Shown one piece after another: positions 1 to 64,000 of a stretch of 64,000 nucleotides of DNA. The notes beneath the pieces are model-generated. The model was not told where the DNA came from, searched no databases, and saw only the letters and a list, made by a program, of their open reading frames with translations. Position 1 is the stretch's first letter, and the number at the start of each line of letters is the position of its first letter. This stretch comes from Paenibacillus tundrae. Lineage in GTDB: Bacteria > Bacillota > Bacilli > Paenibacillales > Paenibacillaceae. Position numbers and translations under genes: made by a program. Location of the stretch: NCBI RefSeq assembly GCF_036884255.1, contig NZ_CP145605.1, positions 5,951,001 to 6,015,000 on the forward strand. The letters are read 5' to 3'.

Positions 1-465
1 ATCCTAGACTACGTCAGTGCCAATCCTGATCCGCATGAGCAGATCAGAATGGAGTATGGCGTTCAAGGTAAGCACTGGGACTGGGACGGCACATCCACAA
101 ATACGTTCCACCTCCTCCCCCCGTATAATCGAATGGAGAACTATATCAATACGATCGGCTCTAGTATCGGCATGACGGTTCCCGGTGGCTCTATAGGCGA
201 ACGTGAACAGTGGGCTGCGTCCGTAGGGCTGTCAAAGGGCGGTATCTATAACCACCTGGAGGTAGCTACCCCTGCCCTAATTCAATATTCATCTGACTTG
301 GTCAGTATGAGAGATAAAGCATACATTTACATCATTACTGGTGATCAGTCCGTGGAAAGTTTCGATACCTTTGTGAAAGAATTCATGGAAGCTGGTGGAG
401 AACAGGTGCTTCACGAAGCCAATGAATGGTATAAAGAGCATCCGGAATCAAGTTCCGCGCGATAG
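1..465 (+). CDS. Extracellular solute-binding lipoprotein (sugar ABC transporter), C-terminal part
   Basis: The reading frame is open from the first base of the window to a TAG at 463-465, so this is the last ~154 codons of a longer gene whose start lies to the left. The visible part resembles the C-terminal lobe of the large LipO/family 1 sugar-binding lipoproteins that deliver oligosaccharides to LplB/LplC-type permeases. It keeps their late YGVQGKHW-type motif and ends in a Glu/Lys-rich helix (EANEWYKEHP). Another member of this family lies at 30494-32146. No terminator stem was seen directly after the stop. The family call is from general pattern memory; the substrate cannot be told. Confidence 0.75.
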   Translation: MLDYVSANPDPHEQIRMEYGVQGKHWDWDGTSTNTFHLLPPYNRMENYINTIGSSIGMTVPGGSIGEREQWAASVGLSKGGIYNHLEVATPALIQYSSDLVSMRDKAYIYIITGDQSVESFDTFVKEFMEAGGEQVLHEANEWYKEHPESSSAR

Positions 466-612
466 ATTCGCCCCCTTTTACCGCCGCAAAACGAATGCTA
501 TCATCCGACGTCATCATTGACGCGGATTGGAGAAATAGCTAAAATTTGATGCAACTGTTCTTTTTGAATTTGTCGCATCGTAATGGTTAGCATGTTGTAA
601 CATGCTCTTGTA

Positions 613-836
613 TATAAGTTCAACGATATTTACAGTAGCGGAGAGAACAGAAATAACCTGAAGAAGCGAAGCTACAAGCTTTCTGTTAGAAAGCTGCATC
701 GGAAGCATACGCTTCGCCTTTATCCCCGGATTTGACCCTTTGGGAAAAGAGAATCAAAAAAATCTGGGGATAACAGCGATTGGAAGGTTGTTCTGTTCTG
801 GAGCCTCAATGTAAATATTGTGTTGTTGAACTTATA
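613..836 (+). repeat. Dispersed palindromic repeat family A, copy 1
   Basis: A long imperfect palindrome filling most of the gap before moaA. The outer arms are TATAAGTTCAAC/ATATTTACA (613-634) and TGTAAATAT/GTTGAACTTATA (810-836). The inner arms TTATCCCCGGATTT (720-733) and AAATCTGGGGATAA (760-773) pair almost perfectly. Between them lie the blocks GGAGAGAACAGAA, GAAGCGAAGC and CAGCGATTGGAAGG. The same blocks, in the same order, occur inverted at 9551-9730. It could be a mobile palindromic element or encode a structured RNA. Confidence 0.8.
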
Positions 837-872
837 TAGGAAAGTGCTTTTTCCAATCTGAGAGGTGAAAGG

Positions 873-1883
873 GTGGTCTGCATGGAAATGCTCCAGGACT
901 CATTTGGCAGAATACATGACTATATCCGTATTTCTGTTACGGACCGCTGTAATTTGCGTTGTGTATACTGCATGCCAGCCGAGGGCATGGAATTCGCCCC
1001 CCATGATGAAATTATGAGCTATGAAGAAATTGCTCAGGTACTTCGAGTGCTGGCTCCTATGGGTATGCGCAAAGTGCGCTTAACCGGCGGTGAACCATTA
1101 GTACGCAAAGACCTGCACAAGCTCGTCGCGATGATCTCCGCTATTGACGGAATTGAAGATATTGCTCTGACTACGAATGCATTGCTGCTGGACAAGCAGG
1201 CTCAGGCGCTGAAGGATGCTGGACTGAACCGAATTAATATCAGTCTGGATTCCTTGCGAGCTGACCGCTTCTCCATGATTACCCGTGGCGGTGATGTGAA
1301 CAAGGTGCTGAAAGGCATTGAGGCAGCGACCAACGTTGGGCTCGAACCGATTAAGCTGAATGTGGTACTGATGAAAGGCATTAATGACGATGAGATCAAG
1401 GACTTCATCGCGCTGACCCTTGACCAACCACTTCATGTTCGGTTCATCGAATACATGCCAATTGGTCATGCTTCCGACTCGTGGCGCAAATCCTATTTGC
1501 CGCTCGAAGCTGTGACCGATGTATGTGCAGAAGCCGGATGGTCGGTGGATCATACCGAAGGCCCTGCCGGGAACGGACCCTCACGAAACATGAAAATTGC
1601 AGGCTCACAAGGTACATTCGGATTGATTCATCCGGTAAGCGACCACTTCTGTGATAACTGCAATCGTCTCCGTCTGACCGCAGATGGGCATATCAAAGCC
1701 TGCTTATATTGGTCAGATGAGTATAATGTACGGCGCTTTGTCGATGACCCTGCGGCGATGGCTGCTCTTTTCCTCAAAGCACTCGGCACCAAACCCAAGA
1801 ACCATGAGATGGCGATGGCACTGGAACAAAAAATGCAAAGTCATACGCCAACAGCGAGACGGATGTCCCAGATTGGTGGGTAA
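873..1883 (+). CDS. moaA: GTP 3',8-cyclase (molybdenum cofactor biosynthesis)
   Basis: Radical-SAM enzyme that converts GTP to the cyclic intermediate of molybdopterin synthesis. The N-terminal cluster motif is CNLRCVYC (C26, C30, C33), followed by the SAM-contacting TGGEP segment. The second [4Fe-4S] cluster motif appears near residues 258-275 ([14 protein letters not shown] followed by KACL), and the protein ends in the GG dipeptide needed for activity in the family. Length (336 aa) is normal. The GTG at 873 is preferred because GAGGTG at 862-867 is well spaced; an ATG at 882 is the alternative. It stands alone: other moa genes are not adjacent, but mobA (7.6 kb), a molybdopterin oxidoreductase (38.8 kb) and a formate/nitrite channel are in the window. 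Confidence 0.95.
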
Positions 1884-2077
1884 GGGCTACAGATCGATAT
1901 CTGGAACACAGGGAGTTCAACCTGCTCCAAACATCTAAAGCTCGTATGTTGCATCCATCCAGTATTTCGAGCACATTGAGTACACTGAGCACATCGAGAG
2001 TGTATAGCACGTGTACTCGCTCTTGTCGTTTGCATTGCTAAACTATATCGGAATATGTAAATTAACACGATTACACT

Positions 2078-2104
2078 GCCCAGAGAGAACCTCTGGGCTT
2101 TTTT
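2078..2104 (+). terminator. Rho-independent terminator after moaA
   Basis: GCCCAGAG (2078-2085), five-base loop, CTCTGGGC (2091-2098), then six T. It lies about 195 bp after the moaA stop. The DNA between (1884-2077) holds only short imperfect CGAGCACATTGAGTA-like direct repeats and no convincing gene. Confidence 0.85.
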
Positions 2105-2196
2105 ATAGGACATATACTCTCATTAAGGCATATACCTCTTATTTGTAGGTAACTTTTCTTTCTCGACAATATCGGCCCTGTTTCAAATCTTTATGA

Positions 2197-2224
2197 TAAA
2201 GTTAATTATACGTTTAGCCTATTT
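2197..2224 (+). promoter_or_regulatory. Possible sigma-D (motility) promoter for the transducer gene
   Basis: TAAA (2197-2200), 16 bases, GCCTATTT (2217-2224), close to the sigma-D consensus TAAA-N15-GCCGATAT. A better -10 match (GCCGATAT, complement of 2169-2176, with TAAA complement at 2190-2193) sits beside it but points the other way. Sigma-D control would fit a chemotaxis-type gene; this is an inference from motif similarity. Confidence 0.35.
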
Positions 2225-2301
2225 ACATAGCTTCACGATTTAAGGTGATAACGTAGCAACGCGAACCAAACATATCAGACATCATGTAGGAGTTGACCAA
2301 A

Positions 2302-3138
2302 TTGAATATTGTTGATGCCCTTGTAGCAGCCTGTCCTTATTTTAAAGTTATGTTTCTCAAAGACGATCTGATGCTCGCCGTGACGGATACCGAGAAATTT
2401 GTGTATTACGTCCCGAGTGAAGATTGTGACCTGGGCATTCGAGCGGGCGATCCGATCTCATTAGAAGATCCTACTCTCCGCCGCGCATTGATTCATGGGG
2501 AAACATCCGCTAATCGGATTCCCGAAGAATTCTATGGCACAACCATTAACTCTTCAGCTACACCACTTCGAGACGAGAACGGAACCATTGTAGGCTCCTT
2601 TGCCATCGGTTTCTCACTCAAAAATGAAGAGAAGCTGGAGCACTTCACCCAGCTGATTACGGACATCAGCGGCAGGCTTCAGGATATGGTGCAGACGGTA
2701 GCTGCCCAGTCCCAGCAATTATCAGCATCCTCTTCTCAAATCCTGGACAACACGCGGCAAGCGGTACAGAATTCGGGCGAGGTAACCAAAGTGGCATCGT
2801 TCATTCGAGAAATTTCTGAACAAACGAACCTGCTTGGTCTCAATGCTGCGATTGAAGCGGCACGAGCAGGGGAGATGGGGGCAGGATTCGGCGTTGTTGC
2901 ATCCGAAGTACGTAAACTATCCGCTGGAACAAAAGAAGCAACGGTCAACATCGAACGCTCTCTACGTGATGTTCAACAGTCCATGAAGAATATGGAGGAT
3001 GAGATTACATCCATCGCACAGTCCAGCAGCAACCAAGCGGAAGTTGTCACGGAGTTCAGTGATGTTATTGAGCGATTGAATCATACAAGTCACGAGTTGA
3101 AAGTATTTATTGAATCCATGCTATTAAAAGCAGATTAA
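2302..3138 (+). CDS. Soluble methyl-accepting chemotaxis-type transducer
   Basis: A 279-residue protein with no membrane segment. The first ~115 residues form a small PAS/GAF-like sensor region (with [15 protein letters not shown] near its end). The C-terminal half is a short MCP signalling coiled coil with the highly conserved hairpin tip ([20 protein letters not shown], then [12 protein letters not shown]) that contacts CheA/CheW. The signalling domain is much shorter than in membrane MCPs, so it may act as a cytoplasmic adaptor-like receptor. The TTG at 2302 is chosen because AGGAG at 2288-2292 is nine bases upstream; a TTG at 2293 would abut the ribosome site. The cue is unknown. Confidence 0.85.
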
Positions 3139-3225
3139 ATTCCGTTCTAGCAGTGGCAACCTCTTTGAGTGAATGTTAGCACGCTAGAAGGGGCTTTATT
3201 AAAAAATTCTCTACGATCCAAACGC

Positions 3226-3418
3226 TAACGAACCTGCCGCACCTTAACAGGCGGATAATCTAAGTAAGCTAGATTTAACGAACCTCAGGATCGCTATTCC
3301 GTCATAAAACGGTGTCTAATCCTCCAAAAACGACTGATCCGACGAAATAACACCTCTGTGATTCGTTAGATCTCAGATCCGGGAAAATAGAAGCGAATAG
3401 CGTGTGTCAGATTCATTA
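3226..3418. repeat. Dispersed repeat family C, copy 1 (four half-sites, F-F-R-R)
   Basis: Half-sites like TAACGAACCTCAGxxxxCTTATT occur forward at 3226 and 3276 and inverted ending at 3368 and 3418. Forward copies start 50 bp apart and inverted copies end 50 bp apart. The whole module is 193 bp, the same length as the copy at 10281-10473. It lies between two convergent genes. Confidence 0.75.
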
Positions 3419-3438
3419 CATCAAAATAACGCCAACAG

Positions 3439-3485
3439 GGCTGTCCCCGTCATATTTATGACTTAAGGGACAGCCTCATTTTTTT
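3439..3485 (+). terminator. Rho-independent terminator after the transducer gene
   Basis: GGCTGTCCC (3439-3447) pairs perfectly with GGGACAGCC (3467-3475), and TCATTTTTTTT follows on the + strand. The other strand lacks a good U-run, so it serves the + strand transcript. Confidence 0.8.
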
Positions 3486-3531
3486 ACTGAACATTTTGAA
3501 CCTGGCATGTTGAACAATAAGTGATACCTAT

Positions 3532-4143
3532 TTATAACGATTGAAGCAGTTTCCACAGCATCATGCCCGCCACGCCAACCAAGATTACAGCCGAGATTCG
3601 ATTGAACATCACACTCATGCGCCCTGTACGATCTAACCGGCCCATGCCTCTGCCTGCTCCTGCCAATCCCATAAACCATACCCAGGATACCACTGCTGTC
3701 GTTAAGGCAAAATAAAACCGCTCCATGCCATCATACTGAAGTGAACTCGTCCCGATAACAGCGACCGTATCTAATAAAGCATGTGGGTTCAGGAGAGATA
3801 CGGAGGCTGCAAATGCAATTTGCTGACCTGCTGACAACACCCTCCCTGATTCATGTGCAGCACTCGCTGACTTCCACATGCCCCATGCCATATACAATAA
3901 AAATAGACTACCTCCCGCATACAATACACTCGTCAGCAAGGGCCATTGCAGCAAAATAAGCGACACGCCCCCTACGGCTGCTCCAATCAACAAGGTATCA
4001 CTAATAGCTGCAGTTACGATTGCTGGTAAAGCGTTCGAAAATTTCCGTTGCAGCATCCCCTGACTAAAAATAAATACATTCTGAACGCCTAGTGGCAAAA
4101 TCAATCCAAAGGCCAATATAATCGCATGAACAAAAACACCCAT
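3532..4143 (-). CDS. LysE/ArgO-family amino acid exporter
   Basis: A 203-aa integral membrane protein with six likely helices. It matches the LysE translocator family: N-terminal LILPLGVQNVFIFSQG, a conserved SLLNPHALLDTVAVIG segment at the centre, and a hydrophobic C-terminus. Family members export basic or other amino acids to relieve overload. The start codon follows a GGGGGAGGAC ribosome site. It is divergent from a MocR-type PLP regulator (4294-5793) across a 150-bp gap, a common regulator/exporter pairing, so that regulator probably controls it. The substrate cannot be deduced. Confidence 0.85.
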   Translation of the reverse strand: MGVFVHAIILAFGLILPLGVQNVFIFSQGMLQRKFSNALPAIVTAAISDTLLIGAAVGGVSLILLQWPLLTSVLYAGGSLFLLYMAWGMWKSASAAHESGRVLSAGQQIAFAASVSLLNPHALLDTVAVIGTSSLQYDGMERFYFALTTAVVSWVWFMGLAGAGRGMGRLDRTGRMSVMFNRISAVILVGVAGMMLWKLLQSL

Positions 4144-4197
4144 ATGTCCTCCCCCTTAGTCTGTTCATCTATAGTAAAGGAGGATGAACTCGACGTA

Positions 4198-4229
4198 ACC
4201 AACCACTTGGATGGCATACATACCAACCA
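4198..4229. promoter_or_regulatory. Candidate MocR operator (direct repeat)
   Basis: ACCAACCA occurs at 4198-4205 and 4222-4229, 24 bp apart in the same orientation, in the short gap between the divergent lysE-like and MocR genes. MocR/PdxR-type proteins often bind direct repeats about two helical turns apart, so this is a plausible shared operator; binding is inferred. Confidence 0.4.
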
Positions 4230-4293
4230 AATGTTATAGTGTCCATAACGATGCAAGCGATGAATTCATGTACATAATGGAGGTTACAACGAA

Positions 4294-5793
4294 GTGAAAC
4301 GTTCTGATTCGTGGCCAAGCATGGACTGGAAGCCTAATCCCTCACAACCCTTGCCGCTGTATCAACAAATCGAACTATATATTCGCCAGAAAATTACGAG
4401 TGGCGAGTGGGCTCCGGGAACTCGTCTGCCTTCCCAGCGAACCTTAGCTCAGTCTATGGGTATTAATCGCAGCACACTTGTCAGCGCTCTGGATAATCTC
4501 ACGGCCGCAGGTATGATTGAGGGTAGGCATGGCGGCGGTACGTATGTATGCAGCTTGGACTGGAACGCTCTACCTACTCGGGAAATGCCCAATTGGGAAG
4601 AAGCCTCCGAGGAGGGCTCCTATTACCCTAATCTCCCAGAAGTGCAGCAGATTAACCGATCGGAATTTCAACCAGGCATCATCCGCCTCGGTACAGGTGA
4701 GCTGGCTCCAGAGCTTATGCCACATGACGAATTCAATGAGATTTTGCTCACCTTATCCCGTCGCTCCCATAGCCTGAATTACCTTGAGCCACAGGGTAGT
4801 TTGGAGCTACGTGTTGCGCTGTCTGCGTATTTACAGAAGGTTCATGATATTCAAGCATCTCCTGCATCCATATTAATCGTATCCGGTTCAATTCAGGCGC
4901 TGAATCTCGTATCTGTAGGCCTGCTTCCAAGGGGAGCAACGGTCTTACTGGAGAAACCATCCTATCTGTATTCCATCCATGCTTTTCAGTCCGCCGGACT
5001 GAAGATGGGCGGCATTCCTTTAGACGACGAAGGCATACAGCTTGCTGAATTGAGCCAGGCATCCAACCGAGCTTTCAAGCAAGGTAACTTTCCGCTCCTA
5101 TATACGATTCCTAGCTTCCACAACCCAACGGGCAATCTGATGAGCGCACAGCGCCGTGAAGAGCTACTGGCTACGGCATATACGACCGGATGCTCCATTC
5201 TGGAAGATGCCGCGTACACGGATCTATGGCTGGATGAACCTGCACCTAAGCCGCTAAAAGCGTTAGATCGAGAGGGACGCGTACTGCATATGGGCACACT
5301 GTCAAAAGCAGTCAGTCCCGGTCTGCGGCTGGGCTGGTTGGTCGGCCCGGAACCCGTCATTCGCCGGCTCGCAGATATTAAGATGCAGACGGATTATGGG
5401 ACGAGTTCTCTGGCACAAGAAGCTGCTGCGGTATGGTTTGCTGACGGATATCACGAGCGACACATGGATCATCTAAGACCTGAGCTACGCAGCCGACGTG
5501 ACTGTATGTTGGAACTGCTGCATCGCTATATGGGTGAACTTGCTCAGTGGAATATACCTCGTGGCGGGTTCTATATCTGGCTGCAATTAACTTGTGCTCC
5601 GCTCTCCATCAGACGAATCTTCCAGATGTGCTTAGATCGTGGTGTACTTATCCACCCTGGATACTTATACAACCGTCTCGATCAAGAGCACATTCGCCTG
5701 TCTTATGCATATTGCACACCAGAGCAAATGGAACAAGGGCTAGTCATTCTTGCAGAAACGGTACGTGAGTTGCTCTCTTCTCTTGAAAAGTAA
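4294..5793 (+). CDS. MocR-family regulator (GntR HTH fused to PLP aminotransferase-like domain)
   Basis: A 499-aa two-domain regulator. Residues ~18-85 form a GntR winged helix-turn-helix (LPLYQQIELYIRQKI, then LPSQRTLAQSMGINRSTL). From ~110 to the end is a fold-type I aminotransferase domain with the PLP-binding lysine in GTLSKAVSPGLRLGW. Such proteins sense PLP or an amino acid adduct rather than catalyse transamination. The GTG start at 4294 is ten bases after AATGGAGG. Divergent from the LysE-family exporter, its likely target. It is followed by a stem-loop at 5801. Confidence 0.9.
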   Translation: MKRSDSWPSMDWKPNPSQPLPLYQQIELYIRQKITSGEWAPGTRLPSQRTLAQSMGINRSTLVSALDNLTAAGMIEGRHGGGTYVCSLDWNALPTREMPNWEEASEEGSYYPNLPEVQQINRSEFQPGIIRLGTGELAPELMPHDEFNEILLTLSRRSHSLNYLEPQGSLELRVALSAYLQKVHDIQASPASILIVSGSIQALNLVSVGLLPRGATVLLEKPSYLYSIHAFQSAGLKMGGIPLDDEGIQLAELSQASNRAFKQGNFPLLYTIPSFHNPTGNLMSAQRREELLATAYTTGCSILEDAAYTDLWLDEPAPKPLKALDREGRVLHMGTLSKAVSPGLRLGWLVGPEPVIRRLADIKMQTDYGTSSLAQEAAAVWFADGYHERHMDHLRPELRSRRDCMLELLHRYMGELAQWNIPRGGFYIWLQLTCAPLSIRRIFQMCLDRGVLIHPGYLYNRLDQEHIRLSYAYCTPEQMEQGLVILAETVRELLSSLEK

Positions 5794-5800
5794 ATTCAAA

Positions 5801-5858
5801 AGCCGCCAAGAACGGAGCGAGAGTACTCTCCTCATCTTGACGGCTTGTTATTATATTT
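5801..5858 (+). terminator. Terminator after the MocR gene
   Basis: AGCCGCCAAGA (5801-5811) pairs with TCTTGACGGCT (5835-5845) with one mismatch. A T-rich tail follows on the + strand. It overlaps the end of the GH42 remnant on the other strand. Confidence 0.65.
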
Positions 5859-6187
5859 TAGATCCTTTGCTGTAGATCAACTTGCGGATGATCCGCTCAG
5901 CATAGAACAGATAGGTTGGATTCGTGATATCCATGATCTGACGTGCGCCATATTTCCCTGGCCCTTGCACCGTTGTTGCGAGCACGTCCGGATGCTCCTT
6001 AACCATCAATGTCGGAACCGCATACGTTGGCGTACCTACAATCACTTGAACCCCCGCCTGATGCATCGCACCCAGAACACGATCCACCTATGAGAAATCG
6101 AACACTCCATTCTGTGGTTCATGCGTGCTCCAAGTAGACTCTGCGATCCGTACCACGTTAATTCCTGCATCCTTCATCATCTGAATA
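5851..6187 (-). pseudogene. GH42 beta-galactosidase, internal fragment with stop codon
   Basis: Reading the minus strand from 6187, the frame gives a GH42-like N-terminal domain segment: MMKDAGINVVRIAEST, an in-frame TAG at about 6088-6090, then MHQAGVQVIVGTPTYAVPT and RQIMDITNPTYLFYAERIIR before a stop at 5851. In GH42 enzymes these belong to one continuous barrel region near the start of a ~680-aa protein, so over 80% of the gene is gone. The upstream break coincides exactly with the edge of a family B repeat copy (6188-6296). The downstream edge runs into the MocR terminator. It is clearly a decayed relic. Confidence 0.8.
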
Positions 6188-6296
6188 TGTTTCCTTCAGA
6201 AACAATGTAGTTACTCACGTAGGTTTGCCTACGCTCCGCTACTCCATTTCTATCTTCATCCCATCTTCTTGGTACTGAAAACCGTCCTTTTGGAAC
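6188..6296 (-). repeat. Dispersed element family B, truncated copy
   Basis: The reverse complement of 6188-6296 closely matches 14121-14230 (shared blocks GACGGTTTTCAGTACC, GAAGATGGGATGAAGATAG, GAGTAGCGGAGCGTAG, ACTACATTGTTTCTGAAGG). The left terminal repeat GTTCCAAAAGGACGGTTTT is present at 6296; the right half is missing. The truncation point is the edge of the GH42 relic. Confidence 0.8.
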
Positions 6297-6359
6297 ATGC
6301 ACTTAAAGCAATTAAGGCAATGCTCCACATATCCAACAGGCTTTCCATGACTCTATGAA

Positions 6360-6373
6360 TGATAACGTTTACA
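6360..6373 (+). promoter_or_regulatory. cre-like operator upstream of the AraC gene
   Basis: TGATAACGTTTACA differs from the CcpA cre consensus TGWAANCGNTNWCA at one position. It lies about 160 bp before the AraC-type gene at 6532. It could also be a LacI-family site left from the decayed beta-galactosidase locus. Confidence 0.35.
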
Positions 6374-6531
6374 TAACTAACAATAACCGTGTACTATATA
6401 TGCAGGCTATCCCTGGTTTCTTACCAGAATCCAATGATTATGAAAATCAGGGTTAAACTGATTATAATGAAGTATACTAAGGGTGCTGATTGTGCAAAGC
6501 GATTGTTTTTACCCTTTTCCGAGGTGACGTT

Positions 6532-7515
6532 ATGGAAACTAAATTACAGCTTCGAGAAATGCCGCAACACCTAATGGCACACTGGCTGCCGATTATTGAT
6601 TGCAACATCAAACTGTACGGCGCACATAGCCAGCAGGTGCAGATGGGCTGGATGATGCCAGAGGAGTCACACCCAGGCTTCGAGCTTCTGCTCATATTGG
6701 AAGGCACCCAAGAAAGTATTATTCATGGATATAGACATCTGGTAGAAGAAGGCGACATTCTCTTAATTCCTCCGGGATACAAACATACGAATCAATGTGT
6801 CTCTACCACAGGCATGACTTATTTTAGCGCCCACTTCAATGTGGACGATCCTGTATTTATATTAAAGCTAATGTCCAGACACAGTCGAATCTACGAAGCG
6901 GGCACACCGGACAATCTGAAAATGCGCGCTATACTGGAGAGCTGGATGAGCATGATTAAACAAACGGAGGCTTATACTTCGACAGATAAGTTTATGATGC
7001 AGGCACGGATGTTTGAGCTGTTTGCGCTCTTGTCCCAGACAGCTGATCGTGAACCCGTCTCTACGATGTCCGGATCTGCGCCTAATGCACCCGCACCGAC
7101 AGCTATGCACTATGCAGGGGCGATTGCGGAAGCGATTAAGCAGGCTTTTCACGCTCAGCTAAGAAATAAAGACGGCAATGTATCTACGATAAAGGTGGAG
7201 CAAATTATTGCTTCATTCGGGATCAGCCCAGGATATGGTCTGCAGATCTTCCGTAAAGTATACGGACGAGCACCGCGCGCATATCTATCAAGCCTAAAAT
7301 TACAGGAAGCCAAAGTTCTCATCGAACAACCGGAGCTATCTCTAGGGGAAATTGCATGGAAGCTTGGCTATACCCATCTGTCGCATTTCAGCAGGCAGTT
7401 CAAACGCTGGACAGGCGAAAGCCCACTTCAGTATCGCAACTCTACCTTGAAAAAAAACCGCAGTGCTCCGCTCGATTCTTCCAGCGTGATTTCAGGCGTG
7501 AACGGAATGGATTAG
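6532..7515 (+). CDS. AraC-family transcriptional regulator
   Basis: A 327-aa protein with an N-terminal cupin-like ligand domain (HPGFELLLILEGTQ, then EEGDILLIPPGYKHTN) and a C-terminal pair of AraC helix-turn-helix units; the second reads LGYTHLSHFSRQFKRWTGESP. Such proteins usually control sugar-use genes. The ATG at 6532 is selected because GAGGTG lies five bases upstream; the frame is open further to a TTG at 6490 without a ribosome site. The neighbouring sugar gene is the decayed GH42 fragment, so its target may be lost or elsewhere. It converges with mobA across 60 bp without a clear terminator. Confidence 0.85.
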   Translation: METKLQLREMPQHLMAHWLPIIDCNIKLYGAHSQQVQMGWMMPEESHPGFELLLILEGTQESIIHGYRHLVEEGDILLIPPGYKHTNQCVSTTGMTYFSAHFNVDDPVFILKLMSRHSRIYEAGTPDNLKMRAILESWMSMIKQTEAYTSTDKFMMQARMFELFALLSQTADREPVSTMSGSAPNAPAPTAMHYAGAIAEAIKQAFHAQLRNKDGNVSTIKVEQIIASFGISPGYGLQIFRKVYGRAPRAYLSSLKLQEAKVLIEQPELSLGEIAWKLGYTHLSHFSRQFKRWTGESPLQYRNSTLKKNRSAPLDSSSVISGVNGMD

Positions 7516-7575
7516 AAGATTAGATTAATTAAAAGAATTGATAATCACAAGTCATGTCAGAGCTAAGTGGCACAA

Positions 7576-8187
7576 TTAACGCTCATGATTCCGAATAGAC
7601 TGGTATTCTTGAGGTGTGTTCATATTGCTTAACTGGTCTACCGCATCAAGAACACCTACACTTTCTAGTTCTTGCACGTCGATATAGAGGGGATTCATCT
7701 CCTCCAACCAGCCTGTGACTCGTAAACGGTCTTGGTCTAAGCATTGCGTAAGCTCTGTAAGCACACGTCTGTGATATACACCGGCAAGTGGATGCACACG
7801 TCCTGCTATTCGCGGCACAATGACAGAATGTTGATCGCTGGATTCGGCCAATTGCTTCATACCTGCGAAAAAGGAAGGCCTAATCAACGGCATATCACAA
7901 GCGCATACAAGGTTCCAATTCGTATCCGAAGCTTGAAGCGCTGCATGCAATCCAGCGAGCGGCCCCTTGCCCGGATATTGATCCTGAACACATTCATAAC
8001 CCAGTTCTGCATATGTGGCGACATGAGAGCCACCCGCAACAATGATGCGGGCGACTTCCGGTATCATTGAACTAGCGATTTGGCTGAGCAACGTCGAACC
8101 CTTCACTGGCAATAGTGCCTTGTTCGATCCCATACGCCTAGATTGACCACCTGCCAAAATGATGCCCGTCCACTCTGTTGTGTTCAC
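7576..8187 (-). CDS. mobA: Molybdenum cofactor guanylyltransferase
   Basis: A 203-aa nucleotidyltransferase that adds GMP to molybdopterin, giving the bis-MGD cofactor used by DMSO-reductase family enzymes. The N-terminal signature LAGGQSRRMGSNKALL, the GPLAGLHAAL segment and the metal-binding CDMPL motif are all present. The GTG start at 8187 follows GGAGGAG by six bases. Not beside other mo-genes, but the window also holds moaA and a molybdopterin oxidoreductase (38793-40856) that should need this cofactor. Confidence 0.93.
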   Translation of the reverse strand: MNTTEWTGIILAGGQSRRMGSNKALLPVKGSTLLSQIASSMIPEVARIIVAGGSHVATYAELGYECVQDQYPGKGPLAGLHAALQASDTNWNLVCACDMPLIRPSFFAGMKQLAESSDQHSVIVPRIAGRVHPLAGVYHRRVLTELTQCLDQDRLRVTGWLEEMNPLYIDVQELESVGVLDAVDQLSNMNTPQEYQSIRNHER

Positions 8188-8257
8188 GACGATCTCCTCC
8201 AGTGCTAGTATTTTCGATTCGATGCTTGATAAGGAAAAGTAGCTTTTAGTCTATACA

Positions 8258-9535
8258 TTGAAACCCCATACAACAAATGATACATTGAACAATATGATTC
8301 TGAAAGGAATGGCTCTATTGGATAAATTTGCACCAGGAAGAGGCAATCCCTCTTTGGTCTCGCTGAAACTATATAATTTCTTCATCTATGGGGCAATCTC
8401 CATCTTCGCCGGATTTCTGCAATTATACTTGCAAGAGATTGGTATGACCAAATTAGAGATTGGTAGCCTCATGGCGATCGGCCCATTTGTCTCCTTGTTT
8501 GCGAATCCCTTCTGGGGGTTCTGGAGCGATAAATCACGCAATATCCGTATTATTCTAATGATTATGATGGGAGGCACATTTGTGTTCTCTCAAGCTGTCT
8601 TCCATGCCCCTACCTATGCCTGGATCTACACGGCCATGATTGTTTTTTATTTTTTTCAAAGTCCGTTATTCGCTCAAACCAATAGTTTGATTCTTGGATA
8701 CATTGATGGTACCTCGCAAAAGTTCGGTTCCTTCCGCCTATGGGGTTCCTTAGGCTGGGCACTAACCGCGGTAGCGGCTGGTCCACTAATTGATCGACTT
8801 GGCATAGGCAGTGTATCCATCGTCTTCGCGTGTATGATTATCGTTGCTTTTGCATTTTCGGTATTTCTGCCCAGACAGCCGGTTGCTTCAGATACGCCTG
8901 TAGTCACATTCCGACGGTTTGGAAAGGTCATGTTCAATCCCTATTTCATGGCATTCATTGGACTTGGCGTTCTGGTATCCGTGCCTAATGCAATGAACAG
9001 CACTTTCATGTCGCTCTATATTACCGAGATGGGCGGCAACAAACAAATGGTCGGCTGGGCGATCTTCACGTCTTCCATTCTGGAAGTCGGGGTCTTCTTA
9101 CTGCTGGATCGATATCTGAAAAGAAAGATGAGCTTCCTGCTCGCCTCGCTTGTCCTAGTTAGTCTGCTGTTTGCCATCCGTTGGCAATTGATGGCTGAGT
9201 CTACTCTACCTATTGAAGTTGTACTCATTCAACTGATGCACTCCATTACCTTCGGTGGATACTTCTATGTAGGCACACAGCTTACGATGCTGTTTATTCC
9301 TAGACCGTATCGTTCCTCTGGTCAAGCTGTCTACACGATGGCGTGGGGCGGTCTGTCTGGTGTCATTGCAGGTTTGTTTGGCGGCTGGCTGTTCCAGAGC
9401 TTCGGTGCTGAACTTATGTACAACATCGGGGTATTCTTCTCGCTGATTGGTGCTGCTGGCTTCGCCATCATGTGGCTGATTAATCGGCGGAATGGATATC
9501 AGCCTGTTGTGTTGACCGAAATGGGTGATGGTTAA
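8258..9535 (+). CDS. MFS transporter (MFS_1-like/nucleoside-sugar permease type)
   Basis: A ~425-aa protein with 12 predicted hydrophobic segments beginning at KLYNFFIYGAISIFAGFL. It carries the family loop motif between helices 2 and 3 (NPFWGFWSDKSRN) and the helix-5 region GSLGWALTAVAAGPLID typical of the MFS_1-like/LacY-type group. The start is uncertain: TTG 8258 gives the longest frame but has no close ribosome site; a TTG at 8321 after AAAGGAA is a good alternative and still precedes the conserved FAPGRGNPSLVSLKLYNFF region. Substrate unknown. It is followed by a family A repeat. Confidence 0.8.
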   Translation: MKPHTTNDTLNNMILKGMALLDKFAPGRGNPSLVSLKLYNFFIYGAISIFAGFLQLYLQEIGMTKLEIGSLMAIGPFVSLFANPFWGFWSDKSRNIRIILMIMMGGTFVFSQAVFHAPTYAWIYTAMIVFYFFQSPLFAQTNSLILGYIDGTSQKFGSFRLWGSLGWALTAVAAGPLIDRLGIGSVSIVFACMIIVAFAFSVFLPRQPVASDTPVVTFRRFGKVMFNPYFMAFIGLGVLVSVPNAMNSTFMSLYITEMGGNKQMVGWAIFTSSILEVGVFLLLDRYLKRKMSFLLASLVLVSLLFAIRWQLMAESTLPIEVVLIQLMHSITFGGYFYVGTQLTMLFIPRPYRSSGQAVYTMAWGGLSGVIAGLFGGWLFQSFGAELMYNIGVFFSLIGAAGFAIMWLINRRNGYQPVVLTEMGDG

Positions 9536-9550
9536 TCTTTTGTTGGCAAA

Positions 9551-9730
9551 GGTTGAAACCTTGATTTACACGAGGGCACTTCGATGACAGAATAACCCTC
9601 CGATCGCTGTTACCCCCGGATTTTTTGGATTCCCCTTTTCAAAGGGTAAAATCCGGGGGTAAATGCGAGCGCTTCGCTTCTCCAGCTTTATTCTGTCCTC
9701 TCCGTTATGGTGTAAATAAAAACTTCAAAC
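9551..9730 (-). repeat. Dispersed palindromic repeat family A, copy 2
   Basis: Inverted relative to the copy at 613-836. The inner arms TTACCCCCGGATTTT (9610-9624) and AAAATCCGGGGGTAA (9648-9662) pair perfectly. The outer arms are GGTTGAAACCTTGATTTACA (9551-9570) and a matching inverted segment at 9711-9730. The blocks GGAGAGGACAGAAT and GAGAAGCGAAGC on the minus strand correspond one for one with copy 1. The inner stem differs by compensated changes, so base pairing has been kept. Confidence 0.8.
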
Positions 9731-9858
9731 ATTCAAACAAAAGATTAAGGGGCGGGGAGTAGGGTTAAAGCTCTTCGTTACGGCGTAACATCATCGTCCC
9801 TTACTACTCACAAACGATATAAAAGATTAAGTCTAGAGAGTAGGCAAAGGAGATACGT

Positions 9859-10059
9859 ATGCTTCAATGCAGCCTACTTCTTAGAAAGTTCGTAGGGAGC
9901 CGAGCACTTTGGTCTCACCTTTGTCTTGTGATCGATGATGGCTTCGGCATGGACGAGAAGACATTAGAGATATTAAAGACGTTAACACTACATCTCACCT
10001 GGCACAATTCCAATGTAAGCCGTACCCATTACAACTCCGTAATAGTAATCTACATATAG
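9859..10059 (+). pseudogene. Small ORF, possible histidine-kinase ATPase remnant
   Basis: A 66-codon ORF with an AAAGGAGA ribosome site five bases before its ATG. Residues ~23-40 (LVIDDGFGMDEKTLEIL) resemble the N/G1 box of GHKL ATPase domains, as in YesM-type kinases. The rest matches nothing recognisable, and the flanks hold no further kinase sequence. It is either a relic or a chance match; it should not be taken as an active enzyme. Confidence 0.25.
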
Positions 10060-10280
10060 AATTTAATTCGATTTAACCTCCCTACCTCAACATACCTGCG
10101 TGCCACTCCATTAATATTATTCTAGTCGTCTAACTCCCCTACCTCTCGCTGTTGGATCCAATTGTCTCATCCAGTAGTCATGAAATAGGGAACCTCGTGC
10201 TGGGAGCTGCATGCGGTGCGAATTACGATCTAGCAATCCTCTAAGTTTAACCTCCCTCAACCTAACCTTGTGTGTAATTC

Positions 10281-10473
10281 TAACGAACCCTAGGCGCCTT
10301 ATTTGCCACAATTTCAGGAGATTCCAAAGCTAAGGAACCTCAGACACGTTATTGCGCGAAAAAGACCTTCAAATTACTAAAAAGATAGGTCATACGACGA
10401 AATAAGGTGTGTACGATTCGTTACGTTGCTGGAACGTCCACATACACTTAAATAGCGTTTCCTCGGTTCGTTA
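10281..10473. repeat. Dispersed repeat family C, copy 2
   Basis: Forward half-sites begin at 10281 (TAACGAACCCTAGG) and 10331 (TAAGGAACCTCAGACACG). Inverted half-sites end at 10423 and 10473 (GATTCGTTA, GGTTCGTTA). Spacing is exactly 50 bp within each pair and 193 bp overall, identical to copy 1, although much of the sequence between differs. Confidence 0.75.
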
Positions 10474-10504
10474 GGCTCCTACCTCATGCGCAAATTTTGT
10501 GCTT

Positions 10505-10950
10505 GTGTTGACGCTCATAATCATGGTTATGCTTAATCTTGCACTTGGGCTGTCACTTATGCTAATAGTCACGCCACTCTTGTGCTCATAATCATGTCCA
10601 TGTTCTGCTGCTGATGCTCATTCTCATGTTTTTGCTTCTGCTTCTTGCCTATGATTATGCTTGTGCTGACAGCCACGCTCATAGTCATGCCTGTTCTGCT
10701 TGTGCTGGCGCTCATACTCATACTGACTCCCATGGTCGTGCCCATGTTCAGCTGCTTATGCTTGGCTGACGCACATAGTCGTGCTCCTGTTTATGCTTGT
10801 GGTACGCTTATAATTCTGCTTAGCTTGTTCTGACATTCATGCTCATGATTCTGCTTATGTGTATGCCGACTCTCATACTCATGCACATGTTCTACTTATA
10901 CTTGTACTGACAGCCATGCCCATACTTATGCTTCAACGTACACTTATGCT
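10505..10950. repeat. Degenerate low-complexity repeat region
   Basis: About 450 bp built from drifting variants of CGCTCATAxTCATG, TTCTGCTTxTGCTT and TGTGCTGACAGCCA. For example CTCATAATCATG occurs near 10514 and 10585, CGCTCATAGTCATG near 10677, and CTGACAGCCA near 10666 and 10907. There is no fixed period. Short ORFs in it lack ribosome sites and encode only repetitive Leu/Met/Val-rich peptides. It looks like a decayed minisatellite. The rest of the 9731-11000 gap holds the small ORF and the family C repeat and nothing else I recognise. Confidence 0.65.
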
Positions 10951-10984
10951 CAGTCTACGCCTGAACCCGAACTTAACCCTCCTC

Positions 10985-11037
10985 CTAAAAAAACTAAAAA
11001 GGCATCCCCTGTCATGATAACCATGACAAAGGATGCC
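10985..11037 (-). terminator. Rho-independent terminator after glnS
   Basis: On the minus strand GGCATCC...TGTCATG pairs with its complement over 11001-11037 as a long stem with a four-base loop. A run of U follows (complement of the A-rich 10987-11000). Confidence 0.85.
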
Positions 11038-11107
11038 CCTTCTTTAACTTATAACTTGGCTGCTCACCAGCGTGCTGATGAACAGATCCTTAATTCATCC
11101 ATCAACC

Positions 11108-12847
11108 TTATGCTTTTGGCAGTTGGAATGAGCTTTTGAGTGATACCACGCGGTTAAATACCGGGCGACCTGGCTCGGAATGCTTCGGATCTACGCTGAA
11201 GTAGCCGTGACGGAAGAACTGGAATTTATCTTGAGGCTTCGCCTCTTTCATCTCCTGTTCCACGTATCCGTGAACAATCTCAAGGGAATTCGGATTCAGC
11301 TGATCCAGGAATGTTTTCTCCGGTTGCTCTTCCACAACCTCAGCTTCAGCCCCAGCTACGACTACCTCTGGTTCGCTGTCTACTTCCGGTGCTTCTGCCG
11401 AAATCAGTGGCTCGTACAGACGGAACTCCGCAGGTACCGCTTGGCTCGCTTCCACCCAGTGGATTGTGCCTTTTACTTTACGACCTGTAAATCCACTGCC
11501 GCTCTTCGTCTCCACATCATAGGTACAGTGAATTTCGATCACGTTACCTTCTGCATCCTTAATCACATCGTTACACTTGATAAAGTAAGCATGTTTCAGA
11601 CGAACCTCGTTGCCAGGGAACAAACGGAAATATTTGTTCGGTGGATTCTCCATAAAGTCATCTTGCTCAATATAAATCTCACGGGAGAACGGAATTTGAC
11701 GGTTACCCATCTCTGGATTCTCCACATTATTCTCAGCCTCAAGCCACTCCACTTGACCCTCAGGGTAGTTCGTAATAACAACCTTGAGTGGGTGCAGAAC
11801 TGCCATCGTACGCGGAGCTTTCAGTTTCAAGTCTTCCCGTACAAAGTGCTCTAGCGTTTGAATATCGATAACCCCTTGGCTCTTAGAGATGCCTGTCTCA
11901 AATACGAAATCACGAATAGCTTCTGGGGTATAACCCCGACGACGCAGACCCGAGATTGTAGGCATACGTGGATCATCCCATCCATCTACATGACCTTCGT
12001 CTACAAGTAGCTTCAGCTTCCGTTTACTTGTCACCATCTGGGACAGATTCAAGCGACCAAACTCATATTGATGCGGCCTGCTCTCCATCTCGCACTCAGC
12101 GATTACCCAATCATAGAATGGACGTTGATCCTCAAACTCTAGAGAACAGAGGGAGTGCGTCACACCTTCAATAGCATCTTCGAGCGGGTGCGCAAAAGCA
12201 TACATCGGGTAGATGCACCATTTATCACCTGTGTTGTGATGGTGTGCATGTGAAATCCGGTAAATCACTGGATCACGCAAGTTGATGTTTGGCGAAGCCA
12301 TATCAATCTTAGCACGCAGCACTTTCTCTCCGTTCTTGAATTCGCCGGCGCGCATACGTGTGAACAGATCAAGATTCTCTTCTACCGAACGATCACGGTA
12401 CGGGCTGTTCTTACCTGGCTCCGTCAGCGTTCCGCGCATTTGACGAATTTCGTCGGCGCTTTGGTCGTCAACGTAAGCTTTTCCTTTTTGGATCAGCAAG
12501 ACCGCACGATTGTACATCTCATCGAAATAATCCGAGGCAAAACGCTTCTCGTTCCACTCATATCCGAGCCATTTCACGTCTTCCTGGATGGATTGAACAT
12601 ATTCTACGTCTTCCTTAACCGGGTTCGTGTCATCAAAGCGAAGATTCGTCTTGCCGCCAAACTCGCCGCCCAGCGCAAAGTTAATCCAAATTGCTTTGGC
12701 ATGTCCGATATGCAGATAACCGTTCGGTTCCGGAGGAAAACGGGTAATAACTTCCTGGACTTTTCCAGACCGGAGATCTTCGGTGATGATATTTTTGATA
12801 AAGTTAGGTGGGGTGGTACGATTGTCCACAGCTATCAAACCTTTCAT
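11108..12847 (-). CDS. glnS: Glutaminyl-tRNA synthetase
   Basis: Class I aminoacyl-tRNA synthetase charging tRNA-Gln directly. It shows the HIGH motif in [17 protein letters not shown] (residues ~37-53), the early GlnRS segment [10 protein letters not shown], and a KMSKS-equivalent MVTSKRKL. The two C-terminal beta-barrel anticodon-binding domains are recognisable ([26 protein letters not shown]). At 579 aa it is slightly longer than the E. coli enzyme, mainly from an acidic Ala/Glu/Val-rich insert at ~residues 485-515. The ATG at 12847 has no obvious ribosome site; a GTG six codons later is possible. Many Gram-positives lack GlnRS and use the Glu-tRNA amidotransferase route, so this gene is of evolutionary interest. 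No T-box was seen in the leader. Confidence 0.93.
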
Positions 12848-12960
12848 AAATGGATTGGAGCTTCAGGAATTGCAGCAATTCCGCTATCATCCTTTGGATA
12901 TACGAAGACATCAACCAGAGTAATGTTGCTTTCTGGAAAGTTTCGTACGCGTTTCATTTA

Positions 12961-12989
12961 AATATACCTTTAACGGAGGATGAGTTCAA
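12961..12989 (-). promoter_or_regulatory. Sigma-A promoter of glnS
   Basis: On the minus strand: TTGAAC (12989-12984), 17 bases, TATATT (12966-12961). The predicted leader is about 105 nt and contains one palindrome (GGAATTGCAGCAATTCC, 12877-12893). Confidence 0.65.
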
Positions 12990-13110
12990 TAAAGAACGGC
13001 ACCAAAGTCAGGATCAAACGCATTCAAGATAGGCCTATAACCATTTTGACGGGTGCGCACGAATCATGTAGCATGGTAGTAAAACCAGAATTTAAGGGAG
13101 GGTTTCCCAA

Positions 13111-13368
13111 TTGAACACGCTAAAACTGACCAAAGAACAGCAGGATGACGCCATACGCACCATCCAGTCGTATTTCGAAGAGGAACGCGGCGAAGAACTG
13201 GGCGATTTGGCAGCTTGGGGTGTACTGGATCTGTTCATGACCCAGCTCGCTCCCTACATATATAATCAGGCCCTCGCTGACGCACGCACCACGACGAATC
13301 AACGCATGGCCTCGCTAGAAGAGGATCTGTTTGCATTAGAACGCAAACTGCCCCCTAAGTCCCGATAA
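13111..13368 (+). CDS. DUF2164 family protein
   Basis: An 85-aa soluble, acidic, mostly helical protein matching the DUF2164 pattern: an N-terminal LTKEQQDDAIRTIQSYFEEE helix, the invariant-looking RGEELGDLAA turn, a hydrophobic helix, and LAPYIYNQALADA. Function unknown; members are widespread in Bacillales. The TTG start at 13111 is nine bases after GGGAGG. It is probably co-transcribed with the acetyltransferase 34 bp downstream. Confidence 0.8.
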   Translation: MNTLKLTKEQQDDAIRTIQSYFEEERGEELGDLAAWGVLDLFMTQLAPYIYNQALADARTTTNQRMASLEEDLFALERKLPPKSR

Positions 13369-13402
13369 AACCCTAAATTGACTAAGAAAGAAGGTTGCAC
13401 TC

Positions 13403-13951
13403 ATGTTTACCTATTCATTGGATGAATATACCGAACTACGCCCTCTCTCGATGGAGCACACGAAGCCATTGTTCGAACTTACCGATCGTTCACGGGATCA
13501 ATTAAGACATTGGCTACCGTGGGTGGATCATGTGACCGAAATCGAGCATACCTCAAACTTTATTACCAATGCCTTGAAGCAAGGTGCTGAAAATGGTGGA
13601 TTCACCGCAGGTGTATGGTTAAAGGGCGAGCTTGCAGGCATCATTGGCTTCCATGAAATTAATTGGACAAATCGCTCCGTAAGCATTGGATACTGGCTTG
13701 GAAAAGGTTACGAGGGGCAAGGATTGATGACCAGTGCGTGCCGTGTGCTCGTGGATTATGCACTTGTGACATTGGATCTGAACCGAGTGGAGATTCGTTC
13801 GGCAACCAATAACAAACGCAGTCGAGCTATTCCAGAGCGGCTTGGATTCGTGCTAGAGGGTGTCATTCGACAAGCAGAGAAGCTGCCTAAAGGCTACGTA
13901 AATCACGCTGTGTATGGCATGTTACAGCATGAATGGGAACTGCTGCGCTAA
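13403..13951 (+). CDS. GNAT acetyltransferase, RimJ/RimL type
   Basis: A 182-aa N-acetyltransferase resembling ribosomal-protein-serine acetyltransferases (RimL/YdaF group). Features are the N-terminal LRPLSMEHTKPLFELTDRSR, the acetyl-CoA-binding GKGYEGQGLMTSACRVLVDYA (motif A), and RSRAIPERLGFVLEGVIRQ (motif B). It would acetylate an N-terminal amine of a protein or a small amine; the target is unknown. It follows the DUF2164 gene and is followed by a GC-rich hairpin. Confidence 0.85.
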   Translation: MFTYSLDEYTELRPLSMEHTKPLFELTDRSRDQLRHWLPWVDHVTEIEHTSNFITNALKQGAENGGFTAGVWLKGELAGIIGFHEINWTNRSVSIGYWLGKGYEGQGLMTSACRVLVDYALVTLDLNRVEIRSATNNKRSRAIPERLGFVLEGVIRQAEKLPKGYVNHAVYGMLQHEWELLR

Positions 13952-14066
13952 ATGAAGTACATACGACTCTGTGTCATAGCCCCCCTACTTCTATAGGGAG
14001 TTATGATATGGATGGAACCAACATGAATCTACACCGAGACTGCAAAATATAATCTAAAGCTCAATG

Positions 14067-14106
14067 AACCCCCTCTATTCGTTTATATCGACCATAGAGG
14101 GGGTTT
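14067..14106 (+). terminator. Hairpin after the RimL-type gene
   Basis: AACCCCCTCTAT (14067-14078) pairs with ATAGAGGGGGTT (14094-14105). The T tail is short (TTTCACT), so termination may be weak. Confidence 0.6.
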
Positions 14107-14120
14107 CACTATTAGTGCGA

Positions 14121-14324
14121 GTTCAAAAAGGTCGGTTTTCAGTACCGAGAAGATGGGATGAAGATAGAAATGGAGTAGCGGAGCGTAGACAAACCTACGT
14201 GAGCAACTACATTGTTTCTGAAGGAAACAAGCTTCGTAAGCATCCACTTATTTCGGCTGAGTACCATCTTCGACGCTGAGATGCCTCAGGGCATCCTTCG
14301 TAATCAAAAGCGGACTTTTTGAAC
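14121..14324. mobile_element. MITE-like element, family B full-length copy
   Basis: A 204-bp non-coding unit with terminal inverted repeats: GTTCAAAAAGGTCGGTTTT (14121-14139) and AAAAGCGGACTTTTTGAAC (14306-14324), matching at about 16 of 19 positions. Left-half copies occur at 6188-6296 and a right-end relic at 46093-46127. No transposase is encoded. It probably moves with a transposase in trans, or is a fossil. Flanking target duplications were not convincing. Confidence 0.65.
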
Positions 14325-14385
14325 AACCTCTATTAAACTTTTGATTATACATTTCCATTATATCTAGAGCCTGACTCAGACCTAT

Positions 14386-15174
14386 CTAGAGTGCTCGTAC
14401 CATACCGCCGTCTACCACGAGGGAAGCTCCTGTAATATACGTATTGGCACCAGATAGAAGGAATACAACCGCTTTAGCAAACTCCTCCGGTTGTCCATAG
14501 CGCCCCAGTGGTATTTCCTTACGGAATTGCTCACCTACTTCTTCAATACTGATTCCATTCTGCTCTGCGCGCGCAGCATCCAGATCACGTATTCGATCCG
14601 TGCCAATGCGTCCCGGGGATACGGTATTAATCAGAATGCCATACGGCGCTAATTCCTGTGATAACGTCTTCGCCATACCAAATACACCTGTACGGAAGGT
14701 GTTCGATAGGATTAACCCTGGAATCGGCTGCTTCACTGAGGTAGAGGCGATGTTTACGATATGGCCGCCGCTCTCCTTCATATAAGGAAGAACACCACGG
14801 ATCACTCTCACATAACTGAGTACATTTAACTCGAATGCATGCTCCCAGTCTTCATCTGTCAGCGATTCAAACGTACCTGAGGGCGGCCCGCCTGAGTTAT
14901 TCACCAGAATATCGATCTGACCAAATAACTCACCTGTCTTGCGGATCAGAGCTTCGATATCTTCCTTACGCGTCACATCGGTTACACAAAATTCAACTCG
15001 TCCGCCCCCACCAGCCGCAAGCAGTTCTTCCTTAACTGCCATCAGCTTCTCCTCGTTCCGGCTTGCAAGCATCACATCCGCACCTTCTGCTGCCAATTGA
15101 GCTGCCACCGCTTTGCCTAATCCTTGACTCGACGCAAGTACGAGAGCTTTCTTCCCATGAAGTCCCATATCCAT
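14386..15174 (-). CDS. Short-chain dehydrogenase/reductase-like protein lacking the catalytic Tyr/Lys
   Basis: A 262-aa Rossmann-fold protein similar to 3-oxoacyl-ACP reductases. The dinucleotide-binding segment is ASSQGLGKAVA, the NNSGG motif is at ~92-96, and the C-terminus ends in the usual GASLVVDGGM. Aligning from the active-site serine (S144 in NIAS), the YxxxK positions are S157 and R161 (LSNTFRTG). The classical catalytic pair therefore appears replaced, as in one SDR subgroup often annotated as putative beta-ketoacyl reductases. It may bind NAD(P) without standard reductase chemistry or use other residues. Possibly co-transcribed with the GNAT gene 19 bp downstream. Confidence 0.8.
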   Translation of the reverse strand: MDMGLHGKKALVLASSQGLGKAVAAQLAAEGADVMLASRNEEKLMAVKEELLAAGGGGRVEFCVTDVTRKEDIEALIRKTGELFGQIDILVNNSGGPPSGTFESLTDEDWEHAFELNVLSYVRVIRGVLPYMKESGGHIVNIASTSVKQPIPGLILSNTFRTGVFGMAKTLSQELAPYGILINTVSPGRIGTDRIRDLDAARAEQNGISIEEVGEQFRKEIPLGRYGQPEEFAKAVVFLLSGANTYITGASLVVDGGMVRAL

Positions 15175-15193
15175 CGTTATTCCTCCTTCACGC

Positions 15194-15691
15194 TTATGCT
15201 TCGATAAAATAACTCATCAGAATGTCGTCTACATATTTCCCGTCAATATAAAATTCAGACACTAATCTACCTTCTGTTAAGAAGCCACATTGTGTATAAA
15301 AAGCGATAGCCCCCGGATTACTCGATAAAACGCGTAACCGTAGCTTCCTAATCCCCTGCTCACGCGCATGCTGCTTCATCGCATCCATCAACGCTGTCGC
15401 AATCCCACAGCGGCGATCATGGGGATGAACTGCAATATTAATCTCATACACATGTTGATTAACAGGCATTGCTGTCGCTGGATGAAAACCGACATAACCA
15501 CACACGCGTTCACCCTGTACCGCGAGTAGCTGGCTACCCGGAGGACAATGCTGCAGATATTGTTGTCTAGACCGCCAATGAAACGGTGCAGGTGATGTGT
15601 TTTTGTCCCACACCAGTGCATCCAAATCCATGAGTTGACGTGTGTCTTGGATCTCGGATGGTCGAATTGTATAGGTATGGCTTGTTAACAT
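15194..15691 (-). CDS. GNAT family N-acetyltransferase
   Basis: A ~165-aa acetyltransferase: the acetyl-CoA loop is HPHDRRCGIATALMDAM, followed by LRLRVLSSNPGAIAFYTQCGF (motif B) and a C-terminal DDILMSYF strand. The start at 15691 is preferred because GAAAGG lies ten bases upstream; the frame extends to 15745 without a ribosome site. The gene lies 19 bp upstream of the SDR gene in transcription order, so the two may be translated from one message. Substrate unknown. Confidence 0.8.
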   Translation of the reverse strand: MLTSHTYTIRPSEIQDTRQLMDLDALVWDKNTSPAPFHWRSRQQYLQHCPPGSQLLAVQGERVCGYVGFHPATAMPVNQHVYEINIAVHPHDRRCGIATALMDAMKQHAREQGIRKLRLRVLSSNPGAIAFYTQCGFLTEGRLVSEFYIDGKYVDDILMSYFIEA

Positions 15692-15940
15692 AATCGCGCA
15701 ACCTTTCGTGCAATAATATATCGCTGCGGATCGCAGCATTCTCATAGAGAAGTTTGGTTAGTTTCACGGTTTAGCCTTGCAACTCATCCCTAAAGAGAAA
15801 TTTCACGAATCGATGGATGAGCGGTAAAGACTACGTTGTTCTATATTGTAGCATAGCCTCAGACTGGACTAAAATCCAAAGCGACGATACGCTCTACTAC
15901 AGTTTCCTTACACTGTTTGCAAATAATCTAGAATCAACAC

Positions 15941-15971
15941 TTAACCTTAACGTAACGTCATAGTTTATACT
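15941..15971 (+). promoter_or_regulatory. MerR-type promoter with 19-bp spacer and operator
   Basis: TTAACC (15941-15946), 19 bases, TATACT (15966-15971). The spacer contains CCTTAACGTAACGTCA, whose complement shares the core TGACGTTACGT with the palindrome before the MerR gene at 49094. Over-long spacers bearing the operator are the hallmark of MerR-family control, so autoregulation is likely. Confidence 0.6.
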
Positions 15972-15995
15972 GAAAGTAGAAGGAGGTGCAGCAGG

Positions 15996-17078
15996 ATGAA
16001 CATCAAGGAGGCAGCAGACAGACTTGGTATATCCGCGAGGGCTATTCGTTTTTATGAGGAAAAAGGATTGATATCCCCTGCGAAACAAACGGGGAATGGA
16101 TACCGAAGTTACACGGAGAATGATATATGGCGCTTACAGACCATCGCCGCCCTTCGTGAGATCGGCATGTCGCTTGAGGATATCGCACACGCCATCGGGG
16201 AGATTGACCAAGGTAACCAGCAACGGCTGGAAGAATACCTGGAGCTGCAACAAGCCGTTATGTACGCCCAATGGATTGAACTCAAACGCATGCTGGATAC
16301 AACCCAACGCATGATTGATCTGAATCGTCAGGACGGGCCACTGGAAGTCAGTCACCTTCATGTGCTTGCAGACAGCTCGCGCCGCTTGCGCGAAGCAAGG
16401 CAGAATTGGCATGACCGCTGGAACTACGATACACAGGCCGCCATCCATGACGAGAGGGTGCAAGCTACGAATAGAGCGAAATCTGAACACGTTAAATCTG
16501 AACAACTCGAACTATACCACAACTATGATGAAGCCCTTGAACAGACCGCTGATTGGATCTCGCCCATCCTTGGGGAAAAGGGATTGGACATCGGAACCGG
16601 GACAGGCAACTTGGCTGGAAGGCTGTTACAGCGAGGTGCGGATATGACAGCGATTGATCAATCACGGGAGATGCTGCGTACCTGTCGCAACAAATATCCC
16701 GATATGCATGTGAAGCTTGGTAATTTTCTGGCTCTGCCTTTTGCCGATCATTCCTTCGATTTTGTTGTATCCAGCTTCGCTTTCCATCATCTAAGCCCAG
16801 ATCAGCAGCTACTAGCACTGGAGGAAATGCAGCGGGTGTTAACCTCACGAGGGCGAATCTGCCTCACTGACCTTATGTTCACAGATGCTGACCACCGGGA
16901 TGCATTTACGGATCAGGTTAAGGCCACCGGACAGGAAGAGTGGCTACGCGCTGTTCGAGAGCGCCACTTCCCCTTACTCAATGAACTGTGCGCATGGCTG
17001 GAGAGCCACGGGTATGTGACGAAGCTTATTCGTTACAATGAGCTATTGCATACCGTGCTGGCCGTTCCACTGCGTTAA
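15996..17078 (+). CDS. MerR regulator fused to a SAM-dependent methyltransferase
   Basis: A 360-aa fusion. Residues 1-70 are a MerR winged-helix domain (IKEAADRLGISARAIRFYEE, then GYRSYTENDIWRLQTI), residues ~75-125 the dimerising coiled coil, and ~170-360 a class I methyltransferase with SAM-binding motif I LDIGTGTGNLAGRLL (197-211) and post-motif VVSSFAFHHLS. The effector domain of a transcription factor is thus replaced by a potential enzyme or SAM sensor. The start is supported by AAGGAGGTG seven bases upstream. No co-directional partner gene follows, so the target may be its own promoter. Confidence 0.88.
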   Translation: MNIKEAADRLGISARAIRFYEEKGLISPAKQTGNGYRSYTENDIWRLQTIAALREIGMSLEDIAHAIGEIDQGNQQRLEEYLELQQAVMYAQWIELKRMLDTTQRMIDLNRQDGPLEVSHLHVLADSSRRLREARQNWHDRWNYDTQAAIHDERVQATNRAKSEHVKSEQLELYHNYDEALEQTADWISPILGEKGLDIGTGTGNLAGRLLQRGADMTAIDQSREMLRTCRNKYPDMHVKLGNFLALPFADHSFDFVVSSFAFHHLSPDQQLLALEEMQRVLTSRGRICLTDLMFTDADHRDAFTDQVKATGQEEWLRAVRERHFPLLNELCAWLESHGYVTKLIRYNELLHTVLAVPLR

Positions 17079-17239
17079 GGGGTGTAGGGCGTAAACTCCA
17101 TCAAGTTCCGTTGGGTTTCCACTGAAACCTTATAACTGTAGTCGTATCCCTATTCTGAAATATGTAGTTTATAATAAGCCTGATTATAGGAATACCTTTC
17201 ATGCCAAATACTAAATATCATTTTCTCATATATATAGAA

Positions 17240-17302
17240 AAGAAGCCCCCTCGTAAATGGATAGACTGACTTCCACTGATCAAGGTAGAGCTTCTTTTTT
17301 TA
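17240..17302. terminator. Possible bidirectional terminator between convergent genes
   Basis: AAGAAGC (17240-17246) pairs with GCTTCTT (17290-17296), with T runs on the + strand (TTTTTTTA) and shorter ones on the minus strand. The loop is long (43 nt), so confidence is modest. Confidence 0.5.
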
Positions 17303-17368
17303 GTGTATAGGGGACAGAAGAGAGTACCAACAAGATTGTATATTATTTGTCTCTCTCCTGATTACACA

Positions 17369-20300
17369 TTACATATAAATATCAATAACTGTACGCTCTG
17401 CAGCACCATGTGCTTGTTTGAACGCCTCCTGCGAGATGCAGACGCCGCCCTGACGATAACGATTAGTCGTGCTTTCCGCATCGATCTCTTGACCATTCAC
17501 CGTTACACGGTTAACTCCACCTGTACTTAAGTGGTAGATAAATGTCACCGGCTCACCCGCATACTCGAATTCGAACTGCATACCGTCCAGCTCTGCTGGC
17601 AATACAGGGTCAATCACCAGATCTCCACCCTCCTGACGGATGCCAAGTGCGTTCGAGATCAGTTGGTTCATGTAGATTCCAGGGCCACTGGAGTAGATTC
17701 TCCATCCACCCTTCACCTGTACGGTTCCTTTACGCAACTGGTCAAAATGCTCCTGAGCCTCATAACGGGTATTGAATTCACCGTCAGAACTACTGAAGTA
17801 GGCATTCGCTTGGCGAATCTCCGCATTCGGAACGACCTCATTGATACCGATCGGGTTAATCATCGCCAGACCATTCCATACCTGATCCGTCTTGCCCAGT
17901 TTAGCCATGGCTTCCACGTAACGAATATGCGCATGCACATACTGCAAACCAATCTCGCGTCCGAAGTTGGACGCCTGCTCCGCCCGTTTGAAGTGTGTAC
18001 TTACACCGCCTGCATATTGAGCCGGACGATTCATTAGACGTACACCATCTGGGCATAGGAACTGCTCACGGATAAGTGCATAGTGTGATTCAGCCTGCTC
18101 CGCATTCAGTAATTCACCAATCATGCTGCGCGTCATAGGCAGCAGACGATACTGAATACCTGTTTCTGTATCTGTTGGATGCAGCATCAACTTCGCTTGA
18201 TCCGCTTCCTCCATGTACACAAATCCCGGGATTACATCTGTACCTAGCATGTAACGGTTAAAGTCCTCACGAATGCCTTGTGCCAGCACTTCAAGCTCCT
18301 GTGCAAATTCCGCATCCTTAGATTGCAGTGCTTGGGAGAGCACGTTCACGGATTGGTAAGTTAATGCAACCGTCCAGCTGCTCACCATGTATTGCTTGAG
18401 CTGCGCATTCGCCGGCTGGAGCGTATCATCCCAGTCGCCATCCCCGTAGGAAGATAAGAATGTATCGTGCAGGAAGTTGGCACGGATATATTCAATTTCT
18501 TTTTTGGCATGATCCAGTACGGTTGCCGTCTCTTCTGTGAATCCGAAGCTATGCTTAACGGTATACGGCACCTGCTCATCCAGGATCGCATAATCGCGAG
18601 TCGCTGTCAGATAGTCTGCAAGTACTTTGAGCGGCCATACGATGATATCGCCATGACTCTCTTCCTGTTGAATGGCAAAATATTTATCAAACATGAACCA
18701 CTGCGGCCAGTTCCCATCATCTTCATACTGGTGGGTATAGACCATTTTGATGATATCGGCTACCTGTTCATATTTTTGCGTTGCCATGAAATATTCAACA
18801 GGTCCTTGGCATACATCCCGCGTACCCCATGCTGCTCCGCCATATTGCTCCAATCCGTGAGGCACAGAGTAGTGAACTAGCATATTATGTGTGTACCACC
18901 AAGCCAGTGCATTAACTTTAAATAGATCCTCTGCATTCTGACCTTCACCGCGCGATAGGCGGAACCCATTCATAACACCCGCGAAAAATTCACGATACGC
19001 CTGAACTTCTTCTTCAAACGTCAGGCTCGAATCAAGCGTTGCTACCGTACCTTCTGCTTGACCTTCAAGTATCCCTTGGATCGTTAGCGTCCACTCAGCA
19101 CTTCCCTCCAGACTGAGCGTGACCAGAGATGCACTGCCACTGCGTACACCACTTGCCAGCAAGGATTCGTCACCCACGTTAAAGGCAGCACCTTCCACCG
19201 TCATCCGATATTGCAAATCAGGATATGTGCCTGCGCTAATCGCCTGTGAGTCTGCTGTGAAGATCAACGTATTGCCATCCTGCTCCATATGTAGCGGATA
19301 CTCATATTCATTCACATTCATCGTCACTTGGCTCGTTACCAAATAGCGGTACGCTTGACCACTCGTTGAACGCACATCCATACGTACTTCGGTTGTATTT
19401 GTACCTGTGTAGTTTGTAATGATGAATGTGTCCGAATCGGTTTTGTACATCCAGCGTACATAGTTGAAGCCTATTTCGAAGAGCGATGGCATGGTCAGTA
19501 AACGATAGACCCCATCCAGCTCCACATAGATCCGTTGTCCTGCTGTCTTAGGCACGTTAAGCGCATTGCGGGCATTGCTAATCATTTTATTAAAATTCGT
19601 ATTCCCAATGACAAGCTGGGAATTGAAGATACCGTACATATACGATGTTGTCGTAATAACCTGTGCTCCAAGCTGCACATTGCCACCGCTCATCAGGATA
19701 TGACCATGCGGACGTTCTACGAGCAACTCTTTTGCTTTTAACACAATATGCTCGTAACTCCCCGTGAAGAAGGATAGCAAGGAGTCACCACTGCGTTCTT
19801 CCTGATGCCGATCAGGGAACAAGTGATTAATCTCCTCTTCCGTCAGATCAACCGTCACCAGCGGATCGCCAAGGCGTGCAGATTGTTTTACTTGCTCCAA
19901 TGTCTCTCCAAGCTGGATAGATTCTGCCTGAACCGTATTCCAAGCTGCCGCTACTTCATCCCCAAATTCCAGGGCAGAGATACCTGTAGGATGATCTGAC
20001 TTAGCGAGTCCGTAGAAGATAACTTGCGCTTCTCCATCCAGTTTCAAGGCTTCCGACTGTAACGCTGTATAAGCGAATTCGTACTGATACGTCTCATTAG
20101 CGAGCGCCGGGCGACTTAAACCCTCGGGCTTATCGGTTTCTTTGTAAGACAGACCGAAGAACTGGAATCCGTCCGTGGAGTAACCTACTGCTTTGGTCAG
20201 TGAACCTTGCTGCATATACGGAAATGCGCCGCCCTGAGGCTGATTCTGACGGGAACATACCACATAACCTTTAGTTGCATCTTCAAATACGGTGTGATCG

Positions 20301-20764
20301 ATATATTGTGACAGATACGCTTCATTGCTACGTACCGCACCTGGATCGGCAAGACCTACGTCTTGTCCGTAAACGACATCCACGTGATGGTGTTGTCCCT
20401 GGAGCTTCACATCCCAGAACCAGATCCCCTGTGCAGTAGCCGTAAATACGACCTGATAATCAATCTCTTGTTGCATACCATCCAGTGGTACGGTGCCCTC
20501 CCAGATTAACTGGTTGCTTGGCAAGGACTTACTCTTCACGACTTTGCTATTCGAGCGCGCTCCCAGCAATGGAACGGCATGAATGTTGCTACCCTCAAAC
20601 ACCCGCAGGTACAGGTTATTCAGTGATCCATCAATCGGGTTGCTAAGCAACTGGTTCAGCATCGTTGTACCGGAAGTCGCCTGATACAGATCTCCACTAT
20701 TCAAAAAGGTAAATGTCAGTTCCCCGGCAGTCAGCCGGATCGATTCATTAGTCATCGTTGTCAT
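17369..20764 (-). CDS. GH94 phosphorylase, probably 1,2-beta-oligoglucan phosphorylase
   Basis: A large (~1131 aa) cytoplasmic enzyme without signal peptide. It has an N-terminal beta-sandwich region (LYLRVFEGSNIHAVPLLGAR), a linker, and an (alpha/alpha)6 barrel containing GAAWGTRDVCQGPVEYFM and, near residue 775, GDGDWDDTLQP. The latter corresponds to the general-acid motif (GDWND) of GH94 phosphorylases. Size and N-terminal pattern fit sophorooligosaccharide phosphorylases such as the Listeria enzyme, which split beta-1,2-glucan oligomers with phosphate to release glucose-1-phosphate; this specificity is an inference. The ATG at 20764 is eight bases after AAGGAG. A perfect LacI-type palindrome lies just upstream, and the lacI gene follows upstream on the same strand. 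Confidence 0.8.
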   Translation of the reverse strand: MTTMTNESIRLTAGELTFTFLNSGDLYQATSGTTMLNQLLSNPIDGSLNNLYLRVFEGSNIHAVPLLGARSNSKVVKSKSLPSNQLIWEGTVPLDGMQQEIDYQVVFTATAQGIWFWDVKLQGQHHHVDVVYGQDVGLADPGAVRSNEAYLSQYIDHTVFEDATKGYVVCSRQNQPQGGAFPYMQQGSLTKAVGYSTDGFQFFGLSYKETDKPEGLSRPALANETYQYEFAYTALQSEALKLDGEAQVIFYGLAKSDHPTGISALEFGDEVAAAWNTVQAESIQLGETLEQVKQSARLGDPLVTVDLTEEEINHLFPDRHQEERSGDSLLSFFTGSYEHIVLKAKELLVERPHGHILMSGGNVQLGAQVITTTSYMYGIFNSQLVIGNTNFNKMISNARNALNVPKTAGQRIYVELDGVYRLLTMPSLFEIGFNYVRWMYKTDSDTFIITNYTGTNTTEVRMDVRSTSGQAYRYLVTSQVTMNVNEYEYPLHMEQDGNTLIFTADSQAISAGTYPDLQYRMTVEGAAFNVGDESLLASGVRSGSASLVTLSLEGSAEWTLTIQGILEGQAEGTVATLDSSLTFEEEVQAYREFFAGVMNGFRLSRGEGQNAEDLFKVNALAWWYTHNMLVHYSVPHGLEQYGGAAWGTRDVCQGPVEYFMATQKYEQVADIIKMVYTHQYEDDGNWPQWFMFDKYFAIQQEESHGDIIVWPLKVLADYLTATRDYAILDEQVPYTVKHSFGFTEETATVLDHAKKEIEYIRANFLHDTFLSSYGDGDWDDTLQPANAQLKQYMVSSWTVALTYQSVNVLSQALQSKDAEFAQELEVLAQGIREDFNRYMLGTDVIPGFVYMEEADQAKLMLHPTDTETGIQYRLLPMTRSMIGELLNAEQAESHYALIREQFLCPDGVRLMNRPAQYAGGVSTHFKRAEQASNFGREIGLQYVHAHIRYVEAMAKLGKTDQVWNGLAMINPIGINEVVPNAEIRQANAYFSSSDGEFNTRYEAQEHFDQLRKGTVQVKGGWRIYSSGPGIYMNQLISNALGIRQEGGDLVIDPVLPAELDGMQFEFEYAGEPVTFIYHLSTGGVNRVTVNGQEIDAESTTNRYRQGGVCISQEAFKQAHGAAERTVIDIYM

Positions 20765-20795
20765 CTTATCCACTCCTTGATGTAATATAAACTCA

Positions 20796-20815
20796 AATTC
20801 GAAACGTTTCGAATT
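20796..20815 (-). promoter_or_regulatory. LacI-family operator before the GH94 gene
   Basis: AATTCGAAACGTTTCGAATT is a perfect 20-bp palindrome, 32 bp upstream of the GH94 start. The central CG inside an inverted repeat is typical of LacI/PurR-family operators. The same core recurs at 22138 and 22318. Confidence 0.75.
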
Positions 20816-20970
20816 GTCTGAAAAAGAATAGGGATTCCCTAAGGATCGAGCATGTTAAGCCTGATCCCGACGATGAACCCCTCTATTTTCTACACACACG
20901 TGAAACATGTTAGCCATATCTTGCTTATATATTCCAAAGCTATGCCACTATGAGCATCTATCGCCTATCC

Positions 20971-21996
20971 TTAAGCAGGCTGTGTAGGCTGTGTGTCAGT
21001 ACCTGATTGAACAGAACGCACGGAACGTCGCACCACCATATCAATCGTTAGCGTATATGATGGATTCACCGCTTCACCGTTCAGCATCTGGAATAACAGA
21101 TGTCCGGCAAGTGATCCTGCTTCATGCTTAGGCTGACGGATTGTCGTGAGCGGAGGATGAACGTATTCCGACAACTGGATATCATCGAAACCAACGACGG
21201 AAATGTCATTCGGAACAGATATGCCGCTTTCCTCGAATGCCTTCAAGCCACCAATCGCCATCTCATCATTACCATAAAAAACAGCCGATGGGAGCTCACC
21301 TTGCAGCATCATCATTTTGGTCGCACTATATCCACCTTCACGTACAAAGCTACCACTCAGCTTCCACTTCGAACGTTCCTCAAGCCCAGCCTCCTGCATG
21401 GCTCTAAGATATCCTTGATATCTTAAGGCATTGTCATACGAGTTGGACGGTCCGCTAATATAGGCGATTGTGCGATGCCCCTCCTGGATCAGATGACGCG
21501 TAGCGAGATATCCACCCTGTTCCCCGTCCACCAGAACATTTACCAGATGATCTCCTGAGAGGTGACGATCCATCACAATGATTGGAAAACGTGATCCGGC
21601 TGATTCTACCAAAATATCATCATGGATGTTATGTGCGAGTATAATCGCACCGTCTACTCTTTTTTCACGCAAAAATCGAACGGCTGTGGAATCACGCTCA
21701 CCCATAGAGCTACATGCAATCAGATCATATCCGTTAGCGAGCGCTACATCTTGCACACTCCGAATTAGTTCCGAATAATACGGACCAGACAAGTCCGTCA
21801 AAATCAAAGCGATCGTATTCGTCCGGCTCCGCTTCAGGTCCATGGCAAAGCCATTTTTGCGGTAATTCAGTTCACGTGCTGCTTCAAGCACCTTACTTTT
21901 CGTTTTCGCACTCACCTTGCTATCCCCGTTTAACGCATAGGAAGCTGTCGAGAGCGCTACGCCTGCTAGCTTTGCCACATCCTTAATCGTCGCCAT
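20971..21996 (-). CDS. LacI-family transcriptional regulator
   Basis: A 341-aa repressor-type protein. The N-terminal LacI helix-turn-helix is complete (TIKDVAKLAGVALSTASYAL, then hinge YRKNGFAMDLKR), followed by a periplasmic-binding-protein-like sugar-sensing core (VVGFDDIQLSEYVHPPLTTI). The ATG follows GAAGGAGC. It lies directly upstream of the GH94 phosphorylase on the same strand with its own spacing of ~200 bp containing the operator, so it most likely controls that gene and itself. The inducer is probably a gluco-oligosaccharide, by inference. Confidence 0.9.
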   Translation of the reverse strand: MATIKDVAKLAGVALSTASYALNGDSKVSAKTKSKVLEAARELNYRKNGFAMDLKRSRTNTIALILTDLSGPYYSELIRSVQDVALANGYDLIACSSMGERDSTAVRFLREKRVDGAIILAHNIHDDILVESAGSRFPIIVMDRHLSGDHLVNVLVDGEQGGYLATRHLIQEGHRTIAYISGPSNSYDNALRYQGYLRAMQEAGLEERSKWKLSGSFVREGGYSATKMMMLQGELPSAVFYGNDEMAIGGLKAFEESGISVPNDISVVGFDDIQLSEYVHPPLTTIRQPKHEAGSLAGHLLFQMLNGEAVNPSYTLTIDMVVRRSVRSVQSGTDTQPTQPA

Positions 21997-22137
21997 TCTA
22001 CGTTCGCTCCTTCTACCTTGACCAAGTTTCTCTTATTAGCTACATTTTATACTGTAAATGGTTGTGACAACCACTATAACTAATATAATTCTATGAATGT
22101 GGGGTACTTTGGCACTCATAGGATATGCTTCAATACC

Positions 22138-22155
22138 AATTCGAAACGTTTCGAT
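22138..22155 (-). promoter_or_regulatory. LacI-family operator upstream of lacI
   Basis: AATTCGAAACGTTTCGAT matches the GH94 operator except at its right end. It lies about 140 bp before the lacI start and probably mediates autoregulation. Confidence 0.65.
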
Positions 22156-22317
22156 TACCCTCCGAAAAGATGCTATGTCCACGCTTCAAAAACCCTCACT
22201 ACTAAGCTTACCAAGCTCTTCCTTACTATTCTATCAGTGTTATACTATACGTATAAATATCATTTCTTTTTCTTTTCCAAATAAATAAAACCATTAATTA
22301 TGCTTATAAACAGCAGA

Positions 22318-22331
22318 TTGAAACGTTTCGA
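22318..22331. promoter_or_regulatory. Third LacI-type operator copy
   Basis: TTGAAACGTTTCGA, 180 bp to the right of the second site and about 150 bp before the AraC-type gene at 22483. The pair 22138/22318 could support DNA looping at lacI, or this copy could act on the divergent gene. The rest of the 21997-22482 gap holds no gene I can support. Confidence 0.5.
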
Positions 22332-22482
22332 CATTTTCATTATAGTCTGAGTTGGTAGCGATTTCAACCTCTTTTTCCAATTTTAATTGAATTATATGAT
22401 TCAACATGTTGGCGCCCACATCGCTTCGTTATAGGTTATACTGCTTATTAACTTAGACCGATGAGAAAGGAGATCATTGTTT

Positions 22483-24138
22483 ATGCACTACTCGGAGCAC
22501 GGCTTCCACAGCAAGACGCCACCAGCACCTGTTCCTCTGCATGAAATCTGTGCCATTCCCTCTGCCATGTACAAACTTCGGCACCTTGTGAAGATCCACG
22601 ACCAAGAAGCGCTCTCTCGAACGGATCAGTTGTGGAGCGAGCTGCACACCATCTATATTGTGACTACTGGCCAAGCCAGACTAAGCACTGCAAACGAACA
22701 ATTTACAGTAGATACAGGCTCAGTCATTGTACGGCGAGCAGGAACTATACTTCAACATGAGCGTAAACGTGGCTCAGTATCTCCGCTACAGGGCTTTGCT
22801 ATCGCATTTGAACCAATAGAACAGGAAGTAGATACCTGGCCGTTTAAATCGGTAACGTCATTAACAAGCCATAGTATGACTGACTTCGTATATGATTTGG
22901 CTCAAGCCTGTATGTACCCTGAGGCTGACAATCCTTTTAAACTACATATGTTGTTCTATCAATTACTCGCTACATTAAAGGAACAAATTCTGCACGTTGC
23001 ACAGGAGGAACATTCTTGGCTGGATCTTACGATTAAACGCATTCATGACATGTATACACACCCTCTCTCCCGCGAGCAATTGGCAAGAGAGTTCAATATC
23101 AGTCCAGAGCATTTCTCTCGAGAGTTCAAAAAAAGGACGGGACTTACGTTTGTCGAGTACATTACTCGACTGCGCATTCGGATTGCCCAAGAGCATCTTC
23201 TGCTCTCGAATCCTTCACTACAGGAGCTGGCAGAGCTGACAGGATATCGTGACACCTTTTATTTGAGCCGTAAATTCAAACAGGTCGTTGGTTCCGCCCC
23301 GACAATTTACCGGAAGATGCCGAAGAAAATTGTCTCACTTACATTTAATTATACTGCTTCGTTGATTGCACTAGGTCAGCTCCCCCACATAGGTGCTGTT
23401 GCTAGCTGGATGAGGGATCGCATTCAAGAACAAGGAATGGATCAATTTGAACAGCGGGGCGAGCATGAATTTATTCACAATCTGGATCTCATTGCAGACG
23501 CCCATCCAGATCTCATTGTCGGTTATGCACCACACGCCAACCTAGATAAGCTGCGGCAGATTGCGCCTACAGTCCTGCTGCCTTTCGAAGAACTTGACTG
23601 GCAAGAACAGTTGCTGAGACTTGGGCAAATAACCGGGCTCGAAACTAACGCCAGACAATGGCTAACCCATTACGATACACTTCAACGAGAAGCTAACCTT
23701 ACGTTAGATCGTTGCCTTGGGACTGTACGTGGAACAGCCGTATGCATCTTCTGGATTGGGGAGAGCGGAGCCTATATCTACGGCCACGGCTGGGGAAGAG
23801 CCTCACATGTGCTGTATCAATCGCTTGGTTTCTCACCTCCTGCTCACATGAAAAGAGAAGGTCACTTACTGACGGGATATGCGCATGTCCCTTTATCCGA
23901 AGTTCATCTGTATGCGGCAGATTATATCTTCATGTCCTATCCCTCCGAACTAGCTCAGCGTGAAGTCGTCGATCACTTACTTCATCAGGAGCGCTGGAGC
24001 AATCTGGAGGCGATTCGGAACAATCGAGTCTACACCATCAGTGATGACATGTTCTATGGTTTCGATCCGATCTCTATGATCGAGCAACTGAAACACATCA
24101 TGCACCAGTTAACATCACATTTGTCCATGGTTCGATGA
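22483..24138 (+). CDS. AraC regulator with siderophore-binding domain (Btr-like)
   Basis: A ~551-aa fusion. The N-terminal ~170 residues form a cupin-like domain. Residues ~180-285 are the AraC DNA-binding domain (LSREQLAREFNISPEHFSRE, then LAELTGYRDTFYLSRKFKQ). From ~295 to the end is a FecB/class III periplasmic-binding-protein fold (KKIVSLTFNYTASLIALG, then LDLIADAHPDLIVGYAP). This matches Bacillus subtilis Btr, which senses ferri-bacillibactin in the cytoplasm and activates the uptake genes. ATG 22483 is chosen, about ten bases after AAAGGAGA. The next gene is a Fur-box-controlled binding protein, the likely target. Confidence 0.88.
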   Translation: MHYSEHGFHSKTPPAPVPLHEICAIPSAMYKLRHLVKIHDQEALSRTDQLWSELHTIYIVTTGQARLSTANEQFTVDTGSVIVRRAGTILQHERKRGSVSPLQGFAIAFEPIEQEVDTWPFKSVTSLTSHSMTDFVYDLAQACMYPEADNPFKLHMLFYQLLATLKEQILHVAQEEHSWLDLTIKRIHDMYTHPLSREQLAREFNISPEHFSREFKKRTGLTFVEYITRLRIRIAQEHLLLSNPSLQELAELTGYRDTFYLSRKFKQVVGSAPTIYRKMPKKIVSLTFNYTASLIALGQLPHIGAVASWMRDRIQEQGMDQFEQRGEHEFIHNLDLIADAHPDLIVGYAPHANLDKLRQIAPTVLLPFEELDWQEQLLRLGQITGLETNARQWLTHYDTLQREANLTLDRCLGTVRGTAVCIFWIGESGAYIYGHGWGRASHVLYQSLGFSPPAHMKREGHLLTGYAHVPLSEVHLYAADYIFMSYPSELAQREVVDHLLHQERWSNLEAIRNNRVYTISDDMFYGFDPISMIEQLKHIMHQLTSHLSMVR

Positions 24139-24186
24139 TCATAGCCGTCCATGTACAAATGAGAACTCTTCCTCTATCTTATTAAT

Positions 24187-24205
24187 GAGAATAATAATCA
24201 TTATT
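24187..24205 (+). promoter_or_regulatory. Fur box upstream of the siderophore-binding protein gene
   Basis: GAGAATAATAATCATTATT matches the 19-bp Fur consensus GATAATGATAATCATTATC at 16 positions. It ends 25 bp before the ATG, so it should repress the gene when iron is plentiful. Confidence 0.8.
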
Positions 24206-24230
24206 GATTATATACAGGGGGATATAGACT

Positions 24231-25265
24231 ATGTTTGTCGTAAAAAACCGCTTTGCAGGACTATTCATCATGCTTGCCATGTTAATGGTGTTAGCTGCCT
24301 GTGGTAGCAGCACAGATACATCCAGCACCACGGAGCAAGCAGCAAGCGCTGGGGTAGAAGCAACGAATGGCTCCACTGAAACGAAAGCAGATACGTCATC
24401 CAATTCCGAGGATACTTCGAATGCTACACGCATATATGCTTCCGCAGCGGGTGATGTTGAAATTCCTGCTGAACCTCAACGGATTGTGACGGATATATAC
24501 GTAAGTGATCTCCTTGCATTAGGGGTGAAGCCTGTGGGTGCCGTTAAATATTATCTGGAGAATCCTTATTACGCCGATCAGGTCGAAGGTATTGCAGATA
24601 TCGGTGATCGCGGAACGGTATCACTCGAGAAGATTATTGCGCTTAATCCAGATCTGATTATCACTGCTTCTAAACAACCAGAAGAGGTTGAGAAATTTAA
24701 GAAGATCGCCACGACTGTCGTGATTACACATGGTACGTTCGCTGATGTACATGAAGAGCTTCGTGGATTCGGTGAGCTACTGGACAGAGCAGATGAAGCC
24801 GAAGCTTGGCTGAAAACATACGATGAACGTATTACCGCTGCGCGCGACAAAGTTAAACAGGTGATCAAACCAGAAGAAACTTTCTCCATCCTGGAAGCAA
24901 CTGACAAAGGGTATTATGGTTACGGGGATAACTTTGGCCGAGGTGGACAAGCAATCTATCGTGCTCTAGAACTAGCACCGCTTGAGATCACCAGGCAGGA
25001 ACTCATGGGAGATACACAATGGAAAGAAATCTCGCGTGAAGTTATTGGTGATTATGCAGGAGACCATATCCTCCTCACGGTAGATGAGAGCAATACGGGT
25101 TACGAGGGAGATGCCATCTGGGAGTCTCTTCCGGCGGTGAAGAATAACCAAGTCTATGAGTTGCAAGAAGATCGTTACTGGTACTTTGATCCGATTGCGA
25201 TCCAAGGGCAAGCCGAGGAATTCGCCGTCATGATCGTGGAACGGGCAGAGCAGAACCGCAAGTAA
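24231..25265 (+). CDS. Iron-siderophore ABC transporter substrate-binding lipoprotein
   Basis: A 344-aa lipoprotein with a signal peptide ending in the lipobox LAAC (acylated Cys ~24), a Ser/Thr/Glu-rich linker, then a FecB/BtuF-type binding fold (IPAEPQRIVTDIYVSDLLALG, LNPDLIITASKQPEE). It should capture a ferric siderophore outside the membrane. It follows the Btr-like activator by 93 bp and has its own Fur box. No permease gene is next to it: the operon consists of this gene alone, so permeases must be encoded elsewhere. An orphan ATPase with a Fur box is at 46996-47886. Confidence 0.9.
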   Translation: MFVVKNRFAGLFIMLAMLMVLAACGSSTDTSSTTEQAASAGVEATNGSTETKADTSSNSEDTSNATRIYASAAGDVEIPAEPQRIVTDIYVSDLLALGVKPVGAVKYYLENPYYADQVEGIADIGDRGTVSLEKIIALNPDLIITASKQPEEVEKFKKIATTVVITHGTFADVHEELRGFGELLDRADEAEAWLKTYDERITAARDKVKQVIKPEETFSILEATDKGYYGYGDNFGRGGQAIYRALELAPLEITRQELMGDTQWKEISREVIGDYAGDHILLTVDESNTGYEGDAIWESLPAVKNNQVYELQEDRYWYFDPIAIQGQAEEFAVMIVERAEQNRK

Positions 25266-25345
25266 TACATATTTGCCCACCTCTATCTTTATCTATCTTT
25301 ACTCCTCTTTAGCGTGCTCTACTCTTCTATAGAAATGAACAAACA

Positions 25346-25390
25346 AAGACGCTCGGTCAGGTGCACTATCCTGTCTGGGCGTCTTGTTTT
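25346..25390 (+). terminator. Terminator after the siderophore-binding gene
   Basis: AAGACGC (25346-25352) pairs with GCGTCTT (25379-25385), with an inner CAGG/CCTG helix. GTTTT follows. It lies between convergent genes and could act weakly in both directions. Confidence 0.65.
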
Positions 25391-25404
25391 ATGGTGTAGC
25401 TCTT

Positions 25405-26985
25405 CTATTTCAGGTATCCTTTGGATTTCCAATATCGCTTCGCAAAGGATTCAACAGCATAGGGCAGTTCCCCATCCAGCAAATCCTGATTCGCTTGCAT
25501 CAGCTCTTTGCGTCCACGTTCCAGCAATTGAACGGCATGTAGTAATTGGGGGCCACCTGCATAATGAAGTTCAAGCAACATCGGCTCTTCCTCATCCTCT
25601 TCCTCCTGAGCCGAGTATTCAACCAACACCATTTCCGTGCCGTCCGCATGCTGGTGTAGCGTATAGAAGTATTTCTCGACCTTCGTCTCCCCTTGTGTAT
25701 CCGTATACTCTCTACCAATACGCAGCATAGCTGGCTGGGGAACATCATCACACATTTGACCTGCTTGTCGAAATGCAAAGTAGAAGTCTTCAATCCACAA
25801 TCCATGCCGGTCATCATCATAATAATTGTCATACGGCTCCACGATAGGCAATGCTAATAAATCACGAATACGTTGCGGTGAAATTAAGGTGCGGGCATAT
25901 TGGTAATTCGATACGGACTGCAGCAAGGTATCCCATCCATGGTTGCTTAACTGCTGAATATCCGAAGGTGAGTCTTCCGTAAATACGCTCCATTCGGAGT
26001 TCTCACTGTTCACATAACGATAAGCGCCTGACATCATCCAGACAGGATTGCCCGCTTGCCCGGCAAGTTCATTAGGAGAGCCTGAAGCTCGGTCTGCTGG
26101 CTCTATTTTGAGCAACAATGCACAGTCATGGTCGTCTTGAAAATACAGACTCCGGAAATAGCCCTCGGTATGCTCATCCCCGTAGACAGAACCTCGGCAA
26201 AACTGTCCATCCACCCAAAACTCATAGCTGTTCAGCAACTCACCCTCCTCTCTTACAGGCAATAATGAAGGGTGAGTAAGACGCTCAATGTTCTCAGCTG
26301 TGAACTGATGATCTTCGAACCAATCCGGTACATCTGGCGCTAGTTCTGCGGCATAAATATACTCTCGTTTAATGATAGGCTGTCCCTGCTGCAGCCTCTT
26401 TATCATCTCTTCTCGCCATGGAAACGGCTCTTCTGTATCTTCGTCAATGACACACTCAGGAACAAATAACTCCAGCATGTTAAAGCCTTGCCATGGTCCG
26501 AGATCCTCCCACTCTTCAAGCTGACGCTTCACTTTTCGCTGTCCTTGAACCTGAATTCCATATTGCTCTGTACTTACTAGCAGCCCACCTTCTACGTTGC
26601 CTCTCACCGTCAATTCTCCATGGTTGTAATCTCCCCAGAACATATCCCCCACATAAAGATTACCTGTAATATATATTTCCTGCCCTCCCACGAGCATATA
26701 AGGCGTTGTAAGATCACCAAGCACAACCAGGTTAGAAGCGGCCGCGTCGGATTCTGTGTTTCCAATATAACGATCAACGATCAGATTTCCCTCTACCATA
26801 ATCAAAAAAGGCCCCTCATCCAGCAACAGCTCACTGATATGAAGATCACCTGAATGCATCCATACTTCCTCGGCATCAAATTCACCGTCATGTGCTTCAT
26901 TCTGTGTATACATCCAGCTTTCGTGAGGCAACCTCGTTTTGATATCGGCAAAAGTAACCTTTTGACCTATGTGATGTATGGACAT
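25405..26985 (-). CDS. Protein of unknown function with a beta-helix-like (bactofilin-type) region
   Basis: A ~526-aa acidic soluble protein that I cannot assign. Residues ~45-145 contain short repeated strands (EGNLIVDRYIG, NLVVLGDLTTPYMLVGG, IYITGNLYVGDMFWG, ELTVRGNVEGGLLVS), suggesting a right-handed beta-helix as in polymer-forming bactofilin-like proteins. The rest is Asp/Glu/Trp/Tyr-rich with an EEEDEEEP cluster near residue 470, a feature sometimes seen in immunity-type proteins. No signal or membrane segment. ATG 26985 is chosen, nine bases after GAGGAG; the frame extends upstream to 27075. No toxin gene is adjacent. Function is not known. Confidence 0.7.
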   Translation of the reverse strand: MSIHHIGQKVTFADIKTRLPHESWMYTQNEAHDGEFDAEEVWMHSGDLHISELLLDEGPFLIMVEGNLIVDRYIGNTESDAAASNLVVLGDLTTPYMLVGGQEIYITGNLYVGDMFWGDYNHGELTVRGNVEGGLLVSTEQYGIQVQGQRKVKRQLEEWEDLGPWQGFNMLELFVPECVIDEDTEEPFPWREEMIKRLQQGQPIIKREYIYAAELAPDVPDWFEDHQFTAENIERLTHPSLLPVREEGELLNSYEFWVDGQFCRGSVYGDEHTEGYFRSLYFQDDHDCALLLKIEPADRASGSPNELAGQAGNPVWMMSGAYRYVNSENSEWSVFTEDSPSDIQQLSNHGWDTLLQSVSNYQYARTLISPQRIRDLLALPIVEPYDNYYDDDRHGLWIEDFYFAFRQAGQMCDDVPQPAMLRIGREYTDTQGETKVEKYFYTLHQHADGTEMVLVEYSAQEEEDEEEPMLLELHYAGGPQLLHAVQLLERGRKELMQANQDLLDGELPYAVESFAKRYWKSKGYLK

Positions 26986-27126
26986 GTCCTGACACTCCTC
27001 ATCGGTTGATATATGGATAACATCTTTAAATCTTCTAATCTTGTAATATCTAAACTTCGAATCTATTGGCAGCATGACTACCCCGTTTAATTATACTAGA
27101 GGAAATATCCACCATTCCATAACAAA

Positions 27127-27153
27127 AACCCTCGTCCATACGGAGTGAGGGTT
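27127..27153 (-). terminator. Terminator after the second solute-binding gene
   Basis: AACCCTC (27127-27133) pairs with GAGGGTT (27147-27153). On the minus strand the stem is followed by GGTTTTTGTT. It ends the sensor kinase/binding-protein transcript. Confidence 0.65.
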
Positions 27154-27229
27154 ACACGATATTATTTGAAATAAAGGTTAGTTACACATGCCACTCTGAT
27201 GACAAAATGACCTTATCATGATTAGATGG

Positions 27230-28525
27230 CTAGTTTTCACTTCTCGCCAAAATGGCATTGGCACGTTCACGAAATTGTTGCGCTGCATCGTCTGCCGTTA
27301 ACTTGCCAAACAACAATAGATCATACAGCTCACGCAGCACGGCAGTGACTTCAGAGCTACCTACGGGATCAGGAGCGTCCATCGGACTGCTATGTTCTGC
27401 CACCCAATCTATATAGTCGAATACTTGTGCTTGCTCCGGTTCAACGATCATTCTCATCTGCTCCCGCACACTGGACGAAACGGGTACACCTCGCTCCCCT
27501 TTGAGCAGCAGATTGGCATCCAGATCATTAACGAAAAAGCTAATAAACTTCGCTGCCTCTTCCTTCTGTCTGGAATTACCCGCAATGGAGAAGAACATGC
27601 CTGGCTTCAGAAACAGTCCATCCGAATTGTTAGGCCCCGGCATTGGAGCAATAGACAAAGGCTTACCATAACGCTCAGTCGTACTGATGAATTGGTTAGA
27701 ATACCCCCAGCTAAACAGAGCCTCACCCAAATAAAACGGATCATTGTCTGGCTTACCAATATCTGAGGTCCAGATGTCTGGAGCAAAGATGAGTTTATCC
27801 TGCGCAAGGCGCTGCATCAGTCCAAAGTATTCAACAAACAAGGCGTCATCCTCATAACCGAGACGTGTCCCATCCTCCGCGTACAGCTTAGCACCATGTT
27901 GTCTCAAGTAATACGCGAAAAACTGCTCTGGGGTAAGATAAGTACCCAGGTAGATGCCCCTTCCCTGGATGTGCTTACCCATCTGATCAAAATCGTCCCA
28001 AGTCCATGCATCTGTAGGGAATTCAATACCATTTGCCTGCAAAACTTCCGGATCATAGATACTCAACAGCGCATTAACACCTAGGCTCAGTCCGTAGACT
28101 TTGCCGTCTATACTGCCACTATCCAGCTGCTGTTTGTCCATATCCTTCGTATCCAGCAATCCACGCTGCGCATACGGTGCTAGATCCTCCAACAGCTGTA
28201 GTGAGCTATATTGAGCCAAATACGAAATATCCATCTGGATAATATCTGGCAGTGCGTTCCCCGCCGCCAGTGGGGCCATTTTCCTCCAGTATTCATTGAA
28301 ACTGCTGTATTCGTACTCAATGTTCACATGTGGATTCAATTGCTCGTATTGATGGATTACCTCAATCGTGGCATTGTTTCGGAATTCTCCGCCCCACCAG
28401 GCAATACGCAATGTAATGGGTTCTTCATCAATCACCATACCAGGCCTTTGAGCAAATTGGGACACGCAACCGAGCAGAGCTGCCGTCAGGCAGATGATGC
28501 CTATTGTTCGCAGTAATCTTCCCAC
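27230..28525 (-). CDS. Extracellular solute-binding lipoprotein (family 1, sugar type)
   Basis: A ~431-aa substrate-binding lipoprotein: a hydrophobic signal with lipobox near LLGC at ~residues 17-20, then a family 1 binding fold (EPITLRIAWWGGEFRN, GNALPDIIQMDISYLAQYS, PTDAWTWDDFDQMGKHI). The GTG at 28525 is chosen because GAAGGAGGAG is five bases upstream; it overlaps the end of the sensor kinase gene by 25 bp, implying translational coupling. In related loci such a protein accompanies a YesM-type kinase and may feed or sense ligand for it rather than for a transporter, since permeases here sit with another binding protein. Confidence 0.85.
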   Translation of the reverse strand: MGRLLRTIGIICLTAALLGCVSQFAQRPGMVIDEEPITLRIAWWGGEFRNNATIEVIHQYEQLNPHVNIEYEYSSFNEYWRKMAPLAAGNALPDIIQMDISYLAQYSSLQLLEDLAPYAQRGLLDTKDMDKQQLDSGSIDGKVYGLSLGVNALLSIYDPEVLQANGIEFPTDAWTWDDFDQMGKHIQGRGIYLGTYLTPEQFFAYYLRQHGAKLYAEDGTRLGYEDDALFVEYFGLMQRLAQDKLIFAPDIWTSDIGKPDNDPFYLGEALFSWGYSNQFISTTERYGKPLSIAPMPGPNNSDGLFLKPGMFFSIAGNSRQKEEAAKFISFFVNDLDANLLLKGERGVPVSSSVREQMRMIVEPEQAQVFDYIDWVAEHSSPMDAPDPVGSSEVTAVLRELYDLLLFGKLTADDAAQQFRERANAILARSEN

Positions 28526-30273
28526 AGCTTCTCCTCCTTCGGCAGCGGTAAGGGAACCATAACCTTGGTTCCGCAACCCGGCTTGCTCTCCAGCCTGATG
28601 TCATGATCGTCACCGAAGGCTAGACGTAGCCGCTCTCTGATGTTCATCAGACCAATTCCCGTACCCCGGGTCTCCACTTCACCGCGAAGCACCTTCTCCA
28701 CGAATTCCGGTTCCATGCCTGGGCCGTGATCTTCAACGACAAGTAAGAGCTTCCCTTCTGATAGTTCCGCATACACACGAATCTGACAGGCGCCCACCTT
28801 CGGCTCCAACCCATATTGGATCGCATTCTCCAGTAACGGCTGTAACGTCAATTTGGGAATAGTGCACGCTAGGTAAGGCTGTGGCACATTCAGGTGAAAA
28901 TCCAGTCGGTGTTGAAAACGATACTTCTGAATCGTAACGTAATGATTGACGATCTCCAGCTCTTCCGCCAAGGTGATGACATTCTGCTTGAAGCTGATTG
29001 ATGTGCGTAGTAAATAGCCGAGCGACAGCACCATACTGGAGATCTGCTCCTGCTTATGCTTTTTGGCAAGCCAATGGATAGAATCCAGGGCATTATACAG
29101 AAAGTGCGGATTAATCTGAGCCTGCAACGCCTTGAACTCCGTTTCCTTAATGACCAGTTGGCTTGCATAATTTTCTTTAATCAGTGTATTGATGTGGGTG
29201 ATCATCAACCGATATGTACGGTGCAATAACCCGATCTCATCCATGTGATGATGCGTTGGCACGGTTAGATTCGCATTATCGATATTGTCGAGATCACCAT
29301 ACTGCACTTCTTTCATCTGTCCAATGAGCTGTCTAATTGGTCTCGTTAAGCTGCGTGCAAATACCATCCCTAGGGTCAGTACAATGGCAATGGCTATGAC
29401 ATAAACGACGATTAGTGCATTTTTCAGCCATATGATTCGCTCAAAAATCTCGTGATAGGAGGCCATGTTATAGTAGACCCAGCCGGTGTAGGACGATTTC
29501 TTTTGCGCTAGAAATACTGCCCTTCCATCCAGGTTTTTGATCTCATATCCCCCACTGCCCGGTAAAGGCTTGAGCCCTTCGGATACCGTGTTCTGGAGCT
29601 GTCGATATGGATAAACTACGTCGTCCCCTGCCTTCAGCACAATATCACTATTCTGGCTGTCCAATCCTGCGTATTCCTTCACGAGACGTTCGATGTTAAT
29701 CCGCAGAAACAAAATGCCGACAGGCTTGAGCGTCATCGGATCATAGGCTCGTACCTGCCGAACCATAACCAGCATCGGGTCATCATCGTCTGGATACAAC
29801 CACCTAACAGCACCATTTGCATGCTCAGCAGCTGCAATCATACGATCATACTTTTCCTCCGATACGGTTATCGTCTCACCATACTTATTCACTCTTCCCT
29901 GAGAATCAATTAAATGAACGGACTGCACGTAACGTGCAGCCCCACTAATGTGTTCCCATAGCCGATCTGTAATCTTCTTACGCTCAATAAAACTGGAGTA
30001 CGCCGTGTCATCCTCTAACAAAGATTTTAGCGCCCTTTGGATTTGCATATCCGAGATCATATTCAGTGATAACGCTTCCAACTTCTGCAATTCAAGATCA
30101 ACCGTAGAGGACGAGAGATTCAGCAGCCGGGAAGACTTATCGAATAACTGTTTATCATAGACGGAATACGTATAATACAAGGAACTGAAAGCCAGCGTGA
30201 TAATAAATGCCATCATGAACATGATCATCAGGAACATTTTCATTTTGATACTTAGTTTGCGGTAGGCTATCAT
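28501..30273 (-). CDS. YesM-family sensor histidine kinase
   Basis: A ~590-aa membrane kinase. There is a first membrane helix at ~10-32, an extracellular Cache-like domain, a second helix at ~285-310, then a HAMP region (RSLTRPIRQLIGQMKEVQYGDL), the His-kinase region with phospho-acceptor ALQAQINPHFLYNALDSI, and an ATPase domain (LLENAIQYGLEP, VVEDHGPGMEP, GTGIGLMNIRERL). ATG 30273 is ten bases after AAAGGAG. Its partner is presumably the YesN-type regulator at 34222-35772, separated from it by the three transporter genes. It should sense an extracellular saccharide. Confidence 0.92.
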   Translation of the reverse strand: MIAYRKLSIKMKMFLMIMFMMAFIITLAFSSLYYTYSVYDKQLFDKSSRLLNLSSSTVDLELQKLEALSLNMISDMQIQRALKSLLEDDTAYSSFIERKKITDRLWEHISGAARYVQSVHLIDSQGRVNKYGETITVSEEKYDRMIAAAEHANGAVRWLYPDDDDPMLVMVRQVRAYDPMTLKPVGILFLRINIERLVKEYAGLDSQNSDIVLKAGDDVVYPYRQLQNTVSEGLKPLPGSGGYEIKNLDGRAVFLAQKKSSYTGWVYYNMASYHEIFERIIWLKNALIVVYVIAIAIVLTLGMVFARSLTRPIRQLIGQMKEVQYGDLDNIDNANLTVPTHHHMDEIGLLHRTYRLMITHINTLIKENYASQLVIKETEFKALQAQINPHFLYNALDSIHWLAKKHKQEQISSMVLSLGYLLRTSISFKQNVITLAEELEIVNHYVTIQKYRFQHRLDFHLNVPQPYLACTIPKLTLQPLLENAIQYGLEPKVGACQIRVYAELSEGKLLLVVEDHGPGMEPEFVEKVLRGEVETRGTGIGLMNIRERLRLAFGDDHDIRLESKPGCGTKVMVPLPLPKEEKLWEDYCEQ

Positions 30274-30493
30274 GACACAAGCGCTCCTTTGAACCACGTG
30301 ATTTTACTAGTACGTGTTGAACAACCTCTACTAGATATATCACATGCAGGAAAATTCTCCTATATCTTTTTAGCGCCCCGCTCGTCTAGCAGCATTCAAC
30401 GCTTGGATGATGCACGAATCTCCCTTTTCGTTCGTGTGTACATGTTCAGATTCGTCTATATAGCATATGAGGCATAATGAACATTCCTTGCTA

Positions 30494-32146
30494 TTATTTT
30501 GCCTTATACCGGTCATACGCAGCTTGATGAATCTCGATGGCGCGGTCAATGCCCATGCTTTTGATCGTTTCAGCCATCGTGTCAAATTCCGTAATTGGCT
30601 TCTGTCCGCTAATGATAGCCGTCATCGTCTCGTTCAGATACGTATTAACCTGGCTCATAATGGACGTGCTTGTGCTAACCTCATCGGAGGACAAACGAAT
30701 TGGCGGAAGTGTCAGTGCTGAGCTGGCTTTCATCCATTCCTCATTCGCTGCACGTTGTCCTTCATCGAACAAGAGTGCATCCAGATAGCGGCTGTCTTGG
30801 TTGATCGGGCCATCCATAATGGATAGTGCATACGAAGCTAGAGCCTGATCATACGTTAGACCATTCGAATTATCTACAATAACATCCGTGAATTTGACGC
30901 CATCTCCTTCTTTTACATAACTGTCGTTCTCGATCCCGAAGTTGAACAGGTCACTGCCCTCTTCACTATAGTTATAGTCCATCCACTGTACGATATATTT
31001 CAGCTTATCTTCATCTGCCGAAGACGTAATGGCTTCACCATAACTGAGCACCTTCGCTTCCATGTTAAACGTCGCATAAGCTGTTCCATCTGGAGACTGC
31101 GGCCACGGCGCACCTGTCACATCGAAGTTCGGGTCGGTATCTCTCATGAGGTTAAAATATTTCCCCATCCCGCTGAATACACCGCCCTGATAAGCACCCG
31201 CCAGATTGTTCGTAACCTTGTAGTCAAACGCTTTACCATCATTCGTCATGATCTCAGGGTCGATCAACCCTTCCTTATACCACTTCGCCATCGTTTCGAG
31301 GAAATCGCGATATCCTGGTTGGATCGGGCCAAACTCCACCTTGTCTCCATTCATCTGGAAGCCGCCAATCACGCCAAAGGCAGTAGCAAAGTCATGCAGC
31401 TTCGTCAGGTTACCTGGTCCCCAGTTACCCGTGAAGGGTAATTCATCTTGTTTCCCGTTGCCATTCGGATCTTGTTCCTTGAACGCTTTAAGCACCGTAT
31501 ACCATTCATCAATATTCGTTGGAGCTTGCAGGTTCAATTTATCGAGCCAGTCTTGACGGATAATCAAACCAGAGGTTGCATTCAGCTTGAGTGCATCCAG
31601 CTTGAGCAGTGGGAACATATAGATCGTTCCATCATCAAGGGCAATCTGCTTCTTCACATCCGGATCAGATTCGATGATGCGTTTCAGGTTAGGTGCATAG
31701 CTATCGATCAGCTCGTTCAAGCGGATGATTCGGCCATCCTTGATCATTTTCTCCGGTCCGCCAACAGCGTCAGCCCAGTTGTAATAGATCACGTCAGGTA
31801 ATTCTTTGGTAGAGATGAGCAGGTTAAATTGATCCCGTTGTTGTCCGAGTGGCGGATGCGTGAACTTCGCCTCGATCCCCGTTCTCTTTGCCTTTTCCTT
31901 GTAAGAAGCCATATCTGCAAAATTGTTCAATGAAGCCGTGAGCTTCGCATCATTGGCGCGCCAATAATCAATCGTGAAGGGTTCGCTCGTAATTGGTAGC
32001 GGAATTTTAGTCAAGGCTTGAACCGCAGGCTCCGTCCCTTCTTCAGGCTCTGTAGCACTTGGTTCACTAGCTCCTCCAGTACATCCAGCCAATAAAGACA
32101 TGGTGAGCAGAGATGACAATAGAATAGACCCCATTCTTTTTTTCAC
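30494..32146 (-). CDS. LipO/LplA-type extracellular sugar-binding lipoprotein
   Basis: A ~550-aa lipoprotein. Signal peptide with lipobox LLAGC at ~residues 18-22, then an acidic linker (EPSATEPEEGTEP) and a large two-lobed binding fold typical of family 1 proteins working with LplB/LplC permeases (LISTKELPDVIYYNWADA; DPNGNGKQDELPFTG, a calcium-site-like loop). The GTG at 32146 is nine bases after TTGGAGG; an upstream TTG is part of the ribosome site. It follows the two permease genes. No ATPase is present, as usual for this family, which shares an MsmX-type ATPase. Confidence 0.9.
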   Translation of the reverse strand: MKKRMGSILLSSLLTMSLLAGCTGGASEPSATEPEEGTEPAVQALTKIPLPITSEPFTIDYWRANDAKLTASLNNFADMASYKEKAKRTGIEAKFTHPPLGQQRDQFNLLISTKELPDVIYYNWADAVGGPEKMIKDGRIIRLNELIDSYAPNLKRIIESDPDVKKQIALDDGTIYMFPLLKLDALKLNATSGLIIRQDWLDKLNLQAPTNIDEWYTVLKAFKEQDPNGNGKQDELPFTGNWGPGNLTKLHDFATAFGVIGGFQMNGDKVEFGPIQPGYRDFLETMAKWYKEGLIDPEIMTNDGKAFDYKVTNNLAGAYQGGVFSGMGKYFNLMRDTDPNFDVTGAPWPQSPDGTAYATFNMEAKVLSYGEAITSSADEDKLKYIVQWMDYNYSEEGSDLFNFGIENDSYVKEGDGVKFTDVIVDNSNGLTYDQALASYALSIMDGPINQDSRYLDALLFDEGQRAANEEWMKASSALTLPPIRLSSDEVSTSTSIMSQVNTYLNETMTAIISGQKPITEFDTMAETIKSMGIDRAIEIHQAAYDRYKAK

Positions 32147-32170
32147 GTAATTCGCCTCCAAGGATTAAAT

Positions 32171-33040
32171 TTATTGTTTCACAGCACCGATTAAGGCACC
32201 CTGAACAAAATAGCGTTGGATAAACGGATACACCAGCATAATCGGAAGTGTCGAGATAATAATGGTGGCATATTTGATGTTCTCACCTATTGCAAAGCCT
32301 GTGTCCACACCTGCCCCCATCGCTTCCGTGCTACTGCTGATTAAGATGTCGCGCATAATAATCTGGATCGGGTACAGTTCTTGACTCCGTAGATAGAGCA
32401 TCGGCCCCACGTAGTCATTCCAGTGATCCACGGCGTAGTACAGCATCATAACCGCTAGAATCGGCTTCGATAAAGGCAGTACAATGCGGAATAAAATCAA
32501 GAAATCATTGGCGCCATCCAGCTTCGCGGATTCGATCAGACTGATCGGGATGCCTTCGAAGTTTGTTTTCATAATGAGAAAATAGAATGTGCTGATCGCT
32601 CCAGGGATAATCAGGGCAAAGCGCGTGTCCACCATCCCCAGATTCTGAATGAGCAGGAAGGTCGGAATCATACCTCCACCAAAAAACATCGTGAATGTAA
32701 TCAACTTCATCAGCGTTTTTCTACCCAGCAGATCACTACGGGATAACCCATATGCCGCGAGTGAGGTCATTAGCAAGTTGATTGCTGTCCCCACCACCAC
32801 GTAGAAGAGTGTGTTCATATAACCCGTGTAGATACGGGTATCCTGAAATACCGCTTTGTACGCTTCCAACTGAAATCCTTCCGGCCAGAGCATGAGTGAG
32901 CGGGAACGTAACATCTGATCCGGGTCACTAATCGAAGAGTTGAACACGTACAGCATCGGGTAGAAACACAGGATCATGACCACCAAGAGCAGCAGCGTAT
33001 TAAATGCATCAAAGATATGTTCACCTGTAGACCTCTTCAT
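32171..33040 (-). CDS. Sugar ABC transporter permease, LplC/YtcP type
   Basis: A ~289-aa MalG-like inner-membrane permease with six helices. The cytoplasmic EAA loop is ESAKLDGANDFLILFRIVLP (ATPase contact). The C-terminal FIQRYFVQGALIGAVKQ is characteristic of the LplC/YtcP branch. ATG 33040 follows GGAAGGTGA closely; the frame opens fifteen bases earlier. The preceding gene ends 16 bp upstream and the binding protein starts 25 bp downstream, so the three form one operon. Confidence 0.9.
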   Translation of the reverse strand: MKRSTGEHIFDAFNTLLLLVVMILCFYPMLYVFNSSISDPDQMLRSRSLMLWPEGFQLEAYKAVFQDTRIYTGYMNTLFYVVVGTAINLLMTSLAAYGLSRSDLLGRKTLMKLITFTMFFGGGMIPTFLLIQNLGMVDTRFALIIPGAISTFYFLIMKTNFEGIPISLIESAKLDGANDFLILFRIVLPLSKPILAVMMLYYAVDHWNDYVGPMLYLRSQELYPIQIIMRDILISSSTEAMGAGVDTGFAIGENIKYATIIISTLPIMLVYPFIQRYFVQGALIGAVKQ

Positions 33041-33055
33041 CGCTTCACCTTCCAA

Positions 33056-34021
33056 TTACCAGAGACTGGTTGAGTTGAGCTTTCTGCTGATTGCATTTGC
33101 AGCGATAAGCAGCGCAAAGTTAATGACTCCGTTGAACAGCCCAATGGCTGTTGAATACGTATAATTGCCCTCCAGAATACCGGAACGGTATACAAAGGTT
33201 GATATGACATCCGATGTCTCATAAGTCGGTGCGGTTTGCATGAGCAATATTTTCTGGAAATCGGCATTCATCACTGCGCCCATACGCAGAATAAGCATGA
33301 TGACGATGGTTGGCATGATGCCAGGCAGTGTAATATGGAGCAATTGGCGCCAGCGATTCGCACCGTCAATCTTGGCAGCTTCATACAACTGGGGATCAAT
33401 GCCGCTAAGCGCCGCCAAGAAGATGATGGACGCCCAGCCTGCTCCCTGCCAGATATTCGATAGAATGTACAGCGGACGGAACATATCCTTCTCTGCCAGG
33501 AACATCAGCGGCTGTAGATCGAAGAATCCACGAATGACATTGAACAACCCGCCGTCCAAGGATGAGAACGTTTTCAACATTCCGACCACGACAACAACTG
33601 AAATAAAATGCGGCATATAGCTGACCGTTTGCACCGTGCTTCTGAACCATTTCTTACGTACTTCATTCAAGAGCAAGGCAAGTATGATTGGGGCAGGAAA
33701 GCCGAATACAATGCTGTAAAAACTCAGAATCAATGTGTTCTTAATGAGTCTCCAGAAGTAATAACTTTCGAAGAACATCGTGAAATTGTCAAAACCGACC
33801 CATTCTCCAGCCAATATACCTTTGACCGGGCTATATGATTCTTGAAACGCCATCAGGAGCCCATACATTGGCCCATAGCTAAAAATCAGATAATAGGCGA
33901 CGACAGGAAGCAGCATGAGATATACATACCTGTTACGAACAAGTTCCTTTTTCACAAAGCTCCATTTGCCAGATCGCTTCAAATGTCCCGGCTCCATCAC
34001 CGGACTTCGCTTCAGCTCCAT
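33056..34021 (-). CDS. Sugar ABC transporter permease, LplB type
   Basis: A ~321-aa MalF-like permease with six helices. Family features are the N-terminal RNRYVYLMLLPVVAYYLIF, YGPMYGLLMAFQ, and the EAA loop YEAAKIDGANRWRQLLHITL. ATG 34021 is seven bases after TTGGAGG. First gene of the transporter operon; it is preceded by an inverted repeat (34122-34163) and by the terminator of the response-regulator gene. Together with the LplC-type permease and the LipO-type protein it would import an oligosaccharide. Confidence 0.9.
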   Translation of the reverse strand: MELKRSPVMEPGHLKRSGKWSFVKKELVRNRYVYLMLLPVVAYYLIFSYGPMYGLLMAFQESYSPVKGILAGEWVGFDNFTMFFESYYFWRLIKNTLILSFYSIVFGFPAPIILALLLNEVRKKWFRSTVQTVSYMPHFISVVVVVGMLKTFSSLDGGLFNVIRGFFDLQPLMFLAEKDMFRPLYILSNIWQGAGWASIIFLAALSGIDPQLYEAAKIDGANRWRQLLHITLPGIMPTIVIMLILRMGAVMNADFQKILLMQTAPTYETSDVISTFVYRSGILEGNYTYSTAIGLFNGVINFALLIAANAISRKLNSTSLW

Positions 34022-34121
34022 CCACTGTACCTCCAATTCTGGTGTGAAAATCCTCTATACTCCTAATGATAGGACTTAGGTGGGTCTTCTTCCCATGCTC
34101 ATTTCCGAGATATGGATGTTC

Positions 34122-34163
34122 AAAACCGTGTTCTACAAGTTCATGTGTAAAAAACACGGTTTT
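34122..34163 (-). promoter_or_regulatory. Inverted repeat upstream of the sugar transporter operon
   Basis: AAAACCGTGTT (34122-34132) and AACACGGTTTT (34153-34163) are perfect complements separated by 20 bases, about 100-140 bp before the first permease. There is no U-run immediately after it on the minus strand. It may be the binding site of the neighbouring YesN-type regulator or a leader hairpin. Confidence 0.45.
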
Positions 34164-34194
34164 CAGCAGATCAAAGCTGGGGGGCGATGCACAA

Positions 34195-34226
34195 CAAAAA
34201 ACCTGCTGTCAATGAAGACAGTCAGG
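34195..34226 (-). terminator. Terminator after the response regulator gene
   Basis: On the minus strand CCTGACTGTC pairs with GACAGCAGG (complement of 34202-34226, one bulged A), followed by six U. It overlaps the last codons of the gene and separates it from the transporter operon. Confidence 0.75.
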
Positions 34227-35772
34227 GTATAGCTTTCTTATATTCGGACGGAGAGAAGCCCGTATATTTCTTGAACACTTTGCTGAAGTAAGGCCAGTTC
34301 GATCCAAAGCCCGTATACTCTGCGAGCAAGGACACCGTATAATTCCCATCCTGCTCCAGTAGCTCTAATGCTTTTTGTATCCGGTAGGTGAGGACATAAT
34401 TGGTGAATTTCTCGCCCGTCTCTTTCTTGAACATCTTGCCAATGTAATCGGGATTCATGTAGATCTCTCCGGCAATGGACTGGAGTGTTAATGTTTCATC
34501 CTGATAGCGTTTCTGTACAAGCTGTTTCACCTGGTGCACCATCTGAGACTGCCTGGAACGCTGCTGTTCATAACGGCGAAGGGTGATCTGTTTGGCGACA
34601 GTCAGCAGGAATTGCTGGAAGGAATGCAACGTACTCGTCTCAATCATGCAAGGTAGTCGGTCCATATAATGCTTCATATCTGTGGCTCCGCTAAGCCGAA
34701 TAATCTCCATAAATATTTGGATCAGGTATGATTTGGTCTGGGATATATCGTATCGAAGATCGACCAGCAGTTGGAAGATTCGATTCAGCTCTGCTCCCGC
34801 GTCCTGCCAGTGCCCTGCTTGAATTGCGGTGACAAGCCTTCCCTGATCGTACTCAAACTCAGGCACCTCCCTCTCCTCTATTGCGGCAACATCCCGCTCC
34901 ATAATAAGGCTGCCCTCTCCAAGGTAAAAGCGATGATTCAGGTACGCAATCGTTCGCATGTATAATTGACGCGTCTGTGGTAGTTCACCCGGCTCACTCA
35001 GCGCCATCGTCAGATCATAGCGATAATAGCGGGTAAAGGTAGCTCGAATCTCATCAATATTCCGAAATAGCTGTGCTTCTGACATCGTATCTTCCATCAT
35101 GACGAGCAGATGTCCTCTAACCGTTGTACTTAATATGGGATTATGAAAAATATCCTCTGCGATGTTCTTAACAGCGAACAAGTGCAGATACTCATGCTCT
35201 CCCTCAATCTCGACTAATAACAAACGTACACGCTGACCCAGAAATTGCACACTAAATAACTCGCCAAAATACTTCCATTCCTTCACGCCATACGTCTTGT
35301 TGGTGACCAATTCCTTCAGAAAATATTCCTTCGCATGTGGCAATACTCGCTCCAAATTGTATTGAATGGCCTGCACAAAGTGCTCATGATCTGTAAGCTC
35401 ACGCTTCTCACTGACCAGCTCGCCAATCGCCTGTACCAGGCTCTCCTCACTGCATGGTTTGAGCAGGTAATGCTTCACCCCATATTGCATGGCAGTCTTC
35501 GCATACTCAAATTCGGTAAAGCCTGTGAGCATAATGAACGAGATATCCCGATATTTCTCCGCCACCGCTTCAACAAGTTGCAGCCCATCCATACCTGGCA
35601 TACGAATATCCGAAATAATAATGTCAGGACGTTGCCTTTCGATTGAAGCAAGCGCTTCCAATCCATCGTGAGCAATACCGATGAGCTCCGTACCCAGTAG
35701 GGACCAATTCACGACACTGGAAATTCCGTCAGAGATCAGAAATTCATCATCAACCAACAAGACCTTGTACAT
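34222..35772 (-). CDS. YesN-family response regulator (REC plus AraC output)
   Basis: A 516-aa regulator. Residues 1-120 form a receiver domain (VLLVDDEFLISDG; phospho-acceptor Asp in DIIISDIRMPGMDG; YLLKPC with the conserved Lys), then a ~270-residue linker. A C-terminal AraC pair of helix-turn-helix motifs follows (LQSIAGEIYMNPDYIGKMFK and LLAEYTGFGSNWPYFSKVFK). It is presumably phosphorylated by the YesM-type kinase at 28501-30273 and activates the transporter operon just downstream. It has its own terminator, so regulator and transporter are separately transcribed. Confidence 0.92.
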   Translation of the reverse strand: MYKVLLVDDEFLISDGISSVVNWSLLGTELIGIAHDGLEALASIERQRPDIIISDIRMPGMDGLQLVEAVAEKYRDISFIMLTGFTEFEYAKTAMQYGVKHYLLKPCSEESLVQAIGELVSEKRELTDHEHFVQAIQYNLERVLPHAKEYFLKELVTNKTYGVKEWKYFGELFSVQFLGQRVRLLLVEIEGEHEYLHLFAVKNIAEDIFHNPILSTTVRGHLLVMMEDTMSEAQLFRNIDEIRATFTRYYRYDLTMALSEPGELPQTRQLYMRTIAYLNHRFYLGEGSLIMERDVAAIEEREVPEFEYDQGRLVTAIQAGHWQDAGAELNRIFQLLVDLRYDISQTKSYLIQIFMEIIRLSGATDMKHYMDRLPCMIETSTLHSFQQFLLTVAKQITLRRYEQQRSRQSQMVHQVKQLVQKRYQDETLTLQSIAGEIYMNPDYIGKMFKKETGEKFTNYVLTYRIQKALELLEQDGNYTVSLLAEYTGFGSNWPYFSKVFKKYTGFSPSEYKKAIP

Positions 35773-36000
35773 GTAGAATATCCCCCTGATTGTTAACTGC
35801 TTTTTTTATTCTATTATATGAGCATTATGCATAAATATGGGGGTTAGTTCCGAATGACAGCGTTCATGTTATATGAGCCTGTGTTGTGGACAGTTCTTGA
35901 TGAGGTGATTTTACATGAAGATTACAGAGACACGATCAAGCTTTTAATATAATGGTATAAAATGGATTAAATGTTATGATTGGATGTGAGGTTTATCAAC

Positions 36001-36183
36001 ATGAAATTAAAAGTTTTTCTGAAATACTTTCTGGGCTTTTTTGTTTTATGGAATGTATTATCCGTGGTATTCAGTATGATCTTGCTGGGTGAATCGTTAA
36101 ATGAAATTGATTATATGCTCAACATATTCGGTGGAACTATCTCTAGCGTGTTAGTTGCAATTGTAAAGGCAAGAAATGAATGA
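36001..36183 (+). CDS. Small membrane protein of unknown function
   Basis: A 60-aa protein with two likely membrane helices (LKYFLGFFVLWNVLSVVFSMIL at ~6-28 and a second at ~42-56) and basic ends. ATG 36001 is favoured, preceded by TGTGAGG; the frame opens 21 bases earlier. It stands alone between divergent genes and has a strong terminator directly after it, which supports it being real. An AT-rich block at 35945-35965 may be its promoter. No family is recognised. Confidence 0.55.
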   Translation: MKLKVFLKYFLGFFVLWNVLSVVFSMILLGESLNEIDYMLNIFGGTISSVLVAIVKARNE

Positions 36184-36184
36184 A

Positions 36185-36221
36185 AAACAGCCTTCCCTCG
36201 TTTCAAGAGGAAAGGCTGTTT
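36185..36221. terminator. Terminator after the small membrane gene
   Basis: AAACAGCCTTCCCTC (36185-36199) pairs with GAGGAAAGGCTGTTT (36207-36221) with one mismatch. T/A-rich flanks on both sides suggest it may act in both directions, also closing the methyltransferase gene. Confidence 0.75.
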
Positions 36222-36258
36222 GTGGTTATTCCGGGATACCATTTTGTCTAAGCAATAT

Positions 36259-37176
36259 TTATAGTTTTACCGCATGGATATAATGTACCGACTCAAACGC
36301 CGATAGATCATCCGTCCGATTCGAGAAAAATTTCTCTTGGATGTCCACTGGAGAGAGATGCTCATAAATGAGCAGACCAGCCTTAGCCAGTAGCTCCTCC
36401 ATCTCCGCATATGTGTAGCACGTTTGGATCGGCTCCCCGCCTACTGCAGCCATATGAATCATATTTTGCACACGATTAGAGATGCCCTTCTCTTCAAACA
36501 GATGCTCGTCTGGATAATCAAATACAATAGAGCTTCCCGAAGGTACGACAGCGAATATACGCCGAAGCAAGTTAGACAAGTCCTCTTTGGTCAAGTAATA
36601 GGATACGCCAAGCAAGCTGAAGAAGGTTTTATGATGATCCCTAAATCCAGCATTTATCATAGCCTGAACAGACAGTGGAAGCGTGAAATCCATAGGTATA
36701 AAAGTGAGATTACCGGGAACATTCCAATTCGCTTGTGCCAAGCGACTCTGCTTAGATTCCTGTGTAGCCGGGATATCCAACTCAAAGATGCGAAGCGTGC
36801 TACTGAGCTCCCTATGCCTGAACGCAAACGTGTCCAAACCAGCCCCAAGAATGACATACTGTGTAGCTCCGAGTGTCACCTCTTGAAGCAGAACCTGCTC
36901 ACAATAGGCTGCACGAGCCAGTGGTGTAGGGGCAAGCTGCACATGGACAATCCATTTCAAGATCGCATCTGGATCATCCTTCATGTTAGATGCCTTTCCT
37001 GCATCAAAAAATGACATCCCTTGAATCATATTATTCCGGATCTCTGAATGCTCCTGAGGTGATATCAATTCCTTAGCCAGACTATCATTGAAAATGCAAG
37101 GTACATCATACTGACTGTGATACGCTCGACTAAACGCTGACACTAATGAAGTTATACTTGCCTTTCCGTGCTTCAT
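36259..37176 (-). CDS. SAM-dependent methyltransferase, leucine carboxyl methyltransferase family
   Basis: A ~305-aa enzyme of the PPM/LCMT-like family: SAM-binding motif VILGAGLDTFAFR, acidic motif II (RIFELDIPATQESKQ), then GVSYYLTKEDLSNLLRRI. Bacterial members methylate carboxyl or hydroxyl groups of small molecules, often in natural-product pathways. ATG 37176 is eight bases after GGGAGG. The leader is striking: a consensus sigma-A promoter is followed by an intrinsic terminator directly before the ribosome site. An MFS exporter gene lies directly upstream on the same strand, so the pair may serve drug modification and efflux; this is an inference. Confidence 0.85.
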   Translation of the reverse strand: MKHGKASITSLVSAFSRAYHSQYDVPCIFNDSLAKELISPQEHSEIRNNMIQGMSFFDAGKASNMKDDPDAILKWIVHVQLAPTPLARAAYCEQVLLQEVTLGATQYVILGAGLDTFAFRHRELSSTLRIFELDIPATQESKQSRLAQANWNVPGNLTFIPMDFTLPLSVQAMINAGFRDHHKTFFSLLGVSYYLTKEDLSNLLRRIFAVVPSGSSIVFDYPDEHLFEEKGISNRVQNMIHMAAVGGEPIQTCYTYAEMEELLAKAGLLIYEHLSPVDIQEKFFSNRTDDLSAFESVHYIHAVKL

Positions 37177-37192
37177 ATCGTGTTCCTCCCAC

Positions 37193-37230
37193 AAAAAAAT
37201 AAGATTCCCCCTGGCCAGGAGAATCTTATT
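37193..37230 (-). terminator. Leader terminator/attenuator before the methyltransferase
   Basis: AATAAGATTC (37198-37207) pairs with GAATCTTATT (37221-37230), with an inner CCTGG/CCAGG helix, and seven U follow on the minus strand. The ribosome site GGGAGG starts two or three bases after the U-run. It may also end transcripts from the upstream MFS gene. Confidence 0.8.
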
Positions 37231-37255
37231 ATATACGGGATGTTTATATATGTAA

Positions 37256-37284
37256 ATTATAGCATATAAACAAAATTTTGTCAA
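37256..37284 (-). promoter_or_regulatory. Consensus sigma-A promoter for the methyltransferase
   Basis: TTGACA (37284-37279), 17 bases, TATAAT (37261-37256) on the minus strand: a perfect match. The predicted start near 37249 gives a 73-nt leader that must pass the terminator at 37193-37230. Confidence 0.85.
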
Positions 37285-37293
37285 TCATTTATT

Positions 37294-38517
37294 TTAGCCG
37301 TCGATTCCATATTCCTTCACCTCACGGTGCCGATTCAGTGCCGCATGCAGTAGGAAACCAACAACCGCTACAGCTGCCATCGCAGTCGCAAGCCAGGCTA
37401 CAGGAATTAATCCTTGCTTGTCATACATGACTCCCATCGCATACGGACCAATGACCCGACCAATTGCTCCGATGCCGCCGGACACCCCAATATAGAAGGG
37501 CGCTGCTCGTCCAGCGTGCTCGGATATAAATGCCGGCGTTGCCGGGGAGATCAGCATTTCACCAAAGGTCGCGAGCACCATCGCTAGAACCATGCCCGGA
37601 TAGTTATACATTGTAATCATCACCAGGTATGCCATGCCATAGAATACGGCGCTAGCCGTCATCTGAGCGTTAGAGGTACGAGCCATTGTACGTTTAATCC
37701 ACGACGTGAAGGGCTGTCCTACAAAGATCAGCACCCCGTTCAGAGTCCAGAGCAGACCATACATTCTTTTCTCCATGCCTTCTGAAATAATGTACGGCGA
37801 CACCCCTGTATTCCAGATCGAGTTACCAAATAACAGGAACAGCACACCTAGACTCATAAACAGATACAGCCTCGTATTGCCTAGCAGTGCCCATACACTT
37901 GCACCACCGGTCTCCGTCTGGCGTTTGGTCAGATGTACTTCCCCTTGCTCCGGTTCAAGCCGCGACAGATAATACCAGAAGAATATCGCAAAGCCCGCCG
38001 AGGTGACCCCGTTCAATATGAAACTGAGGTGATACGAAAAGTCCGCCAGAAATCCACTAAGCGCTGTACCAATCGCCACACCGATATTGTTCGCCACATA
38101 AATAATGTTGAACAGCTCACCACGCCGCTCTGCGAACCGAAAACCGATAAACGCTTGAATCGCAGGTAGCGACAAGGAACTGAATAAGCCAATCCAGCCC
38201 ATTGCACAGATAAATACAACCCAATATGCGCTGATCCACGGTAGAGCAAACAGCCCTAAGGCATTCAGTGCCAGCGATCCGATAATCAACTTTTTGACTC
38301 CAACTCTGTGATACAGTGAGCCGCCAAGCAATTGTCCAAAAATACCGCCCAGCGATTGAATCAGGATGACAAATCCGGCGTTAGCCATCGTCCGACCTAA
38401 CTCGTCAAACACATACATCGTTGTCAGCGGCCACATCAAGGCACTGCCTGTCGCGTTGACCAGACTTGCCAGCAGAAATATTTTTACTTCCTTAGGATAG
38501 GAATCGAGCCATCTCAT
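37294..38517 (-). CDS. MFS transporter (probable drug/solute exporter)
   Basis: A 407-aa protein with 12 hydrophobic segments. Family signs are GGIFGQLLGGSLYHRVGVKKLI (the helix 2-3 loop motif) and the helix-5 stretch VGVAIGTALSGFLAD-like (IGVAIGTALSGFLADFS). This arrangement resembles YttB/MDR-type exporters of Bacillales. The methyltransferase follows in the same direction after 117 bp with its own promoter. Substrate unknown. The 275-bp gap upstream contains an 11-bp palindrome and repeated ATATGAATCTAT. Confidence 0.8.
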   Translation of the reverse strand: MRWLDSYPKEVKIFLLASLVNATGSALMWPLTTMYVFDELGRTMANAGFVILIQSLGGIFGQLLGGSLYHRVGVKKLIIGSLALNALGLFALPWISAYWVVFICAMGWIGLFSSLSLPAIQAFIGFRFAERRGELFNIIYVANNIGVAIGTALSGFLADFSYHLSFILNGVTSAGFAIFFWYYLSRLEPEQGEVHLTKRQTETGGASVWALLGNTRLYLFMSLGVLFLLFGNSIWNTGVSPYIISEGMEKRMYGLLWTLNGVLIFVGQPFTSWIKRTMARTSNAQMTASAVFYGMAYLVMITMYNYPGMVLAMVLATFGEMLISPATPAFISEHAGRAAPFYIGVSGGIGAIGRVIGPYAMGVMYDKQGLIPVAWLATAMAAVAVVGFLLHAALNRHREVKEYGIDG

Positions 38518-38792
38518 AATCTTCGTTCATGCTCCTTCATACACCAACCTGTTTCCGTAGAAAAAGCTCCCACAACGACTGGCATGACCAGCCGAAGCGA
38601 AAGCCTGTATGGTAAAGTTTATATAATATGAATCTATTTCATAACTCATTAAAACGAGTTTTATGTAACTAGATATAGAAAAATTGAACCGTTTCGATCT
38701 ATATCTAGCCTTGATTTAAGCAGCTAAAGGTATTATGAAATTGATTCAATATGAATCTATATTACCTCAAAAAAACAAGCTTGCAAGCACAC
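38518..38792. other. Intergenic region with palindrome and operator-like loop
   Basis: CTAGATATAGA (38669-38679) and TCTATATCTAG (38698-38708) are perfect complements. The 18-base interval holds TTGAACCGTTTCGA, one base off the LacI-type operator core seen at 20796 and 22318. ATATGAATCTAT occurs near 38626 and again near 38749. AAAACGAGTTTT (38651-38662) is a further small palindrome. It probably contains the exporter's promoter and an operator. Confidence 0.45.
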
Positions 38793-40856
38793 TCACTGAC
38801 GCTTCACTTCAACAGTGGCAGAGAAAAATGTTGCGCCATTCCCCATATCAGATAGACGGTTAGACGTCAGCGTATTGACGCGCTGTTTCTTCCCTTCGCC
38901 ATCCCACCACAAGCCTTGGCTGATTACCGTTCCAGGTAGCATCGCTTCGGTAATTTTCGCTGTAAGCTCAATCTGTCCACGTTCGTTCCACACGAGCACC
39001 ATGTCTCCCTCTTCCACGTTTCGACGTGCGGCATCCTCTGGATGTATCTGTAGCATAGGCATTTTCTCCAGACGTTGGTGCTTCTGCGTATTCGCAAATG
39101 ACGAGTTCAAGAAGTTATGATTCGGCGGAGAAACAAACATCAGCGGATATTCATCCGTAACACTGGCAGGTCGCTCTCCATCATAACCTTCCAAGGATGT
39201 GCGGTACGTAGGTAGGGGTGGCAACCCACGCTGCTCCATCGTTTCGGAGTACAATTCAATCTTCCCAGATGGCGTGGGCAAACGATCCAAATAAGAATCA
39301 TACGGCGTCATATCCAGCTTCACAAACCGCTGCTCCTGAAGTGCCTCCAGCGTTACTCCGTTCATATACGGGTTATCTGTATTCTGGAGTGCTGCCTCAA
39401 TCATCTGTTCTGGCGTCTCGCCAAAGATCTCAGGATCATATCCCATCGCCTGTCCAAGTAAGGAGAACAACTCAACATTGCTCTTACTCTCCCCGATCGG
39501 CGCGATGACTGGCTCCTGCAATTGAACGTACTGATGCCAGTAGGAGGTGTATAGGTCTGTTGCTTCAAACGAAGACTTCGCAGGTAGCACAATATCCGCG
39601 TATTTGGCCGTATCCGTCATGAATAGATCGTGTACAACCGTGAATAAATCTTCTCTTGCAAAACCTCGCTCCACCCGCTCGGAATCCGGTGCAACAACCA
39701 GTGGGTTGCTGCAATATACTAACATCGCTCGGATTGGCTGCTCCGCTTCGAGCAGCGCCTCACCAATCCGGTTCATGTTCACTACTCGCGGCTCTGGATT
39801 GTGCCGCAGATCTGGACGCTCCAATGCATCGCTATTGGTGCTCGCATAGCTATTCGTGCGCACGGCACCGCCGCCGCGCTGCAACCAGTGGCCTGTAATC
39901 GCAGGCAGACAAGATATGCTGCGCACACTCATCCCACCATGATCATGATGCTGGAGGCCATTGCCGATATGAATATGCGCTGCGTTCGCCTTGCCGTACA
40001 GCTCAGCCAGCTTCACGATGTCAGCTTCCGGCACGCCGGTAATGCGTGCTACACGCTCTGGGGTATAACTTTGAACATGATCACGCAGTGCCTCATGTCC
40101 TACGGTATACTTTTGCATAAAGGCTTCATTCGCCATCTCACGTTCAAACAACACATGCATGACTCCCAGTGCTAGCGCACTGTCTGTACCCGGGTAGAGC
40201 GGGATAAACCAGTCTCCCCATTGAGCGGTACGGTTGCGATGTACGTCGATGACAACAATCTGAGCGCCCTTCTTGCGAGCTTTCTCTGCGAGTACAACCT
40301 GATGCATATTCGTGCTGACAATGTTGCCTCCCCATACGATGATGAGATCCGCATGCTCGGTATCCTCTGGGATTGTCCCTTGATTAGCGCCCATTGTATA
40401 TTTCCAGCCGGTATTGCCCGCCGCATTACAGATTGTCTGCTCCAGCATGCTCGCTCCAAGTGCGTTGAAGAAACGTCGATCCATACCGTCAACGCCGAGA
40501 ATGCCCATATTGCCATAGAAGCTGTACGGCAGAATGCTCTCTGATCCGTAGGTCTCCGCAATGGAACTGAATTTGGACGTAATCTCGCCAATCGCTTCAT
40601 CCCAGCTAATCTGTTCGAACTTGCCTTCACCCTTGGCGCCAACCCGTCTCATCGGATATTGAAGCCGCTCAGGGTGATATACACGCTCGGTCATATTTCT
40701 AACTTTATTGCAGATAGCACCCTTGGTGATTGGATGATCGGGGTTTCCCACGACCTTTACAATTTTTCCGTTCTCTTTATGTAACAGCAGACCGCATGTA
40801 TCCGGGCAATCAAGTGGACAAACTGCCGGAAATACACCATTCTCCTGATTAATCAT
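38793..40856 (-). CDS. Molybdopterin-dependent oxidoreductase (DMSO reductase family, YoaE-like)
   Basis: A 687-aa enzyme binding bis-MGD and one [4Fe-4S] cluster. The N-terminal cysteines are in CPLDCPDTC plus a fourth in KGAICNKVRNM. Cofactor-binding segments include SFYGNMGILGVDGMDRRF, IVWGGNIVSTNMH and the C-terminal domain ending HPEDAARRNVEEGDMV. No twin-arginine signal, so it is cytoplasmic. It resembles B. subtilis YoaE and formate dehydrogenase-like proteins; the electron donor or acceptor is unknown. ATG follows GGGAGG. The formate/nitrite channel upstream on the same strand suggests formate or nitrite metabolism. moaA and mobA in the window would supply cofactor. Confidence 0.9.
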   Translation of the reverse strand: MINQENGVFPAVCPLDCPDTCGLLLHKENGKIVKVVGNPDHPITKGAICNKVRNMTERVYHPERLQYPMRRVGAKGEGKFEQISWDEAIGEITSKFSSIAETYGSESILPYSFYGNMGILGVDGMDRRFFNALGASMLEQTICNAAGNTGWKYTMGANQGTIPEDTEHADLIIVWGGNIVSTNMHQVVLAEKARKKGAQIVVIDVHRNRTAQWGDWFIPLYPGTDSALALGVMHVLFEREMANEAFMQKYTVGHEALRDHVQSYTPERVARITGVPEADIVKLAELYGKANAAHIHIGNGLQHHDHGGMSVRSISCLPAITGHWLQRGGGAVRTNSYASTNSDALERPDLRHNPEPRVVNMNRIGEALLEAEQPIRAMLVYCSNPLVVAPDSERVERGFAREDLFTVVHDLFMTDTAKYADIVLPAKSSFEATDLYTSYWHQYVQLQEPVIAPIGESKSNVELFSLLGQAMGYDPEIFGETPEQMIEAALQNTDNPYMNGVTLEALQEQRFVKLDMTPYDSYLDRLPTPSGKIELYSETMEQRGLPPLPTYRTSLEGYDGERPASVTDEYPLMFVSPPNHNFLNSSFANTQKHQRLEKMPMLQIHPEDAARRNVEEGDMVLVWNERGQIELTAKITEAMLPGTVISQGLWWDGEGKKQRVNTLTSNRLSDMGNGATFFSATVEVKRQ

Positions 40857-40963
40857 GTTGAAGTTCCTCCCCTGTAAAAGCTATCTCTCTATCATATCTT
40901 CTCTGGTGCGTTACCGTAAAGAGAACAGTTCATTTTCTCATCTACACAAGACGCCATTATTTT

Positions 40964-40981
40964 GCAAAAAAAGTTTTTTGC
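40964..40981. repeat. 18-bp palindrome upstream of the oxidoreductase
   Basis: GCAAAAAAAGTTTTTTGC is self-complementary apart from its two central bases, about 110 bp before the oxidoreductase start. A regulatory role is possible but unproven. Confidence 0.35.
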
Positions 40982-41080
40982 TTATGATTCATTCTCCAGA
41001 TTCAGGGGTAAATAAAAAACAAGGCATTAGGCTAGTGTTTCCCCACTTCCTCCTCATGCCATATCATGGACCACTCCCGA

Positions 41081-41129
41081 AATTCGCCATGAACAGGTTT
41101 CGTTCCCCCGAACCTTGTCATGGCGAATT
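41081..41129. repeat. Long inverted repeat between oxidoreductase and channel genes
   Basis: AATTCGCCATGA (41081-41092) and TCATGGCGAATT (41118-41129) are perfect complements, extended inward by CAGGTTTCG/CGAACCT. It lies in a 477-bp gap with no gene; on the + strand a T-rich tail follows but no + strand gene precedes it. Confidence 0.6.
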
Positions 41130-41184
41130 TATTTTGTGTATTTATATATTATATAAAACTAAACGCATGATTATTTGTAGCTGT

Positions 41185-41205
41185 CACTTCGATGACAAAA
41201 TAACC
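41185..41205. repeat. Family A repeat relic
   Basis: CACTTCGATGACAAAATAAC closely matches 9578-9597 inside the family A copy at 9551-9730. A weaker relative is at 27192-27212. Confidence 0.4.
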
Positions 41206-41236
41206 TTAACTCTGCCCCACCGACAAAAATAAACAT

Positions 41237-41304
41237 GAAAAAACGATCTCGTTTCCGCTCTGCCACGGGGTTGCTCACCGTGATCTAGAACGAGACAAGA
41301 TCGT
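41237..41304 (-). terminator. Terminator after the formate/nitrite channel gene
   Basis: ACGATCTCGTT (41243-41253) pairs with the segment 41289-41304 with a small bulge, enclosing an inner CACGG/CCGTG hairpin. Six U follow on the minus strand. Confidence 0.7.
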
Positions 41305-41333
41305 CTGCACTGTCATACTTCCTTGATATCATG

Positions 41334-42176
41334 TTACGCCTGTTTGCTTAGCATCGGTCTAGCATCAGGCTCGACTGCCATTTTTAACTCCGGCTTCACT
41401 TCGGACTCGCTTTGACGAAGATACACCATATAGTAAGCTGCCGCGACAAACAGAGCACCACCCGTCAGATTACCCAGCCATACCGGAATGAAGTTCATGA
41501 TGTATTGTGCCCACGAATAATGCCCTTCGAAAATCGCTGCAGGAATTAAGAACATATTCGCTACAACGTGCTGGAAGCCGATCGCAACAAAGGCCATCGT
41601 AGGAAACCATATGCCGAGCACTTTACCACTCATCGTATCTGCTGCGTAGCACAACCACACTGCCAGAGCCACCAGCCAGTTGCAACCAATGCCGGAGATG
41701 AAGGCTTGCAAGAATCCGTCATGCAGCTTATGTCCCGCCATATCTACAACCTTCGCTAGATATACGCCCTCACTCGTTAGCCCTAACACATGACCAAACG
41801 CATAAGCCACGAAGATTGCTCCTAGAAAGTTCCCAATCGTCACCAAAGTCAGGTTCTTGAGCATGCTGCCCACCGATAGTTTACGTGCGATTGTAGCTAG
41901 AGGTACCGCCATCATATTGCCAGTCAGTAACTCTCCGCCGCCAATAAGCACCAGAATAAGACCTAATGGGAAGACAGATGCACCGATTAGGTTCACAAGG
42001 CTACCCCACTCTGCCGGAGCAGAAGCAATCACCCGTATGTTCAGCAGAAATCCTAGAGATATAAACGCCCCTGCCATAAAACCAAGGATAAGTACAGATA
42101 AAACAGGATTGTGAGCCTTCTTAATCCCGCTCTGCACCGTGTATTGTGCAACCTCAAGAGGTGTTTTGACCGCCAT
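41334..42176 (-). CDS. Formate/nitrite transporter (FocA/NirC family)
   Basis: A ~280-aa FNT-family pentameric channel with six helices. Signatures are the early GFMAGAFISLGFLL segment, GGGELLTGNMMAVPLA (the family loop) and GIGCNWLVALAVWL. It moves formate, nitrite or hydrosulfide across the membrane. The second ATG (42176) is preferred since AAAGGAGA then lies nine bases upstream. The promoter carries an FNR-type box centred at -41.5, so anaerobic induction is likely. The oxidoreductase downstream on the same strand is separated by 477 bp and a terminator, so it is transcribed apart. Confidence 0.9.
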   Translation of the reverse strand: MAVKTPLEVAQYTVQSGIKKAHNPVLSVLILGFMAGAFISLGFLLNIRVIASAPAEWGSLVNLIGASVFPLGLILVLIGGGELLTGNMMAVPLATIARKLSVGSMLKNLTLVTIGNFLGAIFVAYAFGHVLGLTSEGVYLAKVVDMAGHKLHDGFLQAFISGIGCNWLVALAVWLCYAADTMSGKVLGIWFPTMAFVAIGFQHVVANMFLIPAAIFEGHYSWAQYIMNFIPVWLGNLTGGALFVAAAYYMVYLRQSESEVKPELKMAVEPDARPMLSKQA

Positions 42177-42269
42177 CGCCATTCTCTCCTTTACTTCTCA
42201 TATTGAATGGAACGTTCTTCAGTTCATGTGTGAATAGTTACAGCTTCACTGTCTGAACTGTCTGATCTA

Positions 42270-42312
42270 ATTGTATCTTGGCTGGAGATAAAACTTTGTG
42301 CAAATAATCACA
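42270..42312 (-). promoter_or_regulatory. FNR-type activated promoter of the FNT channel gene
   Basis: TGTGCAAATAATCACA (42297-42312) is one base from the FNR/CRP-type site TGTGA-N6-TCACA. The -10 TACAAT is at 42275-42270 on the minus strand. With a start at 42263 the box is centred at -41.5, the classical class II activation position. Confidence 0.7.
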
Positions 42313-42624
42313 AAGAATAGATGCATTTTTAGTTATTGATCGTTTTCACCGTTTCATAAGTTATTTTTACTTCAGAAAGGAGTAGTTTAATGCTTTTTTC
42401 ATTTCAGTTCGAATCCTCATTCTTTATCAGACTGCAATTCTTGAACAAAAAAACTGCATTTACACTGAAGCGAAAATGATATTCGTAAAGAAGGCTCTAA
42501 AGGAGAGTCTCAACGATGATTGAATTACGGTTCCTTATAATGATGACTGAAGATGAGTTCTTCACTTCATAATATTAGCTCTGGTGCTGCACCTAGTGGG
42601 GCTAAACAATTTCGGATTTATATC

Positions 42625-42816
42625 TTACGAACATGAGACACGTTATTTGGCCGATTTTGCACCGATCCGGTATCTAACGAACTCAGTACACCTTATTGTG
42701 ATCATTTGGAGGAATCCGGACACTATATCAGGCTTTTTCGTGAAATAGGACTGCTGAGGTTCGTTACAACTCTAACATTGCTCAAATATAGGTTATAAGC
42801 TCACCTGAGTTCGTTA
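42625..42816. repeat. Dispersed repeat family C, copy 3
   Basis: Forward half-sites begin at 42625 (TTACGAACATGAGACACG) and 42675 (TAACGAACTCAGTACACC). Inverted half-sites end at 42766 and 42816 (GGTTCGTTA, AGTTCGTTA). Spacing is again 50 bp within each pair, total 192 bp. The rest of the 830-bp gap 42183-43012 holds the FNR promoter, a terminator and no gene I can support. Confidence 0.75.
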
Positions 42817-42914
42817 GAATTTTTGAGGTGACTTTGAAACGTATAGCACATCCTACATGCTATGGTTCGTCTATCTCCAGCTAAATAGAGAACATGCTAC
42901 TTCTCTCAGAACAA

Positions 42915-42943
42915 CCAAAAAAGCCAGCGATTGCTCGCCAGCC
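42915..42943 (-). terminator. Terminator after nox
   Basis: On the minus strand GGCTGGCGA-GCAA-TCGCTGGCT forms a stem with a few G-U pairs, followed by six U (complement of 42917-42922). Confidence 0.75.
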
Positions 42944-43012
42944 TTTTGGTTTGATTAGTTCCTTCGATTAGTTCCTGATTTACTTTTATGACATCCAGTA
43001 ATTCGAGCTTGC

Positions 43013-44374
43013 TTACACCAACGCTGGTGCTTTCACTTCAATTGGAGGTAGAGCTTGCAATCCAGCTGTGTTCAAGAAGTTCCACGGTTTGTTGTAATGT
43101 GGCTGGAAGAAGAAGTCGATGAACGCGAGCTCATCTACCGTCATGTTGTTTTGAATGCAGACCGAGATGGTATTGATCGATTGTGTCAGATCCACTTGGG
43201 ACATCACTTGTGCACCAACAATGCGGCGAGTTGCTTGTTCATAGACCACTTTGAGCAGCAGCTTCTCAGCTGTTGGCATGAACTCCGGACGGTAGCTATC
43301 CTCCAAGACGACAGCCTCAACCACCAGACCTTCATCTGCTGCAGATGTTTCGGTCATACCTGTACCTGCAATGTTTTGATCGTAAATTTTGATACCCGAC
43401 GTACCCTGTGTGCCCATATAAGGTGTTGTAGGACGAACCAAGTTACGCGCTACGAGTGTTCCCATCCGTACAGCATTGGTTGCCAGTGGGATGTAAGATG
43501 CTTTACCTGTTGGGTTGTAATGAATTGCACAGCTATCGCCTGCGGCGAAGACATCTTTCTGACTTGTTTGCATATATTTATCTACAATGATAGCGCCATT
43601 CGGCAGCATATCCACCTGACCTTTGAGCAGCTCCGTATTCGGGCGGAAGCCGATGCACAGGATAACGAGATCCGTTTCAAACTCACCTTTGGATGTAATA
43701 ACTTTGCTCACTTTGCCATTCTCACCGGTAAATTTCTGTACCGTCTGACCCAATGCCAGCTTAATACCGCGGCTAGTCAGCGTGTCTTCGATGGCATCTG
43801 TAAATTCAGGATCAAGGTATTTATTCAAAATACGATCTACGCTATCAATCAAGGTGACTTCCTTACCGTTCATTTGGAAAGCTTCCACCAATTCAATACC
43901 GATGTAACCTGCACCTACAACAGTGATACGTTTGGCGTCTTTGGCTTTTTCGATAATGGTATTGGAGTGGTTATAGTTTTTGCAGAGCAAGATGTTATCC
44001 ATCTCAATACCTTCCAGCTTCGGAATAACCGGCCATGACCCTGTAGTGACAATGAGCTTATCGAAAGTATCTTCGAATTCTTCCCCTGTTTGCAGGTTTT
44101 TAGCCTGAAGTTTGTGATTAGCCGTATCAACGGCTGTAACTTCATGCAGCATTTTGGTTACAACGCCCAGATCAGCGAGCTGGTTCGGGGACGAGTAGAA
44201 CAGTCCATCCGGATCTTTCACCACGCCACCAACATATAGCGCAATACCACAAGATAAGAAGGAGATGTTGTCATTGCGCTCGTACACGGTGATTGTTGCG
44301 TCTGGATACAATTTGGCGGTGTTAACAATAGCTGCGGTTCCTGCGTGTGTACATCCGATAACTGCGATTTTCAT
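43013..44374 (-). CDS. nox: NADH oxidase / CoA-disulfide reductase family flavoprotein
   Basis: A 453-aa FAD/NAD-binding enzyme. It has an N-terminal FAD motif (KIAVIGCTHAGTAA), the redox cysteine C42 in FLSCGI, an NAD-binding Rossmann motif (ITVVGAGYIGIELVEAF), a second FAD motif (DVFAAGDSCA) and a C-terminal dimerisation domain with AFIDFFFQPHYNKPWN. A single active cysteine fits water-forming NADH oxidases (Nox-2) that regenerate NAD+; a CoA-disulfide reductase role is the alternative. ATG follows AAGGAGGAAT. Three FNR/Rex-like palindromes lie upstream, pointing to control by oxygen or NADH/NAD+ ratio. Confidence 0.9.
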   Translation of the reverse strand: MKIAVIGCTHAGTAAIVNTAKLYPDATITVYERNDNISFLSCGIALYVGGVVKDPDGLFYSSPNQLADLGVVTKMLHEVTAVDTANHKLQAKNLQTGEEFEDTFDKLIVTTGSWPVIPKLEGIEMDNILLCKNYNHSNTIIEKAKDAKRITVVGAGYIGIELVEAFQMNGKEVTLIDSVDRILNKYLDPEFTDAIEDTLTSRGIKLALGQTVQKFTGENGKVSKVITSKGEFETDLVILCIGFRPNTELLKGQVDMLPNGAIIVDKYMQTSQKDVFAAGDSCAIHYNPTGKASYIPLATNAVRMGTLVARNLVRPTTPYMGTQGTSGIKIYDQNIAGTGMTETSAADEGLVVEAVVLEDSYRPEFMPTAEKLLLKVVYEQATRRIVGAQVMSQVDLTQSINTISVCIQNNMTVDELAFIDFFFQPHYNKPWNFLNTAGLQALPPIEVKAPALV

Positions 44375-44430
44375 TTAAAATTCCTCCTTGAGTGTATGAA
44401 AAATTATAGGATTTATAATGTTAATTTAAT

Positions 44431-44515
44431 TTGTGAAATATTTCACTACTTTGTCGATGCTGTTCATGTGATTTATTTCACTTTATACACTCATTATAAT
44501 GTGATCTTTTTCACA
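44431..44515 (-). promoter_or_regulatory. Three FNR/Rex-like palindromes upstream of nox
   Basis: TTGTGAAATATTTCACTA (44431-44448) is close to the Rex box TTGTGAAnnnnTTCACAA and also fits FNR. TGTGATTTATTTCACT is at 44467-44482. TGTGATCTTTTTCACA (44500-44515) fits TGTGA-N6-TCACA exactly. With the -10 TATAAT at 44408-44403 (minus), the first is centred near -43. Which factor binds cannot be told from sequence. Confidence 0.7.
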
Positions 44516-44780
44516 TTGCAATAGGTTTCTAAAAAAAATTGTCGAAATGCAGTTTAACTCGGCTGGCCTGCTATTGATATGATCCCTCGCCCTGGGTAAT
44601 GGCTATGCGTGTATTGCATGGGTTCACAACGTTATTTTCCCCTGAAAACAAGCCCTTTATGCTCCGATATGATGATCTGCATTGCTTCAAATGACAACAC
44701 AAAATGGGTTAGTTTTACCCCTGCTTTAACGTAAACCAAGAGTGGAAATCCATAATTTTCAATAATATAAGGTAAATGGG

Positions 44781-44810
44781 TTGATTTTCATAACAGTAAG
44801 CGCTTACAAT
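44781..44810 (+). promoter_or_regulatory. Pectate lyase promoter with cre-like operator
   Basis: TTGATT (44781-44786), 18 bases, TACAAT (44805-44810). The 12-bp palindrome GTAAGCGCTTAC (44796-44807) sits between and over the -10, resembling a CcpA cre site, so glucose repression is likely. Confidence 0.65.
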
Positions 44811-44876
44811 ATAGGCATATGATCCTTTATTTGGATTTTATATGCTGCAAATACCAAAATTACAGGAGGCGTTCAT

Positions 44877-46079
44877 TTGAAGAAACATTCAGTGCCTGCC
44901 ACACTCAAATTGGTTCCCGTCGCGCTTGCCGTTGCCATGATGACAGCTGGAGTCGCTGTACCTTACGGTGCTTCTGCTGCTTCCACTGTCCCTGCTGCTG
45001 CTGATTCTCCACCCATTACGATCAAAACCGAAGTTCTGTCCTCCAAAGTTTCAGCAGGTGTGGATGTCTCTTCTCTGCTTCAGAAGTTTAGGGATTTCAG
45101 TAATTTTGCCACTGGTGATCTAGTCAAGGACACAGCCTATGCACTCAATATCGTCTCATGGCAGATGCCGCATGGTGGATTCTACAAAGACATGGAAGAG
45201 CAATATGCAGCACCTTGGGATGGCTTGACAGCACGCTCTGGCTGGAAAGATCCAAATGGCACTGAACTCGGGACGTTTGACAATGATGCTACAACATCGG
45301 AGATCCGTTTCCTGGCTGATATGTATAGCAAAACAGGAAATCCCGTCTTTAAGGACAGCGTCCGCAAAGCCGTAGGCTTTATCCTGACCTCTCAATATCC
45401 ATCTGGAGGATGGCCGCAGGTATATCCTAAGCGGAGCAACTACTCTGACGCAGTGACTTATAATGACAATGCTATGGTACAAACGATGGTATTAATTGAC
45501 GACATCGTGGAGCGAAGACAAGGATTTGACAACGATATTCTAAGCAACAGTGACCGTAATAAACTAAAAACCGCTCTGAATAAGGGTATCGATTATACCC
45601 TTAAAGCACAGATTATCAATAACGGTCAGCCTACCGTTTGGGGTGCACAGCATGATCCTGTGACCTATGCTCCTGTAGCAGGCAGAGCGTATGAGTTAGC
45701 CTCCAAGTCGGGATCTGAATCAGTAGCCATAACGGCTTTTCTCATGTCTAGGCCTCAGACTCCGGAGATCGAGCGAGCAGCAAAGGCAGCTTTGCGCTGG
45801 TTTGATACGGTTCGAGAAAATGGAACCAAATATAATCGGCAAGGCCCTGTTTATTTTGAGCCGGATGCGGGGAGCGTGATCTGGTACCGCTTCTATAACG
45901 TAGATGAAGACGTGCCTTTCTATGCGGATCGGGATGGATTGAAATACATGAACATTCTGGACATCAGCGAAGAACGGCGACACGGGTATTCTTGGGCGGG
46001 AAGCTACGCACGTAATTTGTTAAAGCTTGCTTCGGATGCCGGGTACTATCCTCTGAGCACACCTCTGCCTGGATCATAG
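44877..46079 (+). CDS. Secreted pectate lyase, polysaccharide lyase family 10
   Basis: A 400-aa secreted enzyme. The signal peptide spans ~1-36 (KLVPVALAVAMMTAG core, cut near ASA). The mature part is a PL10 (alpha/alpha) barrel: NIVSWQMPHGGFYKDM, DNDATTSEIRFLADMY, QYPSGGWPQVYP, VTYNDNAMV, and late RFYNVDEDVPFYADRDG. It cleaves polygalacturonate by beta-elimination. TTG start at 44877 with AGGAGG upstream. Monocistronic; no other pectin gene is adjacent, though the window has several sugar-binding proteins and transporters. Confidence 0.92.
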   Translation: MKKHSVPATLKLVPVALAVAMMTAGVAVPYGASAASTVPAAADSPPITIKTEVLSSKVSAGVDVSSLLQKFRDFSNFATGDLVKDTAYALNIVSWQMPHGGFYKDMEEQYAAPWDGLTARSGWKDPNGTELGTFDNDATTSEIRFLADMYSKTGNPVFKDSVRKAVGFILTSQYPSGGWPQVYPKRSNYSDAVTYNDNAMVQTMVLIDDIVERRQGFDNDILSNSDRNKLKTALNKGIDYTLKAQIINNGQPTVWGAQHDPVTYAPVAGRAYELASKSGSESVAITAFLMSRPQTPEIERAAKAALRWFDTVRENGTKYNRQGPVYFEPDAGSVIWYRFYNVDEDVPFYADRDGLKYMNILDISEERRHGYSWAGSYARNLLKLASDAGYYPLSTPLPGS

Positions 46080-46092
46080 AGCTTATTCCGCC

Positions 46093-46127
46093 AGGCATCT
46101 TGCGTAATCAAAAGCGGACTTTGTGAA
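46093..46127 (+). repeat. Family B element, right-end relic
   Basis: GCGTAATCAAAAGCGGACTT followed by TGTGAAC matches the right end of the element at 14121-14324 (14286-14324). AACCTCTA follows both. Only this end is present, just after the pectate lyase stop. Confidence 0.6.
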
Positions 46128-46148
46128 CAACCTCTATAAAATAATAAA

Positions 46149-46180
46149 GGAGCCTGGTCTCTTAATCGAGACCAAGCTCC
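46149..46180 (-). terminator. Terminator after the glutathione peroxidase gene
   Basis: GGAGC-GGTCTC pairs with GAGACC-GCTCC over 46149-46180. TTTATTATTTT follows on the minus strand. Confidence 0.8.
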
Positions 46181-46193
46181 CCACATCATGTAT

Positions 46194-46673
46194 TTAACCG
46201 AGCAGCTTCTCGATCTCTGCTGTCATAGCTTCTGGAGATTCTTTAGGCTCGTAACGGCCTACAACCTCGCCCTCACGATTAACCAGGAACTTCGTGAAAT
46301 TCCACTGAATCGTGTTATCTTCACCTTCACCTGGTTGCTGTTCACGAAGGTACTGGAACAATGGATGAGCATCTTCGCCATTAACATCGACTTTGGCAAA
46401 CACAGGGAAGTTAACTCCATAGTTTACTTGGCAGAACGACTCAGCTTCCTCACTCGTGCCTGGCTCTTGTCCACCGAACTGATTACAAGGGAAGCCCAAT
46501 ACAACCAGACCCTGATCGCGATAACGATCATATAACTTCTGTAATTCGCCGTATTGTGGAGTCAGTCCACATTTGCTGGCTGTGTTGGCAATCACCAATA
46601 CTTTACCTTGATACAGATCCAGAGGTGCTTCCTGATTAGCGGTAGTTAACGCTTTATACGAATATACGGACAT
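46194..46673 (-). CDS. Glutathione peroxidase family (thiol peroxidase)
   Basis: A ~159-aa thioredoxin-fold peroxidase. The catalytic cysteine is C35 in TASKCGLTPQYGELQ (Cys, not selenocysteine). The active-site Gln is Q69 in PCNQFGGQEPG and the Trp is in IQWNFTKF. It reduces hydroperoxides, in bacteria usually with thioredoxin or bacillithiol rather than glutathione. ATG 46673 is chosen since GGGAGGAAT lies just upstream; the frame extends to 46718. A single-gene unit with its own terminator. Confidence 0.92.
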   Translation of the reverse strand: MSVYSYKALTTANQEAPLDLYQGKVLVIANTASKCGLTPQYGELQKLYDRYRDQGLVVLGFPCNQFGGQEPGTSEEAESFCQVNYGVNFPVFAKVDVNGEDAHPLFQYLREQQPGEGEDNTIQWNFTKFLVNREGEVVGRYEPKESPEAMTAEIEKLLG

Positions 46674-46905
46674 GACTGATTCCTCCCATGATTGATATTG
46701 TTTTGGTTCTAAGCCCAAGCTAACTTAACCAGAACGACGATGCGCTCTTGAGTAGCCTGTCTTACTATTATAAGCATGAACCGTTTAATTACCAAATATC
46801 CTCAACGCCTACCTATCTGTAACCACTCGCCTTTCATTAGACTCTCCACCGTGTACACCGTCCTACATAAAAGTTTAGTAACAACCTCTTACAACCGTCT
46901 CTATA

Positions 46906-46942
46906 CCAAAAAATAAGCCACGTGCAATACTGCACATGGCTT
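46906..46942 (-). terminator. Terminator after the siderophore ATPase gene
   Basis: AAGCCACGTGCA (46915-46926) pairs with TGCACATGGCTT (46931-46942) around a four-base loop. ATTTTTTGG follows on the minus strand. The rest of 46674-46995 shows nothing else. Confidence 0.85.
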
Positions 46943-46995
46943 CATTCTGTAATGTATGACCTTCTATGAACGGTCTTCAATGATTAATTTCCGGT

Positions 46996-47886
46996 TTAAC
47001 TTCCCGTTGCCTGATGAACACGTTGTTCTGTACGTTCTCCAGCATGAACCATCGCACTGTTGATCACCCGTGGATCTGGTGTCGTAGATTGTTGTTGACG
47101 CTCCCCTGCAAGAGCATAAGGCAAGCAGAGAGGTACACCAGAACGTGGATCAATAACGATATCCGCTTCAATGTTGAATACTTCACGGAGTACATCGGAG
47201 TTCATAACCTCTACAGGAGAGCCTGTAGCGATTGCTTTACCCTTCTTGATTCCGATCATATGATGTGCATAACGAGAAGCATGGTTCAAGTCATGGACAA
47301 CCATAACAATGGTGCGGTTAGCTGTCGCATTAAGCTGTTCCAGCAACTGTAACACCTCAAGCTGGTGAGCCATATCGAGGAACGTTGTCGGCTCGTCCAA
47401 GAAGAGAATATCTGTTTCTTGCGCAAGCGCCATAGCGATCCAAGCACGTTGACGCTGTCCACCAGACAGTTGATCAATTGGACGGTCATGGAACTCCGTC
47501 ATGCCTGTCACACTAATCGCCCATTCAATCATGCGCTTATCTTCAGCACGCATTGAACCAAAACCTTTTTGATAAGGGAATCGTCCATAAGACACCAGTT
47601 CCGTTACTGTGAGTCCCTCGGGAGCTGTAGGATTCTGTGGCAAGATCGCGAGTTGCTTCGCTACTTCACGCGTGGATTGCTTATGAATGGACTTTCCGTC
47701 GAGCAGAACGTTACCAGCCTTAGGATTCATGATCCGAGCCATCGTTTTCAGGATCGTAGACTTTCCTGAGCCGTTGGCTCCAACAAGTGCTGTTATTTTC
47801 CCTTGGGGAATCTGGATATTCAGATCCTCAACAATTAGTCTTTCCTCATAAGCGATATCCAGCTTAGACGTCTCCAGACGAAACAT
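46996..47886 (-). CDS. Siderophore ABC transporter ATPase (FecE/FhuC type, YusV-like)
   Basis: A 296-aa ABC ATPase: Walker A GANGSGKST, Q-loop LAILPQNP, signature LSGGQRQRAW, Walker B DILFLDEPT, and H-loop VVHDLNHASRYAHH. The FecCD-partner type is indicated by sequence style and the C-terminal FNIEADIVIDPRSGVP. It has a poorly conserved Gln/Thr-rich tail. It is an orphan: no permease or binding protein is adjacent. B. subtilis YusV is a comparable orphan ATPase serving several siderophore uptake systems, and the binding protein at 24231 is a possible client. A near-perfect Fur box overlaps its promoter. Confidence 0.9.
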   Translation of the reverse strand: MFRLETSKLDIAYEERLIVEDLNIQIPQGKITALVGANGSGKSTILKTMARIMNPKAGNVLLDGKSIHKQSTREVAKQLAILPQNPTAPEGLTVTELVSYGRFPYQKGFGSMRAEDKRMIEWAISVTGMTEFHDRPIDQLSGGQRQRAWIAMALAQETDILFLDEPTTFLDMAHQLEVLQLLEQLNATANRTIVMVVHDLNHASRYAHHMIGIKKGKAIATGSPVEVMNSDVLREVFNIEADIVIDPRSGVPLCLPYALAGERQQQSTTPDPRVINSAMVHAGERTEQRVHQATGS

Positions 47887-47989
47887 TCGATCATCCCTCT
47901 CTCATTTATCCCGGTGATACCCCGGCTATCGACAACGAAAACGAAATTGTAATTCTGATTATTTCCGGCGCAAAATATCTTCTATACTA

Positions 47990-48019
47990 AAGATACTGAT
48001 AATCATTATCATTTGTCAA
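47990..48019 (-). promoter_or_regulatory. Fur-controlled promoter of the siderophore ATPase
   Basis: On the minus strand TTGACA (48019-48014), 18 bases, TATCTT (47995-47990). The spacer is filled by GATACTGATAATCATTATC (47992-48010), 18 of 19 matches to the Fur consensus. The remaining gap 48020-48299 shows nothing I recognise. Confidence 0.85.
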
Positions 48020-48299
48020 CAGGTAATCGAAATTTAATCTATTTTTTCTAAGCTGGATCGACACATTTTAGCTACTAACTTCAGTTATTGCCCCCATAAA
48101 TACCTGTGTGAATGTGAGAGCTTTTCTCAGCACAAGCGTAACCTAACACGTCCATTCCCCCAAAAAACCATCCTATCATCAATATGCTCTTTCGATCCAT
48201 TTATGCAGAAACTCAAAGGCCAATAGCTCATCACATCCACATTCACATCCCTACTACAGTATTCATCCTGTCCTCTTGCACGCACCATACCAAGTCGCT

Positions 48300-49001
48300 C
48301 TATCCCAACGCTGTTAACAACACAGCAATCGTATTAAACACACCATGAACGATCATGCCAGGCACAACCGATCCTGTGCGTTCATAGGTCCATGCAAGCA
48401 CAACTCCACTAATAAAATTCACAGGCATGGCGTTCATCGTAGGATAGTGTGCAACAGTAAAAATCAGCGAACTAATCACAATGGCCCAGCTCATATTCAC
48501 ACGAGTGCGTAGCCAGCGATATATAAATCCACGGTAAAATATCTCCTCATAAACGGGTGACACAATCCCTGCCGACACTACACCAATGAGAATTGTAAAC
48601 ACTGTAACACTTTGCTTCAAACTCTCTGTTTTGCTGTTGTCCACCGTATTTCCAAACAAACTGGTGAGATACACAGCTCCCACGCTGAGGACGATGAGCA
48701 TGAGTGTCCATAGCGTAATCCTCCACCAATCCTTTGCAGGGAATCCCTTTAGACCTACCTCTGTCCAGGACAGTTTCTGTGGTCGTAACGCGACCAAATA
48801 GATCCCTAACAAAAGAACAATCGCAATCGTTAGTCCTGTAAGAGTTCCCGAGTACAGCGTATTGCCCAACCATTGCTCATACAGGGACTGTACTGCAAAC
48901 TTAATAACCAATATGACAAATACAAATTCAAGCGCAAGCAAGGCGGCAAACTCACGCCATGTCCACTGATCCATCTTCTTCCACACGTCTATGCTAGTCA
49001 T
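48300..49001 (-). CDS. CPBP family intramembrane glutamic endopeptidase
   Basis: A 233-aa membrane protein with about six to seven helices and the CPBP (CAAX protease and bacteriocin-processing) motifs: VYEEIFYRGFIYRWL (EExxxR, motif 1), FTVAHYP (motif 2), and HGVFNT (motif 4). Bacterial members often confer self-immunity to bacteriocins or process peptides; substrate unknown. It is divergent from a MerR regulator whose palindromic operator lies in the shared 92-bp gap, so that regulator may control it. Confidence 0.88.
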   Translation of the reverse strand: MTSIDVWKKMDQWTWREFAALLALEFVFVILVIKFAVQSLYEQWLGNTLYSGTLTGLTIAIVLLLGIYLVALRPQKLSWTEVGLKGFPAKDWWRITLWTLMLIVLSVGAVYLTSLFGNTVDNSKTESLKQSVTVFTILIGVVSAGIVSPVYEEIFYRGFIYRWLRTRVNMSWAIVISSLIFTVAHYPTMNAMPVNFISGVVLAWTYERTGSVVPGMIVHGVFNTIAVLLTALG

Positions 49002-49043
49002 CCTTAACCCCTCAATCCTCTGTGATATACTTGAATGATATGT

Positions 49044-49060
49044 GGTGACGTTACGTCACC
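49044..49060. promoter_or_regulatory. MerR-type operator (perfect palindrome)
   Basis: GGTGACGTTACGTCACC is a perfect palindrome around a central T. On the + strand GTGACG (49045-49050), 19 bases, TATTTT (49070-49075) gives a MerR-style long-spacer promoter for the gene at 49094. Confidence 0.65.
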
Positions 49061-49093
49061 TGCAAGTCATATTTTCGGGAGGAGAGCAGAACC

Positions 49094-49837
49094 TTGAATC
49101 GATGGACAACAGGACAAGTATCCAAACAGCGGAATATTTCGGTTAGAACACTGCGGTATTATGATCAGATCGGTCTGCTTAAACCGAGTTATAAGGAAGA
49201 TAACGGCCGCCGTTATTATTCAGAGGAAGATTTATTCACTCTCGAAAAGATAACCTTGCTTAAGTCATTATCATTACCGCTCGATGACATTCGAAATGTA
49301 ATGGACAGGCTGTCCTTTCGCCATATTTTGATCGCACACCATAATCATCTTCAGGAGCAGCTCACTTCGCTTCAGAGCAGTATTGCCAATACGACATCCT
49401 TGATTAACATGGTTGACCTAGAAGGTGAACTCTCTTGGGAACGCGTCTCTCATCTGGTTCATAACGTACAGCCTACTGCCAAACAGTGGATCGAATATTT
49501 CACCGATGACGAAAGTGCATTTCTACAGAATGCCCTACCCAAGCTAAGTAGCGGTGACCAGGCAACTCAACAATATGTCTCTTTGCTACGACGGATTGAG
49601 TGGTGCATACAGGAAGCTATTCCACCACAATCCGATGAAGGTTACCATATTGCCTTTGAGTTAATGAAGCTATCACAAGAAACCTTCAACGGAGATGAGG
49701 AATTGATGGAGAAGTTCTGGGAAGTGAGGAAGCGCCCTACTGAAGAGTCAGGACTATACCCCGTATCTGAGGACGTGCTGAATTTTGTGGAGATGAGCAT
49801 TGCTTATGTCCTTGAAAAAGAGAAAACACAGCAATAG
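49094..49837 (+). CDS. MerR-family transcriptional regulator
   Basis: A 247-aa regulator. Residues 3-72 form the MerR winged helix (TTGQVSKQRNISVRTLRYYDQ, then GRRYYSEEDLFTLEKI), followed by a coiled coil (~80-110) and a C-terminal ~130-residue domain reminiscent of the TipAS drug-binding type (FLQNALPKLSSGD; SEDVLNFVEMSI). Such proteins often sense hydrophobic compounds or peptides. TTG start nine bases after AGGAG. Divergent from the CPBP protease, a plausible target. Confidence 0.88.
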   Translation: MNRWTTGQVSKQRNISVRTLRYYDQIGLLKPSYKEDNGRRYYSEEDLFTLEKITLLKSLSLPLDDIRNVMDRLSFRHILIAHHNHLQEQLTSLQSSIANTTSLINMVDLEGELSWERVSHLVHNVQPTAKQWIEYFTDDESAFLQNALPKLSSGDQATQQYVSLLRRIEWCIQEAIPPQSDEGYHIAFELMKLSQETFNGDEELMEKFWEVRKRPTEESGLYPVSEDVLNFVEMSIAYVLEKEKTQQ

Positions 49838-49903
49838 TTCAAAAGGATTGATTAAACGTAGCCTGCCTATCGTTCAACTTTCTACTATATTCTCACCCTT
49901 TCT

Positions 49904-50416
49904 TCAATCCGATTGTATCTCGTGGAGATATAAGATCATTCTTGTCTTATCATCAAATCCAGTTTCCTCTGACTCGAAGTCCGCTTCTACTACCACCTGA
50001 ATCTCATCCATCGGGATATCTCGAAGCTGTTCCTCAGTTAGCTCGATCTCACGTTCTTTCGTATACCACTCGTTAGCCTTTAGGATGGTTGTAACTCCGA
50101 GGTCTATAGAGCTTCTTGGCGGAAGAATGGATTCCCCATCATGATGTAGGTCAATATCGAACAGTCCAACGCCATGAAAAATTTCATGCTCGGTCTGCTC
50201 TCCAACATACTTGATGCTGGGACGAAAATGGATAAGTTGCTCCCCTTCAGGAGTCGCCACGAGCTGCAGGACATAATTCCCCACCTGTCTTGTTGCTGTA
50301 AGTGATCCATCTTGCTTCTCTATCTGATCCGGTGGATCTGAGATCGGATCACCTGCATTAGAACATCCCACTACGACACAACACATCAGTATGATGGCAA
50401 GCCAAACTTTCATCAT
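49904..50416 (-). CDS. Putative lipoprotein of unknown function
   Basis: A 170-aa protein with a short signal peptide ending in lipobox VVGC (Cys ~18), then a mature ~150-residue, probably beta-rich domain (YVLQLVATPEGEQLIHFRPS; DEIQVVVEADFES). No family recognised. It converges with the MerR gene and lies upstream of nothing on its own strand until the next transcript ends at 50647, so it is probably monocistronic. Its ATG has GGGGGC upstream as a weak ribosome site. Confidence 0.7.
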   Translation of the reverse strand: MMKVWLAIILMCCVVVGCSNAGDPISDPPDQIEKQDGSLTATRQVGNYVLQLVATPEGEQLIHFRPSIKYVGEQTEHEIFHGVGLFDIDLHHDGESILPPRSSIDLGVTTILKANEWYTKEREIELTEEQLRDIPMDEIQVVVEADFESEETGFDDKTRMILYLHEIQSD

Positions 50417-50511
50417 ATGCCCCCTATGTCATCTAACTTTATTCTATAAACCTCTACATTCTAGACAGTAAAACCCATCCAAATGTTACATAAAAATAGA
50501 TTCCTGTTCAC

Positions 50512-50549
50512 AAAAAAAAATGACCCCGGTAAACCATTACCGAGGTCAT
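50512..50549 (-). terminator. Terminator of the tubulin/GTPase operon
   Basis: On the minus strand ATGACCTCGGTAA pairs with TTACCGGGGTCAT (complement of 50520-50549, one mismatch), followed by eight or nine U. It is the only strong terminator found from 64000 down to here, so genes 50647-64000 likely share one transcript end. Confidence 0.9.
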
Positions 50550-50646
50550 CTACATGAATGAATTGCATAACATGAGTTCTTGAATGTATTGTGTTCAGAC
50601 ATGAGTTCATAACATTCAATACGTGAAACGGACAGAAGGCTGTCTT

Positions 50647-53600
50647 CTACGCTTCCGGTTGTGGCGACAGCTCAATCACAGTGGTTCCGCTTTGGATACT
50701 GACAATGTTCGCTGGATCCACATCCGTCGGGAGTGAGACCTGTTGGCCGAAAGGATATAAGCGATCTGCCGCCTCAACGGTAAGTGGTTCTGTCACAGCA
50801 GAGCCTTCTTCTCCAGACTCCGCTCCGTCAGAAGATCCCGATGGCGTTGTCCCCGCTCCATCTTGGGAAGACTCGTTCGTAAATGCCGTAGAATCGGACG
50901 TTGTGGTCGAATCGGAATCCTGACTTCCATTGTTACTGGATTGGGCATCATCGGTTGTGTCAGTAGAGGTACTTTCCGAACTTCCATCAGAGCTATCCCC
51001 CGTATTCCCTTCTTCCGTATCCTGTGATTCACCATTAGATGAATCTACCGTATCTGGTTCCTCATTCCGGTTGAAGCTCTCCCACTCACTTGTCGCATCC
51101 TCCAGTTCAACGACGCTACCGTCCGCCAGCTTCAATTGCAGCTGATCCGTCTGCAATGAATCGCGGTCTGCTTCATTACGGAAGCGAATGACGAGTTGCG
51201 GCGCAGTCGCTGTACCGCTCTCTTCGGTTACTGGTACGATGTATGCCATCTGATCGGCTAATGAAACTTCTGGTTCAGCCGGGATCGCAGGGTCTTGAAC
51301 CGGTGTAGGTGAAGCGGCAGGTGGTTCTGCGTTATTCCCCATTAAAGCATACGTTCCTCCGGCAATGCCGAGAATCAGAATCACCACGAATGATCCTAGA
51401 AAGACATTTTTCCTCTTCCCAGTCAATAAACGTACCAGTGATGAAGATAACTCCGACTTCGCCCGGTCATAGGTTGGCTTCATGGTCTTACTTGCTCTAG
51501 CATAATATGGCTTAAAGGCTGACTTCGACTTGAAGGCTTCACGATCATGCGCCTTGAAGTACGCTACGATTGCATCAGAGTAAGGCTTGCTCGCTTGAGA
51601 CCCTCGGATAAAAAGCCGTTGATTGCCCGACCATTCCAGAAACGGGTACAGACCTCGCTCACTGCCTGCTGTGCTCCGAACAAACTCAATCAGTCCTGCA
51701 TAATCCAGCTTAGCCCCACTACCTCCACGGTAAAAGGCAAGAGGCAACGCTGCGAAAGCATCCTGATCAGGACGTTCTCTAAGCTCATCGGCAAGCCAGC
51801 GTCTGGTCCAGCGCTGGAGCTCATTACGCTCTGTAAGGGAGAGGGCTTCCAGTTCTTCTTCATCCCGACCTTCCCCACTGAGCCATGCTCTCGCGGCCAG
51901 CATCATGTTCGTGCGTGCGGATACATCTGAGCCCTGACGCGCAGCCCAATCCCGAACCTCACGATCATGCTGCAAAATATCAATGCTTAATAACTGTGCC
52001 CGGCTCACTCGCTCTAGATCAAGATCCTGAATCAGGAAGAGATTAATAACGTAGGCAAGCTTGTCCGCCAAGCGGGTTAATTGCTCTTGATATGACAAGG
52101 CTCCAGCGTCAGCTCCAGGTTTACGTTCTGGACGGGCAACGGCCTCGGATTGACCGATCTGTCCTGTAATTCCCGTGTCTACAGGGTCTTCCGTAGAAGT
52201 CGAGACACGATCCAAAACACTCACTCGACTGAGTGCTTCATTGGCGGATTGCACCGGATTTGGTGCAGAGCATAACCGTTCACGAAGCTCTATGGCTGTC
52301 CGTTCTAGCAAAAAAGCATTATGGATCGACGATGGATGGGATAGCACCCAATTTTCAATGACGTCCACCACATTTGCCGCTAACTCTGTATGTTTTAATT
52401 GACTGTCTAAGTAAGGCTCAAATAACAGCTTGGTCAATGATTCATTGGTTAACACCTTACCGAAAAATGCACGATTCAGCGCAGCATTCCGATCCAGTAA
52501 ACTGTATAATTCTTGAACCGCCCGCATACGTTTCTGGGTACGCGCATTGTTGATCGCATAGATGAAATAGTCCACGATTCGGGATTGAACCACTGGCGCG
52601 GCTACGGCGAAATACTCACCGATCCGAGCTGCAACCGGCTCTTCAGGCACATTTTCACGTTTAACATTATTAAGTTCCCGACTAAGCAGCGTCAGGAATA
52701 GCTCATTCAGACGAGCGCGGCGCTGGATTGCTCCTTCGGGTTTCAGATATGTAAGAAGCCCACTTAGCACACCACTTTTATTATTAAGGTATAGGTCTTC
52801 ATGTCCTTGTTCCAGCCGGTAAAATAGCGATAACTCACCGTACGCTTCAACCGAAAGCTCACGTCCAGGCTCCATGCCTGACAACATCTCGTCGGCAAAA
52901 GAATAAAACGGCGTAGCCGCCTTCGGATCATGCAGCAATGACCATGCAAAATCCATATAAGGAAGATTCGCCACTGCTGCATCCACGTGGTTTACTCTGC
53001 CTGACATGAGATCAAACGTAAAGTCCTTCTCTGTATTACGATCTTTGGGACGAAGTGTGCCTCTCTCCACGAACTGAAGGTGGATGCCTTTCTTCGCCTG
53101 TGGCTCCTTGGCAAACGTCATGAACCCAAGCTGTCTCCGGAAGGCGTAAGGTAGTGCCGTATAGAGCAGACGAAGCAACCCCTTCGCCCCTGCTGTGACT
53201 TGCTCTGCGGGCAGATCCAATGCGATATACACTTTACGGCGTGTCGCGACAGCCTGCATCACAGCATAGAGCAAACGCTTGAACAACGTCTCGTTCAGTT
53301 TTAACCCCGCCAGAATCTCGACAGGTGCGACTGAAGAGACTTCAGAGCTCTGCCCGACTTCCCTCTCCCTTGTAGAGGCACCTGGCAATTCAGACAGCGC
53401 AGGCAGTACTGTGCCTTGCTCGATGTCATAGGACGTAGCAAACACCGCATCCAGCCAGCCGCCTGTTCTCATCAGCTCTTCCGAGCGCTCAGGAGACAAT
53501 ACATAGTTATGGGCGAAGAAGGCACTACGAAGCCCGGTAAAGTCTGCCGCTTGGTACACATTCTGCCCTAGAATCGTCTCGCCACTGTCCAGATGCAGTA

Positions 53601-53826
53601 GATGTATGGCAGCTGGGAACTTGGTCTCGTCCTTCTCGCTTCGGCCAGTCAGCTCCGCAGGAGCATCATAGACACAGTACGGATGAAGTAATTTTTTGAT
53701 AAAAGAAGGTTCCAGTCCCGGTGATGCCGCGACCGTATCGAAGCCTTCTGTGGTGCGAAATACCCCTCGCCGCTCTCGGGTATACATCTGTTGTTCAATC
53801 GGCGGGGTCATGGAAGACTGCATCAT
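50647..53826 (-). CDS. GTPase-associated protein 1 (GAP1)-like single-pass membrane protein
   Basis: A 1059-aa protein. The N-terminal ~150 residues (QMYTRERRGVFRTTEGFDTV, then ASPGLEPSFIKKLLHPYCVY) resemble the GAP1-N domain that accompanies DO-type GTPases. A long helical middle (~200-790) contains KVYIALDLPAEQVTAG and many charged helices. One membrane helix lies at ~808-828 (FLGSFVVILILGIAGGTYAL). The last ~229 residues are outside by the positive-inside rule, with a Ser/Thr/Asp/Glu-rich low-complexity stretch at ~920-1010. Its ATG overlaps the stop of the GTPase gene (ATGA, 53826-53823), so both are made together. It may be the effector or regulator of that GTPase; its biochemistry is unknown. 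Confidence 0.8.
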   Translation of the reverse strand: MMQSSMTPPIEQQMYTRERRGVFRTTEGFDTVAASPGLEPSFIKKLLHPYCVYDAPAELTGRSEKDETKFPAAIHLLHLDSGETILGQNVYQAADFTGLRSAFFAHNYVLSPERSEELMRTGGWLDAVFATSYDIEQGTVLPALSELPGASTREREVGQSSEVSSVAPVEILAGLKLNETLFKRLLYAVMQAVATRRKVYIALDLPAEQVTAGAKGLLRLLYTALPYAFRRQLGFMTFAKEPQAKKGIHLQFVERGTLRPKDRNTEKDFTFDLMSGRVNHVDAAVANLPYMDFAWSLLHDPKAATPFYSFADEMLSGMEPGRELSVEAYGELSLFYRLEQGHEDLYLNNKSGVLSGLLTYLKPEGAIQRRARLNELFLTLLSRELNNVKRENVPEEPVAARIGEYFAVAAPVVQSRIVDYFIYAINNARTQKRMRAVQELYSLLDRNAALNRAFFGKVLTNESLTKLLFEPYLDSQLKHTELAANVVDVIENWVLSHPSSIHNAFLLERTAIELRERLCSAPNPVQSANEALSRVSVLDRVSTSTEDPVDTGITGQIGQSEAVARPERKPGADAGALSYQEQLTRLADKLAYVINLFLIQDLDLERVSRAQLLSIDILQHDREVRDWAARQGSDVSARTNMMLAARAWLSGEGRDEEELEALSLTERNELQRWTRRWLADELRERPDQDAFAALPLAFYRGGSGAKLDYAGLIEFVRSTAGSERGLYPFLEWSGNQRLFIRGSQASKPYSDAIVAYFKAHDREAFKSKSAFKPYYARASKTMKPTYDRAKSELSSSLVRLLTGKRKNVFLGSFVVILILGIAGGTYALMGNNAEPPAASPTPVQDPAIPAEPEVSLADQMAYIVPVTEESGTATAPQLVIRFRNEADRDSLQTDQLQLKLADGSVVELEDATSEWESFNRNEEPDTVDSSNGESQDTEEGNTGDSSDGSSESTSTDTTDDAQSSNNGSQDSDSTTTSDSTAFTNESSQDGAGTTPSGSSDGAESGEEGSAVTEPLTVEAADRLYPFGQQVSLPTDVDPANIVSIQSGTTVIELSPQPEA

Positions 53827-55088
53827 CCCACTCTCCCCTCAATGTACTTCAGCTTGTAGAGCAGCCATAGGAATGGCTCGTCCACGCGAATCGGACTAAC
53901 AACCCCTTGTAGCTTCATATCTACCGGATTGCTTCCTAGTGCGGACACAGCGAAGTATGCCGTATCTTTGAAATAGACATCCATTGTGCCTTTGAACGGA
54001 CGATCCACCTTCTCAATAAACCGGCGAATCTCTCCATCAATATTCTCAAACTCCGTCAAGTCGAACCAATCGCGGTGTACCATGTTACGGAACACGTTGC
54101 TGTTGGATTTGATGTAATCGCCATCCTCATCCTTCAGGGAATGCAGCATGTCGCTTTTGGTCAGCACAACAGCTGTTGGGATGTTTGTTTTTGCCTTATC
54201 CTGATAAGCGATAAAGTCACCGAACAATGTCAGTACCACGTCGCGCGGTTCATCGTATCTTGGTGTCCACTCACCCGGCTCATTGCCGAGGTTTATCCGG
54301 ATTTTGTCCCGAATGGAGCGAATCTGAAGTGGATCAACCATAAACAGAATGCCTGCTGAGTTTTTGATATGCTGTCCATGAAGTCCTAGATAATCCTGCT
54401 CCACCATACCCTCGCCAGCCACGTCAAAAAACACCAGTGTCAGCGGAGCTTTATCTTCGTCCTTGAACACAAATTGGAAAATAAACGGCTCCTGCAGCTT
54501 CTCCTTCTGCGTTGAATCCAGCAGATCACCCCGCTCAAACAACGGCTCTTCATAATCCGCACGGAATCTACGGCTAATCTCTGCATTCAGCGGCATACAA
54601 GCAGCATCAAAATGATCGGCTGTGTAATGCTGTAACGTATGGATGAGCGATGTCATGTACACCGATTTACCCACCTGGGAAGCCCCAATAATGGATATGA
54701 TATTGCTTGGCGCCTTGCCTGCTGTCACAGGTAGCTCATTATGACAATGCGGGCACAGTCTGCGGCGGGTAACGACACCATACCGATCATTTAATCCCAT
54801 CACAATGTTATCTGAATAAATGCGATGCTCCTCTGGTACGTCATGCGGGGCAAGCACGGCCTCCATATCAAACACCGTATCAAGCCCAAACCGTTCACGG
54901 TAGCGATTCAGCTTCGCATCTTCCCCGAGTGCGTAGTCTTCATCGTCGTCTCGGTGATGAGCTGCCCGGAATACAACCTCTTCAGGTGAGAATTTACTGA
55001 AACAATAGGGACATACAATATCGTAAAATAGCGGCCGTTCTTCTGGCTGCTGTCTTTTCAAAAAACGACTAAAAAAGCTCATAGCCAC
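53823..55088 (-). CDS. Zinc-ribbon P-loop GTPase (DO-GTPase/TRAFAC-like)
   Basis: A 421-aa cytoplasmic protein. Cys pairs CPYC (C26, C29) and CPHC (C112, C115) form a split zinc ribbon around a charged insert. Then the P-loop is GASQVGKS (135-142), switch II is DVAG (222-225), the base-specificity motif is TKSD (310-313), and AVSALG sits near 382. The order fits a small-GTPase-like domain of the DO-GTPase type predicted in bacterial conflict systems. The TKSD form is a variant of NKxD, so guanine specificity is likely but not certain. Coupled to the downstream GAP1-like gene by a 4-bp overlap; 32 bp separate it from the gene upstream. Confidence 0.85.
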   Translation of the reverse strand: MAMSFFSRFLKRQQPEERPLFYDIVCPYCFSKFSPEEVVFRAAHHRDDDEDYALGEDAKLNRYRERFGLDTVFDMEAVLAPHDVPEEHRIYSDNIVMGLNDRYGVVTRRRLCPHCHNELPVTAGKAPSNIISIIGASQVGKSVYMTSLIHTLQHYTADHFDAACMPLNAEISRRFRADYEEPLFERGDLLDSTQKEKLQEPFIFQFVFKDEDKAPLTLVFFDVAGEGMVEQDYLGLHGQHIKNSAGILFMVDPLQIRSIRDKIRINLGNEPGEWTPRYDEPRDVVLTLFGDFIAYQDKAKTNIPTAVVLTKSDMLHSLKDEDGDYIKSNSNVFRNMVHRDWFDLTEFENIDGEIRRFIEKVDRPFKGTMDVYFKDTAYFAVSALGSNPVDMKLQGVVSPIRVDEPFLWLLYKLKYIEGRVG

Positions 55089-55120
55089 TCCCCTCCCCTA
55101 ATCGAAAGTCAACCTATTCA

Positions 55121-55768
55121 TTAGTCCGATATTAGCCGGTACACCGTTCCATACTTGGGGCCGTCTGTGAAGAATAGTCTAACGTATTCATCCTTCGCAA
55201 TCTCAACAGGAGGCATCTCATTTCTTCCAGGTGCAAAATCATTTACAAATGGATACACCGTACCGTCTTCCTTATTAAGCGGAACACTCCCCTGTTTACG
55301 AACATAACAGAGCGCCTCCTTCGGAACGGGTGCTTCGGTCGTAACGGTCATAAATACACTTTTTCTTTTCTGAAAAAAACCACTCTTATACCGAATGGAA
55401 AATCGAATATCCGCCTTGCCTGCACTCGCCATTACCGTGTTCTCACCGTTCGACTGACGGAGCAAGACAGGCTCGGCATCATCCATCCTACATATATAAA
55501 CCGTATAACGGATCGCTCCAAAACCTGTTATCCGATCCACGTATCCGTTAGTTGCTTTGTATTCCTCACGCGTATAGAGCTTCAACTTACCTTGCGCATG
55601 TGCATCGCCGCTGTTCTCCTTGCCCAGCATCGCAACCTCCAGCCGTTCAACATACACAGCCTCAACACCCTCTGGCCAGAGCCAGCGGAGCGTACACATG
55701 CCTTCGTCCACCGCCAGTGTCAGTTTGCGAATGGTGGGCGCCGAAGGATCTGCATCCGTAAATTGCAT
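55121..55768 (-). CDS. Small beta-rich protein of the tubulin/GTPase operon
   Basis: A 215-aa soluble protein, no signal or membrane helix. Alternating hydrophobic strands suggest two beta-sandwich units: residues ~10-115 (fibronectin III-like: KLTLAVDEGMCTLRWLWPEG, IRYTVYICRMD) and ~120-215 (IRFSIRYKSGFFQKRKSVFM; EYVRLFFTDGPKYGTVYRL). No family is recognised. It lies 21 bp after the vWA gene and 32 bp before the GTPase gene and is likely an adaptor in the same complex. Confidence 0.7.
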   Translation of the reverse strand: MQFTDADPSAPTIRKLTLAVDEGMCTLRWLWPEGVEAVYVERLEVAMLGKENSGDAHAQGKLKLYTREEYKATNGYVDRITGFGAIRYTVYICRMDDAEPVLLRQSNGENTVMASAGKADIRFSIRYKSGFFQKRKSVFMTVTTEAPVPKEALCYVRKQGSVPLNKEDGTVYPFVNDFAPGRNEMPPVEIAKDEYVRLFFTDGPKYGTVYRLISD

Positions 55769-55789
55769 GTTCCTAAGACCTCCCGATGT

Positions 55790-57085
55790 TTAGAATCCTT
55801 TGCTTCGTGTGTCTCTTGCGCGTCCTCCGAATCCTTCCGCCGAAGCGTTCCCTCTTCTGGCATCGCGCCGGCCGCGATTGCTCCGTGGTGTGTTCTCCTT
55901 CATCGGAATAATCCATGTAAACAGGGTCAATACGGAAGCCAGCAGGAGCATTGCGCCAAGCCTTACGAATGCATCGCCGACAGGCGATCCATCCAGCCCC
56001 CATTCCAGAAGGAGACCGGCTAACAGACCTGAGACTGCCCCACCAATGCCGAAGCTGAGCGCCAGATGGCGATTATCAAATACCAGTCCAAGTGATACAC
56101 CCAGCGCTACCCCAATCAACAGCAGGGCAGCTACGCGGAAAATTGCCAGATACATGCTATGCTCCATCATCCCAGTACGTTCCGTAACCAGTGTTCGCTC
56201 ATCAATCGTATCGTAAATCTGCTGGAATGCCAGGTTAAGCCCACCTGCATCCGGCACATCATAATACAGGCCACCTGTCTGCCCAGCAATGCTGCGCAAA
56301 AGATCCGTACCCGAAGGGTCTACCAAGCTGAGTCCCACCGTGTTGACCGCAATCTGTTCATTCACGTATTCCGACAGAATGCCAGACGTATCGACCTCAC
56401 TCATTCCGTCAGATAACAGTATCGCGACGGTACCACGCTTCGGATCTTGTTTGCCCTTAATCTGTTCCATCGCTTCTTTCAACGCCGCATCAAAGTTCGT
56501 TCCCCCTGAGGTCGTCACGATGCTATCGATTTTGTCATATACCTCATTCTTAGCAGCTTCATTATCCAATGCAATGAACGGCTGCAACAGTTCTGGCTCA
56601 TCCGCAAATGTAATCACGGCTACCTGCTTATCGCTCTCCATCTGGCTAATCAGTGTCTTGGCTGCCTCAAAGCGGCCATTATTCGGATCGGTCTCTGTCA
56701 TGCTACCTGAATTGTCAATCATGAGCACGATATCCTTAACCTGCTTCACACCGCCTGGATTGATCTGATACAGCAGTTGCACCACTAGCCCCACCACGAA
56801 TAAGAGTGCAAGCGTTGCGGGGACAAGTAATTTCCATGACAAGCTCAGATATCGCAGCTTCCATGAAGCACCGTTAAGCTTCGGTGAGATCATCTCAGCG
56901 AGCAGGCAGAATAGACCTACACTTAGTGCAACAACACCGAAATATAATCCCATCAGCAACAGACGCGGCATCTCTCCAAGCCACTGATGCAGCATGATTT
57001 CCCCTGCCGCAAAACCTACTGCTCCGCCAATGAGGCTGAACAGTACCAGGAGAAGATTGATTTTTCGCTGCATGTTCACATGCAT
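55790..57085 (-). CDS. Polytopic membrane protein with an extracytoplasmic vWA domain
   Basis: A 431-aa protein. Three N-terminal helices (~11-30, 42-63, 87-107) have a positively charged loop between the second and third. A vWA domain spans ~117-300 with an intact MIDAS site: D124, S126, S128 (MIDNSGSM), T196 (SGGTN) and D226 (LLSDG). Three more helices and an Arg/Gly-rich tail follow. Positive-inside reasoning places the vWA domain outside and both ends inside. vWA domains bind partners through Mg2+. The start is uncertain between 57085 and the ATG at 57073. It lies between the pseudo-tubulin and beta-rich protein genes. Confidence 0.88.
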   Translation of the reverse strand: MHVNMQRKINLLLVLFSLIGGAVGFAAGEIMLHQWLGEMPRLLLMGLYFGVVALSVGLFCLLAEMISPKLNGASWKLRYLSLSWKLLVPATLALLFVVGLVVQLLYQINPGGVKQVKDIVLMIDNSGSMTETDPNNGRFEAAKTLISQMESDKQVAVITFADEPELLQPFIALDNEAAKNEVYDKIDSIVTTSGGTNFDAALKEAMEQIKGKQDPKRGTVAILLSDGMSEVDTSGILSEYVNEQIAVNTVGLSLVDPSGTDLLRSIAGQTGGLYYDVPDAGGLNLAFQQIYDTIDERTLVTERTGMMEHSMYLAIFRVAALLLIGVALGVSLGLVFDNRHLALSFGIGGAVSGLLAGLLLEWGLDGSPVGDAFVRLGAMLLLASVLTLFTWIIPMKENTPRSNRGRRDARRGNASAEGFGGRARDTRSKGF

Positions 57086-57148
57086 CCTTTCTACACCAGC
57101 CCTTAATAAGGCTGAATTAATACAAGCGTGAGTGATAACGAAGGCTAG

Positions 57149-59566
57149 CTACCGCACGGGAGACAGTTTGTCCGCAAGACCTTCAGGATGTAGCTCATAT
57201 CCGTTATCTGTATAGGAATCGTAATATACCTTGGCATTACGATAGACCATCAGATCTTCGAGATGGAAGCCTCCCATAAGATTCAATTTCTCTACGCCGC
57301 TGCTTCGCTCTTCATACACGACACCAAGCTTGTAGATTCGTGAAGTTTCCTCGGCATGTGCCGCGTAGACCATGAAGGCACTATCATGGTCGCCAAAGAA
57401 ATATTTTTCTTCATACCGATGTTCCTGCGTATAATCGAACACCCTAACACGAACAACAGCCTGATCCTCTAACGTGCGATATAATCGACGGAACAGGTCA
57501 TCACGAGTCAACACATTTTTGTCCCCATACGTAATCGTGACATTGGCACGCTGTAATAGCTCTTCTTCGAAAGGGACACGCAACGGTTCAGCGCTCAGTA
57601 ACAGCGCATGACATACGTCCATAAGACGCTCCAATACACGCTCCTTGCCCTGCGTAGCCAGATGGTTCATATCCCCCATATGGCGGTCTTCAAACCATAC
57701 GGCCCGTCCACGCTTGGCCTCCAGATCCGTGATCAGATCTTCCGTCACTTTGCCGTAATATTCCATGACATTTTGTCCAATGTACTCATCCGCTGCAGCT
57801 ATGCTCTGCTCGGCTGTCTCGCGCAATGTTTGTTCCAATTCCTCAAGGGATTGGGTGATGCCTCGACTAAAAGCGTGAAGCTGCTCCATCTCCGTATCGT
57901 AGATGCGCAGCAATTGCAATTCATTTTCGATCCGTAATAGCTCCACCTTCGGTACATACACTCGCTCAAGGATACAATCGATCACGTTGCGTACATTTTG
58001 TTTATCACGGAATAAAGCTCTTTTGAACGGTTGATCCTGCACCTGCTCCTGTAGTCGCTGCTCAAGAACAGCTCGTGCCGACTCAAGCTGCATGGATTTG
58101 TCCCGAATCAATCCAAGCAAGCCTTCCCGTACACTTCCCATTCCATGATTACTCCAAACCGCCCACTGGAAGTAACCTACCTCCGGGTGCTCACCCCGGG
58201 CTTGTTCCGCCTGCTGACGAAGAGTACCTTCGGTACTCCGCTGACGTACACGTTCTTCGACCTTACGTGCCACATTATCGCGGAAGTACGCCTCGGCTCC
58301 ATGACCGAACAGCGCTCTCTCCGCTTCCCGTAGCGATAGCGGCTTGAGATCAGCGTAACTGACGTTATGGGTCATGATGCCGCTCATACCGCTGACCAGA
58401 TCCTCACCTGGTAATAGCCCATCAATCTTACGTTCTATCGTAATCGGATCAAGGCCGAAGAACGAAAGCTTGTCCTTGATGCCCCAATCCTCCGGTTCCT
58501 TCCGCATCTGTTCAAGCAGATGCCGGTAGAAGTGATACAGCACAGCAAGCGCTATAGGCTTGTTGGGACGCCTGATCTCAGCATAACCTGCGCTGGCATA
58601 ACCATGCTGATCTGAGGTGGTGCGAATGTTATTTTTGAATGAGGTATTGTTGTAGGTGTTCGCACCTGTGCTCGAAATGGTGCCAGCAGCATCCATATCC
58701 TGTTTACGATTCTTGAGCAAACAGATGCGGCAGATGATCTCGGCATTCTCTATCCACCCACCAGATACCCCTGTGCCCCGTTCATTCTTATCTGACAAAA
58801 TATATACCAGGTCAAACAGCGGCGAAGCGGGATGGGTGACCGGAATAGAAATACCATCTTCCGTCACGAGCAGACGACCGCTAAAGGTATAGTCCAAGCC
58901 CTGCATATAATCAAGCTCTCGCAAAAAGGCCAGTCCTGCTGCGCTTGCATACCCGTATGAGTTCACTTGCTCCATTTCACTAACTAGAACATGCAAATCT
59001 GTCTGCACGGATTTGAAGGATTGAGCCAGTATCGTTTCCGTCAATTTCGTAAGCTCAGGCAATAGCACATTCAATGGGTCATCCGCTCTAGTTACAACCG
59101 TCACATAGATACGGTCAAACGAAGAATACAGACGCCCGTACTCAGCGATCCGGTTACTCACTTGCCGTAATGTACGATTCAGACCCGCAAGTGCCTGATC
59201 CGAATCGTGAAACTGACGGTATATGTCTTTGCGCAATGTTTTGGATGATTCGGACTGTCCCGTAGACAGCGGTAGAATATGACGAGCGACCTGGCTATCC
59301 TCAGATCGTTCGCCCCTACGCTCCTCTTGTTGATCCAAGTCTTCTGTTCCAACCTGTACATAAACTACGCCATCCCCGTTATCCCACTTCGTTCGGTTGA
59401 TTTCACGGACAACAGGTAATGCCGGTGCAACCAGGTCTCCCACGAACAAGAACAAGGCAGGGTAATGGATGCTGCTGCGACCATCACCCAGACTGCCCTG
59501 ACGTTCCTGCTCCTTCGTATATGATGCCGCGAATTGCTCCAAGCTGTGCTTCATCCCGGCAGCCAT
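57149..59566 (-). CDS. Tubulin-like paralogue lacking the GTP-binding signature (pseudo-tubulin)
   Basis: An 805-aa cytoplasmic protein that aligns in order with the preceding tubulin-like protein. ALFLFVGDLVAPALPVVREI (37-56) matches LIIGLGGTGIDALLRLKYQI. VVYVQVGTED (67-76) matches VEFLAFETNE. FLRELDYMQ (214-222) matches ALKELDYWM. PLFDLVYILSDKNERG (249-264) matches PPFNLCHLISATNTEG. HPEVGYF and KVYYDSY match HPEQGPF and KVYEESY further on. The GGTGSG loop is replaced by ADDPLN (161-166) and the first glycine-rich loop is lost, so GTP binding is unlikely. A coiled coil lies at ~490-600. It starts one base after the tubulin-like stop, so translation is coupled. This assignment is my own reading, not a database hit. 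Confidence 0.75.
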   Translation of the reverse strand: MAAGMKHSLEQFAASYTKEQERQGSLGDGRSSIHYPALFLFVGDLVAPALPVVREINRTKWDNGDGVVYVQVGTEDLDQQEERRGERSEDSQVARHILPLSTGQSESSKTLRKDIYRQFHDSDQALAGLNRTLRQVSNRIAEYGRLYSSFDRIYVTVVTRADDPLNVLLPELTKLTETILAQSFKSVQTDLHVLVSEMEQVNSYGYASAAGLAFLRELDYMQGLDYTFSGRLLVTEDGISIPVTHPASPLFDLVYILSDKNERGTGVSGGWIENAEIICRICLLKNRKQDMDAAGTISSTGANTYNNTSFKNNIRTTSDQHGYASAGYAEIRRPNKPIALAVLYHFYRHLLEQMRKEPEDWGIKDKLSFFGLDPITIERKIDGLLPGEDLVSGMSGIMTHNVSYADLKPLSLREAERALFGHGAEAYFRDNVARKVEERVRQRSTEGTLRQQAEQARGEHPEVGYFQWAVWSNHGMGSVREGLLGLIRDKSMQLESARAVLEQRLQEQVQDQPFKRALFRDKQNVRNVIDCILERVYVPKVELLRIENELQLLRIYDTEMEQLHAFSRGITQSLEELEQTLRETAEQSIAAADEYIGQNVMEYYGKVTEDLITDLEAKRGRAVWFEDRHMGDMNHLATQGKERVLERLMDVCHALLLSAEPLRVPFEEELLQRANVTITYGDKNVLTRDDLFRRLYRTLEDQAVVRVRVFDYTQEHRYEEKYFFGDHDSAFMVYAAHAEETSRIYKLGVVYEERSSGVEKLNLMGGFHLEDLMVYRNAKVYYDSYTDNGYELHPEGLADKLSPVR

Positions 59567-59567
59567 C

Positions 59568-62500
59568 TTACTTCAACCTTCTGCGAATGTCGTTCAGCTT
59601 GGACGACATCGTTCTGTAGAACTGATAGATATCCTCGCCATTCGCCAGCTCGACACGTTCGTATTCCAGACGATCACGGGATTCCATGAACAGTGCAGCA
59701 AGTTCATCCAGCTTCGCAAGGAGCGGAGCAATATCCTCCGAAGCGGTCAGATCGTTATCCCGGCGTGAAGCTTTGCGAAGCAAGGTGTTCCGATCCTTCT
59801 CGGACAATCCACGGAAGTTGCCAAATACCTCATATTCAGCAAAATTACGACTCTTCATTAGATTGGCGAACGGCTCCCATGCATCTTCCTCGGGATCACG
59901 ATCATAGACATACAGTGCACCCTTCTTCACAATTGTGTCCGTATAGAGGGCTTCAATGAAGCGATCATACCACTGCTCTTCATCCTGATGCTGAGCAAGG
60001 ATACCTTCAAGCTCAGATACTTTCACTGAGATTGCATTCATCTTCGCCAGTTCCTCGCGTACACGCGCAATCAGTTGCGGAGAACGCACCAGGTTTTCTT
60101 TCGCCATGTCTTCATTAATACTTCCGAAAATATCCTTCACGCTGACCCGTGGCAATCCTTCGGATTGCAGACGTTTCAGTTCATTGACTGCCCGTTTCAC
60201 TTCACCTAGGTTCGGTGTGGTTGATGTCAGACGCATGTCGTAGCTGCCTAACTTCGCGGATAGATCAAACGGCTCTGTCGTTACTACCGCGTAGCGGTTG
60301 CTTGTGTTTTCATCCAACGTCTTCGCCATAATGATGTTGTACCCGAGCGCTTGCTCGAATTCGGAACGGACACGGGCATTGTACTGCTTCACGCGACTGT
60401 TCTCATACACATCGCCCCATGACTTCTCTGGGATCGGGGATGGAAGATACGTCCAGTTATTTCTCTCCGTCTGTACAAGGTGGCGACCAATGCCCTCTTT
60501 GTCGAGAATCGTACGCTCATAACTTTCTTCATATACTTTCAGCGGTGTATACACGAAGAGCGGCACACCGTTACGTGTGTTCAACCAGAAGATTCGGTTA
60601 CGAACCTCGCTCTCCTTGACCGTAAAGTGAGACTTCCCTACCGCATTGTTCTGATAATTGCGAATACCTTTGAGAATACCCGGTGCCTGTGTTGGTACGG
60701 ATACGAATCCCCATGATGGGAAATGAAGGCTGCCTGTGCTATTGCTCAGGTTAAATACCGGCACCGCTTCATCATCCAGTTTACCTGCGATATGCCGTTC
60801 TACGAACTTCTCAACAGACTCATCCTGACCATACTTAATCACGAGGAAATCTTCCATTGAACGGGTAATCAGATCGCCAAACTTCTCGGTCAAGAAGTCG
60901 GAGATGGAACTTACCACGTCAATCTCGTTCTCCTTCACCCATTGGTTGGAGTTCTCCAGCAGTTCACGCGAGAAGTCACGGATCAAGTCATCCGTATCAC
61001 GCTTATCTAACAATCCATCCACGACGCTGACGATATCCGGTACACTTACCACGTTCCAATAATATGTCTTGTTGCCTTTGTGGTCTGCCTGTTCTTCCCC
61101 ACGGGTTAGAATATCTCCATTCTTGGAGAAAATCGAGCTGAGTGCATTCAACGTCTCACTAAATACGTTATAGATGCGGCTGTTCTCTTGGTTGAGCAGT
61201 TCATACAGATCCTCATAGAACTCAATCATCTGTTCGTTCCGCTCTACATCAGCGTGCAACCAGTACTCATGAATTTTAGCTTCAATATAAGCATTCTTTT
61301 TCTTCTCTTTGGAGACGAAGGCGCTCTTGGCATCACCAAGCTTCTCTTCAGACTGTTCTTGGGCAGCCTCGATATCGCGTGGAATGCGGAAAGCATTCTC
61401 CCGTAAAGTCTCAATGTACGATTGGATCATCTTGAGAATACAGAAGCCTTTCTCCGTATAGATGAGACGAGAAACATAGAATGGCCCCTGCTCTGGATGC
61501 AGGAACATCCGGCGAATCTGTTCGGTGAATTGCCCTGCAATCTCACCCGGATGCTGTTTCTTCGCTTTGATATATTCTTCACGTGCACGTGCTAGGAAGT
61601 TCTGTTCCAGCTCCGTGTCCATGTTCACCACTTGGGATTTCACGACATTGTTGTAGGACAGACGTTCACTGTTCTGATAACCTGGTAGCGGCTCCGGCAC
61701 GCGGGATTCAAATGCCTTCACTACGCTTTCGAGATCAATGCCTAACTTACGGGCGAATTTCTCGGTATCTTCCTGATTCGGTGCTTTGGAGAACATCGTG
61801 CTCATCTTATCGAACATCCGGTAAGCCAGATATGTCGTCATTTCTTCAATCGGCAGTACAGCCGAGGATGCACCGATGATGTTGTAATCATAGTTCGCGG
61901 GGTATACCTTGTTCATCTGTGCAATGTTGGTACGAATGTTGCTAATGTAGTCATGGATCGCGAACTCTTCACCAGACTGCTTCTCTTCACTCGCCATGAA
62001 GTTAGTGATATTCTCTGCCGTAACATTCATACAGTAATCGTACGCATTCTCCAGCAATTTGCCTTCCGTGTTCGTGGCTGAGATCAAGTGACACAGGTTA
62101 AACGGTGGCAATGGCGAGTTAACGGTCAGGATATTACCGTACTTCTGAGTAAAACGTTCACCGCGGCTGTCCACGTTCATCCAGTAGTCCAGCTCTTTAA
62201 GCGCAGCATAACCGTTCTTGCGGATATACTCCCGCGTATGCTCACTCAAGCTTTTGTTAGACAAGTTCACGTCTGGCGTGAACAGGTAGCCCAGTGTATT
62301 GACGCGGTCGATCCCCGCTGAGCCATGATCACGTTCGATGATGCCACGCACAATATAGGAGATATCGAGGAAGCACCCACTGCCAGTACCCCCGGACAGA
62401 CCTGTAAGCAGGAACACCATCAATTTCTTATTCGTACCTACGGAAAGGGTCTTAATCTTCTTATCGATGGCTTGCACCACTTGGTTGATCTTCGTGAACA

Positions 62501-62957
62501 ATAGCAGACGACCTGCCTGACGAACGCCTGCAGCTCCGTTCATGCCATCCGTAATGCTCAGCTCTGGCGAGAGCCAGTCCGTAATATAAGGCTCCAGTAC
62601 ACTGCGGTTCTGCAGCAATCCGCCAATCTCGGCATTGGACAGTAGCACAAATTCATTAATCGGGTCTAGACCGATTCCTTTATATCTCTTCGCACGATCC
62701 TGTTCGTTCGTTTCGAATGCGAGAAACTCGACATTGTCTGGCTTCTCCATTTTCTTCTTAGACACTGGATCTTGAGGCAGCTTGAAGCGACGATTAATCT
62801 GATACTTGAGACGAAGCAATGCATCGATCCCTGTTCCCCCAAGACCAATAATCAACATCGGGTTATCGATGGTATCAACCCTGATTTTTTCGCTGACAAT
62901 TCCTCCGCCAAGCGATACATCCAGTTGCTGAATATGTTCTCTAACAATCGGTTTCAT
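59568..62957 (-). CDS. Tubulin-like GTPase (Tubulin_2 family)
   Basis: A 1129-aa protein. The N-terminal GTP-binding fold contains LIIGLGGTGIDALLR (35-49), GAAGVRQAGRLLLF (141-154), the tubulin/FtsZ signature GLSGGTGSG (186-194), and PPFNLCHLISATNTEG (284-299). A long C-terminal region of ~800 residues, mostly helical, follows, far larger than in FtsZ or TubZ. Proteins of this class are predicted nucleotide-driven filament formers or scaffolds of unknown role. It ends one base before the pseudo-tubulin start and begins 18 bp after the upstream gene. The 5' end is well marked by GGGAGGACATGG. Confidence 0.9.
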   Translation of the reverse strand: MKPIVREHIQQLDVSLGGGIVSEKIRVDTIDNPMLIIGLGGTGIDALLRLKYQINRRFKLPQDPVSKKKMEKPDNVEFLAFETNEQDRAKRYKGIGLDPINEFVLLSNAEIGGLLQNRSVLEPYITDWLSPELSITDGMNGAAGVRQAGRLLLFTKINQVVQAIDKKIKTLSVGTNKKLMVFLLTGLSGGTGSGCFLDISYIVRGIIERDHGSAGIDRVNTLGYLFTPDVNLSNKSLSEHTREYIRKNGYAALKELDYWMNVDSRGERFTQKYGNILTVNSPLPPFNLCHLISATNTEGKLLENAYDYCMNVTAENITNFMASEEKQSGEEFAIHDYISNIRTNIAQMNKVYPANYDYNIIGASSAVLPIEEMTTYLAYRMFDKMSTMFSKAPNQEDTEKFARKLGIDLESVVKAFESRVPEPLPGYQNSERLSYNNVVKSQVVNMDTELEQNFLARAREEYIKAKKQHPGEIAGQFTEQIRRMFLHPEQGPFYVSRLIYTEKGFCILKMIQSYIETLRENAFRIPRDIEAAQEQSEEKLGDAKSAFVSKEKKKNAYIEAKIHEYWLHADVERNEQMIEFYEDLYELLNQENSRIYNVFSETLNALSSIFSKNGDILTRGEEQADHKGNKTYYWNVVSVPDIVSVVDGLLDKRDTDDLIRDFSRELLENSNQWVKENEIDVVSSISDFLTEKFGDLITRSMEDFLVIKYGQDESVEKFVERHIAGKLDDEAVPVFNLSNSTGSLHFPSWGFVSVPTQAPGILKGIRNYQNNAVGKSHFTVKESEVRNRIFWLNTRNGVPLFVYTPLKVYEESYERTILDKEGIGRHLVQTERNNWTYLPSPIPEKSWGDVYENSRVKQYNARVRSEFEQALGYNIIMAKTLDENTSNRYAVVTTEPFDLSAKLGSYDMRLTSTTPNLGEVKRAVNELKRLQSEGLPRVSVKDIFGSINEDMAKENLVRSPQLIARVREELAKMNAISVKVSELEGILAQHQDEEQWYDRFIEALYTDTIVKKGALYVYDRDPEEDAWEPFANLMKSRNFAEYEVFGNFRGLSEKDRNTLLRKASRRDNDLTASEDIAPLLAKLDELAALFMESRDRLEYERVELANGEDIYQFYRTMSSKLNDIRRRLK

Positions 62958-62975
62958 TCCATGTCCTCCCTTTGG

Positions 62976-64000
62976 TTACTCTAAATATTCAATCAAAATT
63001 GTTTTATCCGCTTGTTGCAGTGGGATGCTCAGCCGATCACCGTTCTTCAGTTCAACGCCTGAGCTTGCATCAACCGCACGACCGGATTTCTCCAGCGTGC
63101 CTCCTGCCGTGTTGCGTATCATAATCCGGTCACCATTGCCGGGTGTAAATATATATTTTTCGGTTTCCTTAAGTTCAGGGTCTAGTTGCAGCAATTGATG
63201 TAGATGGAACTTGCCCCGGAACGATGCTAGCTTTTTGTATTGTGGATAGGACTTGTCTCCCGTGTTCTCATCACGAATCTCGACGACCATCTGACCGACA
63301 AACCCACGATTTTTACGTTTCAGCCAGCCCATCAGGAACCAGCCTCCAACCGCTACAACGATCAGAGCGATGACACCCAGAATGACCGGTAACCATGGGA
63401 ACGGCTTGTCCTCTCCACCGGCTGATGTCGTTGGCTGAGTTCCGCTTCCCGCTGCTCCGCCCGCATTAATGATGACTGGAGCGCTCTCGCGGTAAAAGCT
63501 ATCTTCCTCTGCCCGAATAACTAATTCATATTGATGGTTATCCGGAACGGTGAACGTACCAGCAAATCCATCTCCCGTGTTCTCGATTGGATGTTCCTCA
63601 CTTTTACCTGTATCCACATCGTTGATCACCAGCGTTGCCTTCATGTCCGCATACAAATCTTGATCCTGTAATGGTTGACCGCCATTCTCCAGCTTCGCGG
63701 TTAGATCGATCTTGTCGCCTTTTTTATAGGACTTGGTCTTAATTGGATCCACGACGAGTTGCAGATCGTAGTTAAACAGCAGATTGATATCGATACTGTC
63801 CTTCGGAGCCCCTTTGACTCGTAGCTTCCAATCTCCCTCCTCTGGTTTGAGCAGCTTCACCAAGGAATAGCTCTTCGAAGTGGATAGCTTGGCTGCATCG
63901 GAGTTCAGATCGACAGCCTTGCCAGCTGGATCGGTCAATTGAATCTCGACTAGCTTCGATGACATGATCGAGATATTAGCTTCTAACACACTATCATTCG
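62976..64000 (-). CDS. Membrane-anchored beta-sandwich protein, probable C-terminal part of a vWA protein (truncated by window edge)
   Basis: The frame is open through 64000, so the N-terminus is outside the window; the GTG at 63989 is an internal codon. Visible order: the end of a domain typical of the strand after vWA modules (NDSVLEANISIMSSKLVEIQ), an Ig-like beta-sandwich (~to residue 165: YDLQLVVDPIKTKSYKKGDK, FAGTFTVPDNHQYELVIRA), a Gly/Ser/Thr linker, one membrane helix (LPVILGVIALIVVAVGGWFL), and a cytoplasmic ~110-residue beta domain that looks FHA-like or related (KYIFTPGNGDRIMIRN; LKNGDRLSIPL). It starts the visible operon, 18 bp before the tubulin-like gene. The vWA call is inferred. 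Confidence 0.75.
   Translation of the reverse strand, partial: NDSVLEANISIMSSKLVEIQLTDPAGKAVDLNSDAAKLSTSKSYSLVKLLKPEEGDWKLRVKGAPKDSIDINLLFNYDLQLVVDPIKTKSYKKGDKIDLTAKLENGGQPLQDQDLYADMKATLVINDVDTGKSEEHPIENTGDGFAGTFTVPDNHQYELVIRAEEDSFYRESAPVIINAGGAAGSGTQPTTSAGGEDKPFPWLPVILGVIALIVVAVGGWFLMGWLKRKNRGFVGQMVVEIRDENTGDKSYPQYKKLASFRGKFHLHQLLQLDPELKETEKYIFTPGNGDRIMIRNTAGGTLEKSGRAVDASSGVELKNGDRLSIPLQQADKTILIEYLE

Follow-up and report, generated by a model that had tools for sequence, protein, structure and literature searches.

A conserved GTPase, GAP1 and tubulin locus of Paenibacillus tundrae as a possible envelope machine

What can be discerned about the role of a locus that joins a GAP1 protein, a DO-GTPase, two tubulin-family proteins and two vWA proteins? 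The locus lies in the window, a stretch of 64,000 nucleotides from Paenibacillus tundrae (NZ_CP145605.1, forward strand 5,951,001-6,015,000), to whose positions all coordinates below refer. An earlier note, written from the sequence alone, knew of no experimental function for such a set, and our search of the openly licensed literature (CC0, CC BY, CC BY-SA) likewise found no functional test.

Layout and inheritance of the locus

The open reading frames form a single minus-strand operon of seven genes, A to G, which reaches from 50647 to about 64769 and is as compact as the earlier note described it: A and B overlap by 4 bp, and the remaining spacings are 32 (B/C), 21 (C/D), 63 (D/E), 1 (E/F) and 18 bp (F/G), none of them above 63 bp. 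It ends in an intrinsic terminator 3' of gene A (50518-50551, minus strand), a 15-pair stem with a T run, which has the longest stem of the 20 terminator-like sites in our scan (12.0 in shuffles). The same note had the operon continue beyond the window, but further upstream genes of the operon were not borne out: what lies past 64000 is just the remaining 5' portion of gene G (597 aa in all, minus strand, 62976-64000 and on to its ATG at window-equivalent 64769), followed by gene I (47 aa, 65058-65201) and gene H (a zinc-ribbon protein, 65205-66137), both beyond the window and divergent from the operon. G is the first gene of the operon, and I and H complete the unit. Outside the genus Paenibacillus the divergent arm holds a tenth gene, J.

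An ECF-type promoter pattern upstream of G, GAAAC-N16-CGTA, occurs in 47/72 regions (by group: the locus itself 1/1, genus 20/20, family 30/40, outside 1/15; shuffles 2.74 of 76). It is antisense to the beginning of the gene I coding sequence (MVTYVCLTILFLF) and was therefore rejected as a promoter; other sigma patterns upstream of G reach at most 11 of 72 regions, with 3.0 expected. Short conserved pieces lie between I and G, and TATATCAT recurs in 43/58.

Neighbourhood conservation, which the earlier note had proposed to examine, proved strict: in all 75 fetched loci, drawn from four families, neither the order nor the strand of H and the seven operon genes changes, and their linkage is thus not due to chance. 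The gene set is present in 66/75 and 23/26 genomes of two genera, its gene trees mostly follow rpoB, and GAP1 is absent from all nine congeners that lack the tubulin. The flanks of the locus differ between genomes, so that a past relocation is possible. A correlation of the operon with flagella was considered and dropped, as the flagellar gene FHIPEP occurs in 295/295 family genomes, regardless of whether they carry the operon, and is thereby uninformative either way.

These patterns bear on the possibility of an antiviral or other anti-invader conflict system, in which the GTPase-GAP1 core would sense an invader and trigger a lethal or blocking response. The earlier note had stated that GAP1 and DO-GTPase proteins are grouped computationally with NTP-dependent conflict systems, and this is indeed the case in Kaur et al. 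2020 (PMC7159879), who, in the part of their text available to us, place GAP1-N2 neighbourhoods with other conflict systems, describe them as mobile and enriched in multicellular bacteria, and propose a conflict function for all GAP1-N2 systems. An arms race could also be read from the fast evolution of A (mean identity 0.36) and H (0.39); rpoB, by comparison, has 0.89. However, a mobile trait whose components vary among close relatives is not what we find, since only the flanks vary, while the order is invariant, the distribution broad and the trees mostly rpoB-like. In the inspected loci no variable effector gene was seen to interrupt the core, and the eight operon and H proteins gave no match to the defence models of PADLOC-DB 2023, which would miss an undescribed system. 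We thus regard a conflict role as rather improbable; of the earlier suggestion of an envelope-sensing, possibly antiviral function, the antiviral half is weakened, whereas the envelope half fits better.

Predicted surface proteins and a tubulin pair

The domain calls made from the letters alone are supported; Pfam returns GAP1-N2/GAP1-M (A), DO-GTPase2 (B), VWA (D and G) and Tubulin_2 (F). Gene D (55790-57085, minus strand) encodes a polytopic membrane protein with a vWA domain and an intact MIDAS motif; its DxSxS signature is found in 75/75 loci, and five to six transmembrane helices are predicted in 70/75. Protein G comprises a signal peptide or transmembrane segment, a vWA domain with MIDAS, beta-sandwich domains, a further transmembrane segment and a short cytosolic domain. 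The VWA match is to the full-length protein, DxSxS is kept in 72/74, and 26 orthologues show GBD_Hemicentin (26/26) and MG2 (17/26). Among the 25 families listed of 39 for these orthologues there is no match to YtkA, nor to the FHA domain that had been suspected by eye in the cytosolic part and was discarded. Gene C (55121-55768, minus strand) encodes a 215-aa protein, predicted from sequence reading to be soluble and beta-rich; it matches no Pfam family, and a PDB sequence search found nothing up to E 1. Protein J carries a bacterial SH3 domain in 10/31 copies, and its PDB sequence matches were chance-like only. The placement of vWA modules outside and nucleotide-driven machinery inside, already proposed in the earlier note, holds as a prediction of topology.

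Gene F (59568-62957, minus strand; 1129 aa) encodes a Tubulin_2 (FtsZl1) GTPase with a GGTGSG loop (Pfam E 1.1e-75). The tubulin-family GTP loop is found in 73/75 loci, and PDB sequence matches were chance-like only. Its neighbour, gene E (57149-59566, minus strand), encodes a second, degenerate tubulin-family protein: the window copy has a weak match to Tubulin_2 (E 0.0059, short of the cut-off), 41/54 orthologues match this family (best 3.2e-6), and CetZ/TubZ are the top fold matches of its model. Foldseek returned no match to this model at E 0.001 or better, and a PDB sequence search none at E 1 or better. A long helix is predicted at residues 521-591. The GTP-binding glycine loop is absent from E in 75/75 loci, and the claim of a pseudo-tubulin is upheld. 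Pairs of tubulin-family genes are familiar from BtubA/B and from alpha/beta tubulin, with which E and F share their adjacency; here, however, the GTP loop has been lost from one of the two, and mutual similarity is weak. Fixed next to an active tubulin, such a loop-less partner offers a good model of tubulin-pair evolution.

Such a pair could also serve a machine for membrane remodelling, secretion or motility: instead of taking part in wall sensing or reinforcement, F would polymerize and thereby shape the membrane or power an apparatus at the surface. Makarova and Koonin 2010 (PMC2875224), as far as their text was available, link FtsZl1 with vWA proteins, a distinct GTPase and membrane proteins, and phototaxis is impaired in a Synechocystis Tubulin_2 mutant. 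Yet the Synechocystis cluster has other partners, namely FtsA- and DivIC-domain proteins, and the conserved set here comes without a pilin, secretin or cargo gene, so that we consider this role unlikely.

GAP1 and the neighbouring GTPase

Gene A (50647-53826, minus strand; 1059 aa) combines GAP1-N2 and GAP1-M (PF20013 2.8e-41, PF20014 5.8e-25, over the cut-off), and gene B (53823-55088, minus strand) encodes a DO-GTPase with two CxxC zinc-ribbon pairs (DO-GTPase2, PF19993 6.9e-07, over the cut-off). In B, Walker A, FFDxAGE and the CxxC pairs are found in 75/75 loci and a TKSD/NKTD-type motif in 69/75. Protein A has one predicted transmembrane helix (808-826), after which a polar tail, predicted outside, comprises 233 residues rich in D, E, S and T in the window protein; by orthologue comparison, this tail is much shorter outside the family. 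In PDB sequence searches A had unrelated matches only, and B had none up to E 1.

The model of A resembles the longin-DENN GTPase regulators FNIP2/FLCN and DENND1A at borderline scores, and we predict a longin-DENN-like fold for its N-terminal part, residues about 6-341. Of the matches listed, five fall entirely within residues 6-341, and each of them is either a DENN-family chain or TagF (PDB 9t0n); in this list the absence of a chain carries no meaning. The helical region that follows matches ARM/HEAT proteins. Foldseek returned no match to the model at E 0.001 or better.

Is this likeness functional? It may be a common arrangement without a common function, GAP1 being a scaffold at the membrane that keeps the GTPase in place and leaves its nucleotide state untouched, and to this we give almost even weight. 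The fold scores are borderline, no link to DENN was found at the sequence level, and the TagF match equals the DENND1A match in quality; we know of no description of TagF as a GTPase regulator. Against a mere scaffold stand the confinement of the listed matches to DENN-family chains and TagF, the strand and helix order of the model, which follows that of longin domains, the five strands of the next domain, as described for the DENN domain in the accessible part of PMC3521125, and the GTPase gene next door. It is also possible, though on balance doubtful, that GAP1 represents a longin-DENN GTPase regulator in bacteria, a DENN counterpart driving a small GTPase that controls both integrin-like vWA receptors and the tubulin/pseudo-tubulin pair. 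Such a unit would be a bacterial signalling-to-cytoskeleton machine with eukaryote-type parts: GTPase, DENN regulator, tubulin and MIDAS receptor. The part of a 2012 survey available to us places the origin of the DENN module in the eukaryotic stem, and our searches of the openly licensed literature (CC0, CC BY, CC BY-SA) found no bacterial DENN in print. If true, a DENN-like GAP1 would give a mechanism for a large uncharacterized class of GTPases and bear on the origin of eukaryotic GTPase regulators.

A proposed envelope machine and its described relatives

The invariant order, the near-core distribution and the mostly rpoB-like trees, together with the co-absence of GAP1 and tubulin and the lack of an effector in the inspected loci, make a resident envelope machine fit better than a mobile conflict system. 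Specifically, the products of the operon and of the divergent genes could form one membrane-spanning machine, with a tubulin-like scaffold under the control of a GTPase switch, a reading we hold at slightly less than even confidence. Its observed basis is gene content, order, motifs, co-occurrence and mostly vertical inheritance; the folds of E and A and the topology are taken from models. We infer how the parts interact, which way the signal runs and what it brings about as follows. Outside the cell, the MIDAS-type vWA proteins D and G, joined by the SH3-bearing J in other genera, would recognize ligands on the cell wall or surface, and the ligand state would be relayed inward via the transmembrane helices of D, G and A. 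Translationally coupled to its neighbour B, A would act as its exchange factor or GTPase activator; B would then decide the membrane assembly of F, with E as a putative capping or adaptor subunit, and the likely outcome would be a reinforced or locally remodelled envelope.

Two widely cited computational readings, a mobile conflict system and membrane remodelling, predict different things, and the evidence of order, distribution and trees makes the question testable in non-pathogenic bacteria such as Paenibacillus polymyxa, whose name labels one GAP1 cluster. New here are the fixed order of H and the seven genes, gene J, the loop-less E in all 75 loci and the DENN-like model of GAP1 with its borderline scores.

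In eukaryotic DENN-module proteins (FLCN/FNIP, C9orf72-SMCR8, DENND1A), the order of a longin-like and a DENN-like part is shared with that predicted for GAP1, which adjoins a GTPase gene. Unlike them, GAP1 is bacterial and membrane-anchored, continues into a long ARM/HEAT-like part and has no detectable sequence similarity, the likeness being predicted from the model. The match to TagF, a type VI secretion accessory protein, implies no type VI system, and the relation may be remote.

The gene set itself is already described: it is the firmicute tubulin theme of the GAP1-N2 GTPase systems of Kaur et al. 2020 (PMC7159879), which, in the part available to us, has GAP1-N2/M with a transmembrane helix and polar C-terminal extension, a zinc-ribbon DO-GTPase, two tubulin-family genes, and one polytopic and one other vWA protein. 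All of these are found here, the GAP1 pair beside B over the Pfam cut-offs, the polar terminus in the window copy of A, and the second tubulin through orthologues and fold matches of E. That theme also has a YtkA-fused vWA protein and an FNIII-repeat component, of which G, with GBD_Hemicentin and MG2 in its orthologues, and the beta-rich C may be the counterparts. Its systems are called mobile and variable, whereas the present set is fixed. H, I and J are not named in the part of the text available to us, and "DENN" and "longin" have no occurrence in the main text.

F belongs to the tubulin family FtsZl1 (Makarova and Koonin 2010, PMC2875224), described in the accessible part as followed by a coiled coil and a helical C-terminal domain. 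As in that system, a Tubulin_2/FtsZl1 GTPase stands beside MIDAS-type vWA proteins and a separate P-loop GTPase that bears Walker and TKxD-like motifs (tubulin GTP loop 73/75; DxSxS 75/75 in D, 72/74 in G; GTPase Walker 75/75, TxKD 69/75). Compared with the FtsZl1 system as given there, the conserved set here comes without an OmpA or protein-kinase gene, while a loop-less second tubulin and GAP1 are its fixed parts.

Organization of the locus and its divergent partners

What does the sequence beyond the window edge reveal about the extent of this gene set? The window covers 5951001-6015000 of a complete 6.53 Mb chromosome; in window numbering, seven minus-strand genes span 50647 to 64769, from A (GAP1 protein, downstream) through B (zinc-ribbon DO-GTPase), C (beta-rich), D (polytopic vWA), E (degenerate tubulin) and F (Tubulin_2 GTPase) to G (membrane vWA, upstream). 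A and B overlap by 4 bp, the largest gap is 63 bp, a strong terminator lies 3' of A, and the closest named proteins come from Paenibacillus. The seven genes and fold classes assigned in the earlier note are confirmed; its further operon genes were not borne out, as two divergent genes lie upstream of G. In L003, a stretch that runs past the window edge, these are I (2059-2202, window-equivalent 65058-65201; 47 aa with a single TM helix) and H (2206-3138, window-equivalent 65205-66137; 310 aa), the latter with a four-cysteine zinc ribbon, one or two predicted TM helices and a helical conserved domain. Though past the window edge, both belong to the operon's unit, and H co-occurs with Tubulin_2. 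The intergenic stretch separating I from G (L003 about 1771-2058) contains two candidate conserved control sites: TTAAG-N6-TTAAG, resembling a direct repeat, near the G start, and TATATCAT upstream of it, the latter present in 43 of 58 regions.

Public records name orthologues of E (57149-59566) 'transcription initiation factor TFIID' and those of A 'glycosyltransferase'; the present analysis saw no support for either name. A neighbouring MerR-type regulator-like gene (49094-49837) matches the PADLOC model mad1 (E 6.2e-11) over residues 3-48 only, as would be expected from a shared DNA-binding region.

Conservation, distribution and descent

Neighbourhood conservation, proposed earlier as a check, holds in all loci examined: divergent H, then G, F, E, D, C, B and A, recur in the same order and strand in 60/60 family loci (20 of the own genus) and in 15/15 loci from three other families, whose genomes include one (G492) that is 8 percent contaminated. 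Gene I was detected in 47/60 and 15/15, respectively. Where neighbouring core genes lie more than 200 bp apart, the interval contains non-coding sequence, broken core-gene pieces or, in loci L061 and L062, foreign ORFs (by eye an oxidoreductase in both, plus a transposase in L062); no recurring extra gene was found within the operon in these 75 loci. Core-gene reading frames are broken in L036, L045, L049 and L062, through either sequencing error or decay.

A tenth gene, J (about 570-680 aa), touches H on the same strand (median distance -3) in 27/40 other family loci, 14/15 outside loci and 0/20 own-genus loci, counts that include stretches stopping within about 2 kb of H. A search of 75 congeners, run with no positive control, returned no J. 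Its N terminus forms a hydrophobic helix, recognized by eye, and 10/31 copies carry a bacterial SH3 domain, a feature that suggests contact with the cell wall.

Tubulin_2 occurs in 66/75 congeners, none with a second full-length copy listed, in 23/26 genomes of a second genus, which we infer to be Brevibacillus, in 170/295 family genomes (166 over the cut-off) and in 66/398 at class level, 27 of the 66 being full-length and outside the family. Comparison of the two family lists places all 165 genomes with H among the 170; the remaining five are four weak matches and one strong match, G155. GAP1-N2 is absent from 9/9 congeners lacking Tubulin_2 and present in one of five further odd genomes, a fragmented assembly. 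G155, a family genome with a full Tubulin_2 match and neither H nor GAP1-N2, probably carries a Tubulin_2 locus of a different kind. One 82 percent identical Tubulin_2 protein (P0162) is labelled Yersinia pestis in a public record, probably through contamination or mislabelling.

In trees of 40 genomes, distances correlate with those of rpoB at 0.81 (F), 0.75 (E), 0.73 (A) and 0.76 (H), values reached by 0/999 permutations. Of 24 well-supported rpoB splits, F recovers 17, E 16, A 17 and H 13, while 4/25, 10/28, 8/30 and 8/25 of their supported splits conflict. Descent is mostly vertical, with some conflict between trees. Since flanking genes are shared only inside groups, the block has probably relocated. 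Evolution is slow in F and B (mean identity of 0.77 for F versus 0.89 for rpoB) and fast in E (0.46), H (0.39) and A (0.36).

A possible trans-envelope switch and its relation to described systems

We tentatively propose that the block is a trans-envelope switch, in which vWA and SH3 modules would lie outside the cell, GTPase B would act at the membrane under its predicted DENN-like regulator A, and tubulin F with its degenerate partner E would work within. A role as a biological conflict system becomes less likely in this lineage. A role in remodelling or motility comes close to such a switch and differs mainly in outcome; membrane remodelling was put forward for this tubulin family, named FtsZl1 and found with vWA proteins and a distinct GTPase, by Makarova and Koonin (2010; PMC2875224). 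Our search of open-licence literature found no functional test of the gene set. A distant relative supplies one experimental clue: in Synechocystis, phototaxis is impaired when the Tubulin_2 gene sll0445 or one of its neighbours is interrupted, and the encoded proteins associate with pilus assembly proteins. The effect on phototaxis is not specific, since photosystem II fluorescence is altered in these mutants too (PMC9880817).

Among GAP1-N2 systems, Kaur et al. (2020; PMC7159879) describe a first theme covering about 52 percent of neighbourhoods. Its firmicute version encodes a pair of tubulins and a pair of vWA proteins, of which one is polytopic and the other is a fusion with YtkA, while GAP1 ends in a polar C-terminal extension. 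From these two descriptions, the kind of locus was already known. In its arrangement, the present locus closely resembles the one given for the firmicute GAP1-N2 systems.
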